Source of the DNA: Ruegeria sp. THAF57
GTDB lineage: Bacteria > Pseudomonadota > Alphaproteobacteria > Rhodobacterales > Rhodobacteraceae
Assembly (NCBI RefSeq): GCF_903914075.1
Contig: NZ_CAIWNQ010000004.1
Span: forward strand, 62,001 to 126,000
Direction: 5' to 3'
DNA: 64,000 nt
Position 1 is the stretch's first letter, and each line of letters starts with the position of its first letter. The notes under the pieces are model-generated. The model was not told the DNA's origin and did not search any database. It saw only the letters and a list, made by a program, of their open reading frames with translations. Below are positions 1 through 64,000 of this stretch, piece by piece. The position numbers and the translations under genes are program-made.

Positions 1-1
1 G

Positions 2-442
2 CTGCTGGGGTTTGGTGCCCATATGACGATCATCGAAGATTACGACCCCTCGTTGCCGTTGGCCTATGGCGACCCGGATCAGTTTCTGCAAGTTGTGCTG
101 AACTTGTTGAAGAACGCGTCGGAAGCAGCTGATCCCAAAGGGGGAACAATCCGGCTTCGCACGTATTTCGAACATTCCTTCCGACTGCGGCGCAGCGATG
201 GATCGGGGCATTCGCTGCCGCTACAGATCGAAATCATGGATGACGGGCCGGGTTTGCCGGACAAGATTCGCAGCGACATTTTTGACCCGTTCGTGTCGGG
301 CAAGGAAAACGGCACCGGCCTTGGGTTGGCGCTGGTGAGCAAGATCATCTCGGACCATGACGGCTGGATTTCCGCCGACTCGGTGCCGGGTCGCACGGTG
401 TTCCGCATCTCGCTGAGGCGGGCGCCAAAAGACGCAACATAG
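2..442 (+). CDS. ntrB: Nitrogen regulation sensor kinase NtrB (3' part only)
   Basis: This is the C-terminal ATPase part of the NtrB (GlnL) histidine kinase, which phosphorylates or dephosphorylates NtrC according to PII signalling of nitrogen status. The frame is open from the window edge, so the PAS and H-box regions lie outside. Visible are the N-box (NLLKNASEA), G1 (DDGPGLPDKIRSDIFDPF) and G2 (GTGLGLALVSKII), the three ATP-binding signatures of HATPase_c. It is followed after 39 bp by ntrC in the same direction, the canonical partner. Identity is firm because of the gene order; the real start cannot be seen. Confidence 0.93.
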   Translation: MLGFGAHMTIIEDYDPSLPLAYGDPDQFLQVVLNLLKNASEAADPKGGTIRLRTYFEHSFRLRRSDGSGHSLPLQIEIMDDGPGLPDKIRSDIFDPFVSGKENGTGLGLALVSKIISDHDGWISADSVPGRTVFRISLRRAPKDAT

Positions 443-481
443 AACACAGCCGGCAAGAGCTGAAAGCAAGGAGAGCACCCG

Positions 482-1849
482 ATGGATGGAACAGTATTGG
501 TCGCAGATGACGATCGCACAATCCGCACGGTCTTGACACAGGCCCTGACGCGGGCAGGGTGCAAGGTGCATGCGACATCCTCGCTGACCACGCTGATGCG
601 TTGGGTTGGTGAAGGTAAGGGTGACGTCGTGATCTCGGACGTTGTCATGCCGGACGGGAACGGGTTGGAGATGTTGCCCAAGATCGCCCAAGATCGGCCC
701 GGTCTGCCGGTGATCGTCATTTCCGCGCAGAACACGATCATGACGGCGATTCAGGCGGCAGAGGCGGATGCTTATGACTATCTGCCCAAACCGTTCGACC
801 TTCCGGACCTAATGAAACGCACCGCGCGGGCGTTGGAGCAGAAACAGCGGGTTCAAACCGAGATCACGGAACCGTCGGATGATCGCCCTGAAGAACTGCC
901 GCTGGTCGGTAGGACGCCGGTCATGCAGGCGCTTTATCGTCTGGTTGCGCGGGTGATGAATACAGACCTTTCAGTGATGATTTCGGGCGAAAGCGGAACG
1001 GGTAAGTCTTTGATAGCACGTGCTATTCATGACTTTTCTGACCGTCGGACGTTGCCGTTTGTCACCGCAACGGCTGCGGACCTGCGTGATCTGGAAGGCC
1101 CGGCCCGCGTGATGGCCCGTGTGCGCGGCGGCACGCTGCTGATTGATGAGATCGCAGATATCGAAGACGAATTGCAGGCCCGGATCGTGCGGATGATGGA
1201 CACGCCCGGCGATCATGTCCCGCGATTCATGGCCACCAGCCAGTCGGATCTGACCGAAGCGATGGAGAGTGGTCGTGTTCGGCAGGACCTGTATTATCGC
1301 TTATGCGGCGCAACAATCCATGTTCCGGCCCTGCGTGAACGGGTGGATGACATCACGCTTTTGGCCGATCATTTTCTGGCGCGAGAAGAGCGCGAGCATG
1401 GCGCAAAACGCTGGCTCAGCCCCGAGGCGGTGGAACTGGTGCGCCGGTACTCGTGGCCCGGCAACGTTCGGCAGCTTGAAAACGCGATCCGCCGTCTAAG
1501 CCTGACCAGCCGCGCCGACGAGATTTCGAAGGCCGAGGTCGAGATGGTCTTGGGCAGCCAACCCGAAGCCGAACCGGTTCTGGGGGATGGTGAGCGCGAA
1601 AAACTGTCCGCCTCTGTCGCGCGTCATTTGCGCCGTTACTTTGATCTGCACGGCAATTTATTGCCACCTCCGGGCCTGTATCAACGCATCCTGCGCGAGG
1701 TTGAGGCCCCTTTGATCGAGCTGGCATTGGACGCAACCGGCGGAAATCAGGCGAAATGTGCCGATCTGCTGGGCATAAACCGGAATACGCTCCGGAAAAA
1801 GATCACTGATCTCGATATTCAGGTGACACGGCGACGCAAACTGATGTAA
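482..1849 (+). CDS. ntrC: Nitrogen response regulator NtrC, GAFTGA-less type
   Basis: NtrC activates nitrogen-assimilation genes when phosphorylated by NtrB. The 455 residues show a receiver domain (acidic D9-D11, phospho-acceptor D53, K103), an AAA+ domain (Walker A GESGTGKS at 169-176, Walker B LLIDE ending at 223) and a C-terminal Fis-type helix-turn-helix ([21 protein letters not shown]). Only about 23 residues separate the PFV strand (192-194) from the GGTLLIDE strand; in enteric NtrC this stretch is about 20 residues longer and holds GAFTGA, the loop that contacts sigma-54. Rhodobacter capsulatus NtrC is known to lack it and to activate sigma-70 polymerase, so the same is inferred here. 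The start is supported by AAGGAGAG just upstream. Confidence 0.96.
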
Positions 1850-1948
1850 TATAGCCACACAAAGCGTGGCATCCGGGCCTATGTCCGGCAACGACCACGA
1901 AATATGGCGGTAAGCCGCGCAAGCGGCACATCAGGATGAGGGCAGACG

Positions 1949-4237
1949 GTGGCAACCCGGGCACAGAGCGGGCTGATCCTATCGATCAATCGGTGGAGAA
2001 AGTCACGAAAGCTGCGCAATTTTAGCACCTTGGGTCTGGTTTTGCTGGGCCCTGTCCTTGCGTTGGCCACTTACCTTGTCATTGGTCCATTCGATCTGGG
2101 AACGACGGCGCCGACGTTGCGCCTGATTTTGCTGGCTGACCTGGTATATGTTCTGGTTGTTGCGGCACTGGTCCTAAGCCAACTTGGAAGCCTGATCGCT
2201 GCGCGAAGGGCTAAATCCGCGGGTTCTCGTCTTCATTTACGTCTGATCGGCGCTTTCACGCTGTTGGCGCTGGTACCAACTGTCACAGTCGCGATTTTCG
2301 CAGGGCTGACGGTGAATATCGGGCTTGAAGGCTGGTTTTCGGACCGCGTCCGCGAAGTTGTGGGCTCGTCCTTGACCGCCGCTGAGGCCTATGAACAGGA
2401 ACACCGCGAGGGACTTACCCAAGACGCTACTGTTCTGGCGCGGTTCTTGGATACGGCCCGAGCGCGGGATTACTACATTTCGGACGCCGAATTGCGCACC
2501 GTTCTGGCGCAGGGCCAGTCGCAGATTCAGCGGGGCTTGCGCGAGGCTTACGTCATCGACGGCAGTGGTGAGATCAAATCCCGGGGTGATCGTTCGTACC
2601 TGTTCAACTACGAAGCCCCCACGCCTGAGCAGATGATCGAAGCTACGGACACCGGATTGCTGATCATTGCCGATTGGCAAAACAGCGAGTTTCGGGCCTT
2701 GGTGCCCCTCCAGGCGTATTTGGATCGCTATCTTTACGTCAGTCGCGAGGTGGACGGGCAACTGCTTACCTTGTTGGACGACACAAAAGAAACAGTCCAG
2801 TTCTATCAACAGCTTGAAAATGAACGAGGCAGGGTACTGTTCGAGTTTGGCCTGCTTTATCTGGGCTTTGCGGTGATCCTGATTTTGGCCGCGGTGTCTT
2901 TGGGCATGTGGTTTGCAGAACGGCTGTCTCGACCTGTCGGACGTTTGACCACCGCAGCGCAGCGGGTTGGGGCGGGTGACCTGAGTGTGCAGGTGATCGA
3001 AGAGGCCAGCGATGACGAAATCGCCATGCTGGGCCGTTATTTCAATCAGATGACTCGGCAACTGAAAGGCCAACGCGACACTTTGCTTGAAAACACGCGC
3101 CAGATTGAGCGCCGCCGGCGACTGTTCGACTCGGTCCTCAGCTCTGTAACGTCTGGCGTTGTGGGTGTGGACTCCGATGGTTGCGTGACATTCGTGAACC
3201 GGTCGGCGGAACGCCTTTTGGACTGGTCCAGTAAAGAAGAACATCTGGCTATCGGTATTGCCGTGCCAGAGTTTCTTCCTTTGTTTGAAAGCCTCAAGGA
3301 CAGCGGTCAGGAAGCCGTTCAGGGCGAGGTCAAAGTGACCCGAAAGGGCAGGTTGGAGAACCTTCTGGTTCGTATGGCAATCCGGCGGGGCGAGGATGGT
3401 GGTCTGGAAGGCTACGTGGTGGCCTTTGATGACGTGACCGATCTGGTCAGCGCACAACGCATGGCGGCCTGGGGTGATGTGGCCCGCCGCATCGCGCATG
3501 AGATCAAGAACCCGCTGACCCCAATTCAACTGAGCGCCGAGCGGATCAAACGCAAATTCTCTCGCAAGCTGGATGAGGAAGATTGCAACAGCCTTGAATC
3601 CATGACGGACGTGATTGTGCGGCAGACTAATGATCTAAGGCGGATCGTGGACGAGTTTTCGAAGTTCGCGCGTATGCCCGAACCTGACCGGCACGAGGAG
3701 AATGTCGTTGATCTGGTGCGCGAGGCCGTGTTGCTGCAACAATCCGGTCAGCCCGACGTTCAGATTGATGCAACGCTACCGAACCATCCGGTCGTGGCGG
3801 ATCTGGACGCGACGATGCTGAATCAGGCTTTGACCAATCTTATCAAGAATGCCGGAGAGGCGATTGAGACCTTGAAGAAAAAAGGTGCTCCGGAATATCT
3901 GAAACCACAGATAAAAGTGGATCTATCCTGTGATGACGCAGGGACAATCATCACCATTGCAGACAACGGAATAGGGTTGCCCGAAGATCGGGCGCGGCTG
4001 TTTGAGCCTTACGTAACCACACGTGACGAGGGAACCGGTCTGGGCTTGCCCATCGTCAAGAAGATTATCGAAGAACATGGCGGTGCGCTGACGTTGGAAG
4101 ACGCACCGGTATTTGACGGACAGGACCATTTTGGCGCGATGGCCGTTATCCGTTTGCCGGGGGGCAAATTTACCCAGACGGCTGCGCCACAAAAGCAGGC
4201 AAATCATATAAACAAACTGAAAGCAGGCCAAAGATGA
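1949..4237 (+). CDS. ntrY: Nitrogen/redox sensor kinase NtrY
   Basis: NtrY is the membrane histidine kinase of the NtrYX pair, linked in alphaproteobacteria to nitrogen, redox and envelope responses. The 762-residue protein has three hydrophobic segments near the N-terminus (about 30-120), a periplasmic sensor stretch, another membrane segment near 300-320, a HAMP linker, a PAS domain (about 395-500), the H-box (HEIKNPLTPIQLSAERIKRK, His517), N-box NLIKNAGEAIE, and G-boxes DNGIGLP and GTGLGLPIVKK. The start is GTG, behind a purine-rich GATGAGGG. It lies 99 bp after ntrC and its stop overlaps the ntrX start (ATGA), so the pair is translationally coupled. Confidence 0.95.
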   Translation: MATRAQSGLILSINRWRKSRKLRNFSTLGLVLLGPVLALATYLVIGPFDLGTTAPTLRLILLADLVYVLVVAALVLSQLGSLIAARRAKSAGSRLHLRLIGAFTLLALVPTVTVAIFAGLTVNIGLEGWFSDRVREVVGSSLTAAEAYEQEHREGLTQDATVLARFLDTARARDYYISDAELRTVLAQGQSQIQRGLREAYVIDGSGEIKSRGDRSYLFNYEAPTPEQMIEATDTGLLIIADWQNSEFRALVPLQAYLDRYLYVSREVDGQLLTLLDDTKETVQFYQQLENERGRVLFEFGLLYLGFAVILILAAVSLGMWFAERLSRPVGRLTTAAQRVGAGDLSVQVIEEASDDEIAMLGRYFNQMTRQLKGQRDTLLENTRQIERRRRLFDSVLSSVTSGVVGVDSDGCVTFVNRSAERLLDWSSKEEHLAIGIAVPEFLPLFESLKDSGQEAVQGEVKVTRKGRLENLLVRMAIRRGEDGGLEGYVVAFDDVTDLVSAQRMAAWGDVARRIAHEIKNPLTPIQLSAERIKRKFSRKLDEEDCNSLESMTDVIVRQTNDLRRIVDEFSKFARMPEPDRHEENVVDLVREAVLLQQSGQPDVQIDATLPNHPVVADLDATMLNQALTNLIKNAGEAIETLKKKGAPEYLKPQIKVDLSCDDAGTIITIADNGIGLPEDRARLFEPYVTTRDEGTGLGLPIVKKIIEEHGGALTLEDAPVFDGQDHFGAMAVIRLPGGKFTQTAAPQKQANHINKLKAGQR

Positions 4238-5643
4238 GTGACATTCTGATCGTAGATGACGAACGCGATATTCGCGAGCTGGTGTCCGACATTCTGGAGG
4301 ACGAAGGCTATTCAACCCGGCTGGCTGGCAACTCGGACGAGTGCATGGCGGCAATCAATTCGGAACCGCCGGGGCTCTTGATTCTGGACATCTGGCTGAA
4401 GGACAGCCGTATGGACGGTATCGACATCCTGAAAGCTGTGAAACGTGACAATCCCGATGTTCCAGTGGTGATCATCTCGGGGCACGGGAACATTGAAATC
4501 GCCGTGGCTGCAATCAAACAGGGGGCTTACGACTTTATCGAAAAGCCATTTAATATTGATCAGTTGATGGTGGTGATCCGGCGCGCAATGGAAACCTCGC
4601 GCCTGCGCCGCGAGAATGCATCGCTCAAGCGTAAAGAGGTCACGAATTCGGACATGATCGGCAAATCCGCCGCCTTCCGTTCGATGCAAAGCCAATTGGA
4701 CAAAGTCACCAAATCGAATGGCCGTGTAATGTTGAGCGGCCCTGCCGGGTCCGGCAAGGAAATCGCGGCGCGTTATATTCACGCCCATTCCAACCGGGCG
4801 AATGCGCCCTTTGTGACTGTAAACTGCGCGGGTATCGAACCTGAGAGGGTCGAAGAGGTTCTGTTCGGACGAGAGTCGTCGGAGCGCGGTGTTGAATCCG
4901 GGCTTCTGGAAGAAGCACATGGGGGCGTGGTTTACTTTGACGAGGTCGCAGATATGCCGCTTGGCACGCAATCCAAGATATTGCGCGTATTGGTCGATCA
5001 GCAGTTTCAGCGCGTCGGCGGGTCGGACAAGGTGCGGGTGGATCTGCGGGTGATCTCTTCGACGAACAAGGATCTAGACGCGGAGATCGCGGCAGAACGG
5101 TTCCGGGAAGAGTTGTATCACCGTTTGAACGTCGTGCCGATTGACGTGCCTTCGCTTGAAGACCGGCGCGAGGACATCCCGGTTCTGGCGCAGCATTTCA
5201 TCGAAATGTGCAATGAATCCCAAGGTCTGCCCATGCGCGAGATATCTGAGGAAGCCGTTGCTCTGTTGCAGACGATGACTTGGCCGGGCAACGTGCGCCA
5301 ATTGAAGAACCTGATCGAACGGGTGTTGATCTTGGGTGACGGCACCGGCCCAATCGAGGCCAAGGAACTGCCCGCCGAAGATGAGAAAGCGGACGATTCT
5401 GGCCGAGTCGTACTGTCAGGCGCATTGGCCACGCTGCCCCTGCGTGAGGCGCGCGAGGCGTTCGAACGTGAATATCTGTTGACGCAGATCAACCGGTTCG
5501 GTGGAAATATCAGCCGCACAGCCAGCTTCGTCGGGATGGAGCGCAGCGCGCTGCACCGCAAGCTGAAATCACTAGGTGTTGTGACGTCAAACAAGTCGGG
5601 CGCACGTGTCGCGCAACTGGATGAACCGGAGCCGGCAGAATAA
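4234..5643 (+). CDS. ntrX: Response regulator NtrX, GAFTGA-less type
   Basis: NtrX is the DNA-binding partner of NtrY. The 469 residues comprise a receiver (D8, D9, phospho-acceptor D52), an AAA+ domain with Walker A SGPAGSGKE, Walker B VVYFDE and the [10 protein letters not shown] box, and a Fis-like HTH near the C-terminus (GGNISRTASFVGMERSALHRK). After NCAG and LFG, where sigma-54 activators carry GAFTGA, the sequence reads RESSERGVESGLLEEAHGG, so the loop is present but the motif is gone. Direct activation of sigma-54 polymerase is therefore unlikely. The gene overlaps ntrY by 4 nt and is probably the last in the ntr cluster, since the next gene is on the other strand. Confidence 0.95.
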   Translation: MSDILIVDDERDIRELVSDILEDEGYSTRLAGNSDECMAAINSEPPGLLILDIWLKDSRMDGIDILKAVKRDNPDVPVVIISGHGNIEIAVAAIKQGAYDFIEKPFNIDQLMVVIRRAMETSRLRRENASLKRKEVTNSDMIGKSAAFRSMQSQLDKVTKSNGRVMLSGPAGSGKEIAARYIHAHSNRANAPFVTVNCAGIEPERVEEVLFGRESSERGVESGLLEEAHGGVVYFDEVADMPLGTQSKILRVLVDQQFQRVGGSDKVRVDLRVISSTNKDLDAEIAAERFREELYHRLNVVPIDVPSLEDRREDIPVLAQHFIEMCNESQGLPMREISEEAVALLQTMTWPGNVRQLKNLIERVLILGDGTGPIEAKELPAEDEKADDSGRVVLSGALATLPLREAREAFEREYLLTQINRFGGNISRTASFVGMERSALHRKLKSLGVVTSNKSGARVAQLDEPEPAE

Positions 5644-5651
5644 GCTGCCGG
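5632..5651 (+). terminator. Hairpin at the end of ntrX
   Basis: A perfect 7-bp stem (CCGGCAG / CTGCCGG) with a 6-nt loop spans the ntrX stop codon. No T-run follows, so it may be a weak terminator or only an mRNA 3'-end stabiliser. Confidence 0.35.
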
Positions 5652-5656
5652 TGACT

Positions 5657-6136
5657 TTAGCCCGGTACACCGGGTGTTATGATCTGAAACGCGCCGTCGT
5701 TAAATTTGACGAAACACGACTCGGTGCTCAGCGGCGGGAATTGTGTCGTTCGCTGCGCAGGAACCCGTGATTTCACATTTTGCCTGCATGGCGGCAGGCT
5801 GACGGGGCGATATCCCTTTTTGGCCATGCACTGGGCTTCGACGTTGTTGCGCAGGCCTTGGTTCACATCCACGGTGTAGACTTGCCCCGGCTGCCACCAT
5901 CCAGCCGATCGGTAGCATCTTCCGTTCCCGTGACAATAGGTTCGACCAGGCCAATATGTTGGCGGGGATTGCCGCACTTGAGTGGCGACCGGCACGTTGT
6001 TGACCGCCTGCACCCGGCACTCGGTCGTGTCCGTTTGCATGCGCGATACGCTTTCACCCTCACGGTAATACATGGAAAGTGGGCCGCATGAGGTGAGCGT
6101 CAGAACAGGAATAAGCAATCGAAGCACTGTTTTCAT
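5657..6136 (-). CDS. Small secreted lipoprotein, unknown function
   Basis: The 159-residue product starts with a short lipoprotein signal peptide ending in the lipobox LTSC, so it should be acylated at Cys17 and held in a membrane. The mature part is rich in Cys (about seven), Tyr and Pro, including a segment YCHGNGRCYRSAGWW, suggesting a small disulfide-bonded periplasmic domain. I do not recognise the family. It is convergent with ntrX and divergent from trkA, with about 96 bp to the trkA start, and there is no functional tie to either. The reading frame and signal peptide make it a credible gene. Confidence 0.75.
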   Translation of the reverse strand: MKTVLRLLIPVLTLTSCGPLSMYYREGESVSRMQTDTTECRVQAVNNVPVATQVRQSPPTYWPGRTYCHGNGRCYRSAGWWQPGQVYTVDVNQGLRNNVEAQCMAKKGYRPVSLPPCRQNVKSRVPAQRTTQFPPLSTESCFVKFNDGAFQIITPGVPG

Positions 6137-6232
6137 AGGGTTATCTTGCCTTGAAAGGACAGGTATGACAATTCAATTGACCGCTATAAGGGCATCTGTC
6201 ATTCAAAGATTTCAGGCAAGAGGGCCAAAAAC

Positions 6233-7609
6233 ATGAAGGTCATCATATGCGGTGCCGGTCAGGTTGGCTGGCAGATTGCACGGCACCTGTCGGGTGAATT
6301 GAATGATGTAACAGTTGTGGACAATAACCCGGACCTCGTGCGTCGGGCAACGGAAACACTGGACGTTCAGGGCATCGCTGGATTCGCCAGCTACCCAGAC
6401 GTGTTGGAGCGCGCAGGTGCGCGCGACGCTGAGATGATCATTGCAGCCACCCATTCGGATGAGGTGAATATGGTCACCTGCCAAATGGCGCATTCGGTAT
6501 TCTCGATTCAGCGGAAAATCGCGCGACTGCGGTCAAAATCTTACCTTGAGGCGATCCATTCGGATCTTTACCGCCGGGATCACCTTCCTATCGACGTGGT
6601 GATCAGTCCAGAGCGAGAGGTTGCAGCCGCCGCCATGCGCCGCCTTTCTGCACCTTCAGCCTTTGATACCGAAATGTTCATGGACGGTCAGGCGCAGCTT
6701 TTGGGGATTCGCATCGACGAGGATTGCCCAATTGTGAACACCCCTTTGCGGCAATTGACGGATCTGTTTTCCACGCTCAGCTCGGTTGTCGTCGGGGTGC
6801 GGCGTGAGGGCACCCTATTTGCTCCGGAATCCGAGGATCAACTTTTCGTCGATGACGAATGCTATGTCTTTGCCAATGTCAAAGACGTGGACCGAACGAT
6901 GGAAGTGTTCGGAAAGGCACAAAAGAAACAGGATCGCGTCGTAATAGTCGGCGGCGGCAATGTAGGGCTCGAAGTTGCCCGGACGCTGGAAGAACGCGAA
7001 AGCCGCGTGCGTGCCAAAATCATCGAACGGGACCGCAATTGCGCGGAACTCGCGGCTGAGGCGCTGGAACGTACGATTGTTCTGAATGGCGACGGGCTTG
7101 ATGCCGCCTTGCTGCGCGAGGCCGGGATTGAGCGCGCCGACGCGATGCTTGCGGTCACCGACGACGACCGTGCCAACATGCTTGCCGCCGTGCGCGCCAA
7201 GGCCGAAGGCTGTGCATTGGCGATTGCGCTGATCAATGATCCCAGCATGGTCGCTTTGATGGGGCCTTTGGGAATTGACGCCTATATTAACCCGCGCGCG
7301 ACCACGGTCAGCTCGATCTTGCGTCACATTCGCCATGGACGTGTTCGGCAGGTGTATTCCATCGGCGATGCCGAGGCCGAAGTGATCGAGGCCGAGGTTC
7401 TATCCACCTCACCGATGGCAGGGCAGCGGTTGCGCGATATCGACTTTCCCGAAGGTGTCCTTGTTGGCGCGGTTCGCAAAGGGGAAGAGTTGTTTCGGCC
7501 AACAGGCAGCCTGCGGATCGAGGAAAAAGACGTAGTCGCCATCTTTGCCATGGCCAAGGACGTGCCCGAGGTCGAACGGTTGCTACAGGTCTCGATTGAT
7601 TTCTTCTGA
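6233..7609 (+). CDS. trkA: Trk potassium uptake regulatory protein TrkA
   Basis: TrkA is the cytoplasmic NAD(H)/nucleotide-binding gating subunit of the Trk K+ transporter. The 458 residues form two tandem RCK (TrkA_N plus TrkA_C) units: the first Rossmann motif GAGQVG is at residues 7-12, the second (GGGNVG) near 239-244. Length matches the E. coli protein. AGAGG precedes the ATG. The stop codon overlaps the trkH start (TGATG), which gives tight coupling with its membrane partner. In roseobacters and relatives trkAH usually follows the ntr cluster, as here. Confidence 0.95.
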   Translation: MKVIICGAGQVGWQIARHLSGELNDVTVVDNNPDLVRRATETLDVQGIAGFASYPDVLERAGARDAEMIIAATHSDEVNMVTCQMAHSVFSIQRKIARLRSKSYLEAIHSDLYRRDHLPIDVVISPEREVAAAAMRRLSAPSAFDTEMFMDGQAQLLGIRIDEDCPIVNTPLRQLTDLFSTLSSVVVGVRREGTLFAPESEDQLFVDDECYVFANVKDVDRTMEVFGKAQKKQDRVVIVGGGNVGLEVARTLEERESRVRAKIIERDRNCAELAAEALERTIVLNGDGLDAALLREAGIERADAMLAVTDDDRANMLAAVRAKAEGCALAIALINDPSMVALMGPLGIDAYINPRATTVSSILRHIRHGRVRQVYSIGDAEAEVIEAEVLSTSPMAGQRLRDIDFPEGVLVGAVRKGEELFRPTGSLRIEEKDVVAIFAMAKDVPEVERLLQVSIDFF

Positions 7610-9147
7610 TGGAGCGGGCGCAGGCACACAGGATCGGGCTGGTGCGGCGATTGCCGTTGTTCCTGCTCATCTGGGGCATCGCTGCTTTGTCGATGTGGGT
7701 CCCGGCGATCTATGCGCTCGCGCTGGATGACCACGACACATCCCGATCATTTTTCTATTCGGGGTTGTTGGGATTGTTTGTCGTAGCAACCGTTGCTCTT
7801 GCATCATCCAACCGGGTTCCAAGGCGCGGCACATTGGGGCAGTTGGCTGTGTTACTGGCCTGCTTCACAATCCTGCCGGTCTTTCTGGCGATACCGCTGC
7901 ATGATGCCTTGGGGAACACTACGTTCCTGAATGCGTATTTCGACATGGTCAGCGCATTGACGACGACCGGAGCAGACATTTTTCCCGACCCTGACCGATT
8001 GACCGCCCCGCTACATCTATGGCGGGCGCAAGTGGGATGGATGGGTGGCCTGCTGATGTGGATTTCTGCCGCAGCTATTCTGGCACCCTTGTCACTGGGT
8101 GGGTTCGAAGTAACCGCCCGAGGGCAGCCGGGGCGACCCGTTTCCGGCGTGGCGCAGAGTGAAAAGGTCGATCCGCGTGGTCGGCTGATACGTGTCGCGC
8201 GTGCTCTGACACCAGTCTACGCCGGTCTGACGGCGGTGATCTGGTTGCTTCTGCTGATCGCGGGTGAGCAGGGTTTGACCGCGATCTGCCATGCCATGTC
8301 TACCATGGCCACGTCCGGCATTTCTCCTGTGGGGGGGCTTGAGGGCGCACAGGCGGGAATTACCGGCGAGGCGATTTTGTTTCTGTTTCTCTTCTTCGCG
8401 CTCTCCCGTCTGACGTTTTCGACCGATACAGCCATGACCGGGTATTCTCGGCTGGACAAGGACCCGGAGTTTCGGATCGGGCTGATGATTGTCCTTTCGG
8501 TTGCGATACTTCTGTTCATTCGTGTGTGGGCGGGTGTGAACGAAATTGGCAACACGATGGAGCCGCTGCAGGCGTTGAATGTTATCTGGGGCATGACATT
8601 CACGGCCTTGTCCTTTCTTACGACAGCGGGATTCGAAAGCGCCAACTGGAACGACGCGCAGCAACTGTCCGGCTTGGGCACACCCGGTCTGATACTGATG
8701 GGGCTGGCGCTGATTGGTGGGGGCGTTGCGACAACGGCAGGTGGCGTCAAACTGTTGCGCGTGTTTGCCCTGTACCTCAACGGCGCGCGCGAAATTGATC
8801 GGCTGATCTATCCGTCTTCGGTCAGCGGGGTGGGCGGCGGCAACAGACGCATCCAAAGCGATGGTGCCTTTATCGCTTGGATATTTTTGATGATGTTCGC
8901 GCTGACCGCTGCGGCTTTCAACTTGCTGCTGGCAGCGACCGGGGCTGGGTTTGAACAGGCGATGGTTTTGACGGTTGCCGCGCTTAGTACGACCGGGCCG
9001 TTGATCGAACTGGCCACGGATGTTCCATTGCGGCTGGTGGATTTATCGGCGGGGGCCAAGCTTACAATGTGCGCCGCAATGGTCATTGGTCGGCTTGAAA
9101 CACTGGCGATTGTCGCGCTGATAACGCCAACACTTTGGCGGGGCTAA
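7609..9147 (+). CDS. trkH: Trk potassium transporter membrane subunit TrkH
   Basis: This is the pore-forming subunit that imports K+ together with TrkA. The 512-residue protein is very hydrophobic throughout and shows the four-fold pore-loop pattern of the SKT superfamily, each with a filter glycine: TTTGAD (about 120), MATSGISPVGG (about 235), LTTAGFESAN (about 340) and LSTTGPLIE (about 455). The ATG overlaps the trkA stop by one base, so no separate promoter is expected. Confidence 0.94.
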   Translation: MERAQAHRIGLVRRLPLFLLIWGIAALSMWVPAIYALALDDHDTSRSFFYSGLLGLFVVATVALASSNRVPRRGTLGQLAVLLACFTILPVFLAIPLHDALGNTTFLNAYFDMVSALTTTGADIFPDPDRLTAPLHLWRAQVGWMGGLLMWISAAAILAPLSLGGFEVTARGQPGRPVSGVAQSEKVDPRGRLIRVARALTPVYAGLTAVIWLLLLIAGEQGLTAICHAMSTMATSGISPVGGLEGAQAGITGEAILFLFLFFALSRLTFSTDTAMTGYSRLDKDPEFRIGLMIVLSVAILLFIRVWAGVNEIGNTMEPLQALNVIWGMTFTALSFLTTAGFESANWNDAQQLSGLGTPGLILMGLALIGGGVATTAGGVKLLRVFALYLNGAREIDRLIYPSSVSGVGGGNRRIQSDGAFIAWIFLMMFALTAAAFNLLLAATGAGFEQAMVLTVAALSTTGPLIELATDVPLRLVDLSAGAKLTMCAAMVIGRLETLAIVALITPTLWRG

Positions 9148-9272
9148 GAATCCACACCCGCAGAATGACTTATTTTTCATCTGGAAACTCGGTTAACGAC
9201 ACTCCATACTCCGCCGGAGGGAGCGCGTTGGTCCGCAGCGCGTAGCAAGAACAATGGCGAGATTATAAAAAT

Positions 9273-9512
9273 ATGGCTTCGGACAGACAGAATCTGCAGG
9301 ACGCGTTCCTGAATAATGTACGGAAAGCAAAGGTCCCGGTCACAATTTTCCTGATCAACGGTGTAAAATTGCAGGGTGTGATTACCTGGTTCGATAACTT
9401 CTGCGTGTTGTTGCGCCGCGACGGACAGTCGCAGTTGGTCTACAAGCACGCGATTTCGACCATCATGCCGTCGCAGCCGATCAGCCTATATGAGGGCGAA
9501 GACGCCTCTTGA
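9273..9512 (+). CDS. hfq: RNA chaperone Hfq
   Basis: Hfq forms a hexameric Sm-like ring that pairs small RNAs with mRNAs. The 79 residues contain the N-terminal QDAFLNN segment (proximal-face uridine binding), the Sm1 region ([20 protein letters not shown]) and the Sm2 signature YKHAISTI. The C-terminal tail is very short, as usual in alphaproteobacteria. Upstream, 125 bp separate it from trkH, enough for its own promoter, and the ribosome-binding site is weak (GGCGAG). The stop overlaps the hflX start, the conserved hfq-hflX pairing. Its presence matters for the candidate sRNAs described in this window. Confidence 0.97.
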
Positions 9513-10783
9513 TGGAACACGATAGGACGCGCACCCGCGCTTGGGTGCTGCATCCGGAAATCAAGTCAGATGAACAGCGCCGTGTCCCTGAACCAGCGCT
9601 GGAAGAGGCGGTGGCACTTGCCGCCGCTTTGCCCGATCTTGATGTGGTTGGATCGGAAATCGTGCGCCTGCAACGCGCCCAGCCCGGGTTGCTGTTCGGC
9701 AGCGGCAAGATTGATGAATTGGCAGAACGGCTGCACGACAACAAAATCGAACTGGTTCTGATCGACGGGCCGGTTACGCCCGTCCAGCAGCGCAACCTTG
9801 AAAAAGCTTGGAAGGTCAAAATCCTTGATCGGACGGGGCTGATCCTCGAGATTTTCAGCGACCGCGCGCGTACCCGCGAGGGTGTTCTTCAGGTCGAGAT
9901 GGCCGCGCTCAGCTATCAGCGGACGCGTCTGGTTCGGGCGTGGACTCACCTTGAGCGGCAGCGGGGCGGGCTTGGATTTGTCGGCGGACCCGGTGAAACC
10001 CAGATCGAAGCCGACCGGCGCGCCATTGACGAACAGCTTGTGCGTTTGCGGCGGCAATTGCAGAAGGTGGTCAAGACGCGGACTCTGCACCGGGCCGCAC
10101 GCGCCAAGGTGCCGTATCCGATTGTGGCGCTGGTGGGCTATACCAACGCCGGAAAATCCACTCTGTTCAACCGCCTGACGGGGGCCGAGGTGATGGCCAA
10201 GGACATGTTGTTCGCCACGTTGGACCCGACCATGCGCCGGGTTGAACTGCCTGACGGCCCCGAGGTGATCCTGTCGGACACAGTTGGGTTCATCTCGAAC
10301 CTGCCGACCGAGCTGGTCGCGGCATTCCGCGCCACGCTGGAAGAGGTTCTGGGCGCTGATATCATTGTTCATGTGCGCGATATCAGCCATGACGAAACCG
10401 ACGAACAGGCGCGGGATGTCGAAATGATCCTGAGCTCGCTTGGCGTTGATGATGAACGTCCACGACTTGAGGTTTGGAACAAGATCGACCTGCTAAGCGA
10501 TGAGGATCGCGAAGCTGCCATTGCGCGTTCGGATCGCGATCCTGCGATCTTTGCGATTTCAGCAGTAACGGGTGAGGGGATAGAGCCGCTATTGGCCGAT
10601 ATCGCGGTCAAACTGCAGGGCGTAAGGCAAGAAAGCACGTTGTCCCTTGGATTTGCCGAAGGCGACAAGCGCGCGTGGCTATTCCGTCAAGACGTCGTCC
10701 GATCCGAAAAGCAGACAGAGGACGGGTTCCAGATAACGGTTCTGTGGACCGACAAGCAAGCCGCGCAGTTCGCGGCGCTTTGA
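9512..10783 (+). CDS. hflX: Ribosome-associated GTPase HflX
   Basis: HflX is a GTPase that binds 50S/70S ribosomes and rescues stalled or heat-damaged ones. The roughly 423-residue protein has the N-terminal glycine-rich HflX domain (GERGGLGFVGGPGETQ-like stretch reading RQRGGLGFVGGPGETQ) and the GTPase motifs G1 GYTNAGKS, G3 DTVGF, G4 NKIDLL and G5 SAVTGEG. A TTG at 9509 is also in frame, but the ATG at 9512, overlapping the hfq stop as TGATG, is preferred. Confidence 0.95.
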   Translation: MEHDRTRTRAWVLHPEIKSDEQRRVPEPALEEAVALAAALPDLDVVGSEIVRLQRAQPGLLFGSGKIDELAERLHDNKIELVLIDGPVTPVQQRNLEKAWKVKILDRTGLILEIFSDRARTREGVLQVEMAALSYQRTRLVRAWTHLERQRGGLGFVGGPGETQIEADRRAIDEQLVRLRRQLQKVVKTRTLHRAARAKVPYPIVALVGYTNAGKSTLFNRLTGAEVMAKDMLFATLDPTMRRVELPDGPEVILSDTVGFISNLPTELVAAFRATLEEVLGADIIVHVRDISHDETDEQARDVEMILSSLGVDDERPRLEVWNKIDLLSDEDREAAIARSDRDPAIFAISAVTGEGIEPLLADIAVKLQGVRQESTLSLGFAEGDKRAWLFRQDVVRSEKQTEDGFQITVLWTDKQAAQFAAL

Positions 10784-10801
10784 GCTGACGAGGGGGGCAC
10801 A

Positions 10802-11086
10802 GTGTCCGAAAGCAAGGTCTTTTTGACTGGTCATATCGACGTACCGATAGATCGTCTTGAGCAGGTACGCGCCGCCTTGCCCAAGCATATTGCGCTGACA
10901 CGGGCGGAACCGGGGTGCCTGTCCTTCGAAGTCACCGAAGACGTGGAAACCCCAGGTCGGTTTAACGTCAACGAGGTGTTTCGGGATCAAGCGTCGTTTG
11001 ATGCGCATCAGGAACGCACGCAAAACTCGGACTGGTTCAGGATCACACAGGGCATCCCACGTACCTACCAGATTACCAAGGGGTAG
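10802..11086 (+). CDS. ABM-domain (antibiotic biosynthesis monooxygenase-like) protein
   Basis: The 94-residue product is a single dimeric alpha/beta-barrel ABM domain of the YgiN type. Typical features are the EPGCLSFEV stretch in the middle and NEVFRDQASFDAHQ near the end, where the family has E-x-W/F...AHxxS. Substrates of such small monooxygenases or isomerases are usually unknown. It starts with GTG behind a strong GAGGGGGG and lies 18 bp after hflX in the same direction, so it may be co-transcribed. Confidence 0.8.
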   Translation: MSESKVFLTGHIDVPIDRLEQVRAALPKHIALTRAEPGCLSFEVTEDVETPGRFNVNEVFRDQASFDAHQERTQNSDWFRITQGIPRTYQITKG

Positions 11087-11092
11087 GTTGGG

Positions 11093-11488
11093 TCAAGCCC
11101 CGTCGATTTGCCGCTGATAGTCTTCGGCGTCGTACCACCACATCGAAGACTGAACCTTGTTGTCGGCTGTCATGTCCCATTCTTCCCAACCCCGAGTGAT
11201 GACGTGATTGCGGGTTTCGGCGTGGTGCCCTTCCAGTGTCCAGACAAAGATTGCGTGGGTTCCGGCCCATCTCAACATATCGCATCGAACTTCTAGGTCG
11301 ACAAACTCGTCAAAGAACCCGCGCGCCATATCCGCGATTGCCGAGCGTCCGACAAATGGATCACCACGATTGACAGTGATTGTTCCGTCCGGTGCAAAGA
11401 AACCGGCGACCGCTTCGGGGTCGCCCGAGCTCCACGCGATCGCGTAATCCCGTGCGAGGTTGTTCAACATATCCCGAATACTGGCCAT
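11093..11488 (-). CDS. NTF2/SnoaL-like protein
   Basis: The 131-residue protein has the pattern of the NTF2-like cone fold: an N-terminal helix with YAIAWSSGDPEAVAGFFAPDG, a GDPFVGRSAIADMARGFFDEF segment and C-terminal strands ending in DMTADNKV. Such proteins include ketosteroid isomerases, polyketide cyclases and many with unknown ligands; no catalytic residues can be assigned here. The frame extends to 11557, but the ATG at 11488 has a GGGGGG ribosome-binding site and fits the domain boundary. It is convergent with the ABM gene. Confidence 0.75.
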   Translation of the reverse strand: MASIRDMLNNLARDYAIAWSSGDPEAVAGFFAPDGTITVNRGDPFVGRSAIADMARGFFDEFVDLEVRCDMLRWAGTHAIFVWTLEGHHAETRNHVITRGWEEWDMTADNKVQSSMWWYDAEDYQRQIDGA

Positions 11489-11595
11489 GAATACCCCCCG
11501 GTTCCAATCAATGACCACTGGGATCGTAAGCCAAAACAAGGGGCTGCGTCCACGCAACCGTGAAAAAGGGGCAAGGTCTTGCCGAACAGACGAAA

Positions 11596-14058
11596 TCAGC
11601 GCGGGATCAAATTCGTCACACCAACTGCCGCTGCACGGGCCAGATCAAGATCCAGCGACATCGGAATATACTCCCCACGCCGCCAAAGTTGTGCCTGATC
11701 GTCATAGTAGCGTGACAGGAAATGGCCCGATTGACCAGTGGCTGTGATGAAGACCGAACTGTCAGGGTCCGCGAAATCATAAACGCCCCGATAGCCCGCG
11801 CCGTGCACGTTCTGGAACGGGTCTGGCCCTTCGCCCGAAGTGCGGCCGCGCAGTAGGGTGTTGTCGCCACCGCTGGTGGATTGGCGGATATTGACGAAGA
11901 ACCGCAGAACCGGGACCGAGCCCAGAACCGGGTGGTCATGGGTCGCCTGATGCGCGTCGCCCCAGCGCAGGGATTCCAGCGACCCGCCATATTTCTCGGA
12001 AATCCAGATCAGCGCGTCGTCCAGCGCCAGCCGCGCCATGTCGGTGCAGGTTTCCGTGGGTGCACTTTGACGCACGTCACACCATACTGCCGAGCCGTCG
12101 ATGTCACGGTAAACACGTTCAATGAACAGCGGCTCAACATGTTTGTATTCAGCAGCCAACGGGCCAAGCTCGTCCGAGATCAGGCGGATTTGCAGCGCAC
12201 GCAGCCAAGCGGCATAGATAAGAGGTTCGGGCAGATGTTCGTTCATCTCGCCATTCCACTCGGCCAGCAATCCCAGCGCGATCTGGCGCTGACGCTCGGG
12301 CGTGCCTTCTGGGGCCGATGCTCCGGTGAACCACAGGTCCGCGCCAATCAAGGGCAGCAGCGAGCGAGCGGTAAAGCTGACGGTGTCCAGTTGCGCCTCG
12401 ATAAAGCTGTCGCGTGTGTGAACCTCGCGCGATTGCATTAGGCGTTCCCAGCGGTGAATGCGCTGCGTGTCACCCCATTCATATGAAACATGCTCGGGGA
12501 AGGGGCGGTCTATGATCTTGTTGTTTGTGTTGCCCAGTATGCCACCGGCGGGGGCCACAAACTCGGGGTTGTCCGCATAGGGCAGGCGGCCCTGCCAGCG
12601 GTTCTCGGTCAGCCATCCGGGGGTGGGGATGCGTCCACGGCTTTGATTGCGCAGGTCGCGCTTGGGCATGGCCCCGATCAGCTTCATGCCGATCGTGTCC
12701 TTATCCACCAGTGAAAGGTTTTGAGATGGGGCGATAAACAGTTCGGCTGCGTCAATCGCCTGCGGCACGGTATCTGAATTCATCAAGGCCATTGACGCGG
12801 TCATTGACGTGTCTTGCGCACTTAGGGCCGTCCAGGACAGCGATGCAACGTGGCCCTGCGGTGTGATGGTTCCCAGATCGTAGTGGCTGCCGGGCAGAAC
12901 GGGGCCATTCTCCGTCCATCGCAGGGTCAGCGTGATGGGCGCCTCATCCTTGATCTCGATGATCGACGGGCGGGTTCGGAATGACTTGTACCCATCCGGG
13001 GTCAGGTATTCTTCGGGATTGTCAGGGTTGAGCTGTTCAATATGAACGTCCTGATCATCCAGGTAAGATGAGGTCAGTCCCCATCCCAGCCGATCGCTGC
13101 GCCCCGCCATGACCGAAGGAATGCCCGGAATCGTTGCGCCGATGACGCCACCTTTTTCAAGTTCCAGCCGGGCCAGATACCAAATTCCGGGTGCGGTGAA
13201 GCCCAGATGAGGGTCGTTCGCCAGCAGCGTCCCGCCAATGGCCGATCGTGATGGTGCGGCAGTCCAGGCGTTTGATGCCCCGGCTAATCCACGTTTCGGG
13301 AATGGCGAAAGCGGACTGTCTGGCATCGGCGATCCGGCTGCATATCGGGGCAAACCCGGAAACAGGGCAGCATATTCGGGCAGGGCCGCAATTCCGGCAC
13401 CCGGTACATCGGGCAGGATATCGGCCAGCCGCGCCGGGGTGTTCAGCATGAGCGAGGTGCGCGCCCTCAGAACTTCGTCCTCAAGGTGGCCGGACAACTG
13501 AAGGCTCATCAATTTGATCACAGCGAGGCTGTCACCGGGTTGCCAAGGGGAAACAGGCGCATTGAACAGGAACATCTCGGGCGCGCCACGCCCAAGCGCC
13601 ATCTCGTTGATTTCGTCCAGCCGCGCGTTGACACCGGCCGCGTAGGCGCGCAGCGCGGCCTTGGTATAACCGTCCTGCACGTCGACCGAGCGATGGGCAA
13701 GTCCATAAAGATCAAGCCGACGCAGTAACTTGTCGATGGATACCGTGCGCGCGCCGAACACTTCGGACAAGCGCCCTTGGGCGGTGCGTCGCAGGACGGT
13801 CATTTGCCAAAGCCGGTCCTGCGCATGCGCGTACCCAAGCCCGAAGAAGACATCCGGGTCAGTCTCGCCCAGAATATGCGGCACATTGGCGGTATCACGC
13901 ACGATTTCCACGGGCGCTGTCAGCCCACGTACCTCGACGGTTTGATCGTATTCGGGCAGGGACTGACTAGCCAGAAAGTAGACCAGAATGACAGCGGCTA
14001 GACTAAGAAGAACGAGGCCCGTGGCGAGGCGCACCAGCCAACGAAATACTAATCCCAT
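11596..14058 (-). CDS. Penicillin acylase family N-terminal nucleophile hydrolase
   Basis: A large (820-residue) Ntn-hydrolase of the penicillin amidase / acyl-homoserine-lactone acylase family. It begins with one membrane helix (FRWLVRLATGLVLLSLAAVI), then an alpha-chain region with the conserved DxxGVPHI-like stretch (VPHILGETDPDVFFGLGYAH), and the autoprocessing site GASNAW, where Ser262 would become the beta-chain N-terminal nucleophile. NDPHLGF follows as expected. Members cleave acyl amides, including beta-lactams and quorum-sensing AHLs; the substrate cannot be told from sequence. The frame is open to 14166, but the ATG at 14058 directly precedes the membrane helix. Confidence 0.88.
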   Translation of the reverse strand: MGLVFRWLVRLATGLVLLSLAAVILVYFLASQSLPEYDQTVEVRGLTAPVEIVRDTANVPHILGETDPDVFFGLGYAHAQDRLWQMTVLRRTAQGRLSEVFGARTVSIDKLLRRLDLYGLAHRSVDVQDGYTKAALRAYAAGVNARLDEINEMALGRGAPEMFLFNAPVSPWQPGDSLAVIKLMSLQLSGHLEDEVLRARTSLMLNTPARLADILPDVPGAGIAALPEYAALFPGLPRYAAGSPMPDSPLSPFPKRGLAGASNAWTAAPSRSAIGGTLLANDPHLGFTAPGIWYLARLELEKGGVIGATIPGIPSVMAGRSDRLGWGLTSSYLDDQDVHIEQLNPDNPEEYLTPDGYKSFRTRPSIIEIKDEAPITLTLRWTENGPVLPGSHYDLGTITPQGHVASLSWTALSAQDTSMTASMALMNSDTVPQAIDAAELFIAPSQNLSLVDKDTIGMKLIGAMPKRDLRNQSRGRIPTPGWLTENRWQGRLPYADNPEFVAPAGGILGNTNNKIIDRPFPEHVSYEWGDTQRIHRWERLMQSREVHTRDSFIEAQLDTVSFTARSLLPLIGADLWFTGASAPEGTPERQRQIALGLLAEWNGEMNEHLPEPLIYAAWLRALQIRLISDELGPLAAEYKHVEPLFIERVYRDIDGSAVWCDVRQSAPTETCTDMARLALDDALIWISEKYGGSLESLRWGDAHQATHDHPVLGSVPVLRFFVNIRQSTSGGDNTLLRGRTSGEGPDPFQNVHGAGYRGVYDFADPDSSVFITATGQSGHFLSRYYDDQAQLWRRGEYIPMSLDLDLARAAAVGVTNLIPR

Positions 14059-14171
14059 CTGAGGCCCATTTTCTGATCTATCTCCGTTTGGCTTCAGATT
14101 AGTGGAAGCCCATCCCAACCGAAAGAGGAACGCCGGAAGATTGTGAAACTTTGCGCAACGTCGCAAAGAAA

Positions 14172-14207
14172 AACCCCTGCCACAGAGATATGTCCATGGC
14201 AGGGGTT
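14172..14207 (-). terminator. Rho-independent terminator after the SYLF lipoprotein gene
   Basis: An 11-bp perfect stem (AACCCCTGCCA / TGGCAGGGGTT) with a 14-nt loop. Read on the minus strand it is followed by TTTC, directly downstream of the SYLF gene stop at 14233. Confidence 0.85.
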
Positions 14208-14232
14208 AAGCACTGAGGGGGTTAGTGCTGTG

Positions 14233-14805
14233 TTATGGGATGATCCGCGTGTATTTCGTGCCATCGACGGTTGCGCCGATCTGCAGACCCGCCTGACCGA
14301 AGACAGCGGCCAGTACCGGGGAACGCAACGTTGTTGTGTTGGTCGAAAGAGAATCCCCCTGATCGCTGACCACGTAGCCGATATCAGCGCCAGCCGTCCA
14401 TCCACTGGAACGACGGAAGTCATTCAGCGCGTCCTGTGTCATGAAGAACAGGACGTGGGCGTATTGCTGCGCGCCGACCTGCAATCCGGCGGTGCCTTTT
14501 ACAGCAGAATAGTAGTCCACGGTCGCGCCATTGATCCGTAATGCGCCACGGCCGTAACCGCCGCCAAAAACAAACCCGGCTTCGGTTATCAAAGGCATAA
14601 CCAGCATACCGTTGGCTTTTTCCGCGATTTCCACCGTGTTCGGATAGCGTGAATACATTTCGGTCAGCGTGGCATCGACGCGCGCGTCGATCGTTGCCGC
14701 GTTCGAGTTGCCGACACCGTTGCCGCAAGCTGCGGTCAGGGTCAGCCCGGCCATGCCAATGGCAAAGCCACGACGACTTAGTCGAATGGGATTGGAACTG
14801 CTCAT
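14233..14805 (-). CDS. SYLF (YSC84-like) domain lipoprotein
   Basis: SYLF domains bind phospholipids in eukaryotic proteins; bacterial ones are exported and mostly uncharacterised. The 190 residues start with SRRGF and a hydrophobic stretch ending in LTAAC: a twin-arginine-like n-region combined with a lipobox. The body has the family hallmarks: EKANGMLVMPLITEAGFVFGGGYGRGAL, then DYYSAVKGTAGLQVGAQ and the C-terminal SPVLAAVFGQAGL. It has its own terminator. A second SYLF protein lies at 41539-42237, so the genome carries at least two. Confidence 0.85.
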   Translation of the reverse strand: MSSSNPIRLSRRGFAIGMAGLTLTAACGNGVGNSNAATIDARVDATLTEMYSRYPNTVEIAEKANGMLVMPLITEAGFVFGGGYGRGALRINGATVDYYSAVKGTAGLQVGAQQYAHVLFFMTQDALNDFRRSSGWTAGADIGYVVSDQGDSLSTNTTTLRSPVLAAVFGQAGLQIGATVDGTKYTRIIP

Positions 14806-14865
14806 GTTTTTTCTCTGTATGACTGCCTGAATTGTCGGGTGTTCCCGATCTTATGGGCAAGGATA

Positions 14866-14922
14866 CGCCTATTGAGTCTACGTGTCACGGGAAAGCTGCA
14901 TCACCCCCGATCACAATAGGCG
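14866..14922. repeat. Inverted repeat between hemB and the SYLF gene
   Basis: The 9-mer CGCCTATTG (14866-14874) recurs inverted as CAATAGGCG (14914-14922) with 39 bp between. It lies 24 bp after the hemB stop on the minus strand and about 60 bp before the SYLF start. It could be an extended hairpin at the hemB 3' end or a two-site operator for the SYLF promoter. Confidence 0.4.
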
Positions 14923-14945
14923 AATTATCGCGACAGTTTGAGGTC

Positions 14946-15944
14946 TTAGCCCTGAAGGTGCCGAGCGGCCTCTGGGGCAAAGTAGGTCAGAATGCCGTCA
15001 CATCCCGCGCGCTTGAACGCGAGAAGGCTTTCCAGCATGACCTTTTCCCCATCGATCCAGCCGTTCTGCGTAGCCGCCTGAATCATCGCGTATTCACCGG
15101 ACACCTGATAGGCATAAGTGGGGGCGCCAAACGTGTCTTTGACGCGTCGGCAGATGTCCAGATAGGGCATGCCCGGCTTGATCATGACCATATCAGCGCC
15201 TTCCGTCAGATCACGTTCGATCAGGCGCATGGCCTCGTTCGAATTGGCCGGATCCATCTGGTAGGTCTTCTTGTCACCCGTCAGCGCACCAGACGCGCCG
15301 ACCGCATCACGGAACGGACCATAGAAGGCGCTGGCGTATTTGGCGGCGTAGCTCAGGATCATCACATTCTGGTGGCCTGCGGATTCCAGCGCGCGGCGCA
15401 TTTCCCCGATCCGGCCGTCCATCATGTCAGATGGCCCGATGATGTCAGCACCCGCGTCGGCCTGGGCCAGCGTCATCTTCACCAGCGCCTCGACTGTCTG
15501 ATCGTTCACAATCTCGCCATCGACGACATACCCGTCGTGACCGTTGATGTTGTAGGGGTCCAATGCCACATCCGTCATCACTGCAATATCCGGAGCCGCG
15601 GATTTGATGGCGCGAATGGCACGGTTCGACAGGTTGTCGGGATTCCACGCCTCGGCACAGTCTTCGGTTTTTAGGCTGGGGTCTGTGTAAGGAAAGATGC
15701 AGATCGCAGGTATTCCAAGCGCTTGCGCTTCGACTGCGGCCTTTGCAATCAAATCGACGGACCGCCGCACAACGCCAGGCATGGAGGGCACCGGTTCTTC
15801 AATCCCTTCGCCGTCACGCACAAATACCGGCCAGATCAGGTCATCTGTGGTCAGTGTGTTTTCGCGCACTAGGCCTCGAATGGCCTGAGATTGCCGCGCT
15901 CTACGGAAACGAGCCAATGGAAAAGGGGCGATGGTCGGTTTCAT
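14946..15944 (-). CDS. hemB: Delta-aminolevulinic acid dehydratase (porphobilinogen synthase)
   Basis: HemB condenses two 5-aminolevulinate molecules to porphobilinogen, the second common step of heme, chlorophyll and cobalamin synthesis. The 332-residue protein has the two Schiff-base lysine regions (SYAAKYASAFYGPFRDA and MIKPGMPYLD). Where zinc enzymes have a Cys cluster, it reads DVALDPYNINGHDG, the Asp-containing form of Mg-dependent enzymes such as that of Pseudomonas aeruginosa. The frame is open to 16001, but the ATG at 15944 has AAGGAGAG seven bases upstream and the usual MKPT...PLARFRR N-terminus. Confidence 0.96.
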   Translation of the reverse strand: MKPTIAPFPLARFRRARQSQAIRGLVRENTLTTDDLIWPVFVRDGEGIEEPVPSMPGVVRRSVDLIAKAAVEAQALGIPAICIFPYTDPSLKTEDCAEAWNPDNLSNRAIRAIKSAAPDIAVMTDVALDPYNINGHDGYVVDGEIVNDQTVEALVKMTLAQADAGADIIGPSDMMDGRIGEMRRALESAGHQNVMILSYAAKYASAFYGPFRDAVGASGALTGDKKTYQMDPANSNEAMRLIERDLTEGADMVMIKPGMPYLDICRRVKDTFGAPTYAYQVSGEYAMIQAATQNGWIDGEKVMLESLLAFKRAGCDGILTYFAPEAARHLQG

Positions 15945-16064
15945 GTCGCGCTCTCCTTGAATATTCCCGCATTGGGTGGCATGAATTCCGCGTAGTCTCA
16001 AGGGTAACGATGGACGCGCCTGTGCGAAGAGGGTCCCTAAGGACAGTGAACAAAGGGCAGACGC

Positions 16065-16589
16065 GTGGACTTATACTCTTCGATTTTTGAACTCATCGAC
16101 ATGCGCAGCTTTTCCAACCTTTGGTACTGGATCGGTTTGGCCGTTCTATGGTCGTCGGCAAGCCACTGGGCCATGGGGGTGCCTTATGACCTGGTCGTTC
16201 GCGCGCGCCGCATCGGTGGACAGGCTGAAGAAGACCTGTTGGATATCGTCAGGATCAACAAAAACCGGCTTCTTTACATCGTGGATGTGTCCGGGCTGGT
16301 CATCTTGGCATTAAGTTGCTTTTTCTTTTCCGGGCTGGCGATACTTGGGTTTTTCTATGGGGTTGAGTTCGCGCAGGCGGTCTTTTTGCTTTTGTTTCCG
16401 CTTTGTGTGGTGATGCTGATCAACATATCCGCGGCGCGCAAGTTACAACGGACCGAACCGGGCATGGATGTCGTGTCAAAAATTCTCACGCGATGCAGAA
16501 TCTATACGCAGATCGTCGGAATAATTTCGATCTTGATCACATCGCTTTGGGGTATGTATCAGAACTTTTCCATCGGCGTTCTGGGATAG
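16065..16589 (+). CDS. Conserved roseobacter membrane protein, unknown function
   Basis: The 174-residue protein has about four hydrophobic segments: WYWIGLAVLWSSASHWAMGV (18-37), two successive helices between about 78 and 125, and YTQIVGIISILITSLWGMY near the C-terminus. A basic cytoplasmic loop (RARRIGGQAEEDLLDIVRINKNR) links the first to the rest. I recall similar proteins upstream of mfd in roseobacters, some carrying the odd label 'component of SufBCD complex', which nothing in the sequence supports. The GTG start at 16065 follows AAAGGG; an ATG at 16101 is possible. It ends 21 bp before mfd, in the same direction. Confidence 0.7.
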   Translation: MDLYSSIFELIDMRSFSNLWYWIGLAVLWSSASHWAMGVPYDLVVRARRIGGQAEEDLLDIVRINKNRLLYIVDVSGLVILALSCFFFSGLAILGFFYGVEFAQAVFLLLFPLCVVMLINISAARKLQRTEPGMDVVSKILTRCRIYTQIVGIISILITSLWGMYQNFSIGVLG

Positions 16590-16610
16590 AGAATTCGGAA
16601 AGGCAAGGCG

Positions 16611-19600
16611 ATGACGGCTCCGAACCATGTGACGGTTGGCGGCGCCCCCGAAGGGTTTGACGCACAGCTTGTTCTGAACGAAATGACCCGGAGCGGTGGT
16701 CCGGTCTGTCATGTTGCGCGTGATGACAAGCGGATGGAAGCGATGCGCGCGGCGCTGGCTTTCTTCGCGCCGGGCGTTCCCGTATTTGTGTTTCCCGGCT
16801 GGGATTGCCTGCCATACGATCGGGTGTCGCCGAATGCGGATATCGCGGCGGCGCGGGTGGCGACATTGGCAGCTCTGGTCCACCAGATGCCAGAACGTTT
16901 CGTTTTGCTGACAACCCTGAACGCGGCAACACAGCGCGTTCCGGCGCGGGACGTGCTAAGACAATCTGCCTTTACCGCACGCGTGAATCATCGTGTCGAT
17001 GAACAGGCCCTGCGCGCGTTTCTGGTCCGCATGGGATTTACCCAAAGCCCCACCGTGATGGAGCCCGGAGATTATGCGGTTCGCGGCGGTATCATCGACA
17101 TTTTCCCGCCCGGTGAGTCCGGTCCCGTGCGGCTGGACCTGTTCGGCGATGTTCTGGATGGTGCGCGCCGGTTCGATCCTGTCTCGCAACGAACGACTGA
17201 AAAGCTTGAGGTCGTGGAATTAGCTCCGGTGTCCGAGGTTATTCTGGACGAAGCCGCAATTACCCGGTTCCGCCAGAATTACCGCATCGAATTTGGTGCG
17301 GCGGGGACGGATGATCCTTTGTATGAGGCCGTCAGCGCGGGGCGCAAGCATCAAGGTGTCGAACACTGGTTACCGTTCTTTCACGAAAGGCTGGAGACAC
17401 TTTTCGACTATCTGCCGGGGGCGACGATCTCGCTGGATGATCAGGTGACGCCCGCGCGTCTTGCGCGGTGGGATACGATTGCCGATCAGTATGAAACCCG
17501 GTGTTTGGCTTTGGAAAACCGATCCCGCATGGATACGGTGTATAAGCCGACGCCACCCGGATTGTTGTATCTGGACGATGTTTCGTGGGAACAGGCGATT
17601 GGCGACCGGCGGGTTCTGCAGTTCAGCCCCCTGCCGCAAGCCAGCGGACCGGGCGTGATCGACGCAGGCGGACGGATCGGTCGAAACTTTGCACCCGAAA
17701 GGCAGCAGGAAAGCATCAGCCTGTTTGGTGCCCTAGCTGCGCATATCACCGACAAAATGGCCAAAGGCCCGGTGCTGATCGCGTCTTATTCCGAAGGCGC
17801 ACGCGAACGTCTGACCGGGCTGATCGAGGATGAGGGGCTGGCCGAGGCGATCCCCGTCACCGATGGCACCCGCGTTGGCAAACGGGGCCTGCATCTGGCT
17901 GTTTGGGCGCTGGAGCATGGGTTCCAGACCCCCGACCTGACGGTGATTGCCGAACAAGACGTGCTGGGTGATCGCCTGATCCGTCAACCCAAGAAACGCC
18001 GCAAGGCCGAGAACTTCCTGACTGAGACCCAATCCCTAACGCCCGGCGATCTTGTGGTGCATGTGGATCACGGCATCGGGCGTTATATGGGGATGGAGGT
18101 CGTCACGGCTGCCGGTGCCGCCCATGAGTGCCTGCTGCTGGAATATGCCGAACAGTCGAAACTGTACCTGCCGGTTGAGAATATCGAACTGCTGTCGAAA
18201 TACGGCCACGACGAAGGGTTGCTGGACCGTCTGGGTGGTGGCGCATGGCAGGCTAAGAAAGCCAAGCTGAAAGAGCGCATCCGCGAGATGGCGGACAAGC
18301 TGATCCGCATCGCCGCCGAACGCGCGCTGCGCAAAGCGCCCGTCATGGATCCTCCGCCCCACGCATGGGAGGAATTCAGCGCCCGTTTCCCTTATCAGGA
18401 GACCGACGATCAGTTGCGCGCGATCTCCGAGGTGATGGAGGATATGCATTCGGGCGCGCCGATGGATCGCCTGATCTGCGGTGATGTGGGCTTTGGCAAG
18501 ACTGAGGTTGCCATGCGAGCGGCTTTTGTCGCCGCCATGTCCGGCGTGCAAGTGGCGGTGATCGCACCAACCACGCTGCTGGCCCGCCAGCATGCGGCCA
18601 GCTTCAAGGAACGGTTTCGGGGATTCCCGCTGGAGGTGCGGCAGTTGTCGCGCTTTGTCTCAGCGAAAGAGGCGCAGCAAACACGCGACGGGCTGGCGCG
18701 TGGCACAGTGGATATTGTGATCGGCACCCACGCACTGCTTGCCAAGGGCATCCGGTTCAACAATCTGGGCTTGCTGATCATCGACGAAGAACAGCATTTC
18801 GGCGTCGGTCACAAAGAACGGTTGAAGCAACTGCGCAGCGACATCCACGTCCTGACCCTGACCGCCACGCCGATCCCGCGTACCCTGCAACTTTCGTTGA
18901 CCGGTGTGCGCGACTTGTCGATCATCGGCACGCCGCCCATCGACCGTCTGGCGATCCGCACCTATGTCAGCGAGTTCGACGCGGTGACGATCCGCGAGGC
19001 GCTGCTGCGTGAACATTATCGCGGCGGCCAGAGTTTTTACGTCGTTCCGCGCATCTCTGACCTGCCCGAGATTGAGGAATTTCTAAAAGAACAACTGCCG
19101 GAACTGACCTATATGGTGGCCCATGGTCAGATGGCAGCGGGCGAACTTGATGACCGGATGAACGCCTTTTACGACGGCAAATACGACGTTCTGCTGGCCA
19201 CCACGATTGTCGAAAGTGGGCTGGATATCCCAACCGCGAACACGATGGTTGTGCACCGGGCGGATATGTTCGGCCTCGCGCAGCTCTATCAAATCCGTGG
19301 TCGGGTGGGGCGCTCAAAAACCCGCGCTTATGCCTATCTAACCACAAAACCGCGCCAGAGGCTGTCTGCCACGGCCGAGAAACGTCTGCGCGTTCTGGGC
19401 TCGCTGGATACGCTGGGGGCGGGGTTCACGCTGGCCAGCCAAGACTTGGACATTCGCGGCGCGGGTAACCTGCTGGGCGAAGAACAATCGGGGCAAATGC
19501 GCGATGTGGGCTATGAACTCTACCAGTCGATGCTGGAAGAGGCGATTGCCAAGATCAAAGCCGGTGAGATGGAAGGGCTGTCAGACAGCGATGACCAATG

Positions 19601-20063
19601 GGCCCCGCAGATCAATCTGGGTGTGCCGGTTTTGATCCCCGAGGACTACGTGCCCGATCTGGATGTTCGTCTGGGCCTCTATCGTCGCCTGTCATCGCTC
19701 TCGACCAAGGTTGAACTGGAAGGCTTCGCGGCGGAACTGATCGACCGTTTTGGAAAATTGCCGAAAGAGGTGAATACACTAATGCTGGTCGTGCGCATCA
19801 AAGCTATGTGCAAACGCGCGGGTATTGCAAAGCTGGATGGCGGGCCCAAGGGCGCGACGATCCAGTTCCACAATGACAAATTCGCGTCACCTCAGGGATT
19901 GGTCGATTTCATCCAGAACCAGCGCGGGTTGGCCAAGGTCAAAGACAACAAGATCGTCGTGCGGCGTGACTGGAAGAAGGACAGCGACAAAATCAAAGGC
20001 GCCTTCTCTATTGCACAGGACCTGGCCGAAAAGGTTATGGCAGAGAAAAAGGCCAAAACCTAA
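16611..20063 (+). CDS. mfd: Transcription-repair coupling factor Mfd
   Basis: Mfd removes RNA polymerase stalled at lesions and recruits UvrA, starting transcription-coupled repair. The 1150-residue product has the UvrB-homology N-terminal region (with PGWDCLPYDRVSPN near 60-80), the RNA-polymerase-interaction CarD-like domain (DLVVHVDHGIGRYMGMEV, about 480), the SF2 translocase with Walker A GDVGFGKTE (about 625), Walker B DEEQHFGV, the TATPIPRTLQLSLTG motif and a helicase C domain with the QIRGRVGRS motif, and the C-terminal TRCF domain. Length is normal. It starts 21 bp after the small membrane protein. Confidence 0.97.
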   Translation: MTAPNHVTVGGAPEGFDAQLVLNEMTRSGGPVCHVARDDKRMEAMRAALAFFAPGVPVFVFPGWDCLPYDRVSPNADIAAARVATLAALVHQMPERFVLLTTLNAATQRVPARDVLRQSAFTARVNHRVDEQALRAFLVRMGFTQSPTVMEPGDYAVRGGIIDIFPPGESGPVRLDLFGDVLDGARRFDPVSQRTTEKLEVVELAPVSEVILDEAAITRFRQNYRIEFGAAGTDDPLYEAVSAGRKHQGVEHWLPFFHERLETLFDYLPGATISLDDQVTPARLARWDTIADQYETRCLALENRSRMDTVYKPTPPGLLYLDDVSWEQAIGDRRVLQFSPLPQASGPGVIDAGGRIGRNFAPERQQESISLFGALAAHITDKMAKGPVLIASYSEGARERLTGLIEDEGLAEAIPVTDGTRVGKRGLHLAVWALEHGFQTPDLTVIAEQDVLGDRLIRQPKKRRKAENFLTETQSLTPGDLVVHVDHGIGRYMGMEVVTAAGAAHECLLLEYAEQSKLYLPVENIELLSKYGHDEGLLDRLGGGAWQAKKAKLKERIREMADKLIRIAAERALRKAPVMDPPPHAWEEFSARFPYQETDDQLRAISEVMEDMHSGAPMDRLICGDVGFGKTEVAMRAAFVAAMSGVQVAVIAPTTLLARQHAASFKERFRGFPLEVRQLSRFVSAKEAQQTRDGLARGTVDIVIGTHALLAKGIRFNNLGLLIIDEEQHFGVGHKERLKQLRSDIHVLTLTATPIPRTLQLSLTGVRDLSIIGTPPIDRLAIRTYVSEFDAVTIREALLREHYRGGQSFYVVPRISDLPEIEEFLKEQLPELTYMVAHGQMAAGELDDRMNAFYDGKYDVLLATTIVESGLDIPTANTMVVHRADMFGLAQLYQIRGRVGRSKTRAYAYLTTKPRQRLSATAEKRLRVLGSLDTLGAGFTLASQDLDIRGAGNLLGEEQSGQMRDVGYELYQSMLEEAIAKIKAGEMEGLSDSDDQWAPQINLGVPVLIPEDYVPDLDVRLGLYRRLSSLSTKVELEGFAAELIDRFGKLPKEVNTLMLVVRIKAMCKRAGIAKLDGGPKGATIQFHNDKFASPQGLVDFIQNQRGLAKVKDNKIVVRRDWKKDSDKIKGAFSIAQDLAEKVMAEKKAKT

Positions 20064-20081
20064 ATCATATTGCTCAGTCGG

Positions 20082-20105
20082 GCCGGTGACGCCTTAGTCA
20101 CCGGC
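20082..20105. terminator. Convergent hairpin between mfd and the SH3-like gene
   Basis: A perfect 9-bp stem (GCCGGTGAC / GTCACCGGC) with a 6-nt loop that contains the TAA stop codon of the minus-strand gene. It has no T-run on either strand. Its position between convergent genes suggests a bidirectional, possibly U-less, terminator. Confidence 0.45.
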
Positions 20106-20747
20106 GACGAAGGTGCATAATTGCCATTGACCGCCCTCTGACTTGGCGAATGCGGCGCGATACCCGACCATCGGCCATAGAAACATGCTGTGCATGTAGC
20201 CCTGGCCGCCATCGGTCAGCAAAACCTGCTGGTAATCGTCAATCTCGGAATAGTCCCGGACGATGACGACCTCGTGGCTGATCAGATCCAGAATAGGCGC
20301 GCCCCGGTTTGGAGACTGGCGCAAAGTCACGTCCGACGCATTGACGAAATAAGCCATATAAGGGTCTAGCGTGGCGGGCAGGGTGATCTGCCACTGATGC
20401 GGCATCCAGAACTCACCGTCTTCGTCGAAATAGCCGGGCTGTAACAAGGTGTTTTCAAGATCGGACCAATAGGTCTCGCCTCCTTGGTCCGACACGGTGG
20501 TCGGATCGGGGGCCAGAAGCTCTTGGAACTCTTCGGGGCCGCCATTCCCGCCGTGGCTAAGGTAAATGTCAGGACAGGCCGCAGCTATGACCGCGTCAGC
20601 GTCACGCGCTTTGACCTTGGTCAACAACTCGGCCCGAAACGCCAAAAGGCTTGGGTCTTGGTCAGCCTCATCCCCAGGGGGAAAGGTCTGGCGGTCCGCC
20701 AGCGCCGGACCGCATGCAAAGGCTGCAACAAGCAGAAGGGGCTTCAT
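20094..20747 (-). CDS. Exported SH3-like protein, unknown function
   Basis: The 217-residue protein begins with a Sec signal peptide (MKPLLLVAAFACGPALA, cleavage after ALA at 17). The C-terminal half resembles a bacterial SH3 domain: FVNASDVTLRQSPNRGAPILDLISHEVVIVRDY followed by a Gly-rich GQGYMHSMFLWP strand pair, the usual pattern of a cell-wall or periplasmic SH3b module. The N-terminal half is unassigned. Its start overlaps the stop of the upstream TPR gene by 4 nt, so the two are translated together. Confidence 0.7.
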   Translation of the reverse strand: MKPLLLVAAFACGPALADRQTFPPGDEADQDPSLLAFRAELLTKVKARDADAVIAAACPDIYLSHGGNGGPEEFQELLAPDPTTVSDQGGETYWSDLENTLLQPGYFDEDGEFWMPHQWQITLPATLDPYMAYFVNASDVTLRQSPNRGAPILDLISHEVVIVRDYSEIDDYQQVLLTDGGQGYMHSMFLWPMVGYRAAFAKSEGGQWQLCTFVAGD

Positions 20748-22408
20748 TCAGCGGCCCTCATCGCCGCTTGGGCGCAAAAGCAGGATGCGCCGACGGCCCG
20801 GTCAGCGCGGGCAAGTGCCAGATCCAGCCTTTGGCTGATTTGCTTGATCTCGTCGACCTCGCCACGCGCATTCAGGCAATCATGCAACCCCCTAAGGCTC
20901 CAGACATTGTCGGGATGGATCGAGGCGCGGCTGAGCGTACCGCCCAGCCCCAAATCCTCACGATAAATAGCTTCAGCTTCGGCGGTGTGGCCCTGTTCGA
21001 ACAACAGGGCGCCCAATGCGTGACGGGTCGGCTGCATCCAGCCCCACGGCTCATCATAAGGAAGGTTATCGTCCAACTCGACCGAGCGTCGCAGATGGGC
21101 ATAGGCCACATCGTAATTCTGCTTGCGGTACTCGATCTCGCCCCTCAGCATCTCTTGCGCGATCCCCAGCAGGTCAACAACACGGTTGTTGTGCATCAGC
21201 CGGGTGTCGGGGACGCGGGCCTTGGCAGCAAGAAAAAGCTGTTCCTCGGCCTCGGCTTCGGCCACCTGTCCCGTCGCCGCAAAAGCGATGGCGCGGGCAT
21301 AGTAGGTCGTCGCGGTCAGGGTCAGGAATAAGTCGGTGTCTTCTGGTGGTTCAAGCGCCTTGGCTTCTTCCCAGCGGCCAAAACGGATCAGGATGTGAGG
21401 GCCCATGGACATGTAGCTTTCGAAGTAGTCCGCCATTGGCGGGCTTTCGATGCGCAGCATCTCTTCGGGTGTGGTGTCCCACATGCCCTGATTGGCGCGC
21501 AGGGCTGGTTCGATCTGACCCAGGAACAACGCGCCGTAGATGACAAAGTGATAATCGTGCTGACGATAGCCGGTGTACACGTTGAAAGCGCCTTCGCGCT
21601 CGTAATACTTAAGATCTGCCTCGATTGCCTTTTCGTTCCAATGAACGACGTTTTGATAGTGGCCGCACAACACGTCGATATGGGTGGGCATATGCACCAG
21701 ATGGCCCGCATCAGGCACCAATGTGCGCAAAACATCCCCCGCTTTTAACGCTTTCTCGGGGGTTGGCGACATCTCCATCAGGTGCACATAAAGATGGAGA
21801 AGACCGGGATGAGACATGGCTGCTGGATCGTTAGCCATGGCGTCTTCCAGCGCTTTTTGGGCTTCCAGCGTCGCAGCACCCTCGGCTGGTTTCCCCAATT
21901 TCAGGTCCCACATCTGCCAAGGCGTGAGGTTCAGCAGCGATTCAACATAGATAGTGCGCAGGTCCAGATGGTCGGATCGTTCCGCAAATGCCGCGCGCAT
22001 TGCGTCTGCAAAGTCGTAGTCCCATTGGTGCATTTCGTCCGTCGGGTCACTCTGCGGATAACGCGTTGGCAGGGCGCGGATTAGCGCCTGTTCGACTGGG
22101 GTACAGCCATCGACCAAAGCAAGCGCCCGTTGGGTCGCGTCAAATGCCAGGGTCAGCGCCTTATTCTTGCCGCGCTCATCCAACAGATTCCACGGCACGT
22201 TATAGTTCGGACCAGCGGCATAGGCGACGCCCCAATGTGCCATTGCGCAATTCGGATCGGCTTCGACCGCGCGCTGGAAACAGGCGACGGCCTCATCGTG
22301 GTTATAGCCGTAGGTCCAGACCAACCCGCGATCGAACCATAGCTGCGCCTCGGCCGAGGCGGTTGTGACCGTGCAGGTATGTGTTCCCAGATCGTAATAG
22401 TCGCTCAT
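20744..22408 (-). CDS. TPR-repeat protein
   Basis: A 554-residue protein made largely of helical tetratricopeptide-like repeats; the clearest are at about 23-65 (WFDRGLVWTYGYNHDEAVAC...) and 440-520 (AYAHLRRSVELDDNLPYDEP..., EQGHTAEAEAIYREDLG). The centre carries a His-rich stretch (LHLYVHLMEMS and LVHMPTHIDVLCGHYQNVVHWN, about 200-260) that is conserved in a family of bacterial TPR proteins I recognise only by pattern; the spaced histidines suggest metal or heme binding, but this is inference. No signal peptide is visible, although the coupled downstream product is exported. Confidence 0.75.
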   Translation of the reverse strand: MSDYYDLGTHTCTVTTASAEAQLWFDRGLVWTYGYNHDEAVACFQRAVEADPNCAMAHWGVAYAAGPNYNVPWNLLDERGKNKALTLAFDATQRALALVDGCTPVEQALIRALPTRYPQSDPTDEMHQWDYDFADAMRAAFAERSDHLDLRTIYVESLLNLTPWQMWDLKLGKPAEGAATLEAQKALEDAMANDPAAMSHPGLLHLYVHLMEMSPTPEKALKAGDVLRTLVPDAGHLVHMPTHIDVLCGHYQNVVHWNEKAIEADLKYYEREGAFNVYTGYRQHDYHFVIYGALFLGQIEPALRANQGMWDTTPEEMLRIESPPMADYFESYMSMGPHILIRFGRWEEAKALEPPEDTDLFLTLTATTYYARAIAFAATGQVAEAEAEEQLFLAAKARVPDTRLMHNNRVVDLLGIAQEMLRGEIEYRKQNYDVAYAHLRRSVELDDNLPYDEPWGWMQPTRHALGALLFEQGHTAEAEAIYREDLGLGGTLSRASIHPDNVWSLRGLHDCLNARGEVDEIKQISQRLDLALARADRAVGASCFCAQAAMRAAE

Positions 22409-22465
22409 TGAAAATCTCCACTCGGGTTGAGCGGAGGTTAACCTGATTCACCGGGGGTGCACAGA

Positions 22466-23674
22466 TCAGGCTGGCAATCTGTTTTCGATCCGACCCATGT
22501 GCAGCATAAGGCCAAAACCCAGTGTGCTCATCGTCAGTATCCCGGCTGCCAGAGGCGCGATTGAGCCGTCGAACAGCAGGCCAATGGGTGCAGCGATCGC
22601 CGCGGCAAGAACCGTTGAGATTGCGCCAATGACCGAGGCCGCCATGCCTGCGATATGGCCCATAGGTTCCATCGCTATGGCGTTCAGGTTGCCCATGGTC
22701 ATGCCCGCCATAAAGAACACGGCGGTTTGCCAGCTTACGAATACTGCGAATGACAGGGTCGGTGACAGGTCTATGCTGTTCAGGACGATGACCGAGGTCG
22801 TGAAAACGATCTGCGCACCCAGAACCCAGGTCACGATCCGGCGCATTCCCAGACGGATGACAAGGGCTGCGTTCAGCAGGCTGGCAGAGCCGGACATAAG
22901 CGCCACGAAACCGAACCAGAAGGGAAAGCTTTCGGCGCTGTCGTGGATGATGTCATAGATCGGCTGCACCATGGTCAGCATAGTGAACAGCATCCCAAGG
23001 CACAGGGTCTGCACCATAATTGAAACCCGCACGGTTGGATGTGCAAACATCTGGCGCGCTGCGTCCAGCATCAGCGGCAGACGCAAAGGGCGTCGGTTTT
23101 CAGCAGCCAAAGATTCCGGCAGGCGCAGCCCCATCCAGACGATTGTGATCAGCGAAAACAGCACGAAAGACGCGAAAATTCCGCGCCATCCGGTCAGTGC
23201 GATTATTCCGGCGCCCATCATTGGCGCGATGGCCGGAACCAGCGTAAAGATCATCATCGCGATCGAGACAATACGGGCCATTTCGCGGCCGGAATACAGA
23301 TCCCGGATAATTGCCATCGCAACAACGCGCGGGGCGGAACAGCCGATACCCTGAAAAATCCGCGCGATCAGCAGCATCTCAAGCGAGGAACTGGACCATG
23401 CCACCGCCGCCGAGAGAATATACAGTGCAGAGCCGACGTAGATGACTGGTTTACGCCCGAATGCATCAGACAGCGGACCGGTAAAGAATGTCCCGATCCC
23501 CATCCCCAGAACGAATGAGGTCAGGATCAACTGCGCTTGGTTGATGTCATCCGGGCTGAGCTGCGCGCCGATTTCGGGCAGGGCGGGCAGCATGGAATCG
23601 ATCGAGAACGCGATTGTTGCGAACATCATCGCGACAAGTGCGACGAACTCTCCTCGTGACATACGACCGGCCAT
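22466..23674 (-). CDS. Bcr/CflA-family multidrug efflux MFS transporter
   Basis: A drug:proton antiporter of the inner membrane. The 402-residue product shows 12 hydrophobic segments and the MFS motif A between helices 2 and 3 (TGPLSDAFGRKPVIYVG, about 60-75); the opening helix FVALVAMMFATIAFSIDSMLPALPEI is characteristic of the Bcr/CflA group. The frame extends to 23704, but the ATG at 23674 has AGGAGGG upstream. It stands alone, 57 bp after the TPR gene start and 76 bp before the FrnE gene end. Confidence 0.85.
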   Translation of the reverse strand: MAGRMSRGEFVALVAMMFATIAFSIDSMLPALPEIGAQLSPDDINQAQLILTSFVLGMGIGTFFTGPLSDAFGRKPVIYVGSALYILSAAVAWSSSSLEMLLIARIFQGIGCSAPRVVAMAIIRDLYSGREMARIVSIAMMIFTLVPAIAPMMGAGIIALTGWRGIFASFVLFSLITIVWMGLRLPESLAAENRRPLRLPLMLDAARQMFAHPTVRVSIMVQTLCLGMLFTMLTMVQPIYDIIHDSAESFPFWFGFVALMSGSASLLNAALVIRLGMRRIVTWVLGAQIVFTTSVIVLNSIDLSPTLSFAVFVSWQTAVFFMAGMTMGNLNAIAMEPMGHIAGMAASVIGAISTVLAAAIAAPIGLLFDGSIAPLAAGILTMSTLGFGLMLHMGRIENRLPA

Positions 23675-23750
23675 TGTGCCCTCCTGACCTGATCGCGCTA
23701 TCACGGTAGGTCAGGTGGCACCAGAGACTAAATGTGCACATAGTGCTGTG

Positions 23751-24410
23751 CTAATTTGCAGGGGAAGCCTCAAGCTGAGACATGATTTCACCGATCACGC
23801 GCTCCCACATTTCAGGAGGTTGGGCGCCGGGAACTGCGTGCTGGTTGGCGACGATAAATGTCGGGACCGAGTTCACTCCCATCTGGCGCGAATGCGTGTC
23901 GCGGTCGCTTATGTCCTGACGATCAGCATCTGATTTCAGCAGTTTCAAAACGATCGCAGCGTCCATACCGATACCGTCGGCGATGTCCGCCAGAACCTCG
24001 TGGTCTCCGATGTCGCGTGTCTGAACGAAATAGGCATCGAACAGGGCGTCGACCGCCGCGTTTTGTTTCCCTTCGATCCCGGCCCAGTGGATCAGGCGGT
24101 GGGCGTCCAGCGTGTTGGGAGTGCGCTTCATCCCTTCAAAGTCGATTTTCAGGCCAGCGTTTTCTGCGTGCTGAACAACCGGGGCGTAGGCACGGACAGC
24201 ACCTTCTTTGCCGCCAAACTTGCGCTCCAGATATTCGCGGCGGCCCATGCCTTCTTCAGGCATGTCGGGGTTCAGTTGGAAAGGATGCCATTCGATGACA
24301 AATGGGTGATCCGGGACCGCGGCCAGCGCCTTGTCCAGATGGGTCTTGCCGATATAGCACCACGGGCAGATCGGGTCGGACATGATGTCAAGCTTGACGG
24401 TCTGAGTCAT
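23751..24410 (-). CDS. FrnE/DsbA-family thioredoxin-fold oxidoreductase
   Basis: The 219-residue cytosolic protein (no signal peptide) has the FrnE-like DsbA fold: redox motif CPWC at 15-18 preceded by DIMSDPI, the helical insert with RREYLERKFGG, and the cis-Pro loop GVNSVPTFIV near 180. FrnE-type proteins act in disulfide exchange or oxidative defence; related ones are 2-hydroxychromene-2-carboxylate isomerases, but those lack the second Cys. Its ATG overlaps the stop of the upstream acyl-CoA ligase gene (ATGA). Confidence 0.85.
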   Translation of the reverse strand: MTQTVKLDIMSDPICPWCYIGKTHLDKALAAVPDHPFVIEWHPFQLNPDMPEEGMGRREYLERKFGGKEGAVRAYAPVVQHAENAGLKIDFEGMKRTPNTLDAHRLIHWAGIEGKQNAAVDALFDAYFVQTRDIGDHEVLADIADGIGMDAAIVLKLLKSDADRQDISDRDTHSRQMGVNSVPTFIVANQHAVPGAQPPEMWERVIGEIMSQLEASPAN

Positions 24411-25924
24411 TCGGTGGTCGCCTTGAAATAGGCCGGAAGCGCCCGGCGCAGGAGTTTGCCATTGCCGCCAGTCGGCAGCTCGGGCAGGTGGATAAAGGCG
24501 CGCGGCTGCTTGTAGCGCGCCAGATTTGCTTCCACATAGGTGCGCAGGGCATCTTCGTCCAGCTTTTCCGGGCCTGTATAGAAGGCTGCTATCAGGAATG
24601 TGTCCTGTTTCACCTCGACGGCGGCGGCACCTGCCTGCGTGATGCCGGGGTATTGTGACAGCACGGCCTCAACCTCGACCGGGGACACGCGGTACCCGCC
24701 CGCGTTCATCATATCGTCGTCACGGCCCAGATAGGTTATCTGCCCATCCACAGCCATCGCGCCCTGATCGCCGGTCAGAAACCAATCGCCCTGCATCCGC
24801 GCCTGCGCTTCGTCCGGGGCATTCAGATAGGTTAGCATCAGGCCAGGATCCGAGCGGTGGATGGCGATGGTGCCTTCGGTTCCTTGCGGGACTGGGCCAT
24901 CCGGCCCAAGGATCGCCACGCGGCGACCGGGCTGCGGTTGGCCCAAGGCCTCACCCCGCGCGGGGTGTTCGGGGCTGGATGAGATGAAGGTCGAGCATTC
25001 GGACATGCCATAGGCCTCAAACAGTTCGGTCCCGGTGGCGTGTTTCCATTGTGTATGAAGCGTGGGCGACAGCTTTTCACCTGCGCACAGCCCATGCCTT
25101 AGGTGTGGAAGGGCTAACTTATCAGTCGTTCCGACGACTTTTCGAAAGACGCCCGGAGCGGCCGCGAAAATAGTGGCTTGGTGGTCGCGCAGAAGGGCGG
25201 GAAGGGTGGACAGATCGGTTCCGGGCTCTGGGATCAACGCTGTCGCGCCGATCGTCCAAGGGTCCATCAACCCCGTGCCCAATGTGTAGGTCCAGTTGAA
25301 TGCTCCGGCGTGGCACAGGCGGTCGTCTTCGCGCAGACCATACCATCCATCCACCATCATCTGCCGGGCCCAAATCGCGCGATGCGCATGTGCAACAGCC
25401 CGAGGTTTCCCAGAGGTGCCCGAGGTATAGACGACGTAAGCCATCCTCTCGGGATCGCCCATCTGGAATGTTGCTGGGGGCAAGTCCCGCATGGCAGTCA
25501 GATCGGACAAAGTGATCTGCACAGGGTGGTTGGCGCAGGCCACGTTCAGGTCGCGCAGAACGGCTGCTGGCTTTAGGTCTTGGATGATCTTTGCCATTTC
25601 AGGTTCGGTCAATTGGGACGAGGTCGGTACAGGCACGATCCCCACCGATATCGCACCTAGATAGGCGATGGGGAAGTCGACCGTGTTTCCCAGCCTCATC
25701 AACGCGATGTCTCCGGGGTTTAGGCCGGACTGCAGCAAGCCAGTTCCGGTGCCAAGGATGGCGCGTTTCAACTGTGTGTATGACCAGTGTTGCGCCTTGG
25801 TCGACCCGACGACTGACAGGGCGATTTTGCCGGCCAGACGATCGGCCTGACGCAACACATGCGCCGCCAGATTGAACGGGGATGGACAGGCCAAAGCAGG
25901 GCCTTGATCGAAGACAGAAAGCAT
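24407..25924 (-). CDS. AMP-forming acyl-CoA ligase (benzoate/acetyl-CoA synthetase-like)
   Basis: An adenylate-forming enzyme that activates a carboxylic acid to its CoA thioester. The 505 residues contain the P-loop motif YTSGTSGKPRAVAHAH (about 165-180), EAYGMSECS (A5, about 300), TGDQGAM and YLGRDDDMMNAGGYRVSP (hinge, about 400), and a C-terminal lysine in GGNGKLLRR, which is the catalytic Lys position. Sequence texture is closest to benzoate-CoA-ligase-like enzymes; the acid is unknown. It is divergent from an XRE-cupin regulator across 65 bp and coupled to the FrnE-like gene. Confidence 0.82.
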   Translation of the reverse strand: MLSVFDQGPALACPSPFNLAAHVLRQADRLAGKIALSVVGSTKAQHWSYTQLKRAILGTGTGLLQSGLNPGDIALMRLGNTVDFPIAYLGAISVGIVPVPTSSQLTEPEMAKIIQDLKPAAVLRDLNVACANHPVQITLSDLTAMRDLPPATFQMGDPERMAYVVYTSGTSGKPRAVAHAHRAIWARQMMVDGWYGLREDDRLCHAGAFNWTYTLGTGLMDPWTIGATALIPEPGTDLSTLPALLRDHQATIFAAAPGVFRKVVGTTDKLALPHLRHGLCAGEKLSPTLHTQWKHATGTELFEAYGMSECSTFISSSPEHPARGEALGQPQPGRRVAILGPDGPVPQGTEGTIAIHRSDPGLMLTYLNAPDEAQARMQGDWFLTGDQGAMAVDGQITYLGRDDDMMNAGGYRVSPVEVEAVLSQYPGITQAGAAAVEVKQDTFLIAAFYTGPEKLDEDALRTYVEANLARYKQPRAFIHLPELPTGGNGKLLRRALPAYFKATTE

Positions 25925-25989
25925 AACGACTGGCTAACGCGACGTCTGTTACGTTGCAAGCAGGTCAACCTGGCCCTATAGAATTGCAC

Positions 25990-26613
25990 ATGAGTACGCA
26001 CGAACAGACATCCCTGATCCGATTGGCCCGAGACTCGGGCGAGCCCGCGGAGGTTGAGCCGCTGGACCTTGGCGCCCGCGTGCGCGAGCTGCGCAAGGCG
26101 CGCAAATGGACGTTGGAACAAGCGGCAACTCAGGCGGGGTTGGCGCGTTCGACACTCAGCAAAATCGAAAATGGTCAGATGTCTCCGACTTATGATGCGC
26201 TGAAAAAGCTGGCGACCGGGCTTGAGATTTCAGTGCCCCAGCTATTCACCCCGCCACAGCGGGAACAGGTGATTGGCCGTATGGCTGTCACGCGGATGGG
26301 AGAGGGCACAGCCCATCCCACGACGACGTACGAGCACGAGTTGCTGGCCGAAACGCTGACGAAAAAGCAGATGCTGCCCTATCGGGCGCGTGTGCGGGCG
26401 CGGTCGATGGACGAGTTCGAGGGCTGGGTTCGCCACGACGGGGAAGAATTTCTTTACGTGCTTACAGGCGTCGTGCGTCTGTACACCGAGTTTTATGAAC
26501 CTGTGGAAATGCGCCGCGGCGACAGCGCCTATTACGACGGCAGCATGGGGCACAACGTGGTGTCTGTCAGCGACGAAGACGCGACGATCCTTTGGGTGAC
26601 GTCACTTAGTTAA
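25990..26613 (+). CDS. XRE-family transcriptional regulator with cupin domain
   Basis: The 207-residue protein has an N-terminal helix-turn-helix (VRELRKARKWTLEQAATQAGLARSTLSKIENGQMSPTYDALKKLA, about 25-70) and a C-terminal cupin (WVRHDGEEFLYVLTGVVRLY...RRGDSAYYDGSMGHNVVSV), a ligand-sensing architecture also seen in PuuR and SutR. The ATG at 25990 is chosen over a TTG at 25954; neither has a clear ribosome-binding site, so the mRNA may be leaderless or nearly so. Being divergent from the acyl-CoA ligase, it most likely controls that operon and itself. The last 12 nt overlap the 3' end of the convergent CsbD-like gene. Confidence 0.85.
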   Translation: MSTHEQTSLIRLARDSGEPAEVEPLDLGARVRELRKARKWTLEQAATQAGLARSTLSKIENGQMSPTYDALKKLATGLEISVPQLFTPPQREQVIGRMAVTRMGEGTAHPTTTYEHELLAETLTKKQMLPYRARVRARSMDEFEGWVRHDGEEFLYVLTGVVRLYTEFYEPVEMRRGDSAYYDGSMGHNVVSVSDEDATILWVTSLS

Positions 26614-26838
26614 CGACCGGCTGAATTCTCGGTTCAGGCCTTCCGTGAACAGAAAGTCCTCAAGCTCTTCGTGGGCTTCGTTCACTGTCAGGTGGTGACG
26701 TTCTGCAAGGTAAGCCTCAAATCCTTTGCGATCCTTGCTGAACAGCGGCTTGTCCTTGTCGCGCAGGTTTGGAAAGCGCCGTTTGGCGCGCGAATACATT
26801 GCGTCCCAGTCTTGCGTCAGGTCATTCCAGTTCAACAT
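26602..26838 (-). CDS. CsbD-like small stress protein (tentative)
   Basis: The 78-residue product (LNWNDLTQDWDAMYSRAKRRFPNL...) has the layout of CsbD-family proteins: an N-terminal W..L..W...K segment, a central DRKGFEAYLAERHHLTVNEA and a terminal acidic helix EELEDFLF. CsbD proteins are abundant under general stress in many bacteria, but their function is unknown. The frame runs to 26952, but the upstream part is Cys/Pro-rich and unlike the family, so the ATG at 26838 is chosen. The 3' end overlaps the regulator gene on the other strand. Confidence 0.6.
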   Translation of the reverse strand: MLNWNDLTQDWDAMYSRAKRRFPNLRDKDKPLFSKDRKGFEAYLAERHHLTVNEAHEELEDFLFTEGLNREFSRSLTK

Positions 26839-26954
26839 CTGCAAGCTTTCCGGTTTCCAGGTTTCAAAGCTGCTCGGCCATAAACAGGGTACGAAGGGGC
26901 ATGGATCGTCAGCGCATGACAAAATGTCGCACCCATTTCCGATCTGCTGCAAGG

Positions 26955-27030
26955 ATCAAAATGCCCGTTGCAGGCAATCCGCAACGGGCATACGGACCCA
27001 AGTTTGGAGTGAGTGGGGGCTGGTCCGTGA
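26955..27030 (-). ncRNA. Candidate small RNA with terminal hairpin
   Basis: This part of a 480-bp gap between the CsbD-like gene and the peptide-binding protein gene has two RNA hairpins on the minus strand. One is a 6-bp stem CGGACC / GGTCCG (26993-26998 and 27022-27027) that presents a C-rich loop (CCCCCACTCACTCC). The other is an 11-bp perfect stem ATGCCCGTTGC / GCAACGGGCAT (26961-26971 and 26981-26991) followed by TTTTG on that strand, the form of an intrinsic terminator. The RNA may begin further upstream (up to about 27110); no convincing promoter was found, so it could also be the processed 3' UTR of the peptide-binding gene. The loop resembles an anti-Shine-Dalgarno seed. Confidence 0.5.
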
Positions 27031-27321
27031 AAGGCGCACGCTGCGAGGCTGAGAAAAAGCTATGTTCCGAAATTCAAAGCAATAATCAGGTCGCACAAAG
27101 CGCTATAATGCGGCAAGGCTACAACGCACGGATACATTGCGTAAAGCTTTTTGTGCGAAGTTTCTGGTTATTAACTCAAATTAGTATGCGTACCAATCTG
27201 TAGCAGGCGCCCCAATTTGTGTCGCAAGATGTTGGGGCTATTGGCGCGTGTGCCGTTTTTCGCCGAAAAGCCGAACGCAATTGAATTCCGCCTGAGATCG
27301 GGTCTGGTCCGCGCGTTTGCG
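27031..27321. other. Non-coding gap, no gene seen
   Basis: No ORF with protein-like composition was found. The only structure is a 7-bp inverted repeat GCCCCAA / TTGGGGC (27209-27215 and 27232-27238), 84 bp beyond the stop of the peptide-binding gene. It could end that transcript, although no T-run follows on the minus strand. Confidence 0.5.
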
Positions 27322-29136
27322 TTACTCTTCGAACCACCAGACCTGCGGCATATACTCGGGCCCGTCGCCGTAAATTGGCAGAGTTTCCGGTTGCTTCAGT
27401 TCTTTGGCGTGCGCGATCCGTCCGACGTCGAAATTCCAGATCGGAATGACGTACCGACCTGCCGTCAACACGCGGTCCAAGGCGCGGGTGGCGGCAACGA
27501 AGTCCTCATGGCTTTCTGACGCAAGCATGGCATCAATTAATCCGTCCACAGCAGGTGAGGCGACGCCCATCAGGTTGCGTGTGCCGGGCGTATCGGCATT
27601 TTCACTTCCCCAATACAGTCGTTGTTCGTTGCCCGGCGATAACGAGAGGGCGCGTCGGAAAAACGTCATGTCAAAATCCAGATCCGAGGTACGCCCCGTG
27701 AATTGCGCGCTGTCTACCTGTTCTGTTGATACCTGAATCCCCAGACGTTCCAGCGCTCGGCTATAGATCTCGATGGCGGTCTCGCCTTCGCTATCGCCCT
27801 GTTGCAGCAACACGTTCAGCGTGAACGCATCACCGTTTGCGTTGCGAAGGACGCCGTCCTGAATGGTCCAGCCTGCGTCGGACAGCAGCTTGGTCGCTTT
27901 ACGGATGTTTGACCGGTTGCGGGCCGAGCCGTCACCTTCCGGCAGGACGTATCCCTCAAGCGTTCCGGGCGGCAGGTCTGCGGCGTAGGGTTGAAGCAGC
28001 TCTTCCACGCGGCCAGTCGCCGCGCCCGGCTGCATGGCGAGATCGGAGCCCGAGAAATAGGACGTGATCCTGGGCTGCGCCCCGCCGGTGATCGTGTCGT
28101 TGATGAACTCAAAATTGAAAGCCAGCGTCAGAGCTTCGCGAACGCGCCAGTCGTCGAAAGGCGCTTTGCGGGTGTTCATGACATAGCCGGTCATACCCGA
28201 TGGCTTGCCATGAGGGATTTCGGTTTTTACTACATCGCCGCGCTGAACGGCTGGGAAGTTGTACTGTGTTTCCCACTTGTCTGCATTGAATTCGCGTACG
28301 GCGGTCAGCTCACCGGCTTTGAAGGCCTCAAACAGAACGGTGCCGTCCCCGTAGAATTCGATCCGCATCTCATCAAGGTTCATCGTACCCCGACGGAATG
28401 GAACATCGCTTCCCCAGTAATCGGGGTTACGCCGCAGATTGACGTATCGTCCCGGCTCATAACTGTCGATTACATAGGGGCCTGTGCCTACGGGAATATC
28501 GTGCAGTGTGGCATTGGCAAAATCCTTACCGTCCCATTGTGCCTTTTGCAGGATCGGGCGCAGACCGGCGATCAAGGCCAGCTCGCGGTCGGGCTCATTG
28601 AAGGTGATCCGCACGGTGCGCGGGCCGGTTGCTTCGATGCTGTCGATCTTGCCCCAAAGACCGCGATACCGCAGATGCCCTTCGGTTCCCAAAATCTCAT
28701 ACGACCAGATGACATCATCCACGGTGACGGGTGTGCCGTCCGAAAACAGTGCCCCTTCGCGCAGTGTAAATTCGACCCAAGACCGGTCCGGAGCGGTCTC
28801 AACTGATTCGGCCAACAAGCCATAAAGTGTGAAAGGTTCGTCCCAAGATCGCCCCATCAGGCTTTCATGCGTCCAAAACCGCAATTGCCAGGGAGACGTC
28901 CCTTTTTGCACAAACGGGTTCAAACTGTTATAGCCGCCCGTATTTCCGAAAACGACTTTCCCGCCTTTGGGCGCGTCGGGGTTTGCGTAAGGCAGAGACA
29001 CAAAATCCGGTGGTAGGGCGGGCTCTGCGTACATAGCTATGCCATGCGCCGATTCTGCACTGGCGATTGCGGCCCCCAAAAGGAAAGTGATTCCCGTGAT
29101 CACTGGGCGTGCGGGTCGTAGAAAATCGGGGCTCAT
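27322..29136 (-). CDS. ABC transporter family-5 (oligopeptide) substrate-binding protein
   Basis: A periplasmic peptide or microcin-type binding protein. The 604-residue product has a Sec signal peptide (hydrophobic ITGITFLLGAAIASA, cleaved near 28) and the SBP_bac_5 pattern: SLNPFVQKGTSPWQLR early, TPVTVDDVIWSYE near 130, PVGTGPYVIDSYEPGRYVNLRRNPDYW near 215 and RVREALTLAFNFE near 320. Length and the ESLMGRSWDEPFTLYGLLAESVE stretch resemble the YejA branch. No permease or ATPase genes are nearby, so it must work with a transporter encoded elsewhere. A start near the ATG at 29136 puts the signal peptide in place. Confidence 0.88.
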   Translation of the reverse strand: MSPDFLRPARPVITGITFLLGAAIASAESAHGIAMYAEPALPPDFVSLPYANPDAPKGGKVVFGNTGGYNSLNPFVQKGTSPWQLRFWTHESLMGRSWDEPFTLYGLLAESVETAPDRSWVEFTLREGALFSDGTPVTVDDVIWSYEILGTEGHLRYRGLWGKIDSIEATGPRTVRITFNEPDRELALIAGLRPILQKAQWDGKDFANATLHDIPVGTGPYVIDSYEPGRYVNLRRNPDYWGSDVPFRRGTMNLDEMRIEFYGDGTVLFEAFKAGELTAVREFNADKWETQYNFPAVQRGDVVKTEIPHGKPSGMTGYVMNTRKAPFDDWRVREALTLAFNFEFINDTITGGAQPRITSYFSGSDLAMQPGAATGRVEELLQPYAADLPPGTLEGYVLPEGDGSARNRSNIRKATKLLSDAGWTIQDGVLRNANGDAFTLNVLLQQGDSEGETAIEIYSRALERLGIQVSTEQVDSAQFTGRTSDLDFDMTFFRRALSLSPGNEQRLYWGSENADTPGTRNLMGVASPAVDGLIDAMLASESHEDFVAATRALDRVLTAGRYVIPIWNFDVGRIAHAKELKQPETLPIYGDGPEYMPQVWWFEE

Positions 29137-29215
29137 TTTGGAAACAATCCTGCTCTGGCCTTATTTTGTTGGGATTCATCGTACCGATGATTTTTCTTCT
29201 TTTCAAACTTTTAGC

Positions 29216-29244
29216 TTGGACGAAGGCGTGGAATTGCTTATAAA
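29216..29244 (+). promoter_or_regulatory. Sigma-70-type promoter before a candidate sRNA
   Basis: TTGGAC at 29216-29221 and TATAAA at 29239-29244, separated by exactly 17 bp: four of six and five of six consensus bases at ideal spacing. It points to the compact hairpin region that follows and to no long ORF. Confidence 0.65.
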
Positions 29245-29250
29245 GGGTGC

Positions 29251-29326
29251 ACTGCTCGATAGGTTTCTTGCCTGTATGAAACCTGCCTCAATAACTTAAC
29301 GCCCGCTTCGTGCGGGCGTTTTTTTT
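29251..29326 (+). ncRNA. Candidate small RNA (about 76 nt)
   Basis: The region lies between the divergent starts... on the plus strand after the peptide-binding gene and before bdhA. It begins about 7 nt after a good -10 box, folds a first hairpin AGGTTTC / GAAACCT (29261-29267, 29278-29284) with a 10-nt loop TTGCCTGTAT, then a linker CTCAATAACTT, and ends in a 9-bp GC-rich terminator hairpin with a T8 run. Promoter, size, internal stem-loop, single-stranded linker and U-tail together are the standard layout of an Hfq-type trans-acting sRNA. The short ORF crossing it shows no protein-like composition. Confidence 0.65.
29298..29326 (+). terminator. Strong rho-independent terminator
   Basis: A perfect 9-bp stem AACGCCCGC / GCGGGCGTT with loop TTCGT, then six further Ts (eight Ts in a row counting the stem). 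No protein gene ends upstream on this strand, so it should terminate the candidate sRNA at 29251. Confidence 0.92.
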
Positions 29327-29428
29327 GGCCGAGTATTTGTCAATCCGTTCCGCAGGGTCATTCTTCGTTTTCTTTGCACGTGCAGCATGGCACTGTGTCG
29401 CCGATACGGATTCTAAGGGAGAGCGGCC

Positions 29429-30202
29429 ATGAGCCTTAAGGGAAAAACGGCAATCATAACGGGGTCGAACTCGGGGATCGGATTGGGGGTTGCTCGTGAA
29501 TTGGCCAAGGCCGGCGCAGATGTGGTTCTGAATTCCTTTACCGACCTTGACGAAGATCACGCCCTTGCTGCGGAAATCTCTCAGGAGACTGGCACCAACG
29601 CGCGCTATATCAAGGCAGATATGTCCAAGGGGGACGAATGCCGCGCCCTGATCGAACAGGCCGGGGTCTGCGATATCCTTGTTAACAATGCGGGTATTCA
29701 GCATGTCTCGCCGATCGACCTGTTTCCGGTCGACAAGTGGGATGCAATCATTGCGATCAACATGAGCTCGGCCTTTCACACGACTGCTGCCGCTCTGCCG
29801 ATGATGCGAAAGGCAGGATGGGGTCGTGTGGTCAATATCGCGTCGGCGCATGGGCTGACCGCCTCTCCTTATAAGGCAGCGTATGTCGCGGCGAAACACG
29901 GGGTCGTGGGGATGACGAAGACAATTGCACTTGAGACCGCGCAGGAACCAATCACCTGCAACGCGATTTGTCCGGGCTATGTGCTGACGCCTTTGGTGGA
30001 CGCTCAGATTCCGAACACGATGAAGGAATACAACATGAGCCGCGAGGACGTCGTGAAGAACGTCCTGCTGGAGCGGCAGCCGTCGAAAGAATTTGCAACT
30101 GTCGAGCAACTGGGCGGGACCACGGTTTTCCTGTGCTCGGACGCTGCGGCGCAGATCACGGGGACGACGATTTCCGTGGATGGCGGCTGGACGGCTTTGT
30201 GA
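29429..30202 (+). CDS. bdhA: D-3-hydroxybutyrate dehydrogenase
   Basis: A short-chain dehydrogenase that interconverts 3-hydroxybutyrate and acetoacetate with NAD, used in polyhydroxybutyrate turnover. The 257 residues show the cofactor motif GSNSGIG (about 11-17), NNAGIQH, the catalytic Ser in NIASAHG, and YVAAK near 153-157. The insert HVSPIDLFPVDKWDAIIAINMSSAFHTT and the terminal DGGWTAL match the BdhA subgroup. AGGGAGAG precedes the ATG. The patatin gene downstream often accompanies it in this bacterial group. Confidence 0.92.
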   Translation: MSLKGKTAIITGSNSGIGLGVARELAKAGADVVLNSFTDLDEDHALAAEISQETGTNARYIKADMSKGDECRALIEQAGVCDILVNNAGIQHVSPIDLFPVDKWDAIIAINMSSAFHTTAAALPMMRKAGWGRVVNIASAHGLTASPYKAAYVAAKHGVVGMTKTIALETAQEPITCNAICPGYVLTPLVDAQIPNTMKEYNMSREDVVKNVLLERQPSKEFATVEQLGGTTVFLCSDAAAQITGTTISVDGGWTAL

Positions 30203-30208
30203 GATTAC

Positions 30209-30256
30209 GTGGGGGCGCTGCCCCCACACCCCCGAAGTATTTATAAACAGAAGAAG
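30209..30256. repeat. Roseobacter-type interspersed element, copy 1
   Basis: A perfect 8-bp stem GTGGGGGC / GCCCCCAC with loop GCT, then a C-rich run, then the tail GTATTTATAAACAGAAGAAG (30237-30256). The tail recurs with 17 of 20 bases at 34572-34591. From memory, GC hairpins followed by such tails are common intergenic elements in roseobacter genomes. The tail supplies the ribosome-binding site of the next gene. Confidence 0.65.
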
Positions 30257-30266
30257 GGGTGGGATC

Positions 30267-31292
30267 GTGAAGAGGATCAATCTGGCTTTGCAAGGCGGTG
30301 GCGCACATGGGGCGTTTACCTGGGGTGTGTTGGATCGAATTCTGGATGAAGAGGATATCGAGGTCGCGGCGATTACTGGAACCTCGGCCGGGGCGTTGAA
30401 TGGGGCGGCGTTCAAATCGGGCATGGTGCACGACGGGCGCTCGGGGGCGCGGGAAAATCTGAATGGTCTTTGGTCCCGGATGGGTGCGGTTGGTGACATG
30501 CGGCTTGCCAACTGGATGCAGTCGTTGGAGCCTGCGCAGATCGCTCAGGCCATGGAATATTCGCTGCCGTTTTCCGTGGGCGATGCATGGTCGAGACTGG
30601 TCTCGCCTTATGCGTATGGTCCGTTTTACCGCAATCCGCTTGAGCCCGTGGTGGATCGGTTCAATTTTGACGAGATTTGTGCAGATGAAGGGCCGCAGCT
30701 TTTTGTCTGTGCAACCTGTGTACGCAGCGGGAAGATACGGGTTTTTACCGGGCAAGAGGTTTCGACCGATGCTATTTTGGCCTCGGCCTGTTTGCCGAAC
30801 CTGTTTCAGGCTGTCGAGATTTTTGATCCCAAATCCGGCAGGACCGAGGCTTATTGGGATGGCGGATATACCGGCAATCCGGCACTTTATCCGTTGTTCA
30901 ATGGTGACCTGCCAGACGATGTGGTGATCGTGAATATAAACCCGCTGGAACGGGACGAGATACCGCGGACGCCGCAGCAGATTCAGAACCGTATTAATGA
31001 GATCAGTTTTAATTCCTCTCTGTTTCGGGAGCTGCGCGCGATCAGCTTTGTTCAGCGTCTCTTGGCGGATGGAAAACTAAAGGCCGGAGAGATGAGCCGG
31101 GTTCTGGTTCATATGATCGCAGATGATGATCTTATGAATGATTTGTCGGTGGCCACCAAGACTGTGCCAAACCCGGTGGTGTTGCACAAACTCAAGGATG
31201 CAGGGCGCAGAGCCATGGATCGGTTTCTGACGCAGCACAAATCCGATCTGGGCACGCGCAGCACGGTCAATCTGCCCGAAATGTTCGGCTGA
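30267..31292 (+). CDS. Patatin-like phospholipase
   Basis: A serine-aspartate dyad lipid acyl hydrolase. From the GTG at 30267 (AGAAGGGG upstream) the 341 residues open directly with the oxyanion-hole motif LALQGGGAHGAF (10-17), followed by nucleophile motif GTSAG (Ser40) and the DGG aspartate near 198 (YWDGGYTGNPAL). An upstream in-frame ATG at 30093 would lie inside bdhA and give a non-homologous extension, so it is rejected. Its position after bdhA suggests membrane-lipid or polyhydroxybutyrate-granule turnover; this is inference. Confidence 0.9.
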   Translation: MKRINLALQGGGAHGAFTWGVLDRILDEEDIEVAAITGTSAGALNGAAFKSGMVHDGRSGARENLNGLWSRMGAVGDMRLANWMQSLEPAQIAQAMEYSLPFSVGDAWSRLVSPYAYGPFYRNPLEPVVDRFNFDEICADEGPQLFVCATCVRSGKIRVFTGQEVSTDAILASACLPNLFQAVEIFDPKSGRTEAYWDGGYTGNPALYPLFNGDLPDDVVIVNINPLERDEIPRTPQQIQNRINEISFNSSLFRELRAISFVQRLLADGKLKAGEMSRVLVHMIADDDLMNDLSVATKTVPNPVVLHKLKDAGRRAMDRFLTQHKSDLGTRSTVNLPEMFG

Positions 31293-31970
31293 TCACTCAG
31301 GCGGCTGTGTCGGGTCTTTATCGTTGGGATAAACAAGACCTGCCGAAATCACCAGTTTGGCCGCGTCCTCGATCGACATGTCCAACAGGATTACGTCTTC
31401 TTCCGGGAAGAACAGCAGAAACCCAGAGGTCGGATTGGGTGTGGTTGGGACAAAAACACTCAACAGGTTGCCACCTGTTTCAGCGCGGTCGCTGACCTCG
31501 CCCCGCGCAGTGGTCGAGACAAATCCGATCGCCCAGATGCCCCGGCGGGGATATTGAATCAGGCAGGCTTTTTCAAAGGATCGTTCCGTCTGTGCAAACA
31601 CCGTTTCTGATATTTGCTTGATCCCGGAATAAACAGAGCGCACCACCGGCATCCGGTTCACAAGGCTTTCGGCAAAGTGGATCAGCGAGCGGCCAAGAAT
31701 TCCTTTGGCAATCCAGCCGACCAGCACGGTGAAGATCAGGAAGATCACCACGCCCACACCGCGCAGGTTCACCCCCACATATTCCGAGGGTTGGAATTTC
31801 TGCGGGATCAGCGGTAGGACCGCGCTGTCGATCCAGCCCACCACGGACCAGATCAGCCAGATGGTCAACCAGACCGGCGCAATGACAACGATGCCCGTCA
31901 GAAATGACGCGCGCAGCCGGGAAAACAGGCCCGGTCGGCGGTGAGGTTCTTCGTCAAAGGGCGTGTTCAT
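31293..31970 (-). CDS. DUF502 family membrane protein
   Basis: The 225-residue protein has two N-terminal membrane helices (FLTGIVVIAPVWLTIWLIWSVVGW at about 22-45, and GVVIFLIFTVLVGWIAKGIL at about 72-92) and a soluble C-terminal domain with VRSVYSGIKQISETVF and SVFVPTTPNPTSGFLLFFP, the hallmarks of DUF502. Function is unknown; plant members (COV) affect vascular patterning. Its stop abuts that of the convergent patatin gene with no gap. Confidence 0.88.
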   Translation of the reverse strand: MNTPFDEEPHRRPGLFSRLRASFLTGIVVIAPVWLTIWLIWSVVGWIDSAVLPLIPQKFQPSEYVGVNLRGVGVVIFLIFTVLVGWIAKGILGRSLIHFAESLVNRMPVVRSVYSGIKQISETVFAQTERSFEKACLIQYPRRGIWAIGFVSTTARGEVSDRAETGGNLLSVFVPTTPNPTSGFLLFFPEEDVILLDMSIEDAAKLVISAGLVYPNDKDPTQPPE

Positions 31971-32032
31971 TACGGTCCTGCGTGTTTGCCGATTTAGTTA
32001 AGCAGTCCGGGGCTTTGGTACAATAGCTTTGC

Positions 32033-32938
32033 TCACTCGGACAGGGCGCGGGCGATGCCGGCGGCCAATTTTGCGTTATTTCTGACCAATGCGATGTTCG
32101 CGGCCAGCGATCGTCCCTCGGTCTGTTCATAAATGCGTTGCAGCAGGTAGGGGGTGACGTCTTTGCCGGTGATCCTGTGTACGTCGGCATCAGCCTGAGC
32201 TGAGGCGATGATCGGGGCCAGTTCCAACGCCGGGATTTGATCAGCGGCAGGAATCGGGTTGGCGACCAACTGGCCGCCGGGCAGGTTCAGCGCGCGGCGG
32301 GTGGCGTGTGCCTTGGCGATTTCTGCTGCGCTGTCCATGCGCAAAGGCGCTGCATAGGGCGATTGCGCCGACCAGAAGGCAGGGAATTCGTCCTGACCAT
32401 AGGCGATGACGGGCACGCCCAGCGTTTCCAGCACCTCGAGCGTTTTGGCCAGATCAAGGATCGCTTTGGCCCCTGCTGCCACCACGGTCACGCGGGTTTG
32501 CGCCAACTCATGCAGGTCTGCCGAGATGTCGAACGTAGTCTCGGCTCCTTGATGTACGCCACCAATGCCGCCGGTGGCAAAGACCTCGATCCCGGCATAT
32601 TGCGCAGCGATCATCGTGGCGGCGACGGTGGTGGCGCCGGTGCCGCCAGTGGCGATGCAAGCGGCCATGTCGGCGCGTGAGATTTTGGCGACGCCCTGCG
32701 CCTGTCCCAGCGCCTTTAGTTGGTCAGCCTCGAGCCCCACATGCAGCTTGCCTTTAATCACCGCCATGGTGGCGGGTACGGCCCCTGCGTCACGGATATC
32801 TTGTTCGACCTGCGCTGCGACCTCGATATTCTGCGGGTAGGGCATGCCGTGGGTGATGATGGTGCTTTCCAGCGCAACGATGGGGTGGCCCGCGTCTTTG
32901 GCGGCGCGGAATTCGGCCGAGTATTGGATGTCGATCAC
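32033..32938 (-). CDS. psuG: Pseudouridine-5'-phosphate glycosidase
   Basis: PsuG splits pseudouridine 5'-phosphate into uracil and ribose 5-phosphate, the second step of pseudouridine salvage. The 301-residue product carries family signatures ALESTIITHGMPYPQN (about 24-39), GGTGATTVAATM, FATGGIGGVHQGAE and GKDVTPYLLQRI. The GTG start overlaps the stop of the kinase gene (GTGA), so kinase and glycosidase are made together and feed one pathway. Confidence 0.94.
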   Translation of the reverse strand: MIDIQYSAEFRAAKDAGHPIVALESTIITHGMPYPQNIEVAAQVEQDIRDAGAVPATMAVIKGKLHVGLEADQLKALGQAQGVAKISRADMAACIATGGTGATTVAATMIAAQYAGIEVFATGGIGGVHQGAETTFDISADLHELAQTRVTVVAAGAKAILDLAKTLEVLETLGVPVIAYGQDEFPAFWSAQSPYAAPLRMDSAAEIAKAHATRRALNLPGGQLVANPIPAADQIPALELAPIIASAQADADVHRITGKDVTPYLLQRIYEQTEGRSLAANIALVRNNAKLAAGIARALSE

Positions 32939-33828
32939 AGTGGGGTTTCTCCGGAAACGTAAGTGGCGGCGGCGTGCAGGGCGCGGGTCAAAGCCTCATC
33001 GCTAGACGCGCCACCGGATTCTGAGGCGATGTGGGCCGCCATGAATGTATCGCCTGCGCCGGTCACACGCGTGACCAGAACGGACGGGGGTGTCTGGGTC
33101 AGGATTTCATCCGAGGTGCCGACGGTGGCAGAGTTGCCGCCGTCTGTTACCAACACCCGCAGCGCGCCCCGGTCCAGCAAACCTTTGGCGGCGCTTTCGG
33201 AATCGGTGAACTCGCGTTGGCACAGAATGCCAGCTTCTTCGAGATTCACATAAAGCGTCGCGCGGGCGTGTTTGAGGAAAGGCAGCAGGCGCTCGGCCTT
33301 GCCGGGCGAGGCCGGAGCCACACGCAGATCGGCTTTGGCAAAGGCCGGGCTTTGGGCGATGTCTTCCAGCAGGGTCAGCGTCAGGTTGCCGTCCAGCGCA
33401 ATCGGGCCTTCGAACGGCGTGTTCTCAAAGCCCAGTGGCCCGTGCATCAGCGGGCGCAGAATCTTGGCCCCCGCAGCCTCGAGCGAGTGCGCGTCGGCGA
33501 TGGCGGCGATCAGCCCGTTGGCGCCTTCGACCGCCATATAACGGTCGGTCGGCAAATCCAGCGAGCGGTAGATGTGATCCGTGACCATGCCCAGCCGGGC
33601 GCAGGCATGGACCAGCTCATCCCCTTCGGGGTCGCGGCCAATGGCAGTCAGCAAGGTGGGCGTCATGCCGAACCGCACCAGCGTCATGGCGATATTCATC
33701 GCCACGCCGCCAGGCAGGCGTGTGATCCGCCCCGGCACGTCGGATCCCTGCCGCATGGCGCTGGCCGAGCGTCCGATCACGTCCCACAGGACCGAGCCGA
33801 TACACAGGATGTCACTAGTCTGAGTCAT
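32935..33828 (-). CDS. psuK: PfkB-family sugar kinase, probable pseudouridine kinase
   Basis: By family and coupling to psuG this enzyme phosphorylates pseudouridine. The 297 residues show ribokinase-fold features: ILCIGSVLWDVIGRS at the start, GGVAMNIAMTLVRFGM (substrate-binding GG), and the catalytic signature VTGAGDTFMAAH near the C-terminus with the general base Asp. The ATG at 33828 is taken; a GTG 24 bp upstream is also in frame and neither has a strong ribosome-binding site. It follows the ThiE-like gene by 45 bp. Confidence 0.88.
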   Translation of the reverse strand: MTQTSDILCIGSVLWDVIGRSASAMRQGSDVPGRITRLPGGVAMNIAMTLVRFGMTPTLLTAIGRDPEGDELVHACARLGMVTDHIYRSLDLPTDRYMAVEGANGLIAAIADAHSLEAAGAKILRPLMHGPLGFENTPFEGPIALDGNLTLTLLEDIAQSPAFAKADLRVAPASPGKAERLLPFLKHARATLYVNLEEAGILCQREFTDSESAAKGLLDRGALRVLVTDGGNSATVGTSDEILTQTPPSVLVTRVTGAGDTFMAAHIASESGGASSDEALTRALHAAATYVSGETPL

Positions 33829-33873
33829 GCCCGTGTCATGCCGCAGCGTCACAGCAGGTGCAAGGGTTAACGC

Positions 33874-34491
33874 TCACATCGCGTCGGTGAGCGTTTTTAG
33901 CGCAGCAAGCGGATCGTCCTGCGACCAGATTTCGTCGCCGATGCCGAAGAAATCGGTATGGGGGGCGAGGTCACGGATCAGCTCGGGCGTCAGGCCGCCT
34001 TCGGCGACAACCGGCACCTCGATCATTTCAGACCACCACTGGAACAGGTCTTTTTCGGCGATCGTACCGTCGCCCAAAGTTGATGTACCGACCGGGCCGA
34101 AAGCCACGTAATCCGCGCCGTTTTCGCCTGCGGTCATGCCGTCATGGCTGGAGGCCGCGCAAAAGCTGCCGACGATGGCATCCGCGCCCAGTTCTTTGCG
34201 CGTAGCCCGAATTGATCGGGCACCATCATCCAGATGTACCCCGTCCAAACCCAGCCGTTGCGCCAGCAGAACATGGTTTGAGATGACGATGGCGACATCA
34301 CGCGCATGGGCAACCTCGCGGGAGGCATCCGCCGCGCGGGCGATGGTGTCTTCGTCGCTGCCCGCCAAGGCCAAGCGGATGCAGGCGATTTCGGTGCTGT
34401 CCAGCACGCGGCCCAATTGGTCGGGGAAGGTACTAAGCGCAATGGTCGGAGGCGTAATCAGGTAAATCTGCGGCTGCTCGGGAGTGTCCAT
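33874..34491 (-). CDS. ThiE/TenI-like protein (divergent thiamine phosphate synthase fold)
   Basis: A 205-residue TIM-barrel protein of the thiamine phosphate synthase/TenI family: YLITPP at the start, GLDGVHLDDGARSIRATRKELG at about 80-105, GADYVAFGPVGTS near 130 and PVVAEGGLTPELIRDL near 165. In true ThiE the loop before DGVHLG carries N-D-R and strand 2 carries QLRxK; here the corresponding places read ISNHVLL and IRLALAG, so catalytic residues appear changed. It sits first in an apparent operon with psuK and psuG, so a role in pyrimidine or nucleoside breakdown rather than thiamine synthesis is possible. AAGGA lies 8 nt before the ATG. Confidence 0.75.
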   Translation of the reverse strand: MDTPEQPQIYLITPPTIALSTFPDQLGRVLDSTEIACIRLALAGSDEDTIARAADASREVAHARDVAIVISNHVLLAQRLGLDGVHLDDGARSIRATRKELGADAIVGSFCAASSHDGMTAGENGADYVAFGPVGTSTLGDGTIAEKDLFQWWSEMIEVPVVAEGGLTPELIRDLAPHTDFFGIGDEIWSQDDPLAALKTLTDAM

Positions 34492-34571
34492 GGCGCGTCC
34501 TTCAGTTTTCAGTTCTCGGCGCGGTTTAGCGGATTGAGCGGGGGAAGCAAACTTTTTAGCCTGCCGAGCGG

Positions 34572-34591
34572 GTATTTGGGAACAGAAGAAG
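34572..34591. repeat. Roseobacter-type interspersed element, copy 2 (tail only)
   Basis: GTATTTGGGAACAGAAGAAG matches the tail of the element at 30237-30256 in 17 of 20 positions. No matching GC hairpin is kept upstream, so this looks like a degenerate copy. It lies 63 bp before trmJ. Confidence 0.55.
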
Positions 34592-34653
34592 CAGCGGCGG
34601 CTTGCCCTAACCAGGCCGGGAGATTAGAGCAGGCGGAACTTTCGGAGTAAGCT

Positions 34654-35397
34654 ATGCCCAGCGATCAACCTCAGCCTTCTTTTGTGCTTGTGCGCCCTCA
34701 GATGGGGGAAAACATCGGCGCCGCCGCGCGCGCGATGTGGAATTTCGGGCTGGACCGAATGCGGATTGTGGCGCCGCGCGATGGCTGGCCGAACCCCAAG
34801 GCCGTTGCCATGTCAAGCGGGGCAGGGCGGTTGCTGGATGAGGCGCAGTTGTTTGACGATCTGGCCGGGTCGTTGGCTGACAGCACCTTCGTCTTCGCCA
34901 CTACGGCGCGCCAACGGGGCCTGACCAAGCCCGTCTACAGCCCGGAACGCGCCATGCAGATGGCCGCAGAGAAGGTTGCCGCGGGCGAAAAGGTCGCCGT
35001 GCTGTTCGGCCCCGAACGCGCAGGGCTTGAGAATGAGGATATCGCCAAGGCAAACGCCATCATCTCGGTGCCGGTTAACCCGGAATATGCCTCGCTCAAC
35101 CTTGGGCAGTGCGTGTTGCTGACTGCATATGAGTGGATGCGCCAAAGCGCGGATGTTGTGCATGAGGCCACCGATCTGGGCAAGGGTGATTGGGCCACGG
35201 GGATCGAGGTTGAAAAGCTGGTTGAACATTATGAGGACCGGCTGGATCAGGCGGGCTTTTTCTATCCCCCCGAAAAGGCCGAAGGGATGAAGACCAACCT
35301 GCGCAACCTGTGGTCGCGGATGCGGATGACGCGGGCTGATGTGCAGATGCTGCACGGGATCATGCGGCAGATGGTCCGCTGGAAGGACAAGGGCTGA
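34654..35397 (+). CDS. trmJ: tRNA 2'-O-methyltransferase TrmJ
   Basis: A SPOUT (SpoU) methyltransferase that methylates the ribose at position 32 of tRNA anticodon loops. The 247 residues have FVLVRPQMGENIGAAARAMWNFGL (motif 1, with the catalytic Arg), VLFGPERAGL (motif 2) and SVPVNPEYASLNLGQ (motif 3, trefoil-knot SAM site), then a C-terminal helical extension as in TrmJ. CGGAG precedes the ATG. Confidence 0.92.
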   Translation: MPSDQPQPSFVLVRPQMGENIGAAARAMWNFGLDRMRIVAPRDGWPNPKAVAMSSGAGRLLDEAQLFDDLAGSLADSTFVFATTARQRGLTKPVYSPERAMQMAAEKVAAGEKVAVLFGPERAGLENEDIAKANAIISVPVNPEYASLNLGQCVLLTAYEWMRQSADVVHEATDLGKGDWATGIEVEKLVEHYEDRLDQAGFFYPPEKAEGMKTNLRNLWSRMRMTRADVQMLHGIMRQMVRWKDKG

Positions 35398-35456
35398 GGC
35401 TGGACCTATCTTCCGCTTCACCCTAGCGTGCGACGAAACAAGGACATGAGGACAGC

Positions 35457-36602
35457 ATGAGCGGCAAGCGCAGCATCTTCGAAGAGGTCTCGGGCGACCA
35501 AAAGCAAGAGGCGGTTCAGCCCGGTATGATCGATCGTGACCGTGGTGGTGCACGCAAGGCGATCCGGGCTTGGCTGATAATCCTGTTTGCGCTGGTTGTG
35601 ATCATGATCGCGGTGGGCGGTCTGACGCGCCTGACCGATAGCGGCTTGTCGATCACCGAGTGGCGGCCCATCACCGGGGCAATCCCGCCGATGTCCGAAG
35701 CCGACTGGCAGTCCGAGTTCGACAAATACAAAGAAATCGACCAGTGGCGCATCCAGAACCAGTGGATGGAATTGGACGATTTCAAAACGATCTACTGGTG
35801 GGAATGGGGCCATCGCCAACTGGGCCGCGTGATTGGTCTGGTCTGGGCAATCGGGTTCTTTGGGTTCCTTATGGCGCGGAAAATTCCAACTGGTTGGACG
35901 GGTAAGCTGCTTATACCCGGTGCTTTGGGCGGGGTTCAGGGCGCAGTGGGCTGGTGGATGGTCGCCTCGGGCGTAACGCAGGGCGAGGGTATGACCGCCG
36001 TCGCCAGCTATCGTCTGGCTGTGCATCTGGGGCTGGCTTTTGTGATCCTCGGGTTCCTTGCATGGTACATCTTTGAGCTAGGCCGCGAAGAACGTGACTT
36101 GATGCAGGCCCGCCGCGCGAAAGAGGCAAAGCTGTTCTCTCTCTCGACCGGCCTTATGCATTTCGCGTTCCTGCAAATCCTGATTGGCGCTTTGGTGGCC
36201 GGGATCGACGCGGGGCGATCCTATACCGACTGGCCTCTGATCGGCGGGCAGCTTTTGCCTCCTGATGCCACCATTCTTGAGCCGATGTGGCGCAACTTCT
36301 TCGAAAGCCCAGGATTGGTGCAGTTCATTCACCGCTGTGCGGGCTACCTGTTGCTGATCTTCGGTGTCATCGTCTGGCGGCGCGGCGGTACCAGCGCACA
36401 TTCGCAAACCCGGTTCGCCTTTAACGCGGCCTTTGCGGCGCTGGCACTGCAAGTGGTAATCGGTATTGTGACCGTGGTCTATGCCGCGCCGTGGCAGATC
36501 GCGATCTTCCATCAGTTCATGGCCGTTGTCGTCTGGACTCTGATCTTGCGCGCGCGTTTCCTGACCGCTTATCCAATCGCAACTTCGATCCGCGGAGCGT
36601 GA
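35457..36602 (+). CDS. ctaA: Heme A synthase (Cox15/CtaA type 2)
   Basis: Converts heme O to heme A for cytochrome c oxidase. The 381-residue integral membrane protein has about eight hydrophobic segments. Conserved blocks include GGLTRLTDSGLSITEWRP (about 58-75), WEWGHRQLGRVIG (heme-ligand His, about 118), HLGLAFVILGF, GALVAGIDAGRSYTDWPLI and FIHRCAGYLL. The EWRP and TDWP motifs and a length over 350 place it with the alphaproteobacterial/mitochondrial type. It ends one base before the M32 peptidase ATG. Confidence 0.94.
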   Translation: MSGKRSIFEEVSGDQKQEAVQPGMIDRDRGGARKAIRAWLIILFALVVIMIAVGGLTRLTDSGLSITEWRPITGAIPPMSEADWQSEFDKYKEIDQWRIQNQWMELDDFKTIYWWEWGHRQLGRVIGLVWAIGFFGFLMARKIPTGWTGKLLIPGALGGVQGAVGWWMVASGVTQGEGMTAVASYRLAVHLGLAFVILGFLAWYIFELGREERDLMQARRAKEAKLFSLSTGLMHFAFLQILIGALVAGIDAGRSYTDWPLIGGQLLPPDATILEPMWRNFFESPGLVQFIHRCAGYLLLIFGVIVWRRGGTSAHSQTRFAFNAAFAALALQVVIGIVTVVYAAPWQIAIFHQFMAVVVWTLILRARFLTAYPIATSIRGA

Positions 36603-36603
36603 C

Positions 36604-38073
36604 ATGACCGCCTTTGATGACCTGATGGCCTTTCAACGCGAAACCTCGGCGCTGGGGCAGATTGCCGGGCGGCTGGGCTGGGATCAGGAAACGATGATGC
36701 CACGCGGGGCCGCCCCGCAACGGGCCGAGGAAATGGCCGCGATCGAAGCCGTTCTGCATGCCCGTCGATCCGACCCGCGCGTGGCGGAGTGGCTGGATCA
36801 GGCCGACCCGCAGGATGAGGTGGGCCAAGCGCAGATCCGCGAAATCCGCCGATCCTATGAGCGCACGGTCAAAGTGCCCGCCGATCTGGCCAAGGCGATT
36901 GCCCGCGTGACCTCGGCCGCGCAGGGCACATGGGCACAGGCGCGCGCGGATGAGGACGTAGCGGCGTTCCTGCCCGTGCTGCAAGAGGTCGTCGCCCTGA
37001 AACGTCAGGAGGGCGAGGCGCTGGCCCAAGGCGGCGATGTCTATGACGCCATGGTCGAGGACTATGAGCCCTACACAACCGGTACCCAGATCGCCGAAAT
37101 CTTTGACCAGATGCGCCCACGTCTGGTGGCCCTGCGCGCCGGTGTGCTGGACCGCCCCGCGCCGCAGGCCCTGACAGGCACGTTTGACGAGCTGACACAG
37201 ATGCGGCTGTCGCAGAAGCTGGCGACAACCTTTGGATATGACCTCAACACAGGTCGTGTGGACAAGGCCGTGCATCCGTTCAGCTCGGGTAGTGGGCTGG
37301 ATGTGCGTATCACCACCCGTACCAGTGAAACCGACCCGTTCAACTGTTTCTACTCGACCATTCATGAGGTCGGCCACGCCGCTTATGAACAAGGCATCGA
37401 CCAAGCCTATGCGTTGACCCCGCTGGGCAGTGGGGTGTCGATGGGTGTCCATGAAAGCCAAAGCCGGATTTACGAAAACCAGTTGGGCCGATCCCGCGCC
37501 TTTACCGGCTGGTTGTTCGATCAGATGACAGCAGCCTTTGGCGATTTCGGGATCAGCGACGCCGACGCCTTTTACGCCACCGTCAACGGCGTCCATAACG
37601 GGTACATCCGTACCGAGGCGGATGAGGTGCAATATAACCTGCACATCATGCTGCGCTTTGATCTGGAGCGCGCCCTGATGGCCGGGGACTTGCAGGTCAA
37701 CGATCTGGAGGTCGCGTGGAATGACCGGTTCAAAGCCGATTTCGGCTATGCGGTCGATAAGCCCTCGAACGGGTGCTTGCAGGACGTGCATTGGTCGGTG
37801 GGTCTATTTGGCTACTTCCCGACCTATTCACTGGGCAATGTCTATGCCGGATGCCTTTACCAGACCCTGCGCGCGGCGCTGCCTGATCTGGATACGCAAC
37901 TGGCGCAGGGCGATACCTCGGGCGCAACGGGGTGGTTGCGCGAAAATCTGCAGCAATATGGCGGACTTTATGCCCCGCGTGACATTATTACCCGTGCAAG
38001 CGGGGTTGAGCCTGGGCCAGAGCCTTTGATGGCCTATCTGGAAGATAAGTTTGGCGAGATTTACGGCCTGTAA
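36604..38073 (+). CDS. M32-family metallocarboxypeptidase
   Basis: A cytoplasmic zinc carboxypeptidase (thermostable carboxypeptidase 1 / Taq type) that trims C-terminal residues from peptides. The 489 residues carry the HEVGH zinc motif (His255 and His259) in YSTIHEVGHAAYEQG, the downstream metal ligand glutamate in the HESQSRIYENQ block, and the N-terminal Q-W-D signature region LGWDQETMMP (about 24-33). It starts one base after the ctaA stop, suggesting co-transcription without an evident functional link. Confidence 0.92.
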   Translation: MTAFDDLMAFQRETSALGQIAGRLGWDQETMMPRGAAPQRAEEMAAIEAVLHARRSDPRVAEWLDQADPQDEVGQAQIREIRRSYERTVKVPADLAKAIARVTSAAQGTWAQARADEDVAAFLPVLQEVVALKRQEGEALAQGGDVYDAMVEDYEPYTTGTQIAEIFDQMRPRLVALRAGVLDRPAPQALTGTFDELTQMRLSQKLATTFGYDLNTGRVDKAVHPFSSGSGLDVRITTRTSETDPFNCFYSTIHEVGHAAYEQGIDQAYALTPLGSGVSMGVHESQSRIYENQLGRSRAFTGWLFDQMTAAFGDFGISDADAFYATVNGVHNGYIRTEADEVQYNLHIMLRFDLERALMAGDLQVNDLEVAWNDRFKADFGYAVDKPSNGCLQDVHWSVGLFGYFPTYSLGNVYAGCLYQTLRAALPDLDTQLAQGDTSGATGWLRENLQQYGGLYAPRDIITRASGVEPGPEPLMAYLEDKFGEIYGL

Positions 38074-38236
38074 CATGCCCGCTTGAACGCGTAGGCACGT
38101 GATTTCCTCCCCCCGCCAATAAAGTGCCCCGGATACGGATGGAGAGGGGTGTTCGTCTATCTGGAATGCGCTGAAACCTGTGTAGGGACTGTGGTCCTTT
38201 GAATCTGGCCAACCAGAGCGCGACGTTTAATGAAAA

Positions 38237-38260
38237 ACCCCGCAGGCTGGCCTACGGGGT
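38237..38260 (-). terminator. Rho-independent terminator of gyrA
   Basis: A stem ACCCCG-x-AGG / CCT-x-CGGGGT with one internal mismatch and a short loop. Read on the minus strand it is followed by TTTT, 24 bp beyond the gyrA stop. Confidence 0.8.
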
Positions 38261-38283
38261 CTTACAGGTTCTTTCGGGCTGGC

Positions 38284-41007
38284 TTATTCGTCTTCGTCCT
38301 CGTCGCCCTGATCGGCGATCCAGGCAACGCTGACGACTTCTTCGCCCTTGCCGGTATTGAACACCCGTACACCGCCCGCGCTACGCGAGCGGAAGGAAAT
38401 GCCTTCAACCGGCACACGGATTGATTGGCCCTTGGAGGTTGCCAGCATGATCTGGTCGTCGATTTCAACCGGGAACGATGCCACCAGTTCACCACCGCGC
38501 ATGGCCTTGTCCATTGCCGCAACGCCCATGCCACCGCGCCCGCGAACCGGGTAATCGTGGCTGGAACTCAGCTTGCCAGCGCCCCCCGAGGTGATCGTCA
38601 GGATAAGGTTCTCGGCTGCCGACATCTCGGCATAGCGTTCCTGCGTGATCGAACCGGGTGCGGCTTCATCCTCGTCCGTTTCGCCGTCATCGGCGATGCC
38701 TGCCACGGCGCGGCGCATCTTGAGGTAGGCGGCGCGCTCGTCCGGTCCGGCCTCGAAATGGCGGATGACAGACATCGACACAACGCGGTCGCCATTGGAC
38801 AGCTTGATACCGCGCACACCGGTCGACTCGCGCGAGTTGAAGACGCGCACGTCAGTGGTGCGGAAGCGGATTGCACGGCCAGAATTGGTGACCAGCATCA
38901 CATCTTCATCTTCGGAACAGATGCGTGCATTCACCAGTTCAACATCTTCAGGCAGCTTCATCGCAATCTTGCCGTTGCGGCGTACGTTGGTGAAATCTGA
39001 CAAACGGTTCCGTCGCACGTCGCCCGCGCTGGTGGCGAAGACGATTTGCAGGTTTTCCCATTCTTCATCCGGCACATCGACAGGCATGATCGCTGCAATG
39101 GAAACGCCGGTCGGGATCGGCAGGATGTTGACGATCGCCTTGCCCTTACCGGTGCGGCTGGACTGCGGCAAACGCCAGGTCTTGAGCTTGTAGACCATCC
39201 CTTCGGTGGTGAAGAACAGCAGTTGCGTATGTGTGTTCGCAACGAAGAGGTTGGTAACGACGTCCTCTTCCTTGGTCTGCATCCCCGACAGGCCCTTGCC
39301 GCCACGCTTTTGTGCGCGGAAATCAGCCAGCGGAGTACGCTTGATATAGCCGCCCGAGGTGACGGTCACGACCATGTCTTCGCGTTCGATCAAGTCCTCG
39401 TCTTCCATGTCGCCGGACCAGTCGACGATCTCGGTACGACGGGGAACGGCGAACTGATCACGAACTTCGCGCAGCTCATCGCCGATGATCGACATGATGC
39501 GTTCACGCGAGGACAGAATATCCAGGTATTCCTTGATCTTGGCAGCCAGTTGCTCCAGCTCATCCGTGACTTCTTTGACGCCCAGTTGGGTCAGGCGTTG
39601 CAAGCGCAGTTCCAGAATCGCACGGGCCTGCACCTCGGTCAGGTTATAGGTGCCGTCGTCGTTCATCTTGGACAGAGGATCGTCGATCAGGCGCAGATAC
39701 CCTTCGATCTCGGCTGCAGGCCAGCGGCGCGTCATCAGCTTTTCGCGCGCCTCGGCGGCATCTGCCGACGACCGGATGGTGGCAACCACTTCGTCCACGT
39801 TTGATACGGCCACGGCCAGACCACACAGGATGTGGCTGCGTTCCCGCGCTTTGCGCAGGTCATAGGCTGTGCGGCGGGCGACGACATCCTCACGGAAGTC
39901 GATGAACGAAGTCAGGAACCGGCGCAGGGTCAACTGCTCAGGGCGACCACCATTCAGGGCCAGCATGTTGCAGCCGAAGGACGTTTGCATCGGCGAGAAA
40001 CGGAAAAGCTGGTTCAGAACCACTTCGGGCGTTGCATCGCGTTTCAGTTCCACAACAACCCGTACGCCGTTGCGGTCAGATTCGTCCTGTACGTGCGCCA
40101 CGCCCTCGATGCGTTTTTCCCGCACGGCCTCGGCGATCTTTTCGATCATCGACGCCTTGTTCACCTGATAGGGGATCTCGTCCACGATGATGGCATAGCG
40201 GTCTTTTCGAATTTCTTCGGTCCGCGTTTTGGCGCGGATGATGACACTACCGCGACCTTCCAGATAGGCTTTGCGCGCACCGGACCGGCCTAGCATCACA
40301 CCGCCCGTCGGGAAATCGGGGCCGGGGACGTATTCGATCAACTGTTCAGAGGTCAGGTCCGGGTCGTCGATCAGTGCAAGCGTAGCATCGACCACTTCGC
40401 CCAGATTGTGTGGCGGGATGTTCGTGGCCATGCCCACTGCGATACCACCGGCCCCGTTGACCAGCATGTTCGGGAACCGGGCTGGCAGGACGGTCGGCTC
40501 TTTGTCCTTGCCGTCATAGTTGTCCTGAAAATCGACCGTTTCTTTTTCGATATCGGCCAGCAGGGATGCGGCAGGTTTGTCCATCCGCACTTCGGTATAA
40601 CGCATGGCCGCCGGGTTATCGCCGTCCATCGAACCAAAGTTGCCCTGACCGTCCAGCAGTGGCAGCGACATCGAGAAATCCTGCGCCATCCGCACCAACG
40701 CGTCATAGATCGCGCTGTCGCCGTGCGGGTGGTACTTACCCATCACATCGCCAACGGGACGCGCCGATTTACGATACGCCTTGTCATGCGTGTTCCCGGT
40801 TTCGTGCATGGCGTACAGAATTCGCCGATGCACCGGTTTCAAGCCATCGCGCAGATCAGGGATCGCACGGGACACGATGACCGACATGGCATAGTCCAGA
40901 TAGGACGTGCGCATCTCGGATTCGATGGACACCGTCGGACCGTCATAAACGGGACGGTCAGGCGGGGTTTCATCCATGTTTTCTGGGGTTTCTGGCGTAT
41001 CGCTCAC
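38284..41007 (-). CDS. gyrA: DNA gyrase subunit A
   Basis: GyrA cuts and rejoins DNA to introduce negative supercoils with GyrB. The 907-residue protein has the winged-helix/tower N-terminal domain with catalytic Tyr in [10 protein letters not shown], and the C-terminal beta-pinwheel that bears the GyrA box (QKRGGKG), which separates it from ParC. The quinolone-determining region reads [11 protein letters not shown], with Ser and Asp at the positions equivalent to E. coli 83 and 87, so no classical resistance change is present. The start is GTG. A possible promoter lies 45-75 bp upstream. Confidence 0.97.
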
Positions 41008-41051
41008 GTAAACTGCCCGATCTTTGGCTTGGGTCTATATCTTGTGTGTGC

Positions 41052-41081
41052 ATCTTATCAGACCCGGTACATAAGGTGCAA
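41052..41081 (-). promoter_or_regulatory. Possible gyrA promoter
   Basis: On the minus strand, TTGCAC (41081-41076) and TAAGAT (41057-41052) with an 18-bp spacer, about 45 bp before the GTG start. Moderate match to sigma-70 consensus. Confidence 0.4.
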
Positions 41082-41112
41082 GCAAGCTGAGCATTTCAGG
41101 CAAAAAACCACA

Positions 41113-41165
41113 GTAACACCGGAGTAACATATTGTTATTCAATAGTTTGAGGGTTTCCATGTTAC
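41113..41165. promoter_or_regulatory. Cluster of GTAACA repeats upstream of usg and gyrA
   Basis: GTAACA occurs at 41113-41118 and 41124-41129; the latter forms a near-palindrome with TGTTAT at 41133-41138, and another inverted copy TGTTAC is at 41160-41165. Located between divergent gyrA and usg, this could be a repressor or activator site. Confidence 0.35.
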
Positions 41166-41199
41166 CCTAACGAGACCTTGCAAGAAATTGGAGGTCTGC

Positions 41200-41469
41200 A
41201 TGGAGCAAAGCGAAACCGAATTAATGCTCAAGGGATATGGGCTGACGACGGCGGAATTCTTCTATCACATGCCCGACTATATCCACGTTCTGAATACGTT
41301 CATCTGGCAGGATTACGATCTTGCTCCGGACCACCCGAAACTGTTTGATTTCATCGAATTCTGGCAGCGCGAGATTGAAGGACCGCTGCATTCGGTGAGG
41401 TACACGCACCGGAAAATGATTGCCCCCGGAGAATGGCGCAACATGGTCGGTGAATTCAGGATAAACTGA
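41200..41469 (+). CDS. Usg-family small protein
   Basis: The 89-residue product matches the Usg-like family of alphaproteobacteria in its whole length: LKGYGLTTAEFFYHMPDY, NTFIWQDYDLAPDHPKLFDF and FWQREIEGPLHSVRY. The family's function is unknown; the old label linking it to phosphoribosylanthranilate isomerase is not supported by any domain. The frame starts at a TTG (41188), but GGAGG at 41190-41194 places the ribosome on the ATG at 41200. Confidence 0.85.
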   Translation: MEQSETELMLKGYGLTTAEFFYHMPDYIHVLNTFIWQDYDLAPDHPKLFDFIEFWQREIEGPLHSVRYTHRKMIAPGEWRNMVGEFRIN

Positions 41470-41538
41470 ACGGGCATTCTCAACGCGGTTTTATTGAGTA
41501 GAGTGGCATGCAAACCGTTTGCCATATGGAAAGTCACA

Positions 41539-42237
41539 ATGTCTCGAATTCTGTATCTCGCTTTTGCCGCCACACTGCTTGGCGGTCCCGTCGCCGCCGA
41601 GGGCGTCCTGGATAAAATCAAGAAGGGTGCTGAAAACACTGCAAACGCCATTGGGCGCGGGGCCGAGTCGGTTGGGAACACAGTCGAAAAGGGCGTGAGC
41701 GCCGTGGATGACACCATCGACTCCACTGCCGATCTAATGTCGAACGAAGCCACCCCGGAAGAGACTCGCGCGAAACTTGACGTCATGGCAAACGAGGTTC
41801 TTACCCAGCTTATGGCTGAGAACCCCGAAGCACAGGCGCTTTACGATGTCAGCGCGGGATATGCGGTTTTTGATTCCAGAAAGGTGACGGTATTTCCGGT
41901 GTCCGCCGGATACGGACGCGGTGTGGCCGTGTCGAAAGAGACCGGACAGCACACCTATATGAACATGGGAACCGGAGGGGTCGGTGCCGCGATTGGAATC
42001 GGTGGGTTTGAAACCAAGTTCGTTATCCTGTTTGAAACGCAGGCGGATTTGGACAAGTTCATTGACTATGGATACGACGCTACGGCCCAATCGGACGCGA
42101 TGTACGGTGAAGAACGCACTGACGAGACACTCAGGTTTACTGATGGCCGTTCCTTCTTTGTCCTTAGCAAGAAGGGGTGGCGCGTTTCGGCAGGGGCGTC
42201 GGGAACCAAATACTGGAAGTCGCCCGAGTTGAACTGA
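41539..42237 (+). CDS. Exported SYLF-domain protein
   Basis: A second SYLF (YSC84-like) protein of 232 residues. It has a Sec signal peptide (ILYLAFAATLLGGPVAA, cleavage near AEG), an amphipathic low-complexity helix (KKGAENTANAIGRGAESVGNTVEKGVSAVDD, shown here as about residues 25-60, apolipoprotein-like), then the lipid-binding SYLF domain (DVSAGYAVFDSRKVTVFPVSAGYGRG, GTGGVGAAIGIGGFETKFVILFE). The ATG at 41539 follows GGAAAG; the upstream ATG-like codon at 41494 is less likely. Its stop abuts that of the convergent radical SAM gene. Confidence 0.82.
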   Translation: MSRILYLAFAATLLGGPVAAEGVLDKIKKGAENTANAIGRGAESVGNTVEKGVSAVDDTIDSTADLMSNEATPEETRAKLDVMANEVLTQLMAENPEAQALYDVSAGYAVFDSRKVTVFPVSAGYGRGVAVSKETGQHTYMNMGTGGVGAAIGIGGFETKFVILFETQADLDKFIDYGYDATAQSDAMYGEERTDETLRFTDGRSFFVLSKKGWRVSAGASGTKYWKSPELN

Positions 42238-43191
42238 TCAGCCCGAACAGCTTGCGCCGCCCAATACACAGAACTTGGCGCAGTGCGGGTGGTTCAGGTG
42301 GACATCAGCTTCGGCCTCGGCCAATGTTTCTCCCATCTCGAACTCTGGTTCGTAGGCCAGCAGGGTGCAGGCAAGCACGCCGGGTTTGTCTGAGCCCTTG
42401 CGTTTCACGACCATCCGAGCGTTTGAGCACATGACCGCCTCGGGTGATTTATCCAGAATGCCCCAGCAAGCGGTTGTGATCTCAGGCACTTCGATGGTTT
42501 CGTCCATCTCGGGGAACAGGACGGTCTGCGCGGGGTTCTGCGCGTCGATGTCAAAACCATGGGCCCGATAAAACGCGGCATATCCTGCACGGCTTTCTGC
42601 GTCGGTATCCCCCCAAACCGAACGCCCGGCCACGGCCATTTGAAACCCGTTGTCGCGTAGCCATTTCATACCTTCGACGGTCTTGTCAAAGCTGCCTTGC
42701 CCACGCTCTTCGTCGTGTAGGTCAGGGCGGAAGTGATCGACAGAAATCCGCAAAGTCAGCTTGTCGCCGAAGTCACGTTGCAGGTCCAACAAGCCTTCGC
42801 GGACCTTGGGACGCATCATGGGCTGCATTGCGTTGGTGAGGATCAGAACCTCGAACCCACGTTCAAGCGCGGCGCGCGTCATCTCGATCATTTGGGGATT
42901 CATGAAAGGTTCACCGCCGGTGAAGCCTATTTCACGTACCGGCCACGCGCGTTCTTCGATCTGACCCAGATATGCGCGCACCTCGTCCGCTGTAATATAG
43001 ACAAGCGCGTTGTTGGTCGGGCTGCTTGCGATATAGCAGTTGGTGCATTCGATATTGCACAAGGTGCCAGTATTGAACCAAAGCGTCTGAGGATTCTTCA
43101 ACGCCACGGACGCACGGGTTTGCCCGTCTGCTGTCACCAATTTGTTCTGAAATTTGCCAATGTTGGCGCTTTGAGGGGCGTTGTCTTTCAT
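42238..43191 (-). CDS. Radical SAM enzyme with C-terminal Cys cluster
   Basis: The 317-residue protein holds the radical SAM [4Fe-4S] motif C45-x3-C49-x2-C52 (LCNIECTNCY) and the SAM-binding GFTGGEPFMNP near 90-100. Towards the C-terminus it has further Cys residues (TTACWGIL, AVMCSN, LACTLL and finally C304, C308 and C315 in CAKFCVLGGASC), suggesting an auxiliary Fe-S cluster as in SPASM or twitch domains that modify peptides or proteins. No precursor peptide is recognised next to it. The substrate is unknown. Confidence 0.82.
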   Translation of the reverse strand: MKDNAPQSANIGKFQNKLVTADGQTRASVALKNPQTLWFNTGTLCNIECTNCYIASSPTNNALVYITADEVRAYLGQIEERAWPVREIGFTGGEPFMNPQMIEMTRAALERGFEVLILTNAMQPMMRPKVREGLLDLQRDFGDKLTLRISVDHFRPDLHDEERGQGSFDKTVEGMKWLRDNGFQMAVAGRSVWGDTDAESRAGYAAFYRAHGFDIDAQNPAQTVLFPEMDETIEVPEITTACWGILDKSPEAVMCSNARMVVKRKGSDKPGVLACTLLAYEPEFEMGETLAEAEADVHLNHPHCAKFCVLGGASCSG

Positions 43192-43225
43192 TCCGGTTTC
43201 CGGTTCTTTGAGCTCGTGTGAAAGA

Positions 43226-43253
43226 CTTAACGCCTTGGCTTGTGTTCGTTAAG
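43226..43253. promoter_or_regulatory. Dyad-symmetric site upstream of zwf
   Basis: CTTAACG (43226-43232) and CGTTAAG (43247-43253), a perfect 7-bp inverted repeat with 14 bp between half-sites, sits between the divergent radical SAM gene and the zwf operon, about 100 bp before the zwf start. The centre-to-centre distance of 21 bp (two helical turns) fits a dimeric regulator such as a sugar-phosphate repressor. Confidence 0.4.
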
Positions 43254-43353
43254 TGGGCAGAACCAACCTGACAGAGTTGTGATGAAGCAGATTGCTGCAA
43301 AAATGGTTGCGCTAACATTGGACATGGCCTTAGGGGCAAGGTAAGGAAAACAC

Positions 43354-44802
43354 ATGGTTTCTCGTGTCATACCCGTCGACCCCTTTGATCTGGTCATTTT
43401 TGGCGGTACCGGTGATCTGGCGCAGCGCAAGATCCTTCCGGCGCTGTTCCGTCGCTTTTGCGCCGGACAATGGGCAGATGGGGTGCAAATTATCGGTGCC
43501 GCCAGAACAAAGCACGATGGCGCAACCTTTCGGCAAGTTGTGGCCGAATCGCTGAAAACGCATGCCTCGGTCCAGTGCAAAGATGCGGCGGCGCTTGCGG
43601 CATTTCTTCAATGCGTCGATTATGTTGCACTGGATGGTGGTTCCGACGAAGGGTGGTCGACATTGGCGGCCAAGCTTCAGCCCGACAGGGTGCGCGCCTT
43701 CTATTTTTCCGTTGGGCCAAGGCTGTTCGGTTCGTTGGCCGAGCGAATTCAGTCACATGATCTTGCGACCGAACAGACCCGAATTGTCGTGGAAAAGCCG
43801 TTTGGTCATGACTTGGACAGCGCTAAGGTGCTGAACGCGACCTTGGCAACGCATTTCAGGGAAAAGCAGATCTACCGGATCGATCATTATCTGGGCAAAG
43901 AAACGGTTCAAAACCTGATGGCAGTGCGGTTCGGAAACATGTTGTTCGAACCTCTCTGGAACAGCCAGTACGTAGATCACATTCAGATCACCGTGGCCGA
44001 ATCCGTAGGTATAGACGGGCGGGAAGAGTATTATGAGCGCGCCGGTGCGATGCGCGACATGATGCAGAACCACCTGATGCAGCTTTTGTGCCTAATCGCG
44101 ATGGAACCGCCGGCGAAATTCGATCCGGACGCCGTGCGAGATGAAAAACTCAAGGTTATCCGCGCGCTGGACCCGGTTGAACCACATCATATTGTGCGCG
44201 GCCAGTTTGAAGGGGGCGGGCCCAGCTATCGTCAGATCGTGGGCAATCCACGTTCGACCACTGAAAGTTACGTGGCGCTGCGGGCGCATATCAGCAACTG
44301 GCGATGGGCCGGTACACCGTTTTATTTGCGGACGGGCAAACGGTTGGTGGCGCGTTCTTCGGTCATCAATGTTATGTTCAAGGATGCTCCGCACTCGATC
44401 TTTGGTGAACAGGCTGGTCGCCACGCGAATGTCCTGTCGATCCGCCTGCAGCCGAACGAAGGGATCACCCTGAAGGTGACGATCAAGGAGCCTGGGCAGG
44501 GGGGCATGCGTCTAGTCGACGTGCCCTTGGACATGAGCTTTGCCGAGGCACTGGGGCCTGAAAACCAAGAGCCGCCGGACGCATATGAACGGCTGGTGAT
44601 GGATGTGATCCGCGGCAATCAGACTCTGTTCATGCGCGGTGACGAAGTCGAGGCCGCATGGGCGTGGACCGACCCTATCATCGCGGGGTGGCAGTCGAGT
44701 GGGGACGTACCGAAACCATATGAAAGTGGCAGCACCGGCCCGGGCGACGCCGAGCTGCTGATGAAACGGGATGGTCGCCGGTGGCAAGGGATAAACCCAT
44801 GA
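43354..44802 (+). CDS. zwf: Glucose-6-phosphate 1-dehydrogenase
   Basis: Oxidises glucose 6-phosphate to 6-phosphogluconolactone with NADP, the entry to the oxidative pentose phosphate and Entner-Doudoroff routes. The 482 residues show the dinucleotide motif GGTGDLAQRKILPAL (about 13-27), the active-site RIDHYLGKE (about 176-184) with the general-base His region, and EKPFGHDL. AAGGA precedes the ATG. Its last codon overlaps the pgl start (ATGA), heading the zwf-pgl-pgi operon. Confidence 0.97.
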   Translation: MVSRVIPVDPFDLVIFGGTGDLAQRKILPALFRRFCAGQWADGVQIIGAARTKHDGATFRQVVAESLKTHASVQCKDAAALAAFLQCVDYVALDGGSDEGWSTLAAKLQPDRVRAFYFSVGPRLFGSLAERIQSHDLATEQTRIVVEKPFGHDLDSAKVLNATLATHFREKQIYRIDHYLGKETVQNLMAVRFGNMLFEPLWNSQYVDHIQITVAESVGIDGREEYYERAGAMRDMMQNHLMQLLCLIAMEPPAKFDPDAVRDEKLKVIRALDPVEPHHIVRGQFEGGGPSYRQIVGNPRSTTESYVALRAHISNWRWAGTPFYLRTGKRLVARSSVINVMFKDAPHSIFGEQAGRHANVLSIRLQPNEGITLKVTIKEPGQGGMRLVDVPLDMSFAEALGPENQEPPDAYERLVMDVIRGNQTLFMRGDEVEAAWAWTDPIIAGWQSSGDVPKPYESGSTGPGDAELLMKRDGRRWQGINP

Positions 44803-45470
44803 AAATACAGGAATACGCTGACAGGGACATGCTGGCCATCGACGTCGCCAACGTCTTGGCCGGAGATCTGGAAGCCGCGTTGCTGCATCACGACATGATT
44901 TCGCTGGCGGTTCCCGGCGGCACCACTCCGGGGCCGATATTTGACGGGTTATGTGCGGCTGATCTGGAATGGGACAGGGTGCGGATTTTGCCGACGGATG
45001 AGCGTTGCGTGCCGGGCAATAGCGACCGATCCAACGAAAAACTGATCCGCGAACGTCTGCTGACAAATCGCGCATCCGCCGCGCAATATGTTCCGCTGTA
45101 TCTGGACGGCAAAGACCCCGAGGCGGTGCTGCCGGAAATCGAAAGCCTGATCACTCCGGTCCTTCCCCTGTCGGTTCTTGTTCTGGGGATGGGAGAGGAC
45201 ATGCATACGGCGTCATTGTTTCCTGGAATGCAGGGATTGGAAGAGGCCCTTCATAAGCACGCGCCGCCGCTGGCCATCGCTCGGACCGAAGTTCAGCCAG
45301 AAGCGCGCATAACCCTGACAGCACCGGTTCTGGACGGGGCCTTGTCCAAACATCTGGTGATCTTCGGGGCCGCAAAGCGCGAGGCGTTGAAACAAGCGCT
45401 TACCTTGCATCCGGAAGAAGCACCAATCGCAGCGGTACTAAGTGGAATGACGGTTCACTGGGCGGAGTGA
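44799..45470 (+). CDS. pgl: 6-phosphogluconolactonase
   Basis: Hydrolyses the lactone made by Zwf to 6-phosphogluconate. The 223-residue DevB-type protein has [18 protein letters not shown] (phosphate-binding, about 35-52), [15 protein letters not shown] (about 62-76) and [16 protein letters not shown] (active-site region with His). The ATG at 44799 overlaps the zwf stop; the frame upstream of it lies within zwf. Its stop overlaps or closely precedes the pgi start. Confidence 0.95.
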
Positions 45471-45475
45471 CGACA

Positions 45476-47086
45476 ATGAAACTGGATAACCTCAAAACTC
45501 TGGCAGTCGGCGCGCAGAACCGCGCGATTTTGGACTTGTTCGAACAATCGGCCGACAGGGCGCGCATCTTCTCGACCTCGACCGGGGACCTGCTGTTTGA
45601 TTACTCGAAGACACAGTTGGATACGTCGATCCGAGATGCCCTGATTCAGTTATGCGATGAGGCAGATTTGGCCGACCGTCGCGAAGCAATGTTCAGTGGT
45701 GCCAAGATCAACGAAACCGAAGGCCGCGCGGTGCTGCATACGGCCCTTCGCAATTTGGACGGTGGCCCGGTAGAAGTTGATGGTCTGGATGTCATGCCTG
45801 ATGTGTTGGACACGCTTCAACGTATGCGGGTCTTTGCCGAAGAGGTGCGCAGCGGTGCCGTCACTGGGGCAGGGGGCAGCTTTACGGATGTGGTGAACAT
45901 CGGAATCGGTGGGTCCGATCTGGGTCCGGTTATGGCCACTCATGCTTTGTCGCCGTATCACGATGGGCCACGGTTGCATTATGTGTCGAACGTGGATGGA
46001 GCGCATATCGCCGATACGTTGAGACAGTTGGATCCGACGCGGACGCTGGTCATTGTCGCCTCGAAAACCTTCACAACCGTTGAGACCATGACCAATGCGC
46101 GCACGGCTCGGGCGTGGATGGCCGAAGGTGGGGGCGACCCGGCGACACAATTCGCGGCGGTGTCCACCGCTTTGGACAAGACGCAAGCCTTTGGCATTCC
46201 TGAAAACAGGGTATTCGGCTTTGCGGATTGGGTCGGCGGAAGGTACTCGGTCTGGGGGCCGGTTGGTTTGCCCGTGATGATCGCCGTCGGGTCGAATGCC
46301 TTTGATGCCTTTTTGCGGGGCGGTCAGGCGATGGATGTGCATTTCCGAGCGGCTGACTGGGGTGAAAACATGCCTGTCATGCTGGCTCTCGTCGGTATCT
46401 GGCATCGGCAGGTTCTTGGCCATACCAGCCGCGCGGTTCTGCCCTATGATCAGCGGTTGTTGCGGTTGGCTGCGTATTTTCAGCAGCTCGAGATGGAGTC
46501 GAACGGAAAATCTGTGGCGATGGATGGCACAGCGTTGGCGGTTCCTTCCGGGCCCGTTGTCTGGGGCGAGCCCGGAACCAACGGGCAGCACGCTTTCTAT
46601 CAGTTGATCCATCAAGGCACCGACGTGATCCCCTGCGAATTCATGGTTGCAGCCGAAGGGCACGAGCCGGAACTTTCGCATCACCACCATCTGTTGTTGG
46701 CAAATTGTTTGGCACAATCCGAGGCGTTGATGCGGGGGCGTTCGCTGCCCGAAGCACGGCAACGCATGGCTGCGAAGGGGTTGGAAGGCGCCGAGCTGGA
46801 ACGTCAGGCCCGCCACCGGGTCTTTTCCGGAAACCGACCGTCAACCACATTGATATACCCAAAACTCACACCGTTTGTTCTGGGGCAGATAATTGCGCTG
46901 TATGAACATCGTGTATTTGTCGAAGGTGTGTTGCTGGGAATTAATTCGTTTGACCAATGGGGTGTCGAACTGGGTAAGGAATTGGCGACATCCCTTGGCC
47001 CGATCATCGAAGGTGAGGAATCGGCGTCTGAAGAGGATGGTTCGACCGCCGCGTTGGTGGCGTATGTGATGCGCCATCGGGACTGA
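45476..47086 (+). CDS. pgi: Glucose-6-phosphate isomerase
   Basis: Interconverts glucose 6-phosphate and fructose 6-phosphate, recycling sugar phosphate into the Zwf route. The roughly 536 residues hold [14 protein letters not shown] (about 140-153), SKTFTT, the PGI signature [13 protein letters not shown] and the second signature region [14 protein letters not shown]. The frame begins with GTG at 45467, overlapping pgl, but GGAG at 45463 with 9-nt spacing favours the ATG at 45476. A weak hairpin (GCAGC / GCTGC at 47107-47121) lies after the stop. Confidence 0.95.
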
Positions 47087-47151
47087 GGAAAAAACTTCTT
47101 TTTGCCGCAGCGGAAAGCTGCATTCTATTATTGTCAGGAAATTAAATGCTT

Positions 47152-47183
47152 GGCAGGGTGGGTCCCCGAACAGATGCCCTGCC
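47152..47183 (+). promoter_or_regulatory. Hairpin in the dmdB leader
   Basis: A 7-bp perfect stem GGCAGGG / CCCTGCC with an 18-nt loop, 68 bp before the dmdB start. There is no T-run. It may stabilise the mRNA or take part in leader control. Confidence 0.35.
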
Positions 47184-47250
47184 GGTTGTTGCAGGGGGCG
47201 GAACAAATGCACTGTCGCAAAGAAATGGTGCAACTACAGGGAGGATGTCC

Positions 47251-48870
47251 ATGCTGGGACAAATGATGACGCAGCCGCTGCTGATTTCGTCACTGATTGA
47301 ACACGCGGATCGCTATCACGGTCAGACCGAGATCATCTCGGTTGAGACCGACGGGTCCGTGACCGAAAGTACTTGGTCACAAGTGGCGGTGAATGCGCGA
47401 AAGCTGGCGTCAGCCTTGACCAAACTGGACCTCGAGCCGCAAGCGCGCATCGGGACACTGGCGTGGAATAATCGGCGGCACCTGGAAATATATTATGGAA
47501 CTTCTGGTGCTGGCTTTGTGTGTCACACGATCAACCCCAGACTGTTCCCCGAGCAACTCACCTATATCATTAACCACGCGAAAGATCGGGTTCTGTTCTT
47601 TGACGCAACCTTTATTCCGCTGGTTGCGGCGATCAAAGAGCATCTGACCGAAGTTCAGCATTTCGTGCTGATGGGGCCAAGGAACGATGACGCGATCGCG
47701 CAGGTTCCCGGTGTTCAGTTCTATGATGAACTGATCGAAACGGGTGATGAACAGTTCCAATGGCCCAGCTTTGACGAAAACACAGCTTCTAGCCTGTGTT
47801 ACACATCCGGAACAACGGGAAATCCAAAGGGCGTTTTGTATTCCCATCGTTCAACCGTGCTGCACAGTTTTGGGTCGAATACGCGAGATGTCATAGGGTA
47901 CTCCGCTGTGGACGTTGTGATGCCGGTAGTACCGATGTTCCATGTGAATGCGTGGGGGTCGCCTTATGCCTGCGCGATGTCAGGCTCACGCATGGTTCTG
48001 CCCGGACCGGATCTGCATGGTGAGGCGTTGGTGAACCTGATTGACACCTATGGCGTTACTCTGGCGATGGGTGTTCCGACGATCTGGCAGGGTTTGTTGG
48101 CCCACGCTGGAAAGTCGGGCAGTAAACTGACCAGTCTGGAGCGAACGGTTATCGGCGGCGCGGCCTGCCCACCCTCGATGATCGAAACATTCCGTGACAC
48201 CTATGGAGTAGACACAGTTCACGCCTGGGGCATGAGCGAGATGAGCCCGTTGGGTACGGCGAATCAACCCATGGCGAAACACGCTGATCTGCCGATTGAA
48301 CAGCAGCACAAGCTGCGCGAGAGTCAGGGCCGGCCGTGCTATGGCGTCGAACTGAAAATCGTTGACGATGACGGCAATGAGCTGCCCCGTGATGGTGAAA
48401 CTCAGGGTGATTTGCTGGTTCGCGGGTATTGGGTGCTGGACAGCTATTTTGAACTGCAGGATCAGAACCTGTTGCAGGATGGCTGGTTCGCCACTGGTGA
48501 TGTGGCGACTTTGGATGCCGACGGGTACATGACCATCCGTGACCGATCCAAGGATATCATCAAATCCGGCGGCGAATGGATCAGTTCGGTTGAGTTGGAG
48601 AATATCGCCGTTGCCCATCCCAAGCTTGCGACGGCCGCTGTGATCGGAGTTCCGCACCCCAAGTGGGATGAGCGTCCTTTATTGGTTGCGGTTAAGGCCG
48701 AGGGGCAGGACCCGTCGGAGGACGAACTGCTGTCATACTTCGACGGCAAAATCGCCAAATGGCAGATTCCTGACAAGGTTGTCTTTGTGGACGCACTGCC
48801 ACTGAACGCTACGGGCAAAGTGCTAAAGCGCAACCTTCGTGCAGACTTTTCAGATGCACTTACGGGCTAA
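47251..48870 (+). CDS. dmdB: 3-methylmercaptopropionate-CoA ligase (DMSP demethylation pathway)
   Basis: DmdB adds CoA to methylmercaptopropionate formed by DmdA from the algal osmolyte DMSP. The 539-residue ANL-superfamily enzyme has the P-loop YTSGTTGNPKGVLYSH (184-199), the AWGMSEMSPLG block, hinge Asp435 in DRSKDIIKSGGEW and catalytic Lys526 in NATGKVLKR. Its length (539) and the residues His231, Trp235, Asp435 and Lys526 fall at the very positions I recall for the characterised DmdB of Ruegeria lacuscaerulensis; the HVNAWG stretch supplies the first two. Related ligases use other short or medium acids, so activity on butyrate or propionate is also likely. The ATG at 47251 has GGGAGG upstream; the longer frame from 47146 is rejected. 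Confidence 0.85.
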   Translation: MLGQMMTQPLLISSLIEHADRYHGQTEIISVETDGSVTESTWSQVAVNARKLASALTKLDLEPQARIGTLAWNNRRHLEIYYGTSGAGFVCHTINPRLFPEQLTYIINHAKDRVLFFDATFIPLVAAIKEHLTEVQHFVLMGPRNDDAIAQVPGVQFYDELIETGDEQFQWPSFDENTASSLCYTSGTTGNPKGVLYSHRSTVLHSFGSNTRDVIGYSAVDVVMPVVPMFHVNAWGSPYACAMSGSRMVLPGPDLHGEALVNLIDTYGVTLAMGVPTIWQGLLAHAGKSGSKLTSLERTVIGGAACPPSMIETFRDTYGVDTVHAWGMSEMSPLGTANQPMAKHADLPIEQQHKLRESQGRPCYGVELKIVDDDGNELPRDGETQGDLLVRGYWVLDSYFELQDQNLLQDGWFATGDVATLDADGYMTIRDRSKDIIKSGGEWISSVELENIAVAHPKLATAAVIGVPHPKWDERPLLVAVKAEGQDPSEDELLSYFDGKIAKWQIPDKVVFVDALPLNATGKVLKRNLRADFSDALTG

Positions 48871-48890
48871 GTCTTTGAAATAAGGGGAAA

Positions 48891-48965
48891 TGGCTCCGGC
48901 GGTAGGGATCGAACCTACGACCAATTGATTAACAGTCAACTGCTCTACCGCTGAGCTACGCCGGA
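48891..48965 (-). tRNA. tRNA-Asn (GTT), copy 1
   Basis: A 75-nt cloverleaf on the minus strand: acceptor TCCGGCG pairs with CGCCGGA, D-arm AGCTCAGCGGTAGAGC, anticodon loop CTGTTAA with anticodon GTT, T-arm with GGTTCGATCC, and an encoded 3' CCA. It is identical to the copy at 49097-49171. Confidence 0.97.
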
Positions 48966-48976
48966 ACGGTCCGCGC

Positions 48977-49005
48977 CGTATATCAATACGACTCTGCGGC
49001 GTCCA
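48977..49005 (-). promoter_or_regulatory. Promoter of tRNA-Asn copy 1
   Basis: On the minus strand TGGACG (49005-49000) and TATACG (48982-48977) with a 17-bp spacer, 11 bp before the tRNA 5' end. Confidence 0.5.
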
Positions 49006-49096
49006 GAGGGGTGCGCGAAGTTTTTTTGACGAAGGTTGACTGTCCACGGCGCCGGGAAATTCGCCGAACCATTCTTCTGAAATCTGAGGGGGAATT

Positions 49097-49171
49097 TGGC
49101 TCCGGCGGTAGGGATCGAACCTACGACCAATTGATTAACAGTCAACTGCTCTACCGCTGAGCTACGCCGGA
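49097..49171 (-). tRNA. tRNA-Asn (GTT), copy 2
   Basis: Identical 75-nt gene to copy 1, with encoded CCA, 131 bp upstream of it on the same strand. The intervening sequence is unrelated to that upstream of copy 2 apart from the -10 box. Confidence 0.97.
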
Positions 49172-49180
49172 ACTGAGGGC

Positions 49181-49209
49181 CGTATAGCAACCTCGTTTTT
49201 GGCCGACAA
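49181..49209 (-). promoter_or_regulatory. Promoter of tRNA-Asn copy 2
   Basis: On the minus strand TTGTCG (49209-49204) and TATACG (49186-49181) with a 17-bp spacer, 9 bp before the tRNA. Confidence 0.6.
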
Positions 49210-49246
49210 GACAAGATCGTCATAAGAGCTGAAAAAAGTTCTTTGG

Positions 49247-50161
49247 TTAGCCCAACCTTTCAAAACACGCATTCACGGAAAGCTGGCCTTTTGGTGAAGC
49301 CTTTGATTTTCCGCATAAATCGACAAGATGTGCAAAAACATTGCGCTCGGCGGCGGGTAGGAGGGCCGCGGGTGTCTCTGTGTAAATTCTCTCGGCCAGG
49401 TCGCGTGCGGTGCCGGGCTTTTCCTCCAGCGCGGTCAGAATCTGGGCTTCGCGCCCAAGTCGGTGATTGATCAGCCAGTCCAGACGCTGGGCTGGATTCT
49501 GAATCGGTGCTCCGTGACCGGCATGAAAACTGCTCCAGCCCCGTTCGCGCAGGCGATAGCAGGCGTTCATGAAATCAGTCAGATCACCATCTGGTGGTGA
49601 CACAAGAGAACTGGCCCAACCCATGACGTGATCTGCGGTAAAACAGACATCCGACCAACCCAGCGCGATATGGTTGCCCAGATGACCGGGGGTGTGAATG
49701 ACGTCGAGTTGCCAGCCATCGCCTTGGATAACTTCGCCGTCAGAAACCTCGATATCCGGACGGAAATCGGTGTCGATGCCTTCGCCGCCGCCTGCAAGGC
49801 CCTGTTCCGCCAATTCGGACATAACTGCGCTGCGGCCAGATTCGGGGCCGCCAAATGCCAAAATCGAGGCACCTGTGCGGGCGGCCAATGATGCGGCAAG
49901 GGGCGAGTGATCAAGATGCGTGTGCGTTACAATAATATGGCTGATCCGCTGGCCGGGCTGCAAAGCATCCAGAATCGCCTGAAGATGACCCTCATTCAGT
50001 GGGCCGGGGTCAATGACGGCGCAGTCCTTTTCACCCAATAGATATGTGTTGGTGCCCCGATAGGTCATTGGCGATGGATTGGGGGCCAGAATGCGCCTTA
50101 GGCCCGTCTGTAACTCGACAGCCATACCGGGACGCGGGTTGAAATCGTCGGGAGCCTGCAT
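49247..50161 (-). CDS. MBL-fold metallo-hydrolase (LACTB2-like)
   Basis: A metallo-beta-lactamase-fold hydrolase of 304 residues with the binuclear metal motif HTHLDH (in IIVTHTHLDHSPL, about 80-85), the second His in HTPGHLGNHIALG and an Asp in CFTADHVMGW. The N-terminal TYRGTNTYLLG and the C-terminal winged-helix-like tail (RLGREAQILTALEE...DLAERIYTE) are typical of the LACTB2/beta-lactamase-like group, whose human member is an RNA endonuclease; bacterial substrates are generally unknown. Divergent from the histidine kinase gene. Confidence 0.85.
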   Translation of the reverse strand: MQAPDDFNPRPGMAVELQTGLRRILAPNPSPMTYRGTNTYLLGEKDCAVIDPGPLNEGHLQAILDALQPGQRISHIIVTHTHLDHSPLAASLAARTGASILAFGGPESGRSAVMSELAEQGLAGGGEGIDTDFRPDIEVSDGEVIQGDGWQLDVIHTPGHLGNHIALGWSDVCFTADHVMGWASSLVSPPDGDLTDFMNACYRLRERGWSSFHAGHGAPIQNPAQRLDWLINHRLGREAQILTALEEKPGTARDLAERIYTETPAALLPAAERNVFAHLVDLCGKSKASPKGQLSVNACFERLG

Positions 50162-50205
50162 TCTGTACTCTTTCTCTTGTCGGATCAGCCCGTTAGGTTT
50201 AGCGC

Positions 50206-51525
50206 ATGTCCAGTCGGTGGCTCAAATCCTATATGCCGCGCAGTCTCTATGCGCGTGCGGTTCTGATCCTGGTTCTTCCGGTGATCGTTCTACTGTTGGT
50301 GGTCGGCGTCGCGTTCATTCAAAAACACCTTGAGGATGTGACCGCGCAAATGACCAGCGCGGCTGCGCGTGAGGTCGACCTGATTACAGACACGATGGCG
50401 GACGCCGAAACGCAGCATCAGGCCATTGCCGCGATTCGACAGGACATCGCCTCATTGGAAATGAAGGCCCGATTTTTGGGGATCAATGAAGGGCCCGATA
50501 TTGGATATCGCAGATGGTATGACTTCATCGCGCCACAAGTTGAAGCCGATCTGCACGAACAATTGCTGGATCTTGTTGCTGTCGCTCTGCCAACGGGCGA
50601 TCAGGCGCGGCTGTACATGCGGACCCATCTAGGGTTGCTTGAACTGACACTGGACCGCCGCCGCCTGTCCCCAACCGCGCCGCACCAGTTGATCGTAACC
50701 ATGGTTTTCTTCGCGGTGATCATGACTTCGATTTCCTTTTTGTACATGCGCAACCAACTGCGGCCGATCACTCGACTGGCAAATGCAGCGCAGGCATTTG
50801 GCCGGGGCAGGGTTGTCCCTTATTCACCCGGAGGGGCAATTGAAGTCCGCGCAGCAGGCAGTGCGTTTCTGGACATGCGCGCGCGCATTGAGCGCCAGAT
50901 GGAGCAGCGCACACTGATGCTGTCGGGGGTCAGCCACGATCTCAGAACCCCGTTGACGCGGCTGAAACTGGGCCTGTCCATGCTGCCCGAGGATGAGGCC
51001 GCGCCGCTGCAACAGGATGTGGATGAAATGCAGTTGCTGTTGGACGCATTTCTGGATTTTTCTCGCGGAGCCGCAGAGGGCCCGCCGGAAACCGTTCAGC
51101 CCGAGGTTTTGCTGAGGCAGATTGTCGAGGATGCACGCCGCGCGGGTCACGAAGCCAGCCTGGTCTCGGTCGAGGGCGAGGGTACGGCCTTGCTGCGTCC
51201 CACGGCCATTCGCCGGGCCGTTGAGAACTTGATCGGAAACGCTGTTCGATACGGTAACAAGGCCGAAGTCAGCCTGTCGATGACGCCCAAGACGATCCGT
51301 TTTCGGGTTGAGGATGACGGCCCCGGTATTCCACAGGACCAGCGAACCGAGGCAGTCAAACCGTTTTCTCGCCTTGATCCTGCGCGGAATCAGAATCAGG
51401 GCAGCGGTGTTGGTCTTGGCCTTGCGATCGTCTCGGACATCGCGCGCGCGCATGGTGGGGTGTTACGTTTGGGCAAAAGCGAAAGGCTGGGTGGGCTATG
51501 CGCGGACATAATCATCGGTCGATGA
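50206..51525 (+). CDS. EnvZ-like sensor histidine kinase
   Basis: The 439-residue kinase has an N-terminal membrane helix (AVLILVLPVIVLLLVVGVAFI), a periplasmic domain of about 135 residues, a second helix (VTMVFFAVIMTSISFLYM), a HAMP linker, the H-box SGVSHDLRTPLTRLKLGL (phospho-acceptor His244), N-box ENLIGNAVRYG and G-boxes VEDDGPGIP and GSGVGLGLAIV. This arrangement and the SHDLRTPLTRLKL text match EnvZ-type osmosensing kinases. No response regulator is encoded next to it, so its partner is elsewhere. Gene start at ATG 50206 is 44 bp from the divergent hydrolase. Confidence 0.88.
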   Translation: MSSRWLKSYMPRSLYARAVLILVLPVIVLLLVVGVAFIQKHLEDVTAQMTSAAAREVDLITDTMADAETQHQAIAAIRQDIASLEMKARFLGINEGPDIGYRRWYDFIAPQVEADLHEQLLDLVAVALPTGDQARLYMRTHLGLLELTLDRRRLSPTAPHQLIVTMVFFAVIMTSISFLYMRNQLRPITRLANAAQAFGRGRVVPYSPGGAIEVRAAGSAFLDMRARIERQMEQRTLMLSGVSHDLRTPLTRLKLGLSMLPEDEAAPLQQDVDEMQLLLDAFLDFSRGAAEGPPETVQPEVLLRQIVEDARRAGHEASLVSVEGEGTALLRPTAIRRAVENLIGNAVRYGNKAEVSLSMTPKTIRFRVEDDGPGIPQDQRTEAVKPFSRLDPARNQNQGSGVGLGLAIVSDIARAHGGVLRLGKSERLGGLCADIIIGR

Positions 51526-51741
51526 CTCGGGGCGGCTTAGATGCTCTGGACGTAGGTTTTCTTACAATTACTTAAATGTGTTATGATGAGCCTGAAGGAA
51601 GGAAAGACAGCGCTTGTGCTTTTGTAGGCCGCCTGTCGGGAATTGAGGTCAGGGTCTCGTTCGCGCGTGTTCTGCGAGGGGGTCATCGCACTGATTGAAA
51701 CTCTTGTTTAGCACGCCTTGGTAAATGGTGAGGTTAAGGTT
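51526..51741. other. Non-coding stretch before a small ORF
   Basis: About 216 bp with no protein-like frame. A TATGAT box (51572-51577 region) could be a -10 element, but its -35 is poor. A 14-codon ORF starting at the following ATG (MMSLKEGK...) ends quickly and shows nothing recognisable. Confidence 0.35.
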
Positions 51742-51855
51742 TTGAATTGGTTGTTTATTGTTGTCGGTGTTGCAATTGCGGCGGTGCTTTATTTCGGGTG
51801 GTTTGAACCCTGTGACGAATTCTACGCCGTCTGTCAGTTCATGGGATGGCGTTGA
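51742..51855 (+). CDS. Candidate 37-residue single-span membrane protein
   Basis: A short frame that starts with TTG, eight bases after a GAGG. It encodes NWLFIVVGVAIAAVLYFGW, a clean membrane helix, followed by a polar tail FEPCDEFYAVCQFMGWR with two Cys seven residues apart. The helix, the aromatic residues at its ends and the well-placed ribosome-binding site are unlikely in random sequence, but the small size and rare start leave doubt. It sits between the histidine kinase and a tRNA and ends 10 bp before the tRNA's 3' end on the other strand. No similar protein is known to me. Confidence 0.5.
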   Translation: MNWLFIVVGVAIAAVLYFGWFEPCDEFYAVCQFMGWR

Positions 51856-51865
51856 AGCGGTGTTT

Positions 51866-51942
51866 TGGTAGGCCCGGAGGGACTTGAACCCCCAACCAAA
51901 GCGTTATGAGCGCTCTGCTCTAACCAATTGAGCTACAGGCCC
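51866..51942 (-). tRNA. tRNA with CAT anticodon, probably tRNA-Ile2
   Basis: A 77-nt cloverleaf: acceptor GGGCCTG / CGGGCCT region, D-arm AGCTCAATTGGTTAGAGC, anticodon loop CTCATAA, T-arm GGTTCAAGTCC and encoded CCA. CAT may be elongator Met or Ile2 (C34 modified to lysidine). The acceptor stem has C4-G69 and C5-G68, which are recognised by TilS in tRNA-Ile2, whereas E. coli elongator tRNA-Met has U4-A69 and A5-U68. I therefore favour Ile2; automatic pipelines often label it Met. Confidence 0.9.
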
Positions 51943-51954
51943 GCCTAAGCGCCT

Positions 51955-51982
51955 TGCGTACCACGGTGAACAGCCGCGTCAA
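51955..51982 (-). promoter_or_regulatory. Promoter of the CAT tRNA
   Basis: On the minus strand TTGACG (51982-51977) and TACGCA (51960-51955) with a 16-bp spacer, 12 bp before the tRNA 5' end. Confidence 0.5.
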
Positions 51983-52049
51983 GCCTGACCGTTGCAACAT
52001 GTCCAACAATCGACTAACCCGCGCGTGAACCATTCAAAAGGGGTTGGCC

Positions 52050-53096
52050 ATGACAGCGGGCAAGAACGGAATCACCTATGCTGATGCAGGCGTTGACATT
52101 GATGCGGGGAACGCTCTGGTCGACCGGATCAAGCCTGCGGCCAAGCGGACGAACCGCTCGGGCGTGATGAGCGGTCTGGGCGGATTTGGCGCGCTGTTCG
52201 ACCTCAAGGACGCAGGCTATAGCGACCCGATTCTGGTGGGCGCGACCGATGGTGTGGGCACCAAGCTGCGCATCGCCATTGATACCGGCGTAGTTGACGG
52301 GGTGGGCATTGACCTGGTGGCTATGTGCGTCAACGACCTGATCTGTCAGGGCGCCGAGCCGCTGTTCTTCCTCGATTATTTCGCCACCGGCAAGCTGGAC
52401 ACAGATACCGCCGCGCGGATCATCGAAGGCATCGCTGAAGGCTGTGTACAGTCTGGATGCGCCCTGATCGGGGGTGAGACCGCTGAAATGCCTGGCATGT
52501 ACCCCGAAGGAGATTTCGACCTGGCCGGTTTCTCGGTCGGCGCGATGGAGCGCGGCGCGCATCTGCCCGCAGACGTGCAGCAGGGCGATGTGCTGCTAGG
52601 GTTGGCGTCAAACGGGGTGCATTCAAACGGCTATTCGTTGGTGCGCAAACTGGTTGAACTCTCGGGGCTGGACTGGGATGCCGCCTCGCCGTTTAGCGCA
52701 GGTTCGTTGGGCGAGGCGCTGCTGACGCCGACGCGTTTGTATGTCAAACAGGCGCTGCAAGCGATCCGGGTAGGGGGCGTTCACGCGCTGGCGCATATCA
52801 CCGGTGGCGGCCTGACTGAAAACCTGCCGCGTGTACTGCCTGATGAGTTGGGTGCGCAGATTGACCTGAATGCGTGGGACCTGCCGCCCGTTTTCCGCTG
52901 GATGGCTGACGTTGGCGGGATTGCCGAGGCTGAAATGCTAAAGACCTTCAACTGCGGAATCGGCATGATCGTCGTCTGCGACGCTGCGCGCGCGGATGAA
53001 CTGACCACTTTGTTGGCCGAGGCGGGTGAGACTGTTTCCCGGATCGGCAGCGTCACAGACGTGCCCGGCGTATCTTATTCGGGCCAACTGCTGTGA
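52050..53096 (+). CDS. purM: Phosphoribosylformylglycinamidine cyclo-ligase (AIR synthetase)
   Basis: Makes aminoimidazole ribonucleotide in the fifth step of purine synthesis using ATP. The 348 residues contain [20 protein letters not shown] at the start, [19 protein letters not shown] (about 67-76), [23 protein letters not shown] (about 145-167) and [16 protein letters not shown]. The ATG at 52050 follows AAAAGGGG; an in-frame TTG two codons upstream is less likely. Its stop overlaps the purN start (GTGA). Confidence 0.96.
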
Positions 53097-53689
53097 GCCA
53101 CAAGCGCGTCGCGATCTTAATTTCGGGTGGCGGTTCCAACATGGTGTCGCTGGTCGACAGCATGACCGGCGATCACCCCGCGCGACCGTGTCTGGTGCTG
53201 TCCAACGACCCGCAGGCGGGCGGCTTGGTGAAAGCCACCGACCGCGGCATCGCCACGGCTGCGGTTGATCACCGACCGTTCAAGGGGGACCGCGCCGCGT
53301 TCGAGGCCGAGTTGCTGAAGCCCTTGGTGCAAGCCCAACCCGACATCGTGTGCCTTGCTGGTTTCATGCGGGTATTGACGGCGGATTTCGTGTCGCGATT
53401 TCAGGGGCGGATGTTGAATATCCACCCGTCACTGTTGCCAAAATACAAGGGTTTGAATACCCACGCCCGGGCAATCGAAGCAGGCGATGCTGAACATGGC
53501 TGCTCGGTGCATGAGGTTACGGCCGCATTGGATGACGGTCCAATCCTGGGTCAGGCCCGTTTGAACATTGAACCAGATGAGACACCCGAAGCATTGGCTA
53601 CACGTGTGCTGGTATTAGAGCACAAACTCTACCCGGCGGTGCTTAGACGTTATGCAGGCGCGGATCGCACTCCGGTGTTGCTGCCTTGA
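53093..53689 (+). CDS. purN: Phosphoribosylglycinamide formyltransferase
   Basis: Transfers the formyl group from 10-formyl-THF to GAR in the third step of purine synthesis. The 198 residues have [15 protein letters not shown] (about 5-19), CLAGFMRVL (about 85-93), and the catalytic block [36 protein letters not shown], shown at about 103-140, with the Asn, His and later Asp (DDGPILGQA). GTG start, coupled to purM by a 4-nt overlap, the standard purMN pair. Confidence 0.96.
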
Positions 53690-53805
53690 ACATTTCAGGG
53701 TGATTTACACTTGCGTGTCATTCGGCCTATGTTCTGCACTACGGCTCGGTATGTCAAAAAACTGACGGGCAGTCACAAAGAACAAAAGCAAGAATAGCAC
53801 CACGA

Positions 53806-54963
53806 ATGAAAACCCTTACAACGACGCAAGAGTTGGCCGAGTTCTGCACGGCAGCTGCGGATCATGACTATGTCACTGTGGACACCGAGTTTCTGCGGGA
53901 ACGCACCTACTATTCCAAACTCTGTCTGCTGCAACTTGCGGTTCCTTCCTCGGACGAGGGCAGTGCTGTTCTTGTTGATCCCTTGTCGGACGGACTGTCG
54001 TTGGACCCGTTGTACGAGCTTTTTGCCAACGAAAGTGTTGTCAAAGTCTTCCATGCGGCTCGGCAGGATCTTGAGATTTTCTGGGTAGAGGCTGGCGTGT
54101 TCCCCAAGCCGTTGTTTGACACGCAAGTGGCGGCGATGGTTTGCGGTTTTGGTGAACAGGTCGGATATGAAACGCTGGTGCGCAAGATCTGCAAACAAGG
54201 TTTGGACAAGACCTCCCGCTTCACCGACTGGTCCCGGCGGCCCTTGTCCGAAGCGCAAAAAACCTATGCTCTGGCTGATGTAACGCACCTGCGGCAAATC
54301 TATGAACATTTGGCCGCTGAGTTGGAGAAATCCCAGCGTAGCCATTGGGTCGCCGAAGAGTTGCGGACGCTGACCCTGCCTGACACATACGATATTCGCC
54401 CAGAAGACGCCTGGAAGCGGGTAAAGACGCGGACGAATTCCGCCAAGTTTCTGGCTGTCGTGCGCGAACTGGCCCGGTTCCGCGAGGCTTATGCGCAGGA
54501 AAACAATGTACCGCGCAGCCGTGTGTTCAAGGATGATGCACTGATCGAACTTGCATCTACCAAGCCGAAATCGCCGTCGGACCTGGGTGGCTCTCGGTTG
54601 TTGCTGCGTGAAGCCCGCAAAGGGGCTATTGCCGAAGGGATTTTGAACGCTGTCAAAGAAGGGGTCAGTTGCCCGCCCGAACAAATGCCGCGCGTGGACA
54701 ACAGCCGAGACAAGCTTAAGGTCAATCCCGCGCTGGCGGATCTTTTGCGCGTGTTGCTGAAGTCGAAAACCGAAAGCGCGGGCGTTGCGGCAAAGCTGAT
54801 CGCAACCAGTTCCGAGTTGGATCAGATTGCTGCGGGCGAGCGTGACGTTCCCGCCATGTCAGGCTGGCGGTTCGAGGTGTTCGGCGAGGACGCCCTCAAA
54901 CTGTGTGAAGGTAAGATCGCTTTGGCTGCCAAGGGGCAAACGGTGAAGGTCGTCACGCTCTAG
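53806..54963 (+). CDS. rnd: Ribonuclease D
   Basis: A 3'-5' exoribonuclease that matures tRNA 3' ends. The 385 residues hold the DEDDy catalytic set: Asp26 and Glu28 in VTVDTEFLRE, the second Asp in KVFHAARQDLEIF, and Tyr/Asp in TYALADVTHL, followed by an HRDC domain (about 205-285, RPEDAWKRVKTRTNSAKFLAVVRELARFRE) and a C-terminal helical region. Length and architecture match alphaproteobacterial RNase D. Confidence 0.94.
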   Translation: MKTLTTTQELAEFCTAAADHDYVTVDTEFLRERTYYSKLCLLQLAVPSSDEGSAVLVDPLSDGLSLDPLYELFANESVVKVFHAARQDLEIFWVEAGVFPKPLFDTQVAAMVCGFGEQVGYETLVRKICKQGLDKTSRFTDWSRRPLSEAQKTYALADVTHLRQIYEHLAAELEKSQRSHWVAEELRTLTLPDTYDIRPEDAWKRVKTRTNSAKFLAVVRELARFREAYAQENNVPRSRVFKDDALIELASTKPKSPSDLGGSRLLLREARKGAIAEGILNAVKEGVSCPPEQMPRVDNSRDKLKVNPALADLLRVLLKSKTESAGVAAKLIATSSELDQIAAGERDVPAMSGWRFEVFGEDALKLCEGKIALAAKGQTVKVVTL

Positions 54964-54969
54964 CGGCAG

Positions 54970-55497
54970 TTACCGGCGCCGGGATTCCAACGCGTTCTGC
55001 TGACCGACGACCCGAACCAGTCGGGTATTATTCAGATCATCAAGGCTGACATTAACCGCATCGGACACCGCTCGTGACCGTTCTGTCCCCTGATTGGTGG
55101 CATAGCTGGGGTAGCTGACCCGGAACGTGAACTCCAAAACCCCGTTCTTTTGGTTCTCTGCGTTTTCAACCCGGACAAGTTGGGCCCCATAAGCGCCTTG
55201 GCGCGCAGCGGTACCCCTTACATAAATGATGGCACCCGAGGGCGTGGGGTTAATCCGCAGCTCATCAACCTTGGCGATCGGCACGCTGTTGTCCACGGGA
55301 TCAGGTCTTGAAAACAGGCCGGACCCTTCGCGTTCTGGCGGCACCAGTACGTCGGGGTCATAGGCCGCCTCGGCGGGTGGCGGGGTCGACGTGCTGGACC
55401 CGAACCAGTTGGACGGGTTGGCCCGCGAGTCGCTCCAACTGTTGCAGGCAGACAGGGTCAGTGCGGCGACCATAAGGAGTGACAGTGATTTTTGCAT
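54970..55497 (-). CDS. Roseobacter lipoprotein, unknown function
   Basis: The 175-residue product has a lipoprotein signal peptide (LSLLMVAALTLSAC, lipobox LSAC, Cys18), a Ser/Pro-rich linker (SSTSTPPPAEAAYDP) and a C-terminal beta-rich domain (IIYVRGTAARQGAYGAQLVRVENAE, LEFTFRVSYP) that resembles nothing I can name. It is convergent with rnd (6 bp gap) and upstream-divergent from sufE, which starts 136 bp away. Confidence 0.72.
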   Translation of the reverse strand: MQKSLSLLMVAALTLSACNSWSDSRANPSNWFGSSTSTPPPAEAAYDPDVLVPPEREGSGLFSRPDPVDNSVPIAKVDELRINPTPSGAIIYVRGTAARQGAYGAQLVRVENAENQKNGVLEFTFRVSYPSYATNQGTERSRAVSDAVNVSLDDLNNTRLVRVVGQQNALESRRR

Positions 55498-55633
55498 AGA
55501 CCCAGCTCAGAGCATTAAATTCCGCAATGGGTTATCGTAATTTGCAGGCTTTGAAAACCCATGGCAGGGCTGGACAGATGCGGGTGCGCGGCATAGTTCT
55601 CCTGTATGGTCGCAACAAAAGGATCGCCGCAAG

Positions 55634-56044
55634 ATGGCAACGCCAGCCTTTGAAGAAATCGTTGAGGATTTCGAGTTTTTGGAGGACTGGGAAGACCGGT
55701 ACCGCCACGTCATTGAACAGGGCAAAGCAATGGAGCCGTTGGACGATGCGCTCAAGGTACCTGCGACCAAGGTGAACGGCTGTGCCAGCCAGGTGTGGCT
55801 GCAACCCATTATTGAAGGCGGTGTGTTTCGCTTTGATGGCGACAGCGATGCGTTGATCGTGCGGGGCCTGATCGCTGTGCTGCGGTCGCTTTATAACGGC
55901 TTGCCGGTTGCAGATGTGCCAAAGGTCGATGCGGGCGGAGAATTGGCGCGGCTGGGCCTGAATGATCACCTGTCCGCCCAGCGTTCAAATGGCCTGCGGG
56001 CGATGATCCAGCGCATTCGGGAAGTGGCTCAGGAAAACGCCTGA
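55634..56044 (+). CDS. sufE: Sulfur acceptor protein SufE
   Basis: SufE takes persulfide sulfur from the cysteine desulfurase SufS for Fe-S cluster assembly. The 136-residue protein keeps the fold pattern (EIVEDFEFLEDWEDRYRHVIEQG at the start) and the catalytic Cys50 in VNGCASQVW, then GDSDALIVRGLIAVLRSLYNG. No sufBCDS genes are within this window. It is convergent with the DUF1638 gene, which ends 5 bp away. Confidence 0.93.
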   Translation: MATPAFEEIVEDFEFLEDWEDRYRHVIEQGKAMEPLDDALKVPATKVNGCASQVWLQPIIEGGVFRFDGDSDALIVRGLIAVLRSLYNGLPVADVPKVDAGGELARLGLNDHLSAQRSNGLRAMIQRIREVAQENA

Positions 56045-56049
56045 TCTCG

Positions 56050-56718
56050 TTAGTTATTGGGCCTGCGAGTGGCCCAATCGGAAAGCGTGGTTTCAAGATC
56101 GCCGTACCCGGTAAAGCGGCGCTCGAACGCCAGCCCCATCCGGTCGGCGCAGTCGCGGGCGCGTTCTGTCAGATCCGGATCGTCCGTTTGCGCCTGATAG
56201 ACCAGTTTCGTGTAATTCCCGAAATACATGTCCCTGAGTTCGGGGTGACGATCCAAGCCCAGCGGTTTCCAGACAAAGGCATCGAATTGGCGGGCCAGAA
56301 AGTCCGTCAGATAAAACGCTGTGGTCTCGTCTTCGCCGCGCGCGTCGAAGGCCTGATTGCCTTCAAAAAACGAATAGCAGTGCGGGCCCTGAACCATCTC
56401 AATTCCCATGTCAGCACAGGCTTTTTGGAGCAGCCCCCCGGTGCCGCAATCGGCATAGACAACAAAGATCTGGTCATATTCGTCGCGATGCTTGGCGACG
56501 GCCTCTTCAACAGCTTGCGTGATCCGTTCCGGGTGAACATGCAATATCGCAGGCAGGCAGGTCAGCGACATGTGATCCCATCCGTTGCGATTTTTTAGGT
56601 CAAGAATTTCACGCGCCAGCGCGCCACAGGCCAGCAACAGAATACTGCCCGAGCGCCCGGTTTCACTATAGCCTTGAGACGTCAGGCTTTCGTCATCTGG
56701 AGGGCTGTTGCGTTGCAT
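56050..56718 (-). CDS. DUF1638 family protein
   Basis: The 222-residue protein shows the DUF1638 pattern: ILLLACGALAREIL (about 26-39), LPAILHVHPERI and VVYADCGTGGLLQKAC (about 96-111), with four conserved-looking Cys, then FYLTDFLARQFDAFVWKPLGLDRHPELRDMYFGNY. In several bacteria this family accompanies corrinoid methyltransferase genes for methylamines or related methyl donors; the corrinoid protein gene two positions upstream agrees with that. Reaction unknown. Confidence 0.82.
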   Translation of the reverse strand: MQRNSPPDDESLTSQGYSETGRSGSILLLACGALAREILDLKNRNGWDHMSLTCLPAILHVHPERITQAVEEAVAKHRDEYDQIFVVYADCGTGGLLQKACADMGIEMVQGPHCYSFFEGNQAFDARGEDETTAFYLTDFLARQFDAFVWKPLGLDRHPELRDMYFGNYTKLVYQAQTDDPDLTERARDCADRMGLAFERRFTGYGDLETTLSDWATRRPNN

Positions 56719-56794
56719 GGCTTTGTTCCGACTACGATTGCGACATCAAAGGCCGAAACCGGGGTGAAGACAAGCCTGCTTACGACATCCCGCG

Positions 56795-57829
56795 CTAGGC
56801 GACCGACGCTTGCGTTTCGAAGTGCTGCAGCGACGGACGGGCAGGGGGACCGTATGCGGTAATTCCTTGATCTGCCAGTGTCGGGAACAGGTTCAGAATC
56901 TCGGTCCGTGTCGCGTCGGTCAAACTATTCCAGGCTTGGATGCCCGGATGAAAGCTTTCGGTCAAACACCCCTCGGCCCAGACCAGTTCGTGTTGATCAA
57001 ACATCAGGTGATAGTAGGTAATAAGGCCGCCTGCTTGCATCACGATGTCATTGCCGTTCACCAATTGGGTTGCGGGCGCCAGCGCCTCGGAAAATCCGGT
57101 GTTCAATTCAACCTGCCAGGTGTCGATCAGCATTCTGTGCTGTTGGGACACCAGCAAATCCCTGCTGTTTCCAAATGCTCCGGCCTTGAAAAGAACGGGC
57201 GCGAATGCACCGGTGGCGCGAACGGTTCGGCGACCGACCCAGCGCAACGTCTGCAATCCGTGATCCAGTGTTTTAATCCTGTCGCCGATCCGAAGGTCTT
57301 CAACCGCGACGGCCCCGCTTTCTGTTTCAATCAGCGTGCCAGTGGTAAAGCACGTGGCAATGTCCCATTCCTGACGGTCCGAGTTCAGACCGCTGGCTGT
57401 ATCGGTGTTAATACTGTCGAAGGTTACGGAGCGGATGCCCTGATCCTCAAGCGCGGCCTGATCTGCGTTGGCCGAAAACTCCGGCACCAGATAGGTATTT
57501 CCAGCATCATCCTGCGCCACCACGGCAGTTATGTTCGCCGTGGTTCCGTCGACATAGGTAATGGTAGCGTTATACGCGACCGCCGCGTCGAATTGGGCTG
57601 TGTTGCCATCAATCGAGAAAGAGTCGGTGTCGACATTCGCGTCGTTTTCATAGGTGCCGCCGGGATTTCCCACCGGGCTCCAGACAGCGGCTTCTTCGAG
57701 CAGGGGGTCGCCTGGGCCACCAAAGGTCTGACCCACAAGTGCGCCTGCGTTTTCGGCAGTGTTGTTACCCTCGGTCGGGTCGATGATCGGAAGCGTTCCG
57801 AGGAAAAGCACATTGAATGTCGTAGGCAT
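56795..57829 (-). CDS. Hint-domain protein
   Basis: A 344-residue protein whose C-terminal half is a Hedgehog/intein (Hint_2) autoprocessing domain. It starts at Cys160 (CFTTGTLIETESGAVAVEDL) and includes GDRIKTLDHGLQTLRWVGRR, RDLLVSQQHRMLI and YYHLMFDQHELVWAEG, whose His residues are in the usual positions. The N-terminal part (1-155) is Ala/Asp/Thr-rich, acidic and has no signal peptide, like repeat-toxin-type secreted roseobacter proteins. Hint domains cut the chain just before the Cys and may attach it to a nucleophile; cargo and fate are unknown here. Confidence 0.85.
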   Translation of the reverse strand: MPTTFNVLFLGTLPIIDPTEGNNTAENAGALVGQTFGGPGDPLLEEAAVWSPVGNPGGTYENDANVDTDSFSIDGNTAQFDAAVAYNATITYVDGTTANITAVVAQDDAGNTYLVPEFSANADQAALEDQGIRSVTFDSINTDTASGLNSDRQEWDIATCFTTGTLIETESGAVAVEDLRIGDRIKTLDHGLQTLRWVGRRTVRATGAFAPVLFKAGAFGNSRDLLVSQQHRMLIDTWQVELNTGFSEALAPATQLVNGNDIVMQAGGLITYYHLMFDQHELVWAEGCLTESFHPGIQAWNSLTDATRTEILNLFPTLADQGITAYGPPARPSLQHFETQASVA

Positions 57830-57932
57830 AAACTACCTCGCAAATACTGGTCACTTATCGAGCTTAAATCGCAATGCTCGGCATCACGAAATCAAACTCT
57901 AAAATAATGAAGCTTTTTTCAAGACGTCCAAC

Positions 57933-57956
57933 AAAAAGACCGCCCAGATTGGGCGG
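57933..57956 (-). terminator. Rho-independent terminator of the corrinoid protein gene
   Basis: A 7-bp stem CCGCCCA / TGGGCGG with a 3-nt loop, extended by GA/TC pairs, followed on the minus strand by TTTTT, 28 bp beyond the stop. Confidence 0.88.
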
Positions 57957-57983
57957 CCTTCGTTCAAATCTGTGTCACTATTG

Positions 57984-58682
57984 TCAACCGGCAAGCTGAT
58001 TGTGCTTGCGAGAAACGAAGTCCTTGGCCATTTCCACGGCCACAGCCGCATCGCGGCAGTAGCCATCGGCCCCAATTGCTTTGCCGAACTCTTCGTTCAG
58101 CGGTGCGCCGCCCACCAGTACAATATACTCTTCGCGGAGGCCTTGTTCGACCATAGTGTCGATCACAACCTTCATGTAGGGCATGGTCGTGGTCAGCAGG
58201 GCGGACATGCCCAGAATGTCGGGTTTCTCGGTTTCCAGCGCTTCGAGGTAGTTTTCGACCGGGTTGTTGATGCCGATATCCACAACATCGAAACCAGCGC
58301 CTTCCATCATCATCGAAACAAGGTTCTTGCCGATGTCATGGATGTCGCCTTTCACGGTGCCGATCACCATCTTACCAACGCGCGGTGCACCGGTTTCGGC
58401 CAGCAGCGGTTTCAGGATGGCCATCCCGCCCTTCATGGCATTTGCGGCCAGCAGAACCTCTGGCACGAACAGGATGCCGTCGCGGAAGTCATGGCCAACA
58501 ATGGTCATGCCACCGACCAGGGCCTTGGTCAGGATGTCATAGGGCGTCCATCCGCGTTCCAGCAGGATGTTCACACCTTCTTCGATTTCTTCTTTCAGGC
58601 CGTCATAAAGATCGTCGAACATCTGTTCGACCAGTTCGTCGTCATTTAGTTCGGACAGGACGATGTCTTCTTCATCGGACAT
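57984..58682 (-). CDS. Cobalamin-binding (corrinoid) methyl-carrier protein
   Basis: The 232-residue protein has the two-part architecture of MtbC/MttC-like corrinoid proteins: a four-helix methyl-cap domain (about 10-95) and a Rossmann-type B12 domain with the cobalt ligand His115 in DIHDIG (113-118), then NLVSMMMEGAGFDVVDIGIN and LVGGAPLNEEFG. It carries a methyl group between a substrate methyltransferase and a tetrahydrofolate methyltransferase, neither of which is in this window. ATG at 58682 follows AGGGA; the longer frame from 58991 lacks protein-like composition. The upstream leader contains an 8-bp hairpin (58749-58767). Confidence 0.9.
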   Translation of the reverse strand: MSDEEDIVLSELNDDELVEQMFDDLYDGLKEEIEEGVNILLERGWTPYDILTKALVGGMTIVGHDFRDGILFVPEVLLAANAMKGGMAILKPLLAETGAPRVGKMVIGTVKGDIHDIGKNLVSMMMEGAGFDVVDIGINNPVENYLEALETEKPDILGMSALLTTTMPYMKVVIDTMVEQGLREEYIVLVGGAPLNEEFGKAIGADGYCRDAAVAVEMAKDFVSRKHNQLAG

Positions 58683-58748
58683 GGGGCGTTTCCCTGAGCT
58701 GTTCGGGCATTGCGCCCGTGGTGGCATTTTTTCCGTTTTGGCCATTTC

Positions 58749-58767
58749 GTCGCAGTTCGACTGTGAC
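58749..58767 (-). promoter_or_regulatory. Hairpin in the leader of the corrinoid protein gene
   Basis: GTCACAGT / ACTGCGAC on the minus strand, an 8-bp stem with one G-T pair and the loop CGA, about 67 bp before the ATG. A cobalamin riboswitch is not recognisable in this leader. Confidence 0.3.
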
Positions 58768-58979
58768 GATTGCGACCTTGGCGGTTCCGGGACCGACCTA
58801 TACGGCAAATTATTGATCAACTCGACGTCATTTTCTGCATGAACATCCTGCATTTCGTTCAGAAAAGGCTGCGGTACGCGGGTCTTTGTCAGGATGCTCA
58901 ATTCCCAACGAAACTTCCGAAATGCTTGCCGCAGACGCAGAACGGGCGTATTCATTGATAAGAACAAAAGGGAAACATT

Positions 58980-60044
58980 ATGGTTTCGCACAACATCAAA
59001 GCCCGGGGGTCTCTGTCAAATTCCGCAGGGCGGTTTGAGAGGTATGAGACCGAATCTTTTGACGATGGGTGGGATGCGGAGGACGATCTTCCTGTTCTTC
59101 GGACCGAGGTCCGCCAAGAGGTTGCGCGCAGCGCGATAACCTATAACCGATCGCCCGACTTGCCTTTTGACCGTTCCATTAATCCCTATCGGGGATGTGA
59201 GCATGGGTGTGTCTATTGCTTTGCGCGTCCCAGCCACGCTTATTTGGGCCTATCGCCGGGATTGGATTTTGAAACCCGTTTGGTTGCGCGTCCCAACGCA
59301 GCCGGAATACTCAGAAAAGAACTGTCAGCGCGTGGTTACAAGGTCGCGCCAATTGCGTTGGGGACAAACACCGATCCATATCAACCTATTGAGCGTGACC
59401 TTTCAATCACCAGATCTTGTCTGACAGTTCTACAGGAGTTTCGACATCCCATTGGAATTGTGACCAAGGGCACTTTGATTGAGCGGGACTTGGACATTCT
59501 GTCGGAAATGGCGCAGGACGGATTGGTGAGGGTCGGGATTTCATTGACCACCTTGGACGCTGACCTGTCTCGCAGGATGGAGCCGCGCTCGCCATCACCC
59601 CAGCGTCGCCTGTCCGTTATTCGCAGGTTGACTGGGGCAGGGGTGCCGGTGCGCGTCATGACGTCGCCCTTGATCCCGGGGCTAACAGATCACGAGTTGG
59701 AAGCCCTGTTGGAAGCCGGGCGAGATGCAGGTGCAGACGCCGCAAGCTGGATCATGCTGAGGTTGCCGCGCGAAGTATCGGGCTTGTGGCAGGACTGGTT
59801 GAAGCAACACGAACCGGCCCGCGCCGGAAAGATCATGTCAAAACTCCGCGAGATGCACGGTGGGCGGGATTATGATCCGCGTTGGGGACGCCGGATGCGC
59901 GGAGAGGGTGAATACGCAGGGGTGATCGCCAAAAGGTTTGCCTTGGCCGTCAAACGGCTGGGTCTTGCGACGCGAACGCCTTCCTTGCGATGTGACTTGT
60001 TTTCCAAACCCGCGCAGGCCGGAGATCAACTTTGCCTGTTCTGA
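58980..60044 (+). CDS. PA0069-family radical SAM protein
   Basis: The 354-residue product belongs to the radical SAM group related to spore photoproduct lyase (COG1533, PA0069). Its cluster motif is C-x3-C-x2-C in NPYRGCEHGCVYCFARPSHA (about 76-83), followed by the GTNTDPYQPIE strand and later LTTLDADLSRRMEPRSPSP, all family signatures. Its reaction is not known. AAAAGGG precedes the ATG at 58980. It is divergent from the corrinoid protein gene across 297 bp. Confidence 0.88.
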   Translation: MVSHNIKARGSLSNSAGRFERYETESFDDGWDAEDDLPVLRTEVRQEVARSAITYNRSPDLPFDRSINPYRGCEHGCVYCFARPSHAYLGLSPGLDFETRLVARPNAAGILRKELSARGYKVAPIALGTNTDPYQPIERDLSITRSCLTVLQEFRHPIGIVTKGTLIERDLDILSEMAQDGLVRVGISLTTLDADLSRRMEPRSPSPQRRLSVIRRLTGAGVPVRVMTSPLIPGLTDHELEALLEAGRDAGADAASWIMLRLPREVSGLWQDWLKQHEPARAGKIMSKLREMHGGRDYDPRWGRRMRGEGEYAGVIAKRFALAVKRLGLATRTPSLRCDLFSKPAQAGDQLCLF

Positions 60045-60050
60045 ATCAAA

Positions 60051-60081
60051 AACCGCCCCGGCGTTCTGACCCGGGGCGGTT
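60051..60081. terminator. Bidirectional rho-independent terminator
   Basis: A perfect 11-bp stem AACCGCCCCGG / CCGGGGCGGTT with a 9-nt loop, between convergent genes. On the plus strand TTGTTTT follows; on the minus strand TTTTTG follows. Confidence 0.92.
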
Positions 60082-60098
60082 TGTTTTAGTCTGGCAAA

Positions 60099-61394
60099 TC
60101 AGCGATTTTCGATATCCACGTAGTCGCGGTTGGTTTCACCCAAATACAACTGACGCGGACGGCCGATCTTGTTCTGCGGATCTGCGATCATCTCTTTCCA
60201 CTGGCTGACCCAGCCAACGGTGCGCGACAAGGCAAAGATCAGGGTGAACATCGACGTTGGAAAGCCCATCGCCTCGAGGATGATGCCCGAATAGAAGTCG
60301 ACGTTCGGGAACAGTTTCTTCTCGGCGAAATACGGATCTTCCAGAGCCTGTTTTTCCAGCGCTTTGGCGACCTGTAGCTTCGGGTTGTCCTCGATACCCA
60401 GCAGGTCCAGCACTTCGTCCGCCGACTGCTTCATCACTTTGGCACGGGGGTCGAAGTTCTTGTAAACCCGGTGCCCAAAGCCCATCAAACGGAACGGGTC
60501 GTTCTTATCCTTTGCGCGGGCGATAAACTCGGGAATACGATCAACGCTGCCGATCTCTTCCAGCATTTCCAGACATGCCTGGTTTGCGCCACCATGTGCC
60601 GGACCCCACAAACATGCGATGCCAGCCGCGATACAGGCGAACGGGTTCGCACCCGAGGACGAGGCCAGACGCACGGTCGAGGTTGAGGCGTTCTGTTCGT
60701 GATCCGCGTGCAGGGTGAAAATCCGGTCCATAGCGCGGCTGAGGATCGGGTTGACCTCATATTCTTCTGCCGGAACGCTGAAACACATGCGCAGGAAGTT
60801 CGACGCATAATCCAGATCGTTGCGTGGATACACGAAGGGCTGACCGGTGTGGTACTTGAACGCCCACGCCGCAATCGTCGGCATCTTGGCGATCAGTCGG
60901 TGCGAGGCGACCTCGCGCTGATGCGGGTCCGAGATATCGGTCGAGTCGTGATAAAAGGCCGACATCGCACCAACCACGCCAACCATGATTGCCATCGGAT
61001 GCGCGTCACGGCGGAAGCCACGATAGAAATACTGCATCTGCTCGTGCAGCATGGTGTGGCGAGTGATCGTGGTCTCAAACTTTTCAAGAACGGGTGCTGT
61101 CGGCAGCTCTCCGTACAGCAGCAGGTAGCACACCTCGAGGAAGTGAGATTTGCCAGCCAACTGGTCGATCGGATAGCCGCGGTGCAGCAGTTCACCCTTT
61201 TCACCGTCAATATAGGTGATGGTGCTGTCACAGCTGGCGGTTGAGGTGAAACCGGGGTCATACGTGAACACACCCGCCTGTCCATAAAGCTTGCGGATGT
61301 CGATCACATCAGGACCGGCGGTCGGCGAATGAACCGGCAACTCGTACGTTTCACCATGGACTGTCAGAGTGGCTGATTTATTGCTGTCGGTCAT
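60099..61394 (-). CDS. gltA: Citrate synthase
   Basis: Condenses acetyl-CoA and oxaloacetate at the entry of the TCA cycle. The 431-residue hexameric-type enzyme has [12 protein letters not shown] (about 63-74), the active-site His blocks [13 protein letters not shown] (about 226-238) and [16 protein letters not shown] (about 303-318), and the catalytic Asp region [20 protein letters not shown] precedes the ATG. It lies 121 bp after gltX's stop... on the same strand as gltX, each probably transcribed separately. Confidence 0.97.
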
Positions 61395-61515
61395 AGTGTC
61401 CCTTCCTCATTCATGCGCAAGTCGGATCGCTGTCCGAACTTACGGGCAACGGATGCGCGCAGACGCGCAGTCCGGGTGTTAGCGGAGCAGCGTTACCCAA
61501 ATGTGAAGCTTTGGT

Positions 61516-62916
61516 TTAACTTGCTGCATCAGAAAGCCGTGCAAGGGTTTCTTCTCGCCCCAACACAAGCATCATGTCAAAGACCGAAGGTGTCACCGCC
61601 CGACCCGCCAAGGCCGCCCGCAAGGGTCCAGCCAGCTTGCCGAACTTCAGCCCATTCGCTTCCGCAAAGGAATTCAGGGCATCCTCCAGTTCGTTTCGCG
61701 ACCAGCTAACATTTTGCAACTGCGGCGTCAATTCATTCAGTATACCATCGGATACAGAGTTAAGGGCTTTTTGGGCTTTCTCATCTGGCTGAATGGGGCG
61801 GGATGCCAATACAAACTGCGCTTTTTCAAGGAGTTCAGGAAAGGTTCGGGCCCGATCCTTGAGGCAATACATCGCACGTTGTAGATCACTGGATTGTGTG
61901 TCGCTGAGAGCAGGCAATCCGGCCGCGGCAAGATAGGCTTCGATCTCTTGCCGCAATGCAGCATCATCTGCAACGGCTATGTGTTGGCCGCACAGGTTCT
62001 CTAGCTTTTTCAAATCGAAACGGGCCGGGCTTTTGCCGATTCCGTCAAGATCAAACCATTCTTTGGCCTGTTCGTCGGTAAAGAACTCATCGTCCCCATG
62101 GCTCCAACCCAGCCGCGCGAGGTAGTTGCGCATCCCGGCAGCGGGGTAACCTATGGCCTGATATTCCTGCGCACCCAATGCGCCGTGGCGTTTGGACAGC
62201 TTCTTGCCGTCAGGTCCGTGGATTAGGGGGATGTGGGCCCAGACCGGTACGTCCCATCCCATCGCCTCGTAAATCATCATCTGGCGCGCGGCGTTGTTCA
62301 GGTGGTCGTCGCCCCGGATCACATGGGTGACGCCCATATCGTGATCGTCCACCACCACGGCCAACATATAGACCGGCGTCCCGTCCGAGCGCAGCAGGAT
62401 CATGTCGTCCAACTGATCGTTACGGATGGTTACATCCCCCTGCACCTGATCGCGGATCACGGTTGCACCGTCTTGCGGGGCCTTGATGCGGATCACAAAG
62501 GGCGCGTCCGGGTGGGTCGCAGGATCTGCATCGCGCCAAGGGCTGCGGAACAAGGTGGACTTGCCCTCTGCGCGGGCCTGTTCACGAAACGCGGCAATCT
62601 CATCCTGGGTTGAGAAGCACTTGTAAGCCTTGCCCTCGGCCAGCAATTGACGAGCAACCTCGGCGTGGCGGTCGGCACCTTCGAATTGACTGATCACGTC
62701 GCCATCATGATCCAGCCCCAGCCATGCCATGCCTTGCAAGATTGCCGCTGTCGCTTCGGGGGTTGAGCGTTCGCGGTCGGTGTCTTCGATCCGTAGCAGA
62801 AACTTACCACCACGTCCGCGGGCATAAAGCCAGTTGAACAGCGCAGTACGCGCGCCGCCGATGTGCAAGAAGCCGGTGGGTGAAGGGGCGAAACGAGTGA
62901 CGACCTGATCGGACAT
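61516..62916 (-). CDS. gltX: Glutamyl-tRNA synthetase
   Basis: Charges tRNA-Glu with glutamate. The 466-residue class Ic synthetase has the HIGH-like motif in [21 protein letters not shown] (about 11-30), the KMSKS-like motif KKLSKRHG (about 240) and the C-terminal anticodon-binding helical domain. The frame starts at 62952, but [13 protein letters not shown] from the ATG at 62916 is the normal N-terminus. It is divergent from comEC, the starts being 78 bp apart. Confidence 0.96.
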
Positions 62917-62994
62917 TGTGTGGATTAACCTTTTGGTAACCGTGTCGGGCATAGTTTGGCGCCTGTCTAACGAGCCGGAGGGACGGGGGCAACC

Positions 62995-64000
62995 ATGCGT
63001 GTTCTGGCACGTGTCGAGGCGTCATTGCTGCACCAGACGGGTCATTTGTTCCAGTGGTCTCCGGTATGTCTTGCCATTGGCATTGCGCTGTATTTCTCGC
63101 TCAGGCTTGAACCGGGATGGCACGTTTATGGGGCTCTATTGGGCGTCATCGCTGTGGGCGCGTGGGCTGTCAGACACTGGCGTTCGGTCTGGGTGTCCTT
63201 GGCGATTGGCGGTATGCTTGTTGCGGCAGGGTTTGTTCTGGCAGGTGCGCGGGCGCACTCTGTAGCGGAACCGGTTCTTGGATGGCGGTACTATGGTCCG
63301 ATCGAAGGGCGCGTGGTTGCAATTGATCGTTCCGCCTCTGACGCGCTGCGGGTGACACTTGATCACGTGCGGCTGAATGATGTGCCAGAGGCTCTGCGCC
63401 CCCAGCGCGTACGCCTGTCTCTGCACGGCACGGATGTATCAATGTCGCCGGGGCAAAGGATCATGACCACAGGTCACCTATCGCCTCCGCAAGGCCCGGT
63501 TGAGCCGGGGGGCTTCGATTTTCGCCGTCACGCGTGGTTTCAGGGGCTCGGGGCTGTTGGGTATACCCGGGTTCCTGTTCTGACGGCTTCCGCTGCTGAC
63601 GAAACTGGACTGCGTATTACCGCATGGCGCATGGCGATATCCAACCATGTTCGAACGAAACTACCGGGTGAGGTCGGAGGGTTCGCGGCCGCTGTGACTA
63701 CCGGCGACCGCAGCGGTATGGGGCAAGAAACGCTGACAACCCTGCGCGCGTCCAACCTTGCCCATCTTCTTGCGATTTCTGGCCTGCACATGGGGCTGTT
63801 GACGGGATTTGTATTTGTTACCTGCCGGATCGCGCTGTCGGCGTTGCCCGTGATTGCCCTCAGGTGGCCGGTCCGTAAATCGGCGGCGCTGTGCGCATTG
63901 CTTGCGGCTGTCATCTATCTGATGCTGTCTGGCGGAAATGTCGCCACCGAACGCGCCTTCATCATGGCAAGTGTCATGCTGGTCGCCGTTCTTATCGACC
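62995..64000 (+). CDS. comEC: ComEC/Rec2-family DNA uptake channel (5' part)
   Basis: The inner-membrane channel that brings single-stranded DNA into the cell during transformation. The frame is open to the window end (335 codons seen). It starts with two or three membrane helices, then the DUF4131 OB-fold-like region ([24 protein letters not shown], about 100-125; [20 protein letters not shown], about 165-185), and the start of the Competence domain with [15 protein letters not shown] (about 258-272). GGAGGG and GGGGG lie before the ATG. The C-terminal metallo-beta-lactamase-like part, if present, is beyond the window. Confidence 0.9.

Follow-up and report, generated by a model that had tools for sequence, protein, structure and literature searches.

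The closest described system is the mraZ leader of R. sphaeroides together with the RNAs that derive from it or act on it. According to the accessible parts of the corresponding reports, a 206-nt RNA termed UpsM is terminated within this leader and is cut by RNase E at position 694,720, which gives a 130-nt product (PMC6238624). The cleavage requires Hfq, RNase E and either RpoHI or RpoHII, and UpsM, which ranks first in abundance among the sRNAs of R. sphaeroides with about 60% of the Hfq-bound sRNA, is described as a Rhodobacteraceae-wide RNA linked to Hfq and RNase E (PMC5089854, accessible part). A second RNA, the RpoH-dependent StsR of 72 nt, binds UpsM and promotes its cut (PMC8307010, as far as its text is accessible), and the sequence of a StsR probe, 5'-GGACAGTGAAGGTAGAACGG-3', is printed in the accessible portion of PMC11354728. 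For the RpoHI and RpoHII promoters of R. sphaeroides, the available text of PMC3441632 describes TTG at -36 to -34 as common to both and A at -12 as strongly conserved, with C-37 and T-9 specific for RpoHI and C-14 and T-13 for RpoHII. The Rhodobacteraceae (roseobacters, Paracoccus, Rhodobacter) are abundant in the sea and in soil, and in the literature examined a single sRNA of a single species connects the stress response of these bacteria with cell division.

The locus analyzed here lies in a 64,000-nucleotide stretch of DNA from Ruegeria sp. THAF57 (hereafter, the window). An initial annotation, made from the sequence alone, had read a short intergenic segment of it as a stand-alone sRNA gene with a near-consensus promoter and a terminator. 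The elements of the locus are as follows.

27322-29136, minus strand: neighbouring gene for a SBP_bac_5 solute-binding protein (Pfam PF00496), pointing away from the sRNA
29215-29220, plus strand: -35-like CTTGGA, 18 nt before TATAAA; TTG at -36 to -34 and C at -37 if +1 is 29252
29239-29244, plus strand: -10-like TATAAA (sequence, alignment of relatives)
29250-29326, plus strand: intergenic sRNA gene; predicted transcript of about 76 nt, from about 29251 to the T run
29251-29258, plus strand: conserved 5' end ACTGCTCG (alignment)
29261-29284, plus strand: hairpin 1, arms AGGTTTC/GAAACCT, 7 bp, 10-nt loop TTGCCTGTAT (predicted fold)
29269-29285, plus strand: pairing region TGCCTGTATGAAACCTG, loop and 3' arm, perfectly antisense to the mraZ/dcw leader (UpsM)
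29285-29297, plus strand: linker GCCTCAATAACTT, predicted to be single-stranded (alignment, leader duplexes)
29298-29326, plus strand: intrinsic terminator AACGCCCGC-TTCGT-GCGGGCGTT followed by eight T (sequence, compensatory changes)
29429-30202, plus strand: neighbouring 3-hydroxybutyrate dehydrogenase gene (NCBIfam TIGR01963, above cutoff), downstream of and on the same strand as the sRNA

Elsewhere in the window, two tRNA-Asn(GTT) genes with equal scores occupy 48894-48965 and 49100-49171 of the minus strand, about 134 nt apart.

TTGGAC (29216-29221), the 17-nt spacer and TATAAA were all found where the initial annotation had placed them, as were the loop-exposing hairpin (arms 29261-29267 and 29278-29284, loop 29268-29277), the 9-bp terminator stem (29298-29320) and the eight T (29319-29326). 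The 76-nt RNA had a predicted folding energy of -26.3 kcal/mol, compared with a shuffle mean of -14.1 (z -4.75), and none of 200 shuffles equalled it. Considered alone, promoter and terminator lie within chance expectation: the region holds ten terminator-like sites against a shuffle mean of 8.0 (sd 3.2), which is no excess, and the sRNA terminator has the longest stem among the ten. A coding function was rejected: each of the three forward frames contains a stop within the 77 nt. As to the assertion that no protein gene uses this terminator, an open frame of 86 aa (29039-29299) does end there, but it varies in length between 27 and 129 aa across 43 genomes of the same genus (86 aa in 12 of them) and is therefore an unlikely user of the terminator. 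The stretch 29285-29326 combines an A/U-rich segment with an intrinsic terminator and its U run, a trait of Hfq-type sRNAs, and the A/U-rich part of the linker has the appearance of a putative Hfq-binding site.

What sets the element far above chance is its conservation, that is, its presence across the family, an invariant 41-nt block, divergence immediately beyond the T run and a terminator with compensatory changes. With the 77-nt gene as the query, matches at E≤0.001 were obtained in 384 of 394 Rhodobacteraceae genomes, a sample of nearly one genome per genus (383 of 393 sampled genera), and in 345 of the 347 better genomes (≥90% complete, ≤5% contaminated); at least 25 of the matches listed were identical to the window over the full 77 nt. 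No match at this threshold was found in G225 and G247, both of which are ≥90% complete. In an alignment of 50 sequences (43 from the same genus, the window included, and seven from other genera), the block 29251-29291 was invariant in all 50 and divergence set in right after the T run. A longer query of 151 nt matched 54 of 54 genomes of the genus, that of the window included, and 7 of 7 other family genomes of its sample, and gave nothing convincing in 40 genomes from other families of the same class (best E 0.004, terminator part only). When 25 weak matches were re-examined, the 41-nt block was mostly near-intact and altered in a few, e.g., G122, G151, G194, G259 and G319 (insertion). A search for the exact 36-nt core returned at least 118 stretches, and the 80 titles listed belonged to Rhodobacteraceae, Paracoccaceae, Rhodobacterales, genera known as such and undetermined Alphaproteobacteria; these titles are the basis of the family name used here.

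The initial annotation had named the stems as the feature to be compared among relatives, and they proved to be conserved. Among 61 sequences, hand-chosen from 120 distinct ones with the exact 36-nt core, two-sided compensatory changes occurred in seven of the eight pairs of terminator helix 2, and the whole structure showed 70 cells with a two-sided change versus 15.0 in shuffles. Hairpin 1 was invariant throughout this set, which proves nothing by itself because the rows were picked for the exact core; the 50-sequence alignment, the 394-genome search and the re-examination of weak matches are free of this bias, and the arms GTTTC/GAAAC were retained in the divergent rows that cover them. Conservation and terminator covariation therefore indicate a real, selected RNA gene. 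The reading as an independent RNA of about 76 nt that ends at its own terminator is supported, and the observation behind it confirmed: the invariant block begins at A29251, close to the start proposed in the initial annotation and thus to the predicted 5' end, and the RNA's own promoter and terminator are kept in the relatives examined.

The solute-binding-protein neighbour was kept in 105 of 111 and 84 of 86 loci with enough flank (two locus sets). In several genomes (G171, G222, G248, G265, G273, G378 and others) the sRNA query matched twice at E≤0.001, which may reflect second copies or split contigs. In four Paracoccus sequences (NZ_CP038206.1, NZ_CP035287.1, CP038202.1 and NZ_CP038196.1), the sRNA lies on a large secondary replicon of 1.5-2.2 Mb, and in P. 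ferrooxidans it is flanked by an ABC transporter substrate-binding protein and 3-hydroxybutyrate dehydrogenase.

The description of the promoter as near-consensus did not hold for sigma-70. TTGGAC agrees with TTGACA at three of six positions in register, and the promoter is missing from the list of a sigma-70 consensus scan; sigma-70 use is possible. Of 200 distinct upstream regions taken from loci with the exact core, 191 contain the motif TTG-19..21-[TC]AT, 178 of the 200 with a spacing of 20, and in several divergent genera the -10 element was CAT or TAT behind C-rich bases, RpoH-like by eye. If +1 is 29252, the window has the TTG (29216-29218) and the A (A29240) of the RpoH rule as given in the accessible text of PMC3441632; of the paralog-specific bases listed there, C-37 and T-13 are present and T-9 and C-14 absent, a mixed picture. 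The promoter appears RpoH-like (TTG-20-YAT), and control by RpoH is likely.

Back to back with the sRNA promoter lies a divergent sigma-70-type promoter, TTGAAA-17-TACGAT (29178-29206, minus strand), which serves the solute-binding-protein gene. A conserved upstream block, TTTTCAAACTTTTAG, was considered as a regulator site of the sRNA and rejected, being the -35 region of this divergent promoter; of 107 distinct regions holding the block, 104 keep the TA of the promoter's -10 element in place. The conserved block TTTTCAAACTTT, immediately upstream of the sRNA promoter, is likewise part of the solute-binding-protein promoter. Between the two promoters there is an inverted repeat, TCATCG-TAC-CGATGA followed by TTTTTC (29176-29190), the arms of which co-vary by eye in some relatives.

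The initial annotation had recommended the loop 29268-29277 for target prediction, and this advice proved fruitful: loop and 3' arm together (29269-29285) form a perfect antisense match of 17 nt to the leader of mraZ, a gene of the dcw division cluster; it is from this leader that UpsM derives. In the genome of the window, the match is found on the strand opposite to mraZ, about 190 nt upstream of that gene, and the mraZ leader RNA is therefore complementary to the sRNA loop and 3' arm. It was also the sole exact 15-nt antisense match outside the sRNA gene when this genome was searched with a 15-mer from the loop and 3' arm. Among the matches listed, 50 of 54 genomes of the genus had a further exact 17-nt match to 29269-29285. 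The match recurred at a similar place, often shorter, in 45 diverse leaders (from 23 of 23 and 22 of 25 genomes of two sets, three being without a MraZ match). Leaving out the 57-nt leader of G110, TCATACAGGC of the leader site was kept in 34 of 44 leaders, the 12-mers starting at -174 to -229, and was also kept in several leaders without the neighbouring R2 hairpin. The 14-mer GGTTTCATACAGGC was present in at least two copies in 230 of the 394 family genomes, one copy being the sRNA gene and the second being counted wherever in the genome it lay; as a control, the 14-mer read backwards (not complemented) occurred twice in all 394 genomes together.

Duplex energies pointed the same way. When the sRNA of each genome was paired with the leader of that genome, no more than 5 of 100 dinucleotide-shuffled leaders were as good in 39 of 42 genomes; in 28 of the 42, not one was (a count that also leaves out G225 and G247, in which no sRNA was found); G122, G151 and G406 fell outside the best 5% of shuffles. 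The prediction is crude, as its optimum in G122, G151 and G410 is not the conserved site, and the leader of G101 has no recognisable site yet beats its shuffles. In the genome of the window, cofolding with a 125-nt leader piece gained 18.5 kcal/mol over the separate RNAs, and in some genera (G216, G146) GCCTC of the linker lengthens the leader pairing. Covariation gave no support to the pairing, because substitutions in the leader mostly break pairs: in 16 leaders with one to three changes, 25 changes broke a pair and two kept one, mostly at the outer two Ts. The change in G194 was compensatory by eye, but its own sRNA gained only 1.8 kcal/mol over the common form. The leaders of G216 and G259 are short of one or two site nucleotides, and a nearly continuous duplex is still predicted for both.

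Further targets in the genome of the window, searched with the loop/3'-arm 15-mer, were weaker candidates only, and none equalled the mraZ leader. Two of them lie early in open frames. The first, located about 76 nt inside the gene of a bacterial sugar transferase (PF02397; L303 1501-1515, G000:C8:192499-192513), has one G-U pair; the second, located 15 nt inside an alpha/beta-hydrolase frame (L310 1501-1515, G000:C8:62186-62200), has two mismatches. Most of the other six matches with two mismatches were within or antisense to open frames.

The 5' end of the sRNA may touch the same leader. The conserved R2 loop of the mraZ leader contains CGAGCAG, the complement of CTGCTCG (in 29251-29258); CGAGCAG is present in 26 of 45 leaders, and in leaders that also have CATACAGGC the starts of the two sequences are 43-54 nt apart. 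A second contact, which would make the pairing two-pronged around the RNase E cut, is possible, and we offer it only as a suggestion, since the conservation of the R2 loop may have other causes and speaks for the contact weakly. By eye, about half of the 45 diverse leaders have the R2 loop GAGCAGACATCCCCCCAGGTG with hardly a change, and others have lost it; an Rfam search at this loop gave no family at threshold.

One genome of the sample, G143, we take to be R. sphaeroides, based on 100% identity to R. sphaeroides PufL over 282 residues, an exact match of the StsR probe and agreement with published coordinates. Its ortholog of the window sRNA, at C4:1,443,996-1,444,072, is 94% identical and has the same neighbours by eye. 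Its leader site, 694,689-694,706, lies inside the domain R1, 13 nt ahead of the RNase E cut at 694,720 (position from the accessible text of PMC6238624). The match has one internal mismatch (12+5 nt), so that the longest exact complement is 12 nt, and the duplex energy modestly beats shuffles, having been equalled by 4/100, 6/300, 16/300 and 3/200 of them in separate tests. The StsR probe, as printed in the accessible part of PMC11354728, has a unique match in this genome when up to two mismatches are allowed; the match is perfect and lies at C4:858,073-858,092, in a terminator-ended intergenic locus of other sequence. The probe sequence is absent from the window sRNA. Because the probe maps elsewhere, the window sRNA is a second RNA, and one more widely detected than StsR: the latter was found in 296 of the 394 family genomes at E≤0.001, versus 384 for the former, and in the genome of the window at this threshold it gave no match. 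These misses may reflect divergence, given that the StsR sequence is more variable. Within the probe locus, 11 nt are exactly complementary to the start of UpsM (694,648-694,658) and 12 nt to a stretch near the start of mraZ (694,880-694,891); the duplex energy of this locus with UpsM was equalled by 12 of 200 shuffles; energy alone would therefore miss the target of StsR. Judged by sequence, the window sRNA is nearly universal in Rhodobacteraceae and distinct from StsR.

We consider it probable that this RNA is a trans-acting, stress-induced sRNA which pairs with the UpsM/dcw leader RNA and promotes its processing by RNase E. RpoH-type sigma factors would turn the sRNA on in response to heat, oxidative stress or stationary phase; with the help of Hfq, its loop would open on the CAGGUUUCAUACAGGCA of UpsM and of the nascent dcw mRNA, invade the R1 domain and expose or position the adjacent RNase E site. 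As the duplex sits just upstream of this site, cleavage by RNase E is proposed to follow; UpsM and the dcw leader RNA would be processed and division-gene expression would drop. StsR would act on the same leader RNA from a different site. Among the points against this reading, (i) UpsM cleavage is already credited to StsR in the accessible text of PMC8307010, (ii) the match in G143 carries an internal mismatch, with modest energies, and (iii) substitutions in the leader site mostly break pairs. As a tentative extension, about which we are somewhat doubtful, the dcw leader could be a two-sRNA stress node, with StsR at the start of R1 and the window sRNA in the R1 interior (perhaps also at the R2 loop, via its 5' end), jointly bracketing the RNase E site; the window sRNA would then be the older, family-wide division brake and StsR its more variable partner.

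The pairing could also serve the opposite end, although we regard this as unlikely: UpsM might be a sponge, an abundant leader RNA that titrates the sRNA during growth, other mRNAs being the targets that matter. Such a role would suit the abundance of UpsM and its share of about 60% of the Hfq-bound sRNA (PMC5089854, accessible part), the 41-nt invariant block, which exceeds the need of a single target site, and the two weaker sites early in open frames (L303, L310). It is opposed by the 15-mer search, in which no other site of the genome equalled the mraZ leader match and the other two-mismatch matches were mostly inside or antisense to open frames, and by the fact that the leader site belongs to the dcw mRNA too.

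Action in cis is improbable. The element would then form an attenuator-bearing 5' leader of the 3-hydroxybutyrate dehydrogenase gene, which lies 102 nt further on, and that gene does follow in 85 of 107 and 67 of 85 loci with enough flank (two locus sets), in a promoter-terminator-gene order that is also the UpsM-mraZ arrangement. However, 22 of 107 and 18 of 85 exact-core copies have no dehydrogenase within the tested distance, the stretch past the T run is not conserved in the 50-sequence alignment, and the antisense match would be left unexplained. We give still less credence to the shared 17-mer being a DNA motif (a protein binding site) or a coincidence, with the sRNA acting elsewhere. 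The leader substitutions, which ignore pairing rules, would agree with it, but a coincidence is very unlikely in view of 34 of 44 leaders and 230 of 394 genomes against two reversed 14-mers, and a DNA motif fits poorly both with a site within the transcribed leader of R. sphaeroides (as described in the accessible reports) and with the nearly continuous duplex predicted for G216 and G259 despite their missing site nucleotides. Identity with StsR, a working hypothesis suggested by the common target RNA and seemingly favoured by the RpoH-type promoter and the similar length (72 nt, PMC8307010, accessible part), was rejected and, provided that the printed probe is correct, can hardly be entertained any longer, since this probe maps to another locus of G143, one that has the UpsM/dcw leader complements expected of StsR.

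On the preferred reading, that of a stress sRNA acting on the dcw leader, stressed cells may slow division through an sRNA, and the window sRNA offers a defined gene and a base-pairing site that are testable in many Rhodobacteraceae species. The article texts searched, also for the site sequence, mention neither this RNA nor its pairing. It may already stand, without a function, in the RNA-seq catalogues of P. denitrificans or Ruegeria. Compared by description only, two kinds of entries come close: 'Intergenic 134' and 'Intergenic 60' of Paracoccus denitrificans, conserved RNA-seq sRNAs of 80-84 nt (PMC5107571, accessible part), and the trans sRNAs of Ruegeria pomeroyi, also RNA-seq sRNAs of a member of the Rhodobacteraceae (PMC4809877, accessible part); either Paracoccus sRNA or a R. 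pomeroyi trans sRNA could be the window sRNA.

Several known RNAs were compared with the window sRNA and set aside. SorY was rejected by position, its 5' end in R. sphaeroides being 1,632,642 (PMC6238624, accessible part) as opposed to 1,443,996-1,444,072. The initial annotation had proposed an Rfam search; it was run, and no family reached its gathering score. The MmgR/suhB family (RF00519) is alike in having about 77 nt, a 5' hairpin and a terminator. MmgR is tied to polyhydroxybutyrate granules, and the window sRNA adjoins a 3-hydroxybutyrate dehydrogenase gene. The family was nevertheless rejected: its score, 24.4 bits against a gathering score of 41, was no better than those of unrelated families, e.g., Leu_leader and Hrs13, and the CUCCCU motif that its consensus carries between the hairpins is absent from the window sRNA alignment. 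Leu_leader, BjrC1505, RyhB, Trp_leader and Hrs13 (E 0.0004-0.01) were likewise rejected, all being far below their gathering scores; as families of several kinds appeared at once, we ascribe these weak matches to the combination of a hairpin and a terminator. The window sRNA is thus absent from Rfam and would make a new, easily built family.

The class to which it is assigned, that of trans-acting stress sRNAs, is already known, and its nearest counterpart remains StsR of R. sphaeroides (formerly RSs0827). Both are short intergenic RNAs with their own terminators and with complementarity to the UpsM/dcw leader, and the RpoH dependence of StsR in the accessible literature has its parallel in the promoter signature of the window sRNA, which is compatible with such control. 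StsR differs in its sequence, in its locus and in the position of its complements, which lie away from the site of the window sRNA at 694,689-694,706. UpsM, in turn, would be a partner in the same proposed circuit, i.e., the proposed target of the window sRNA and not its homolog.
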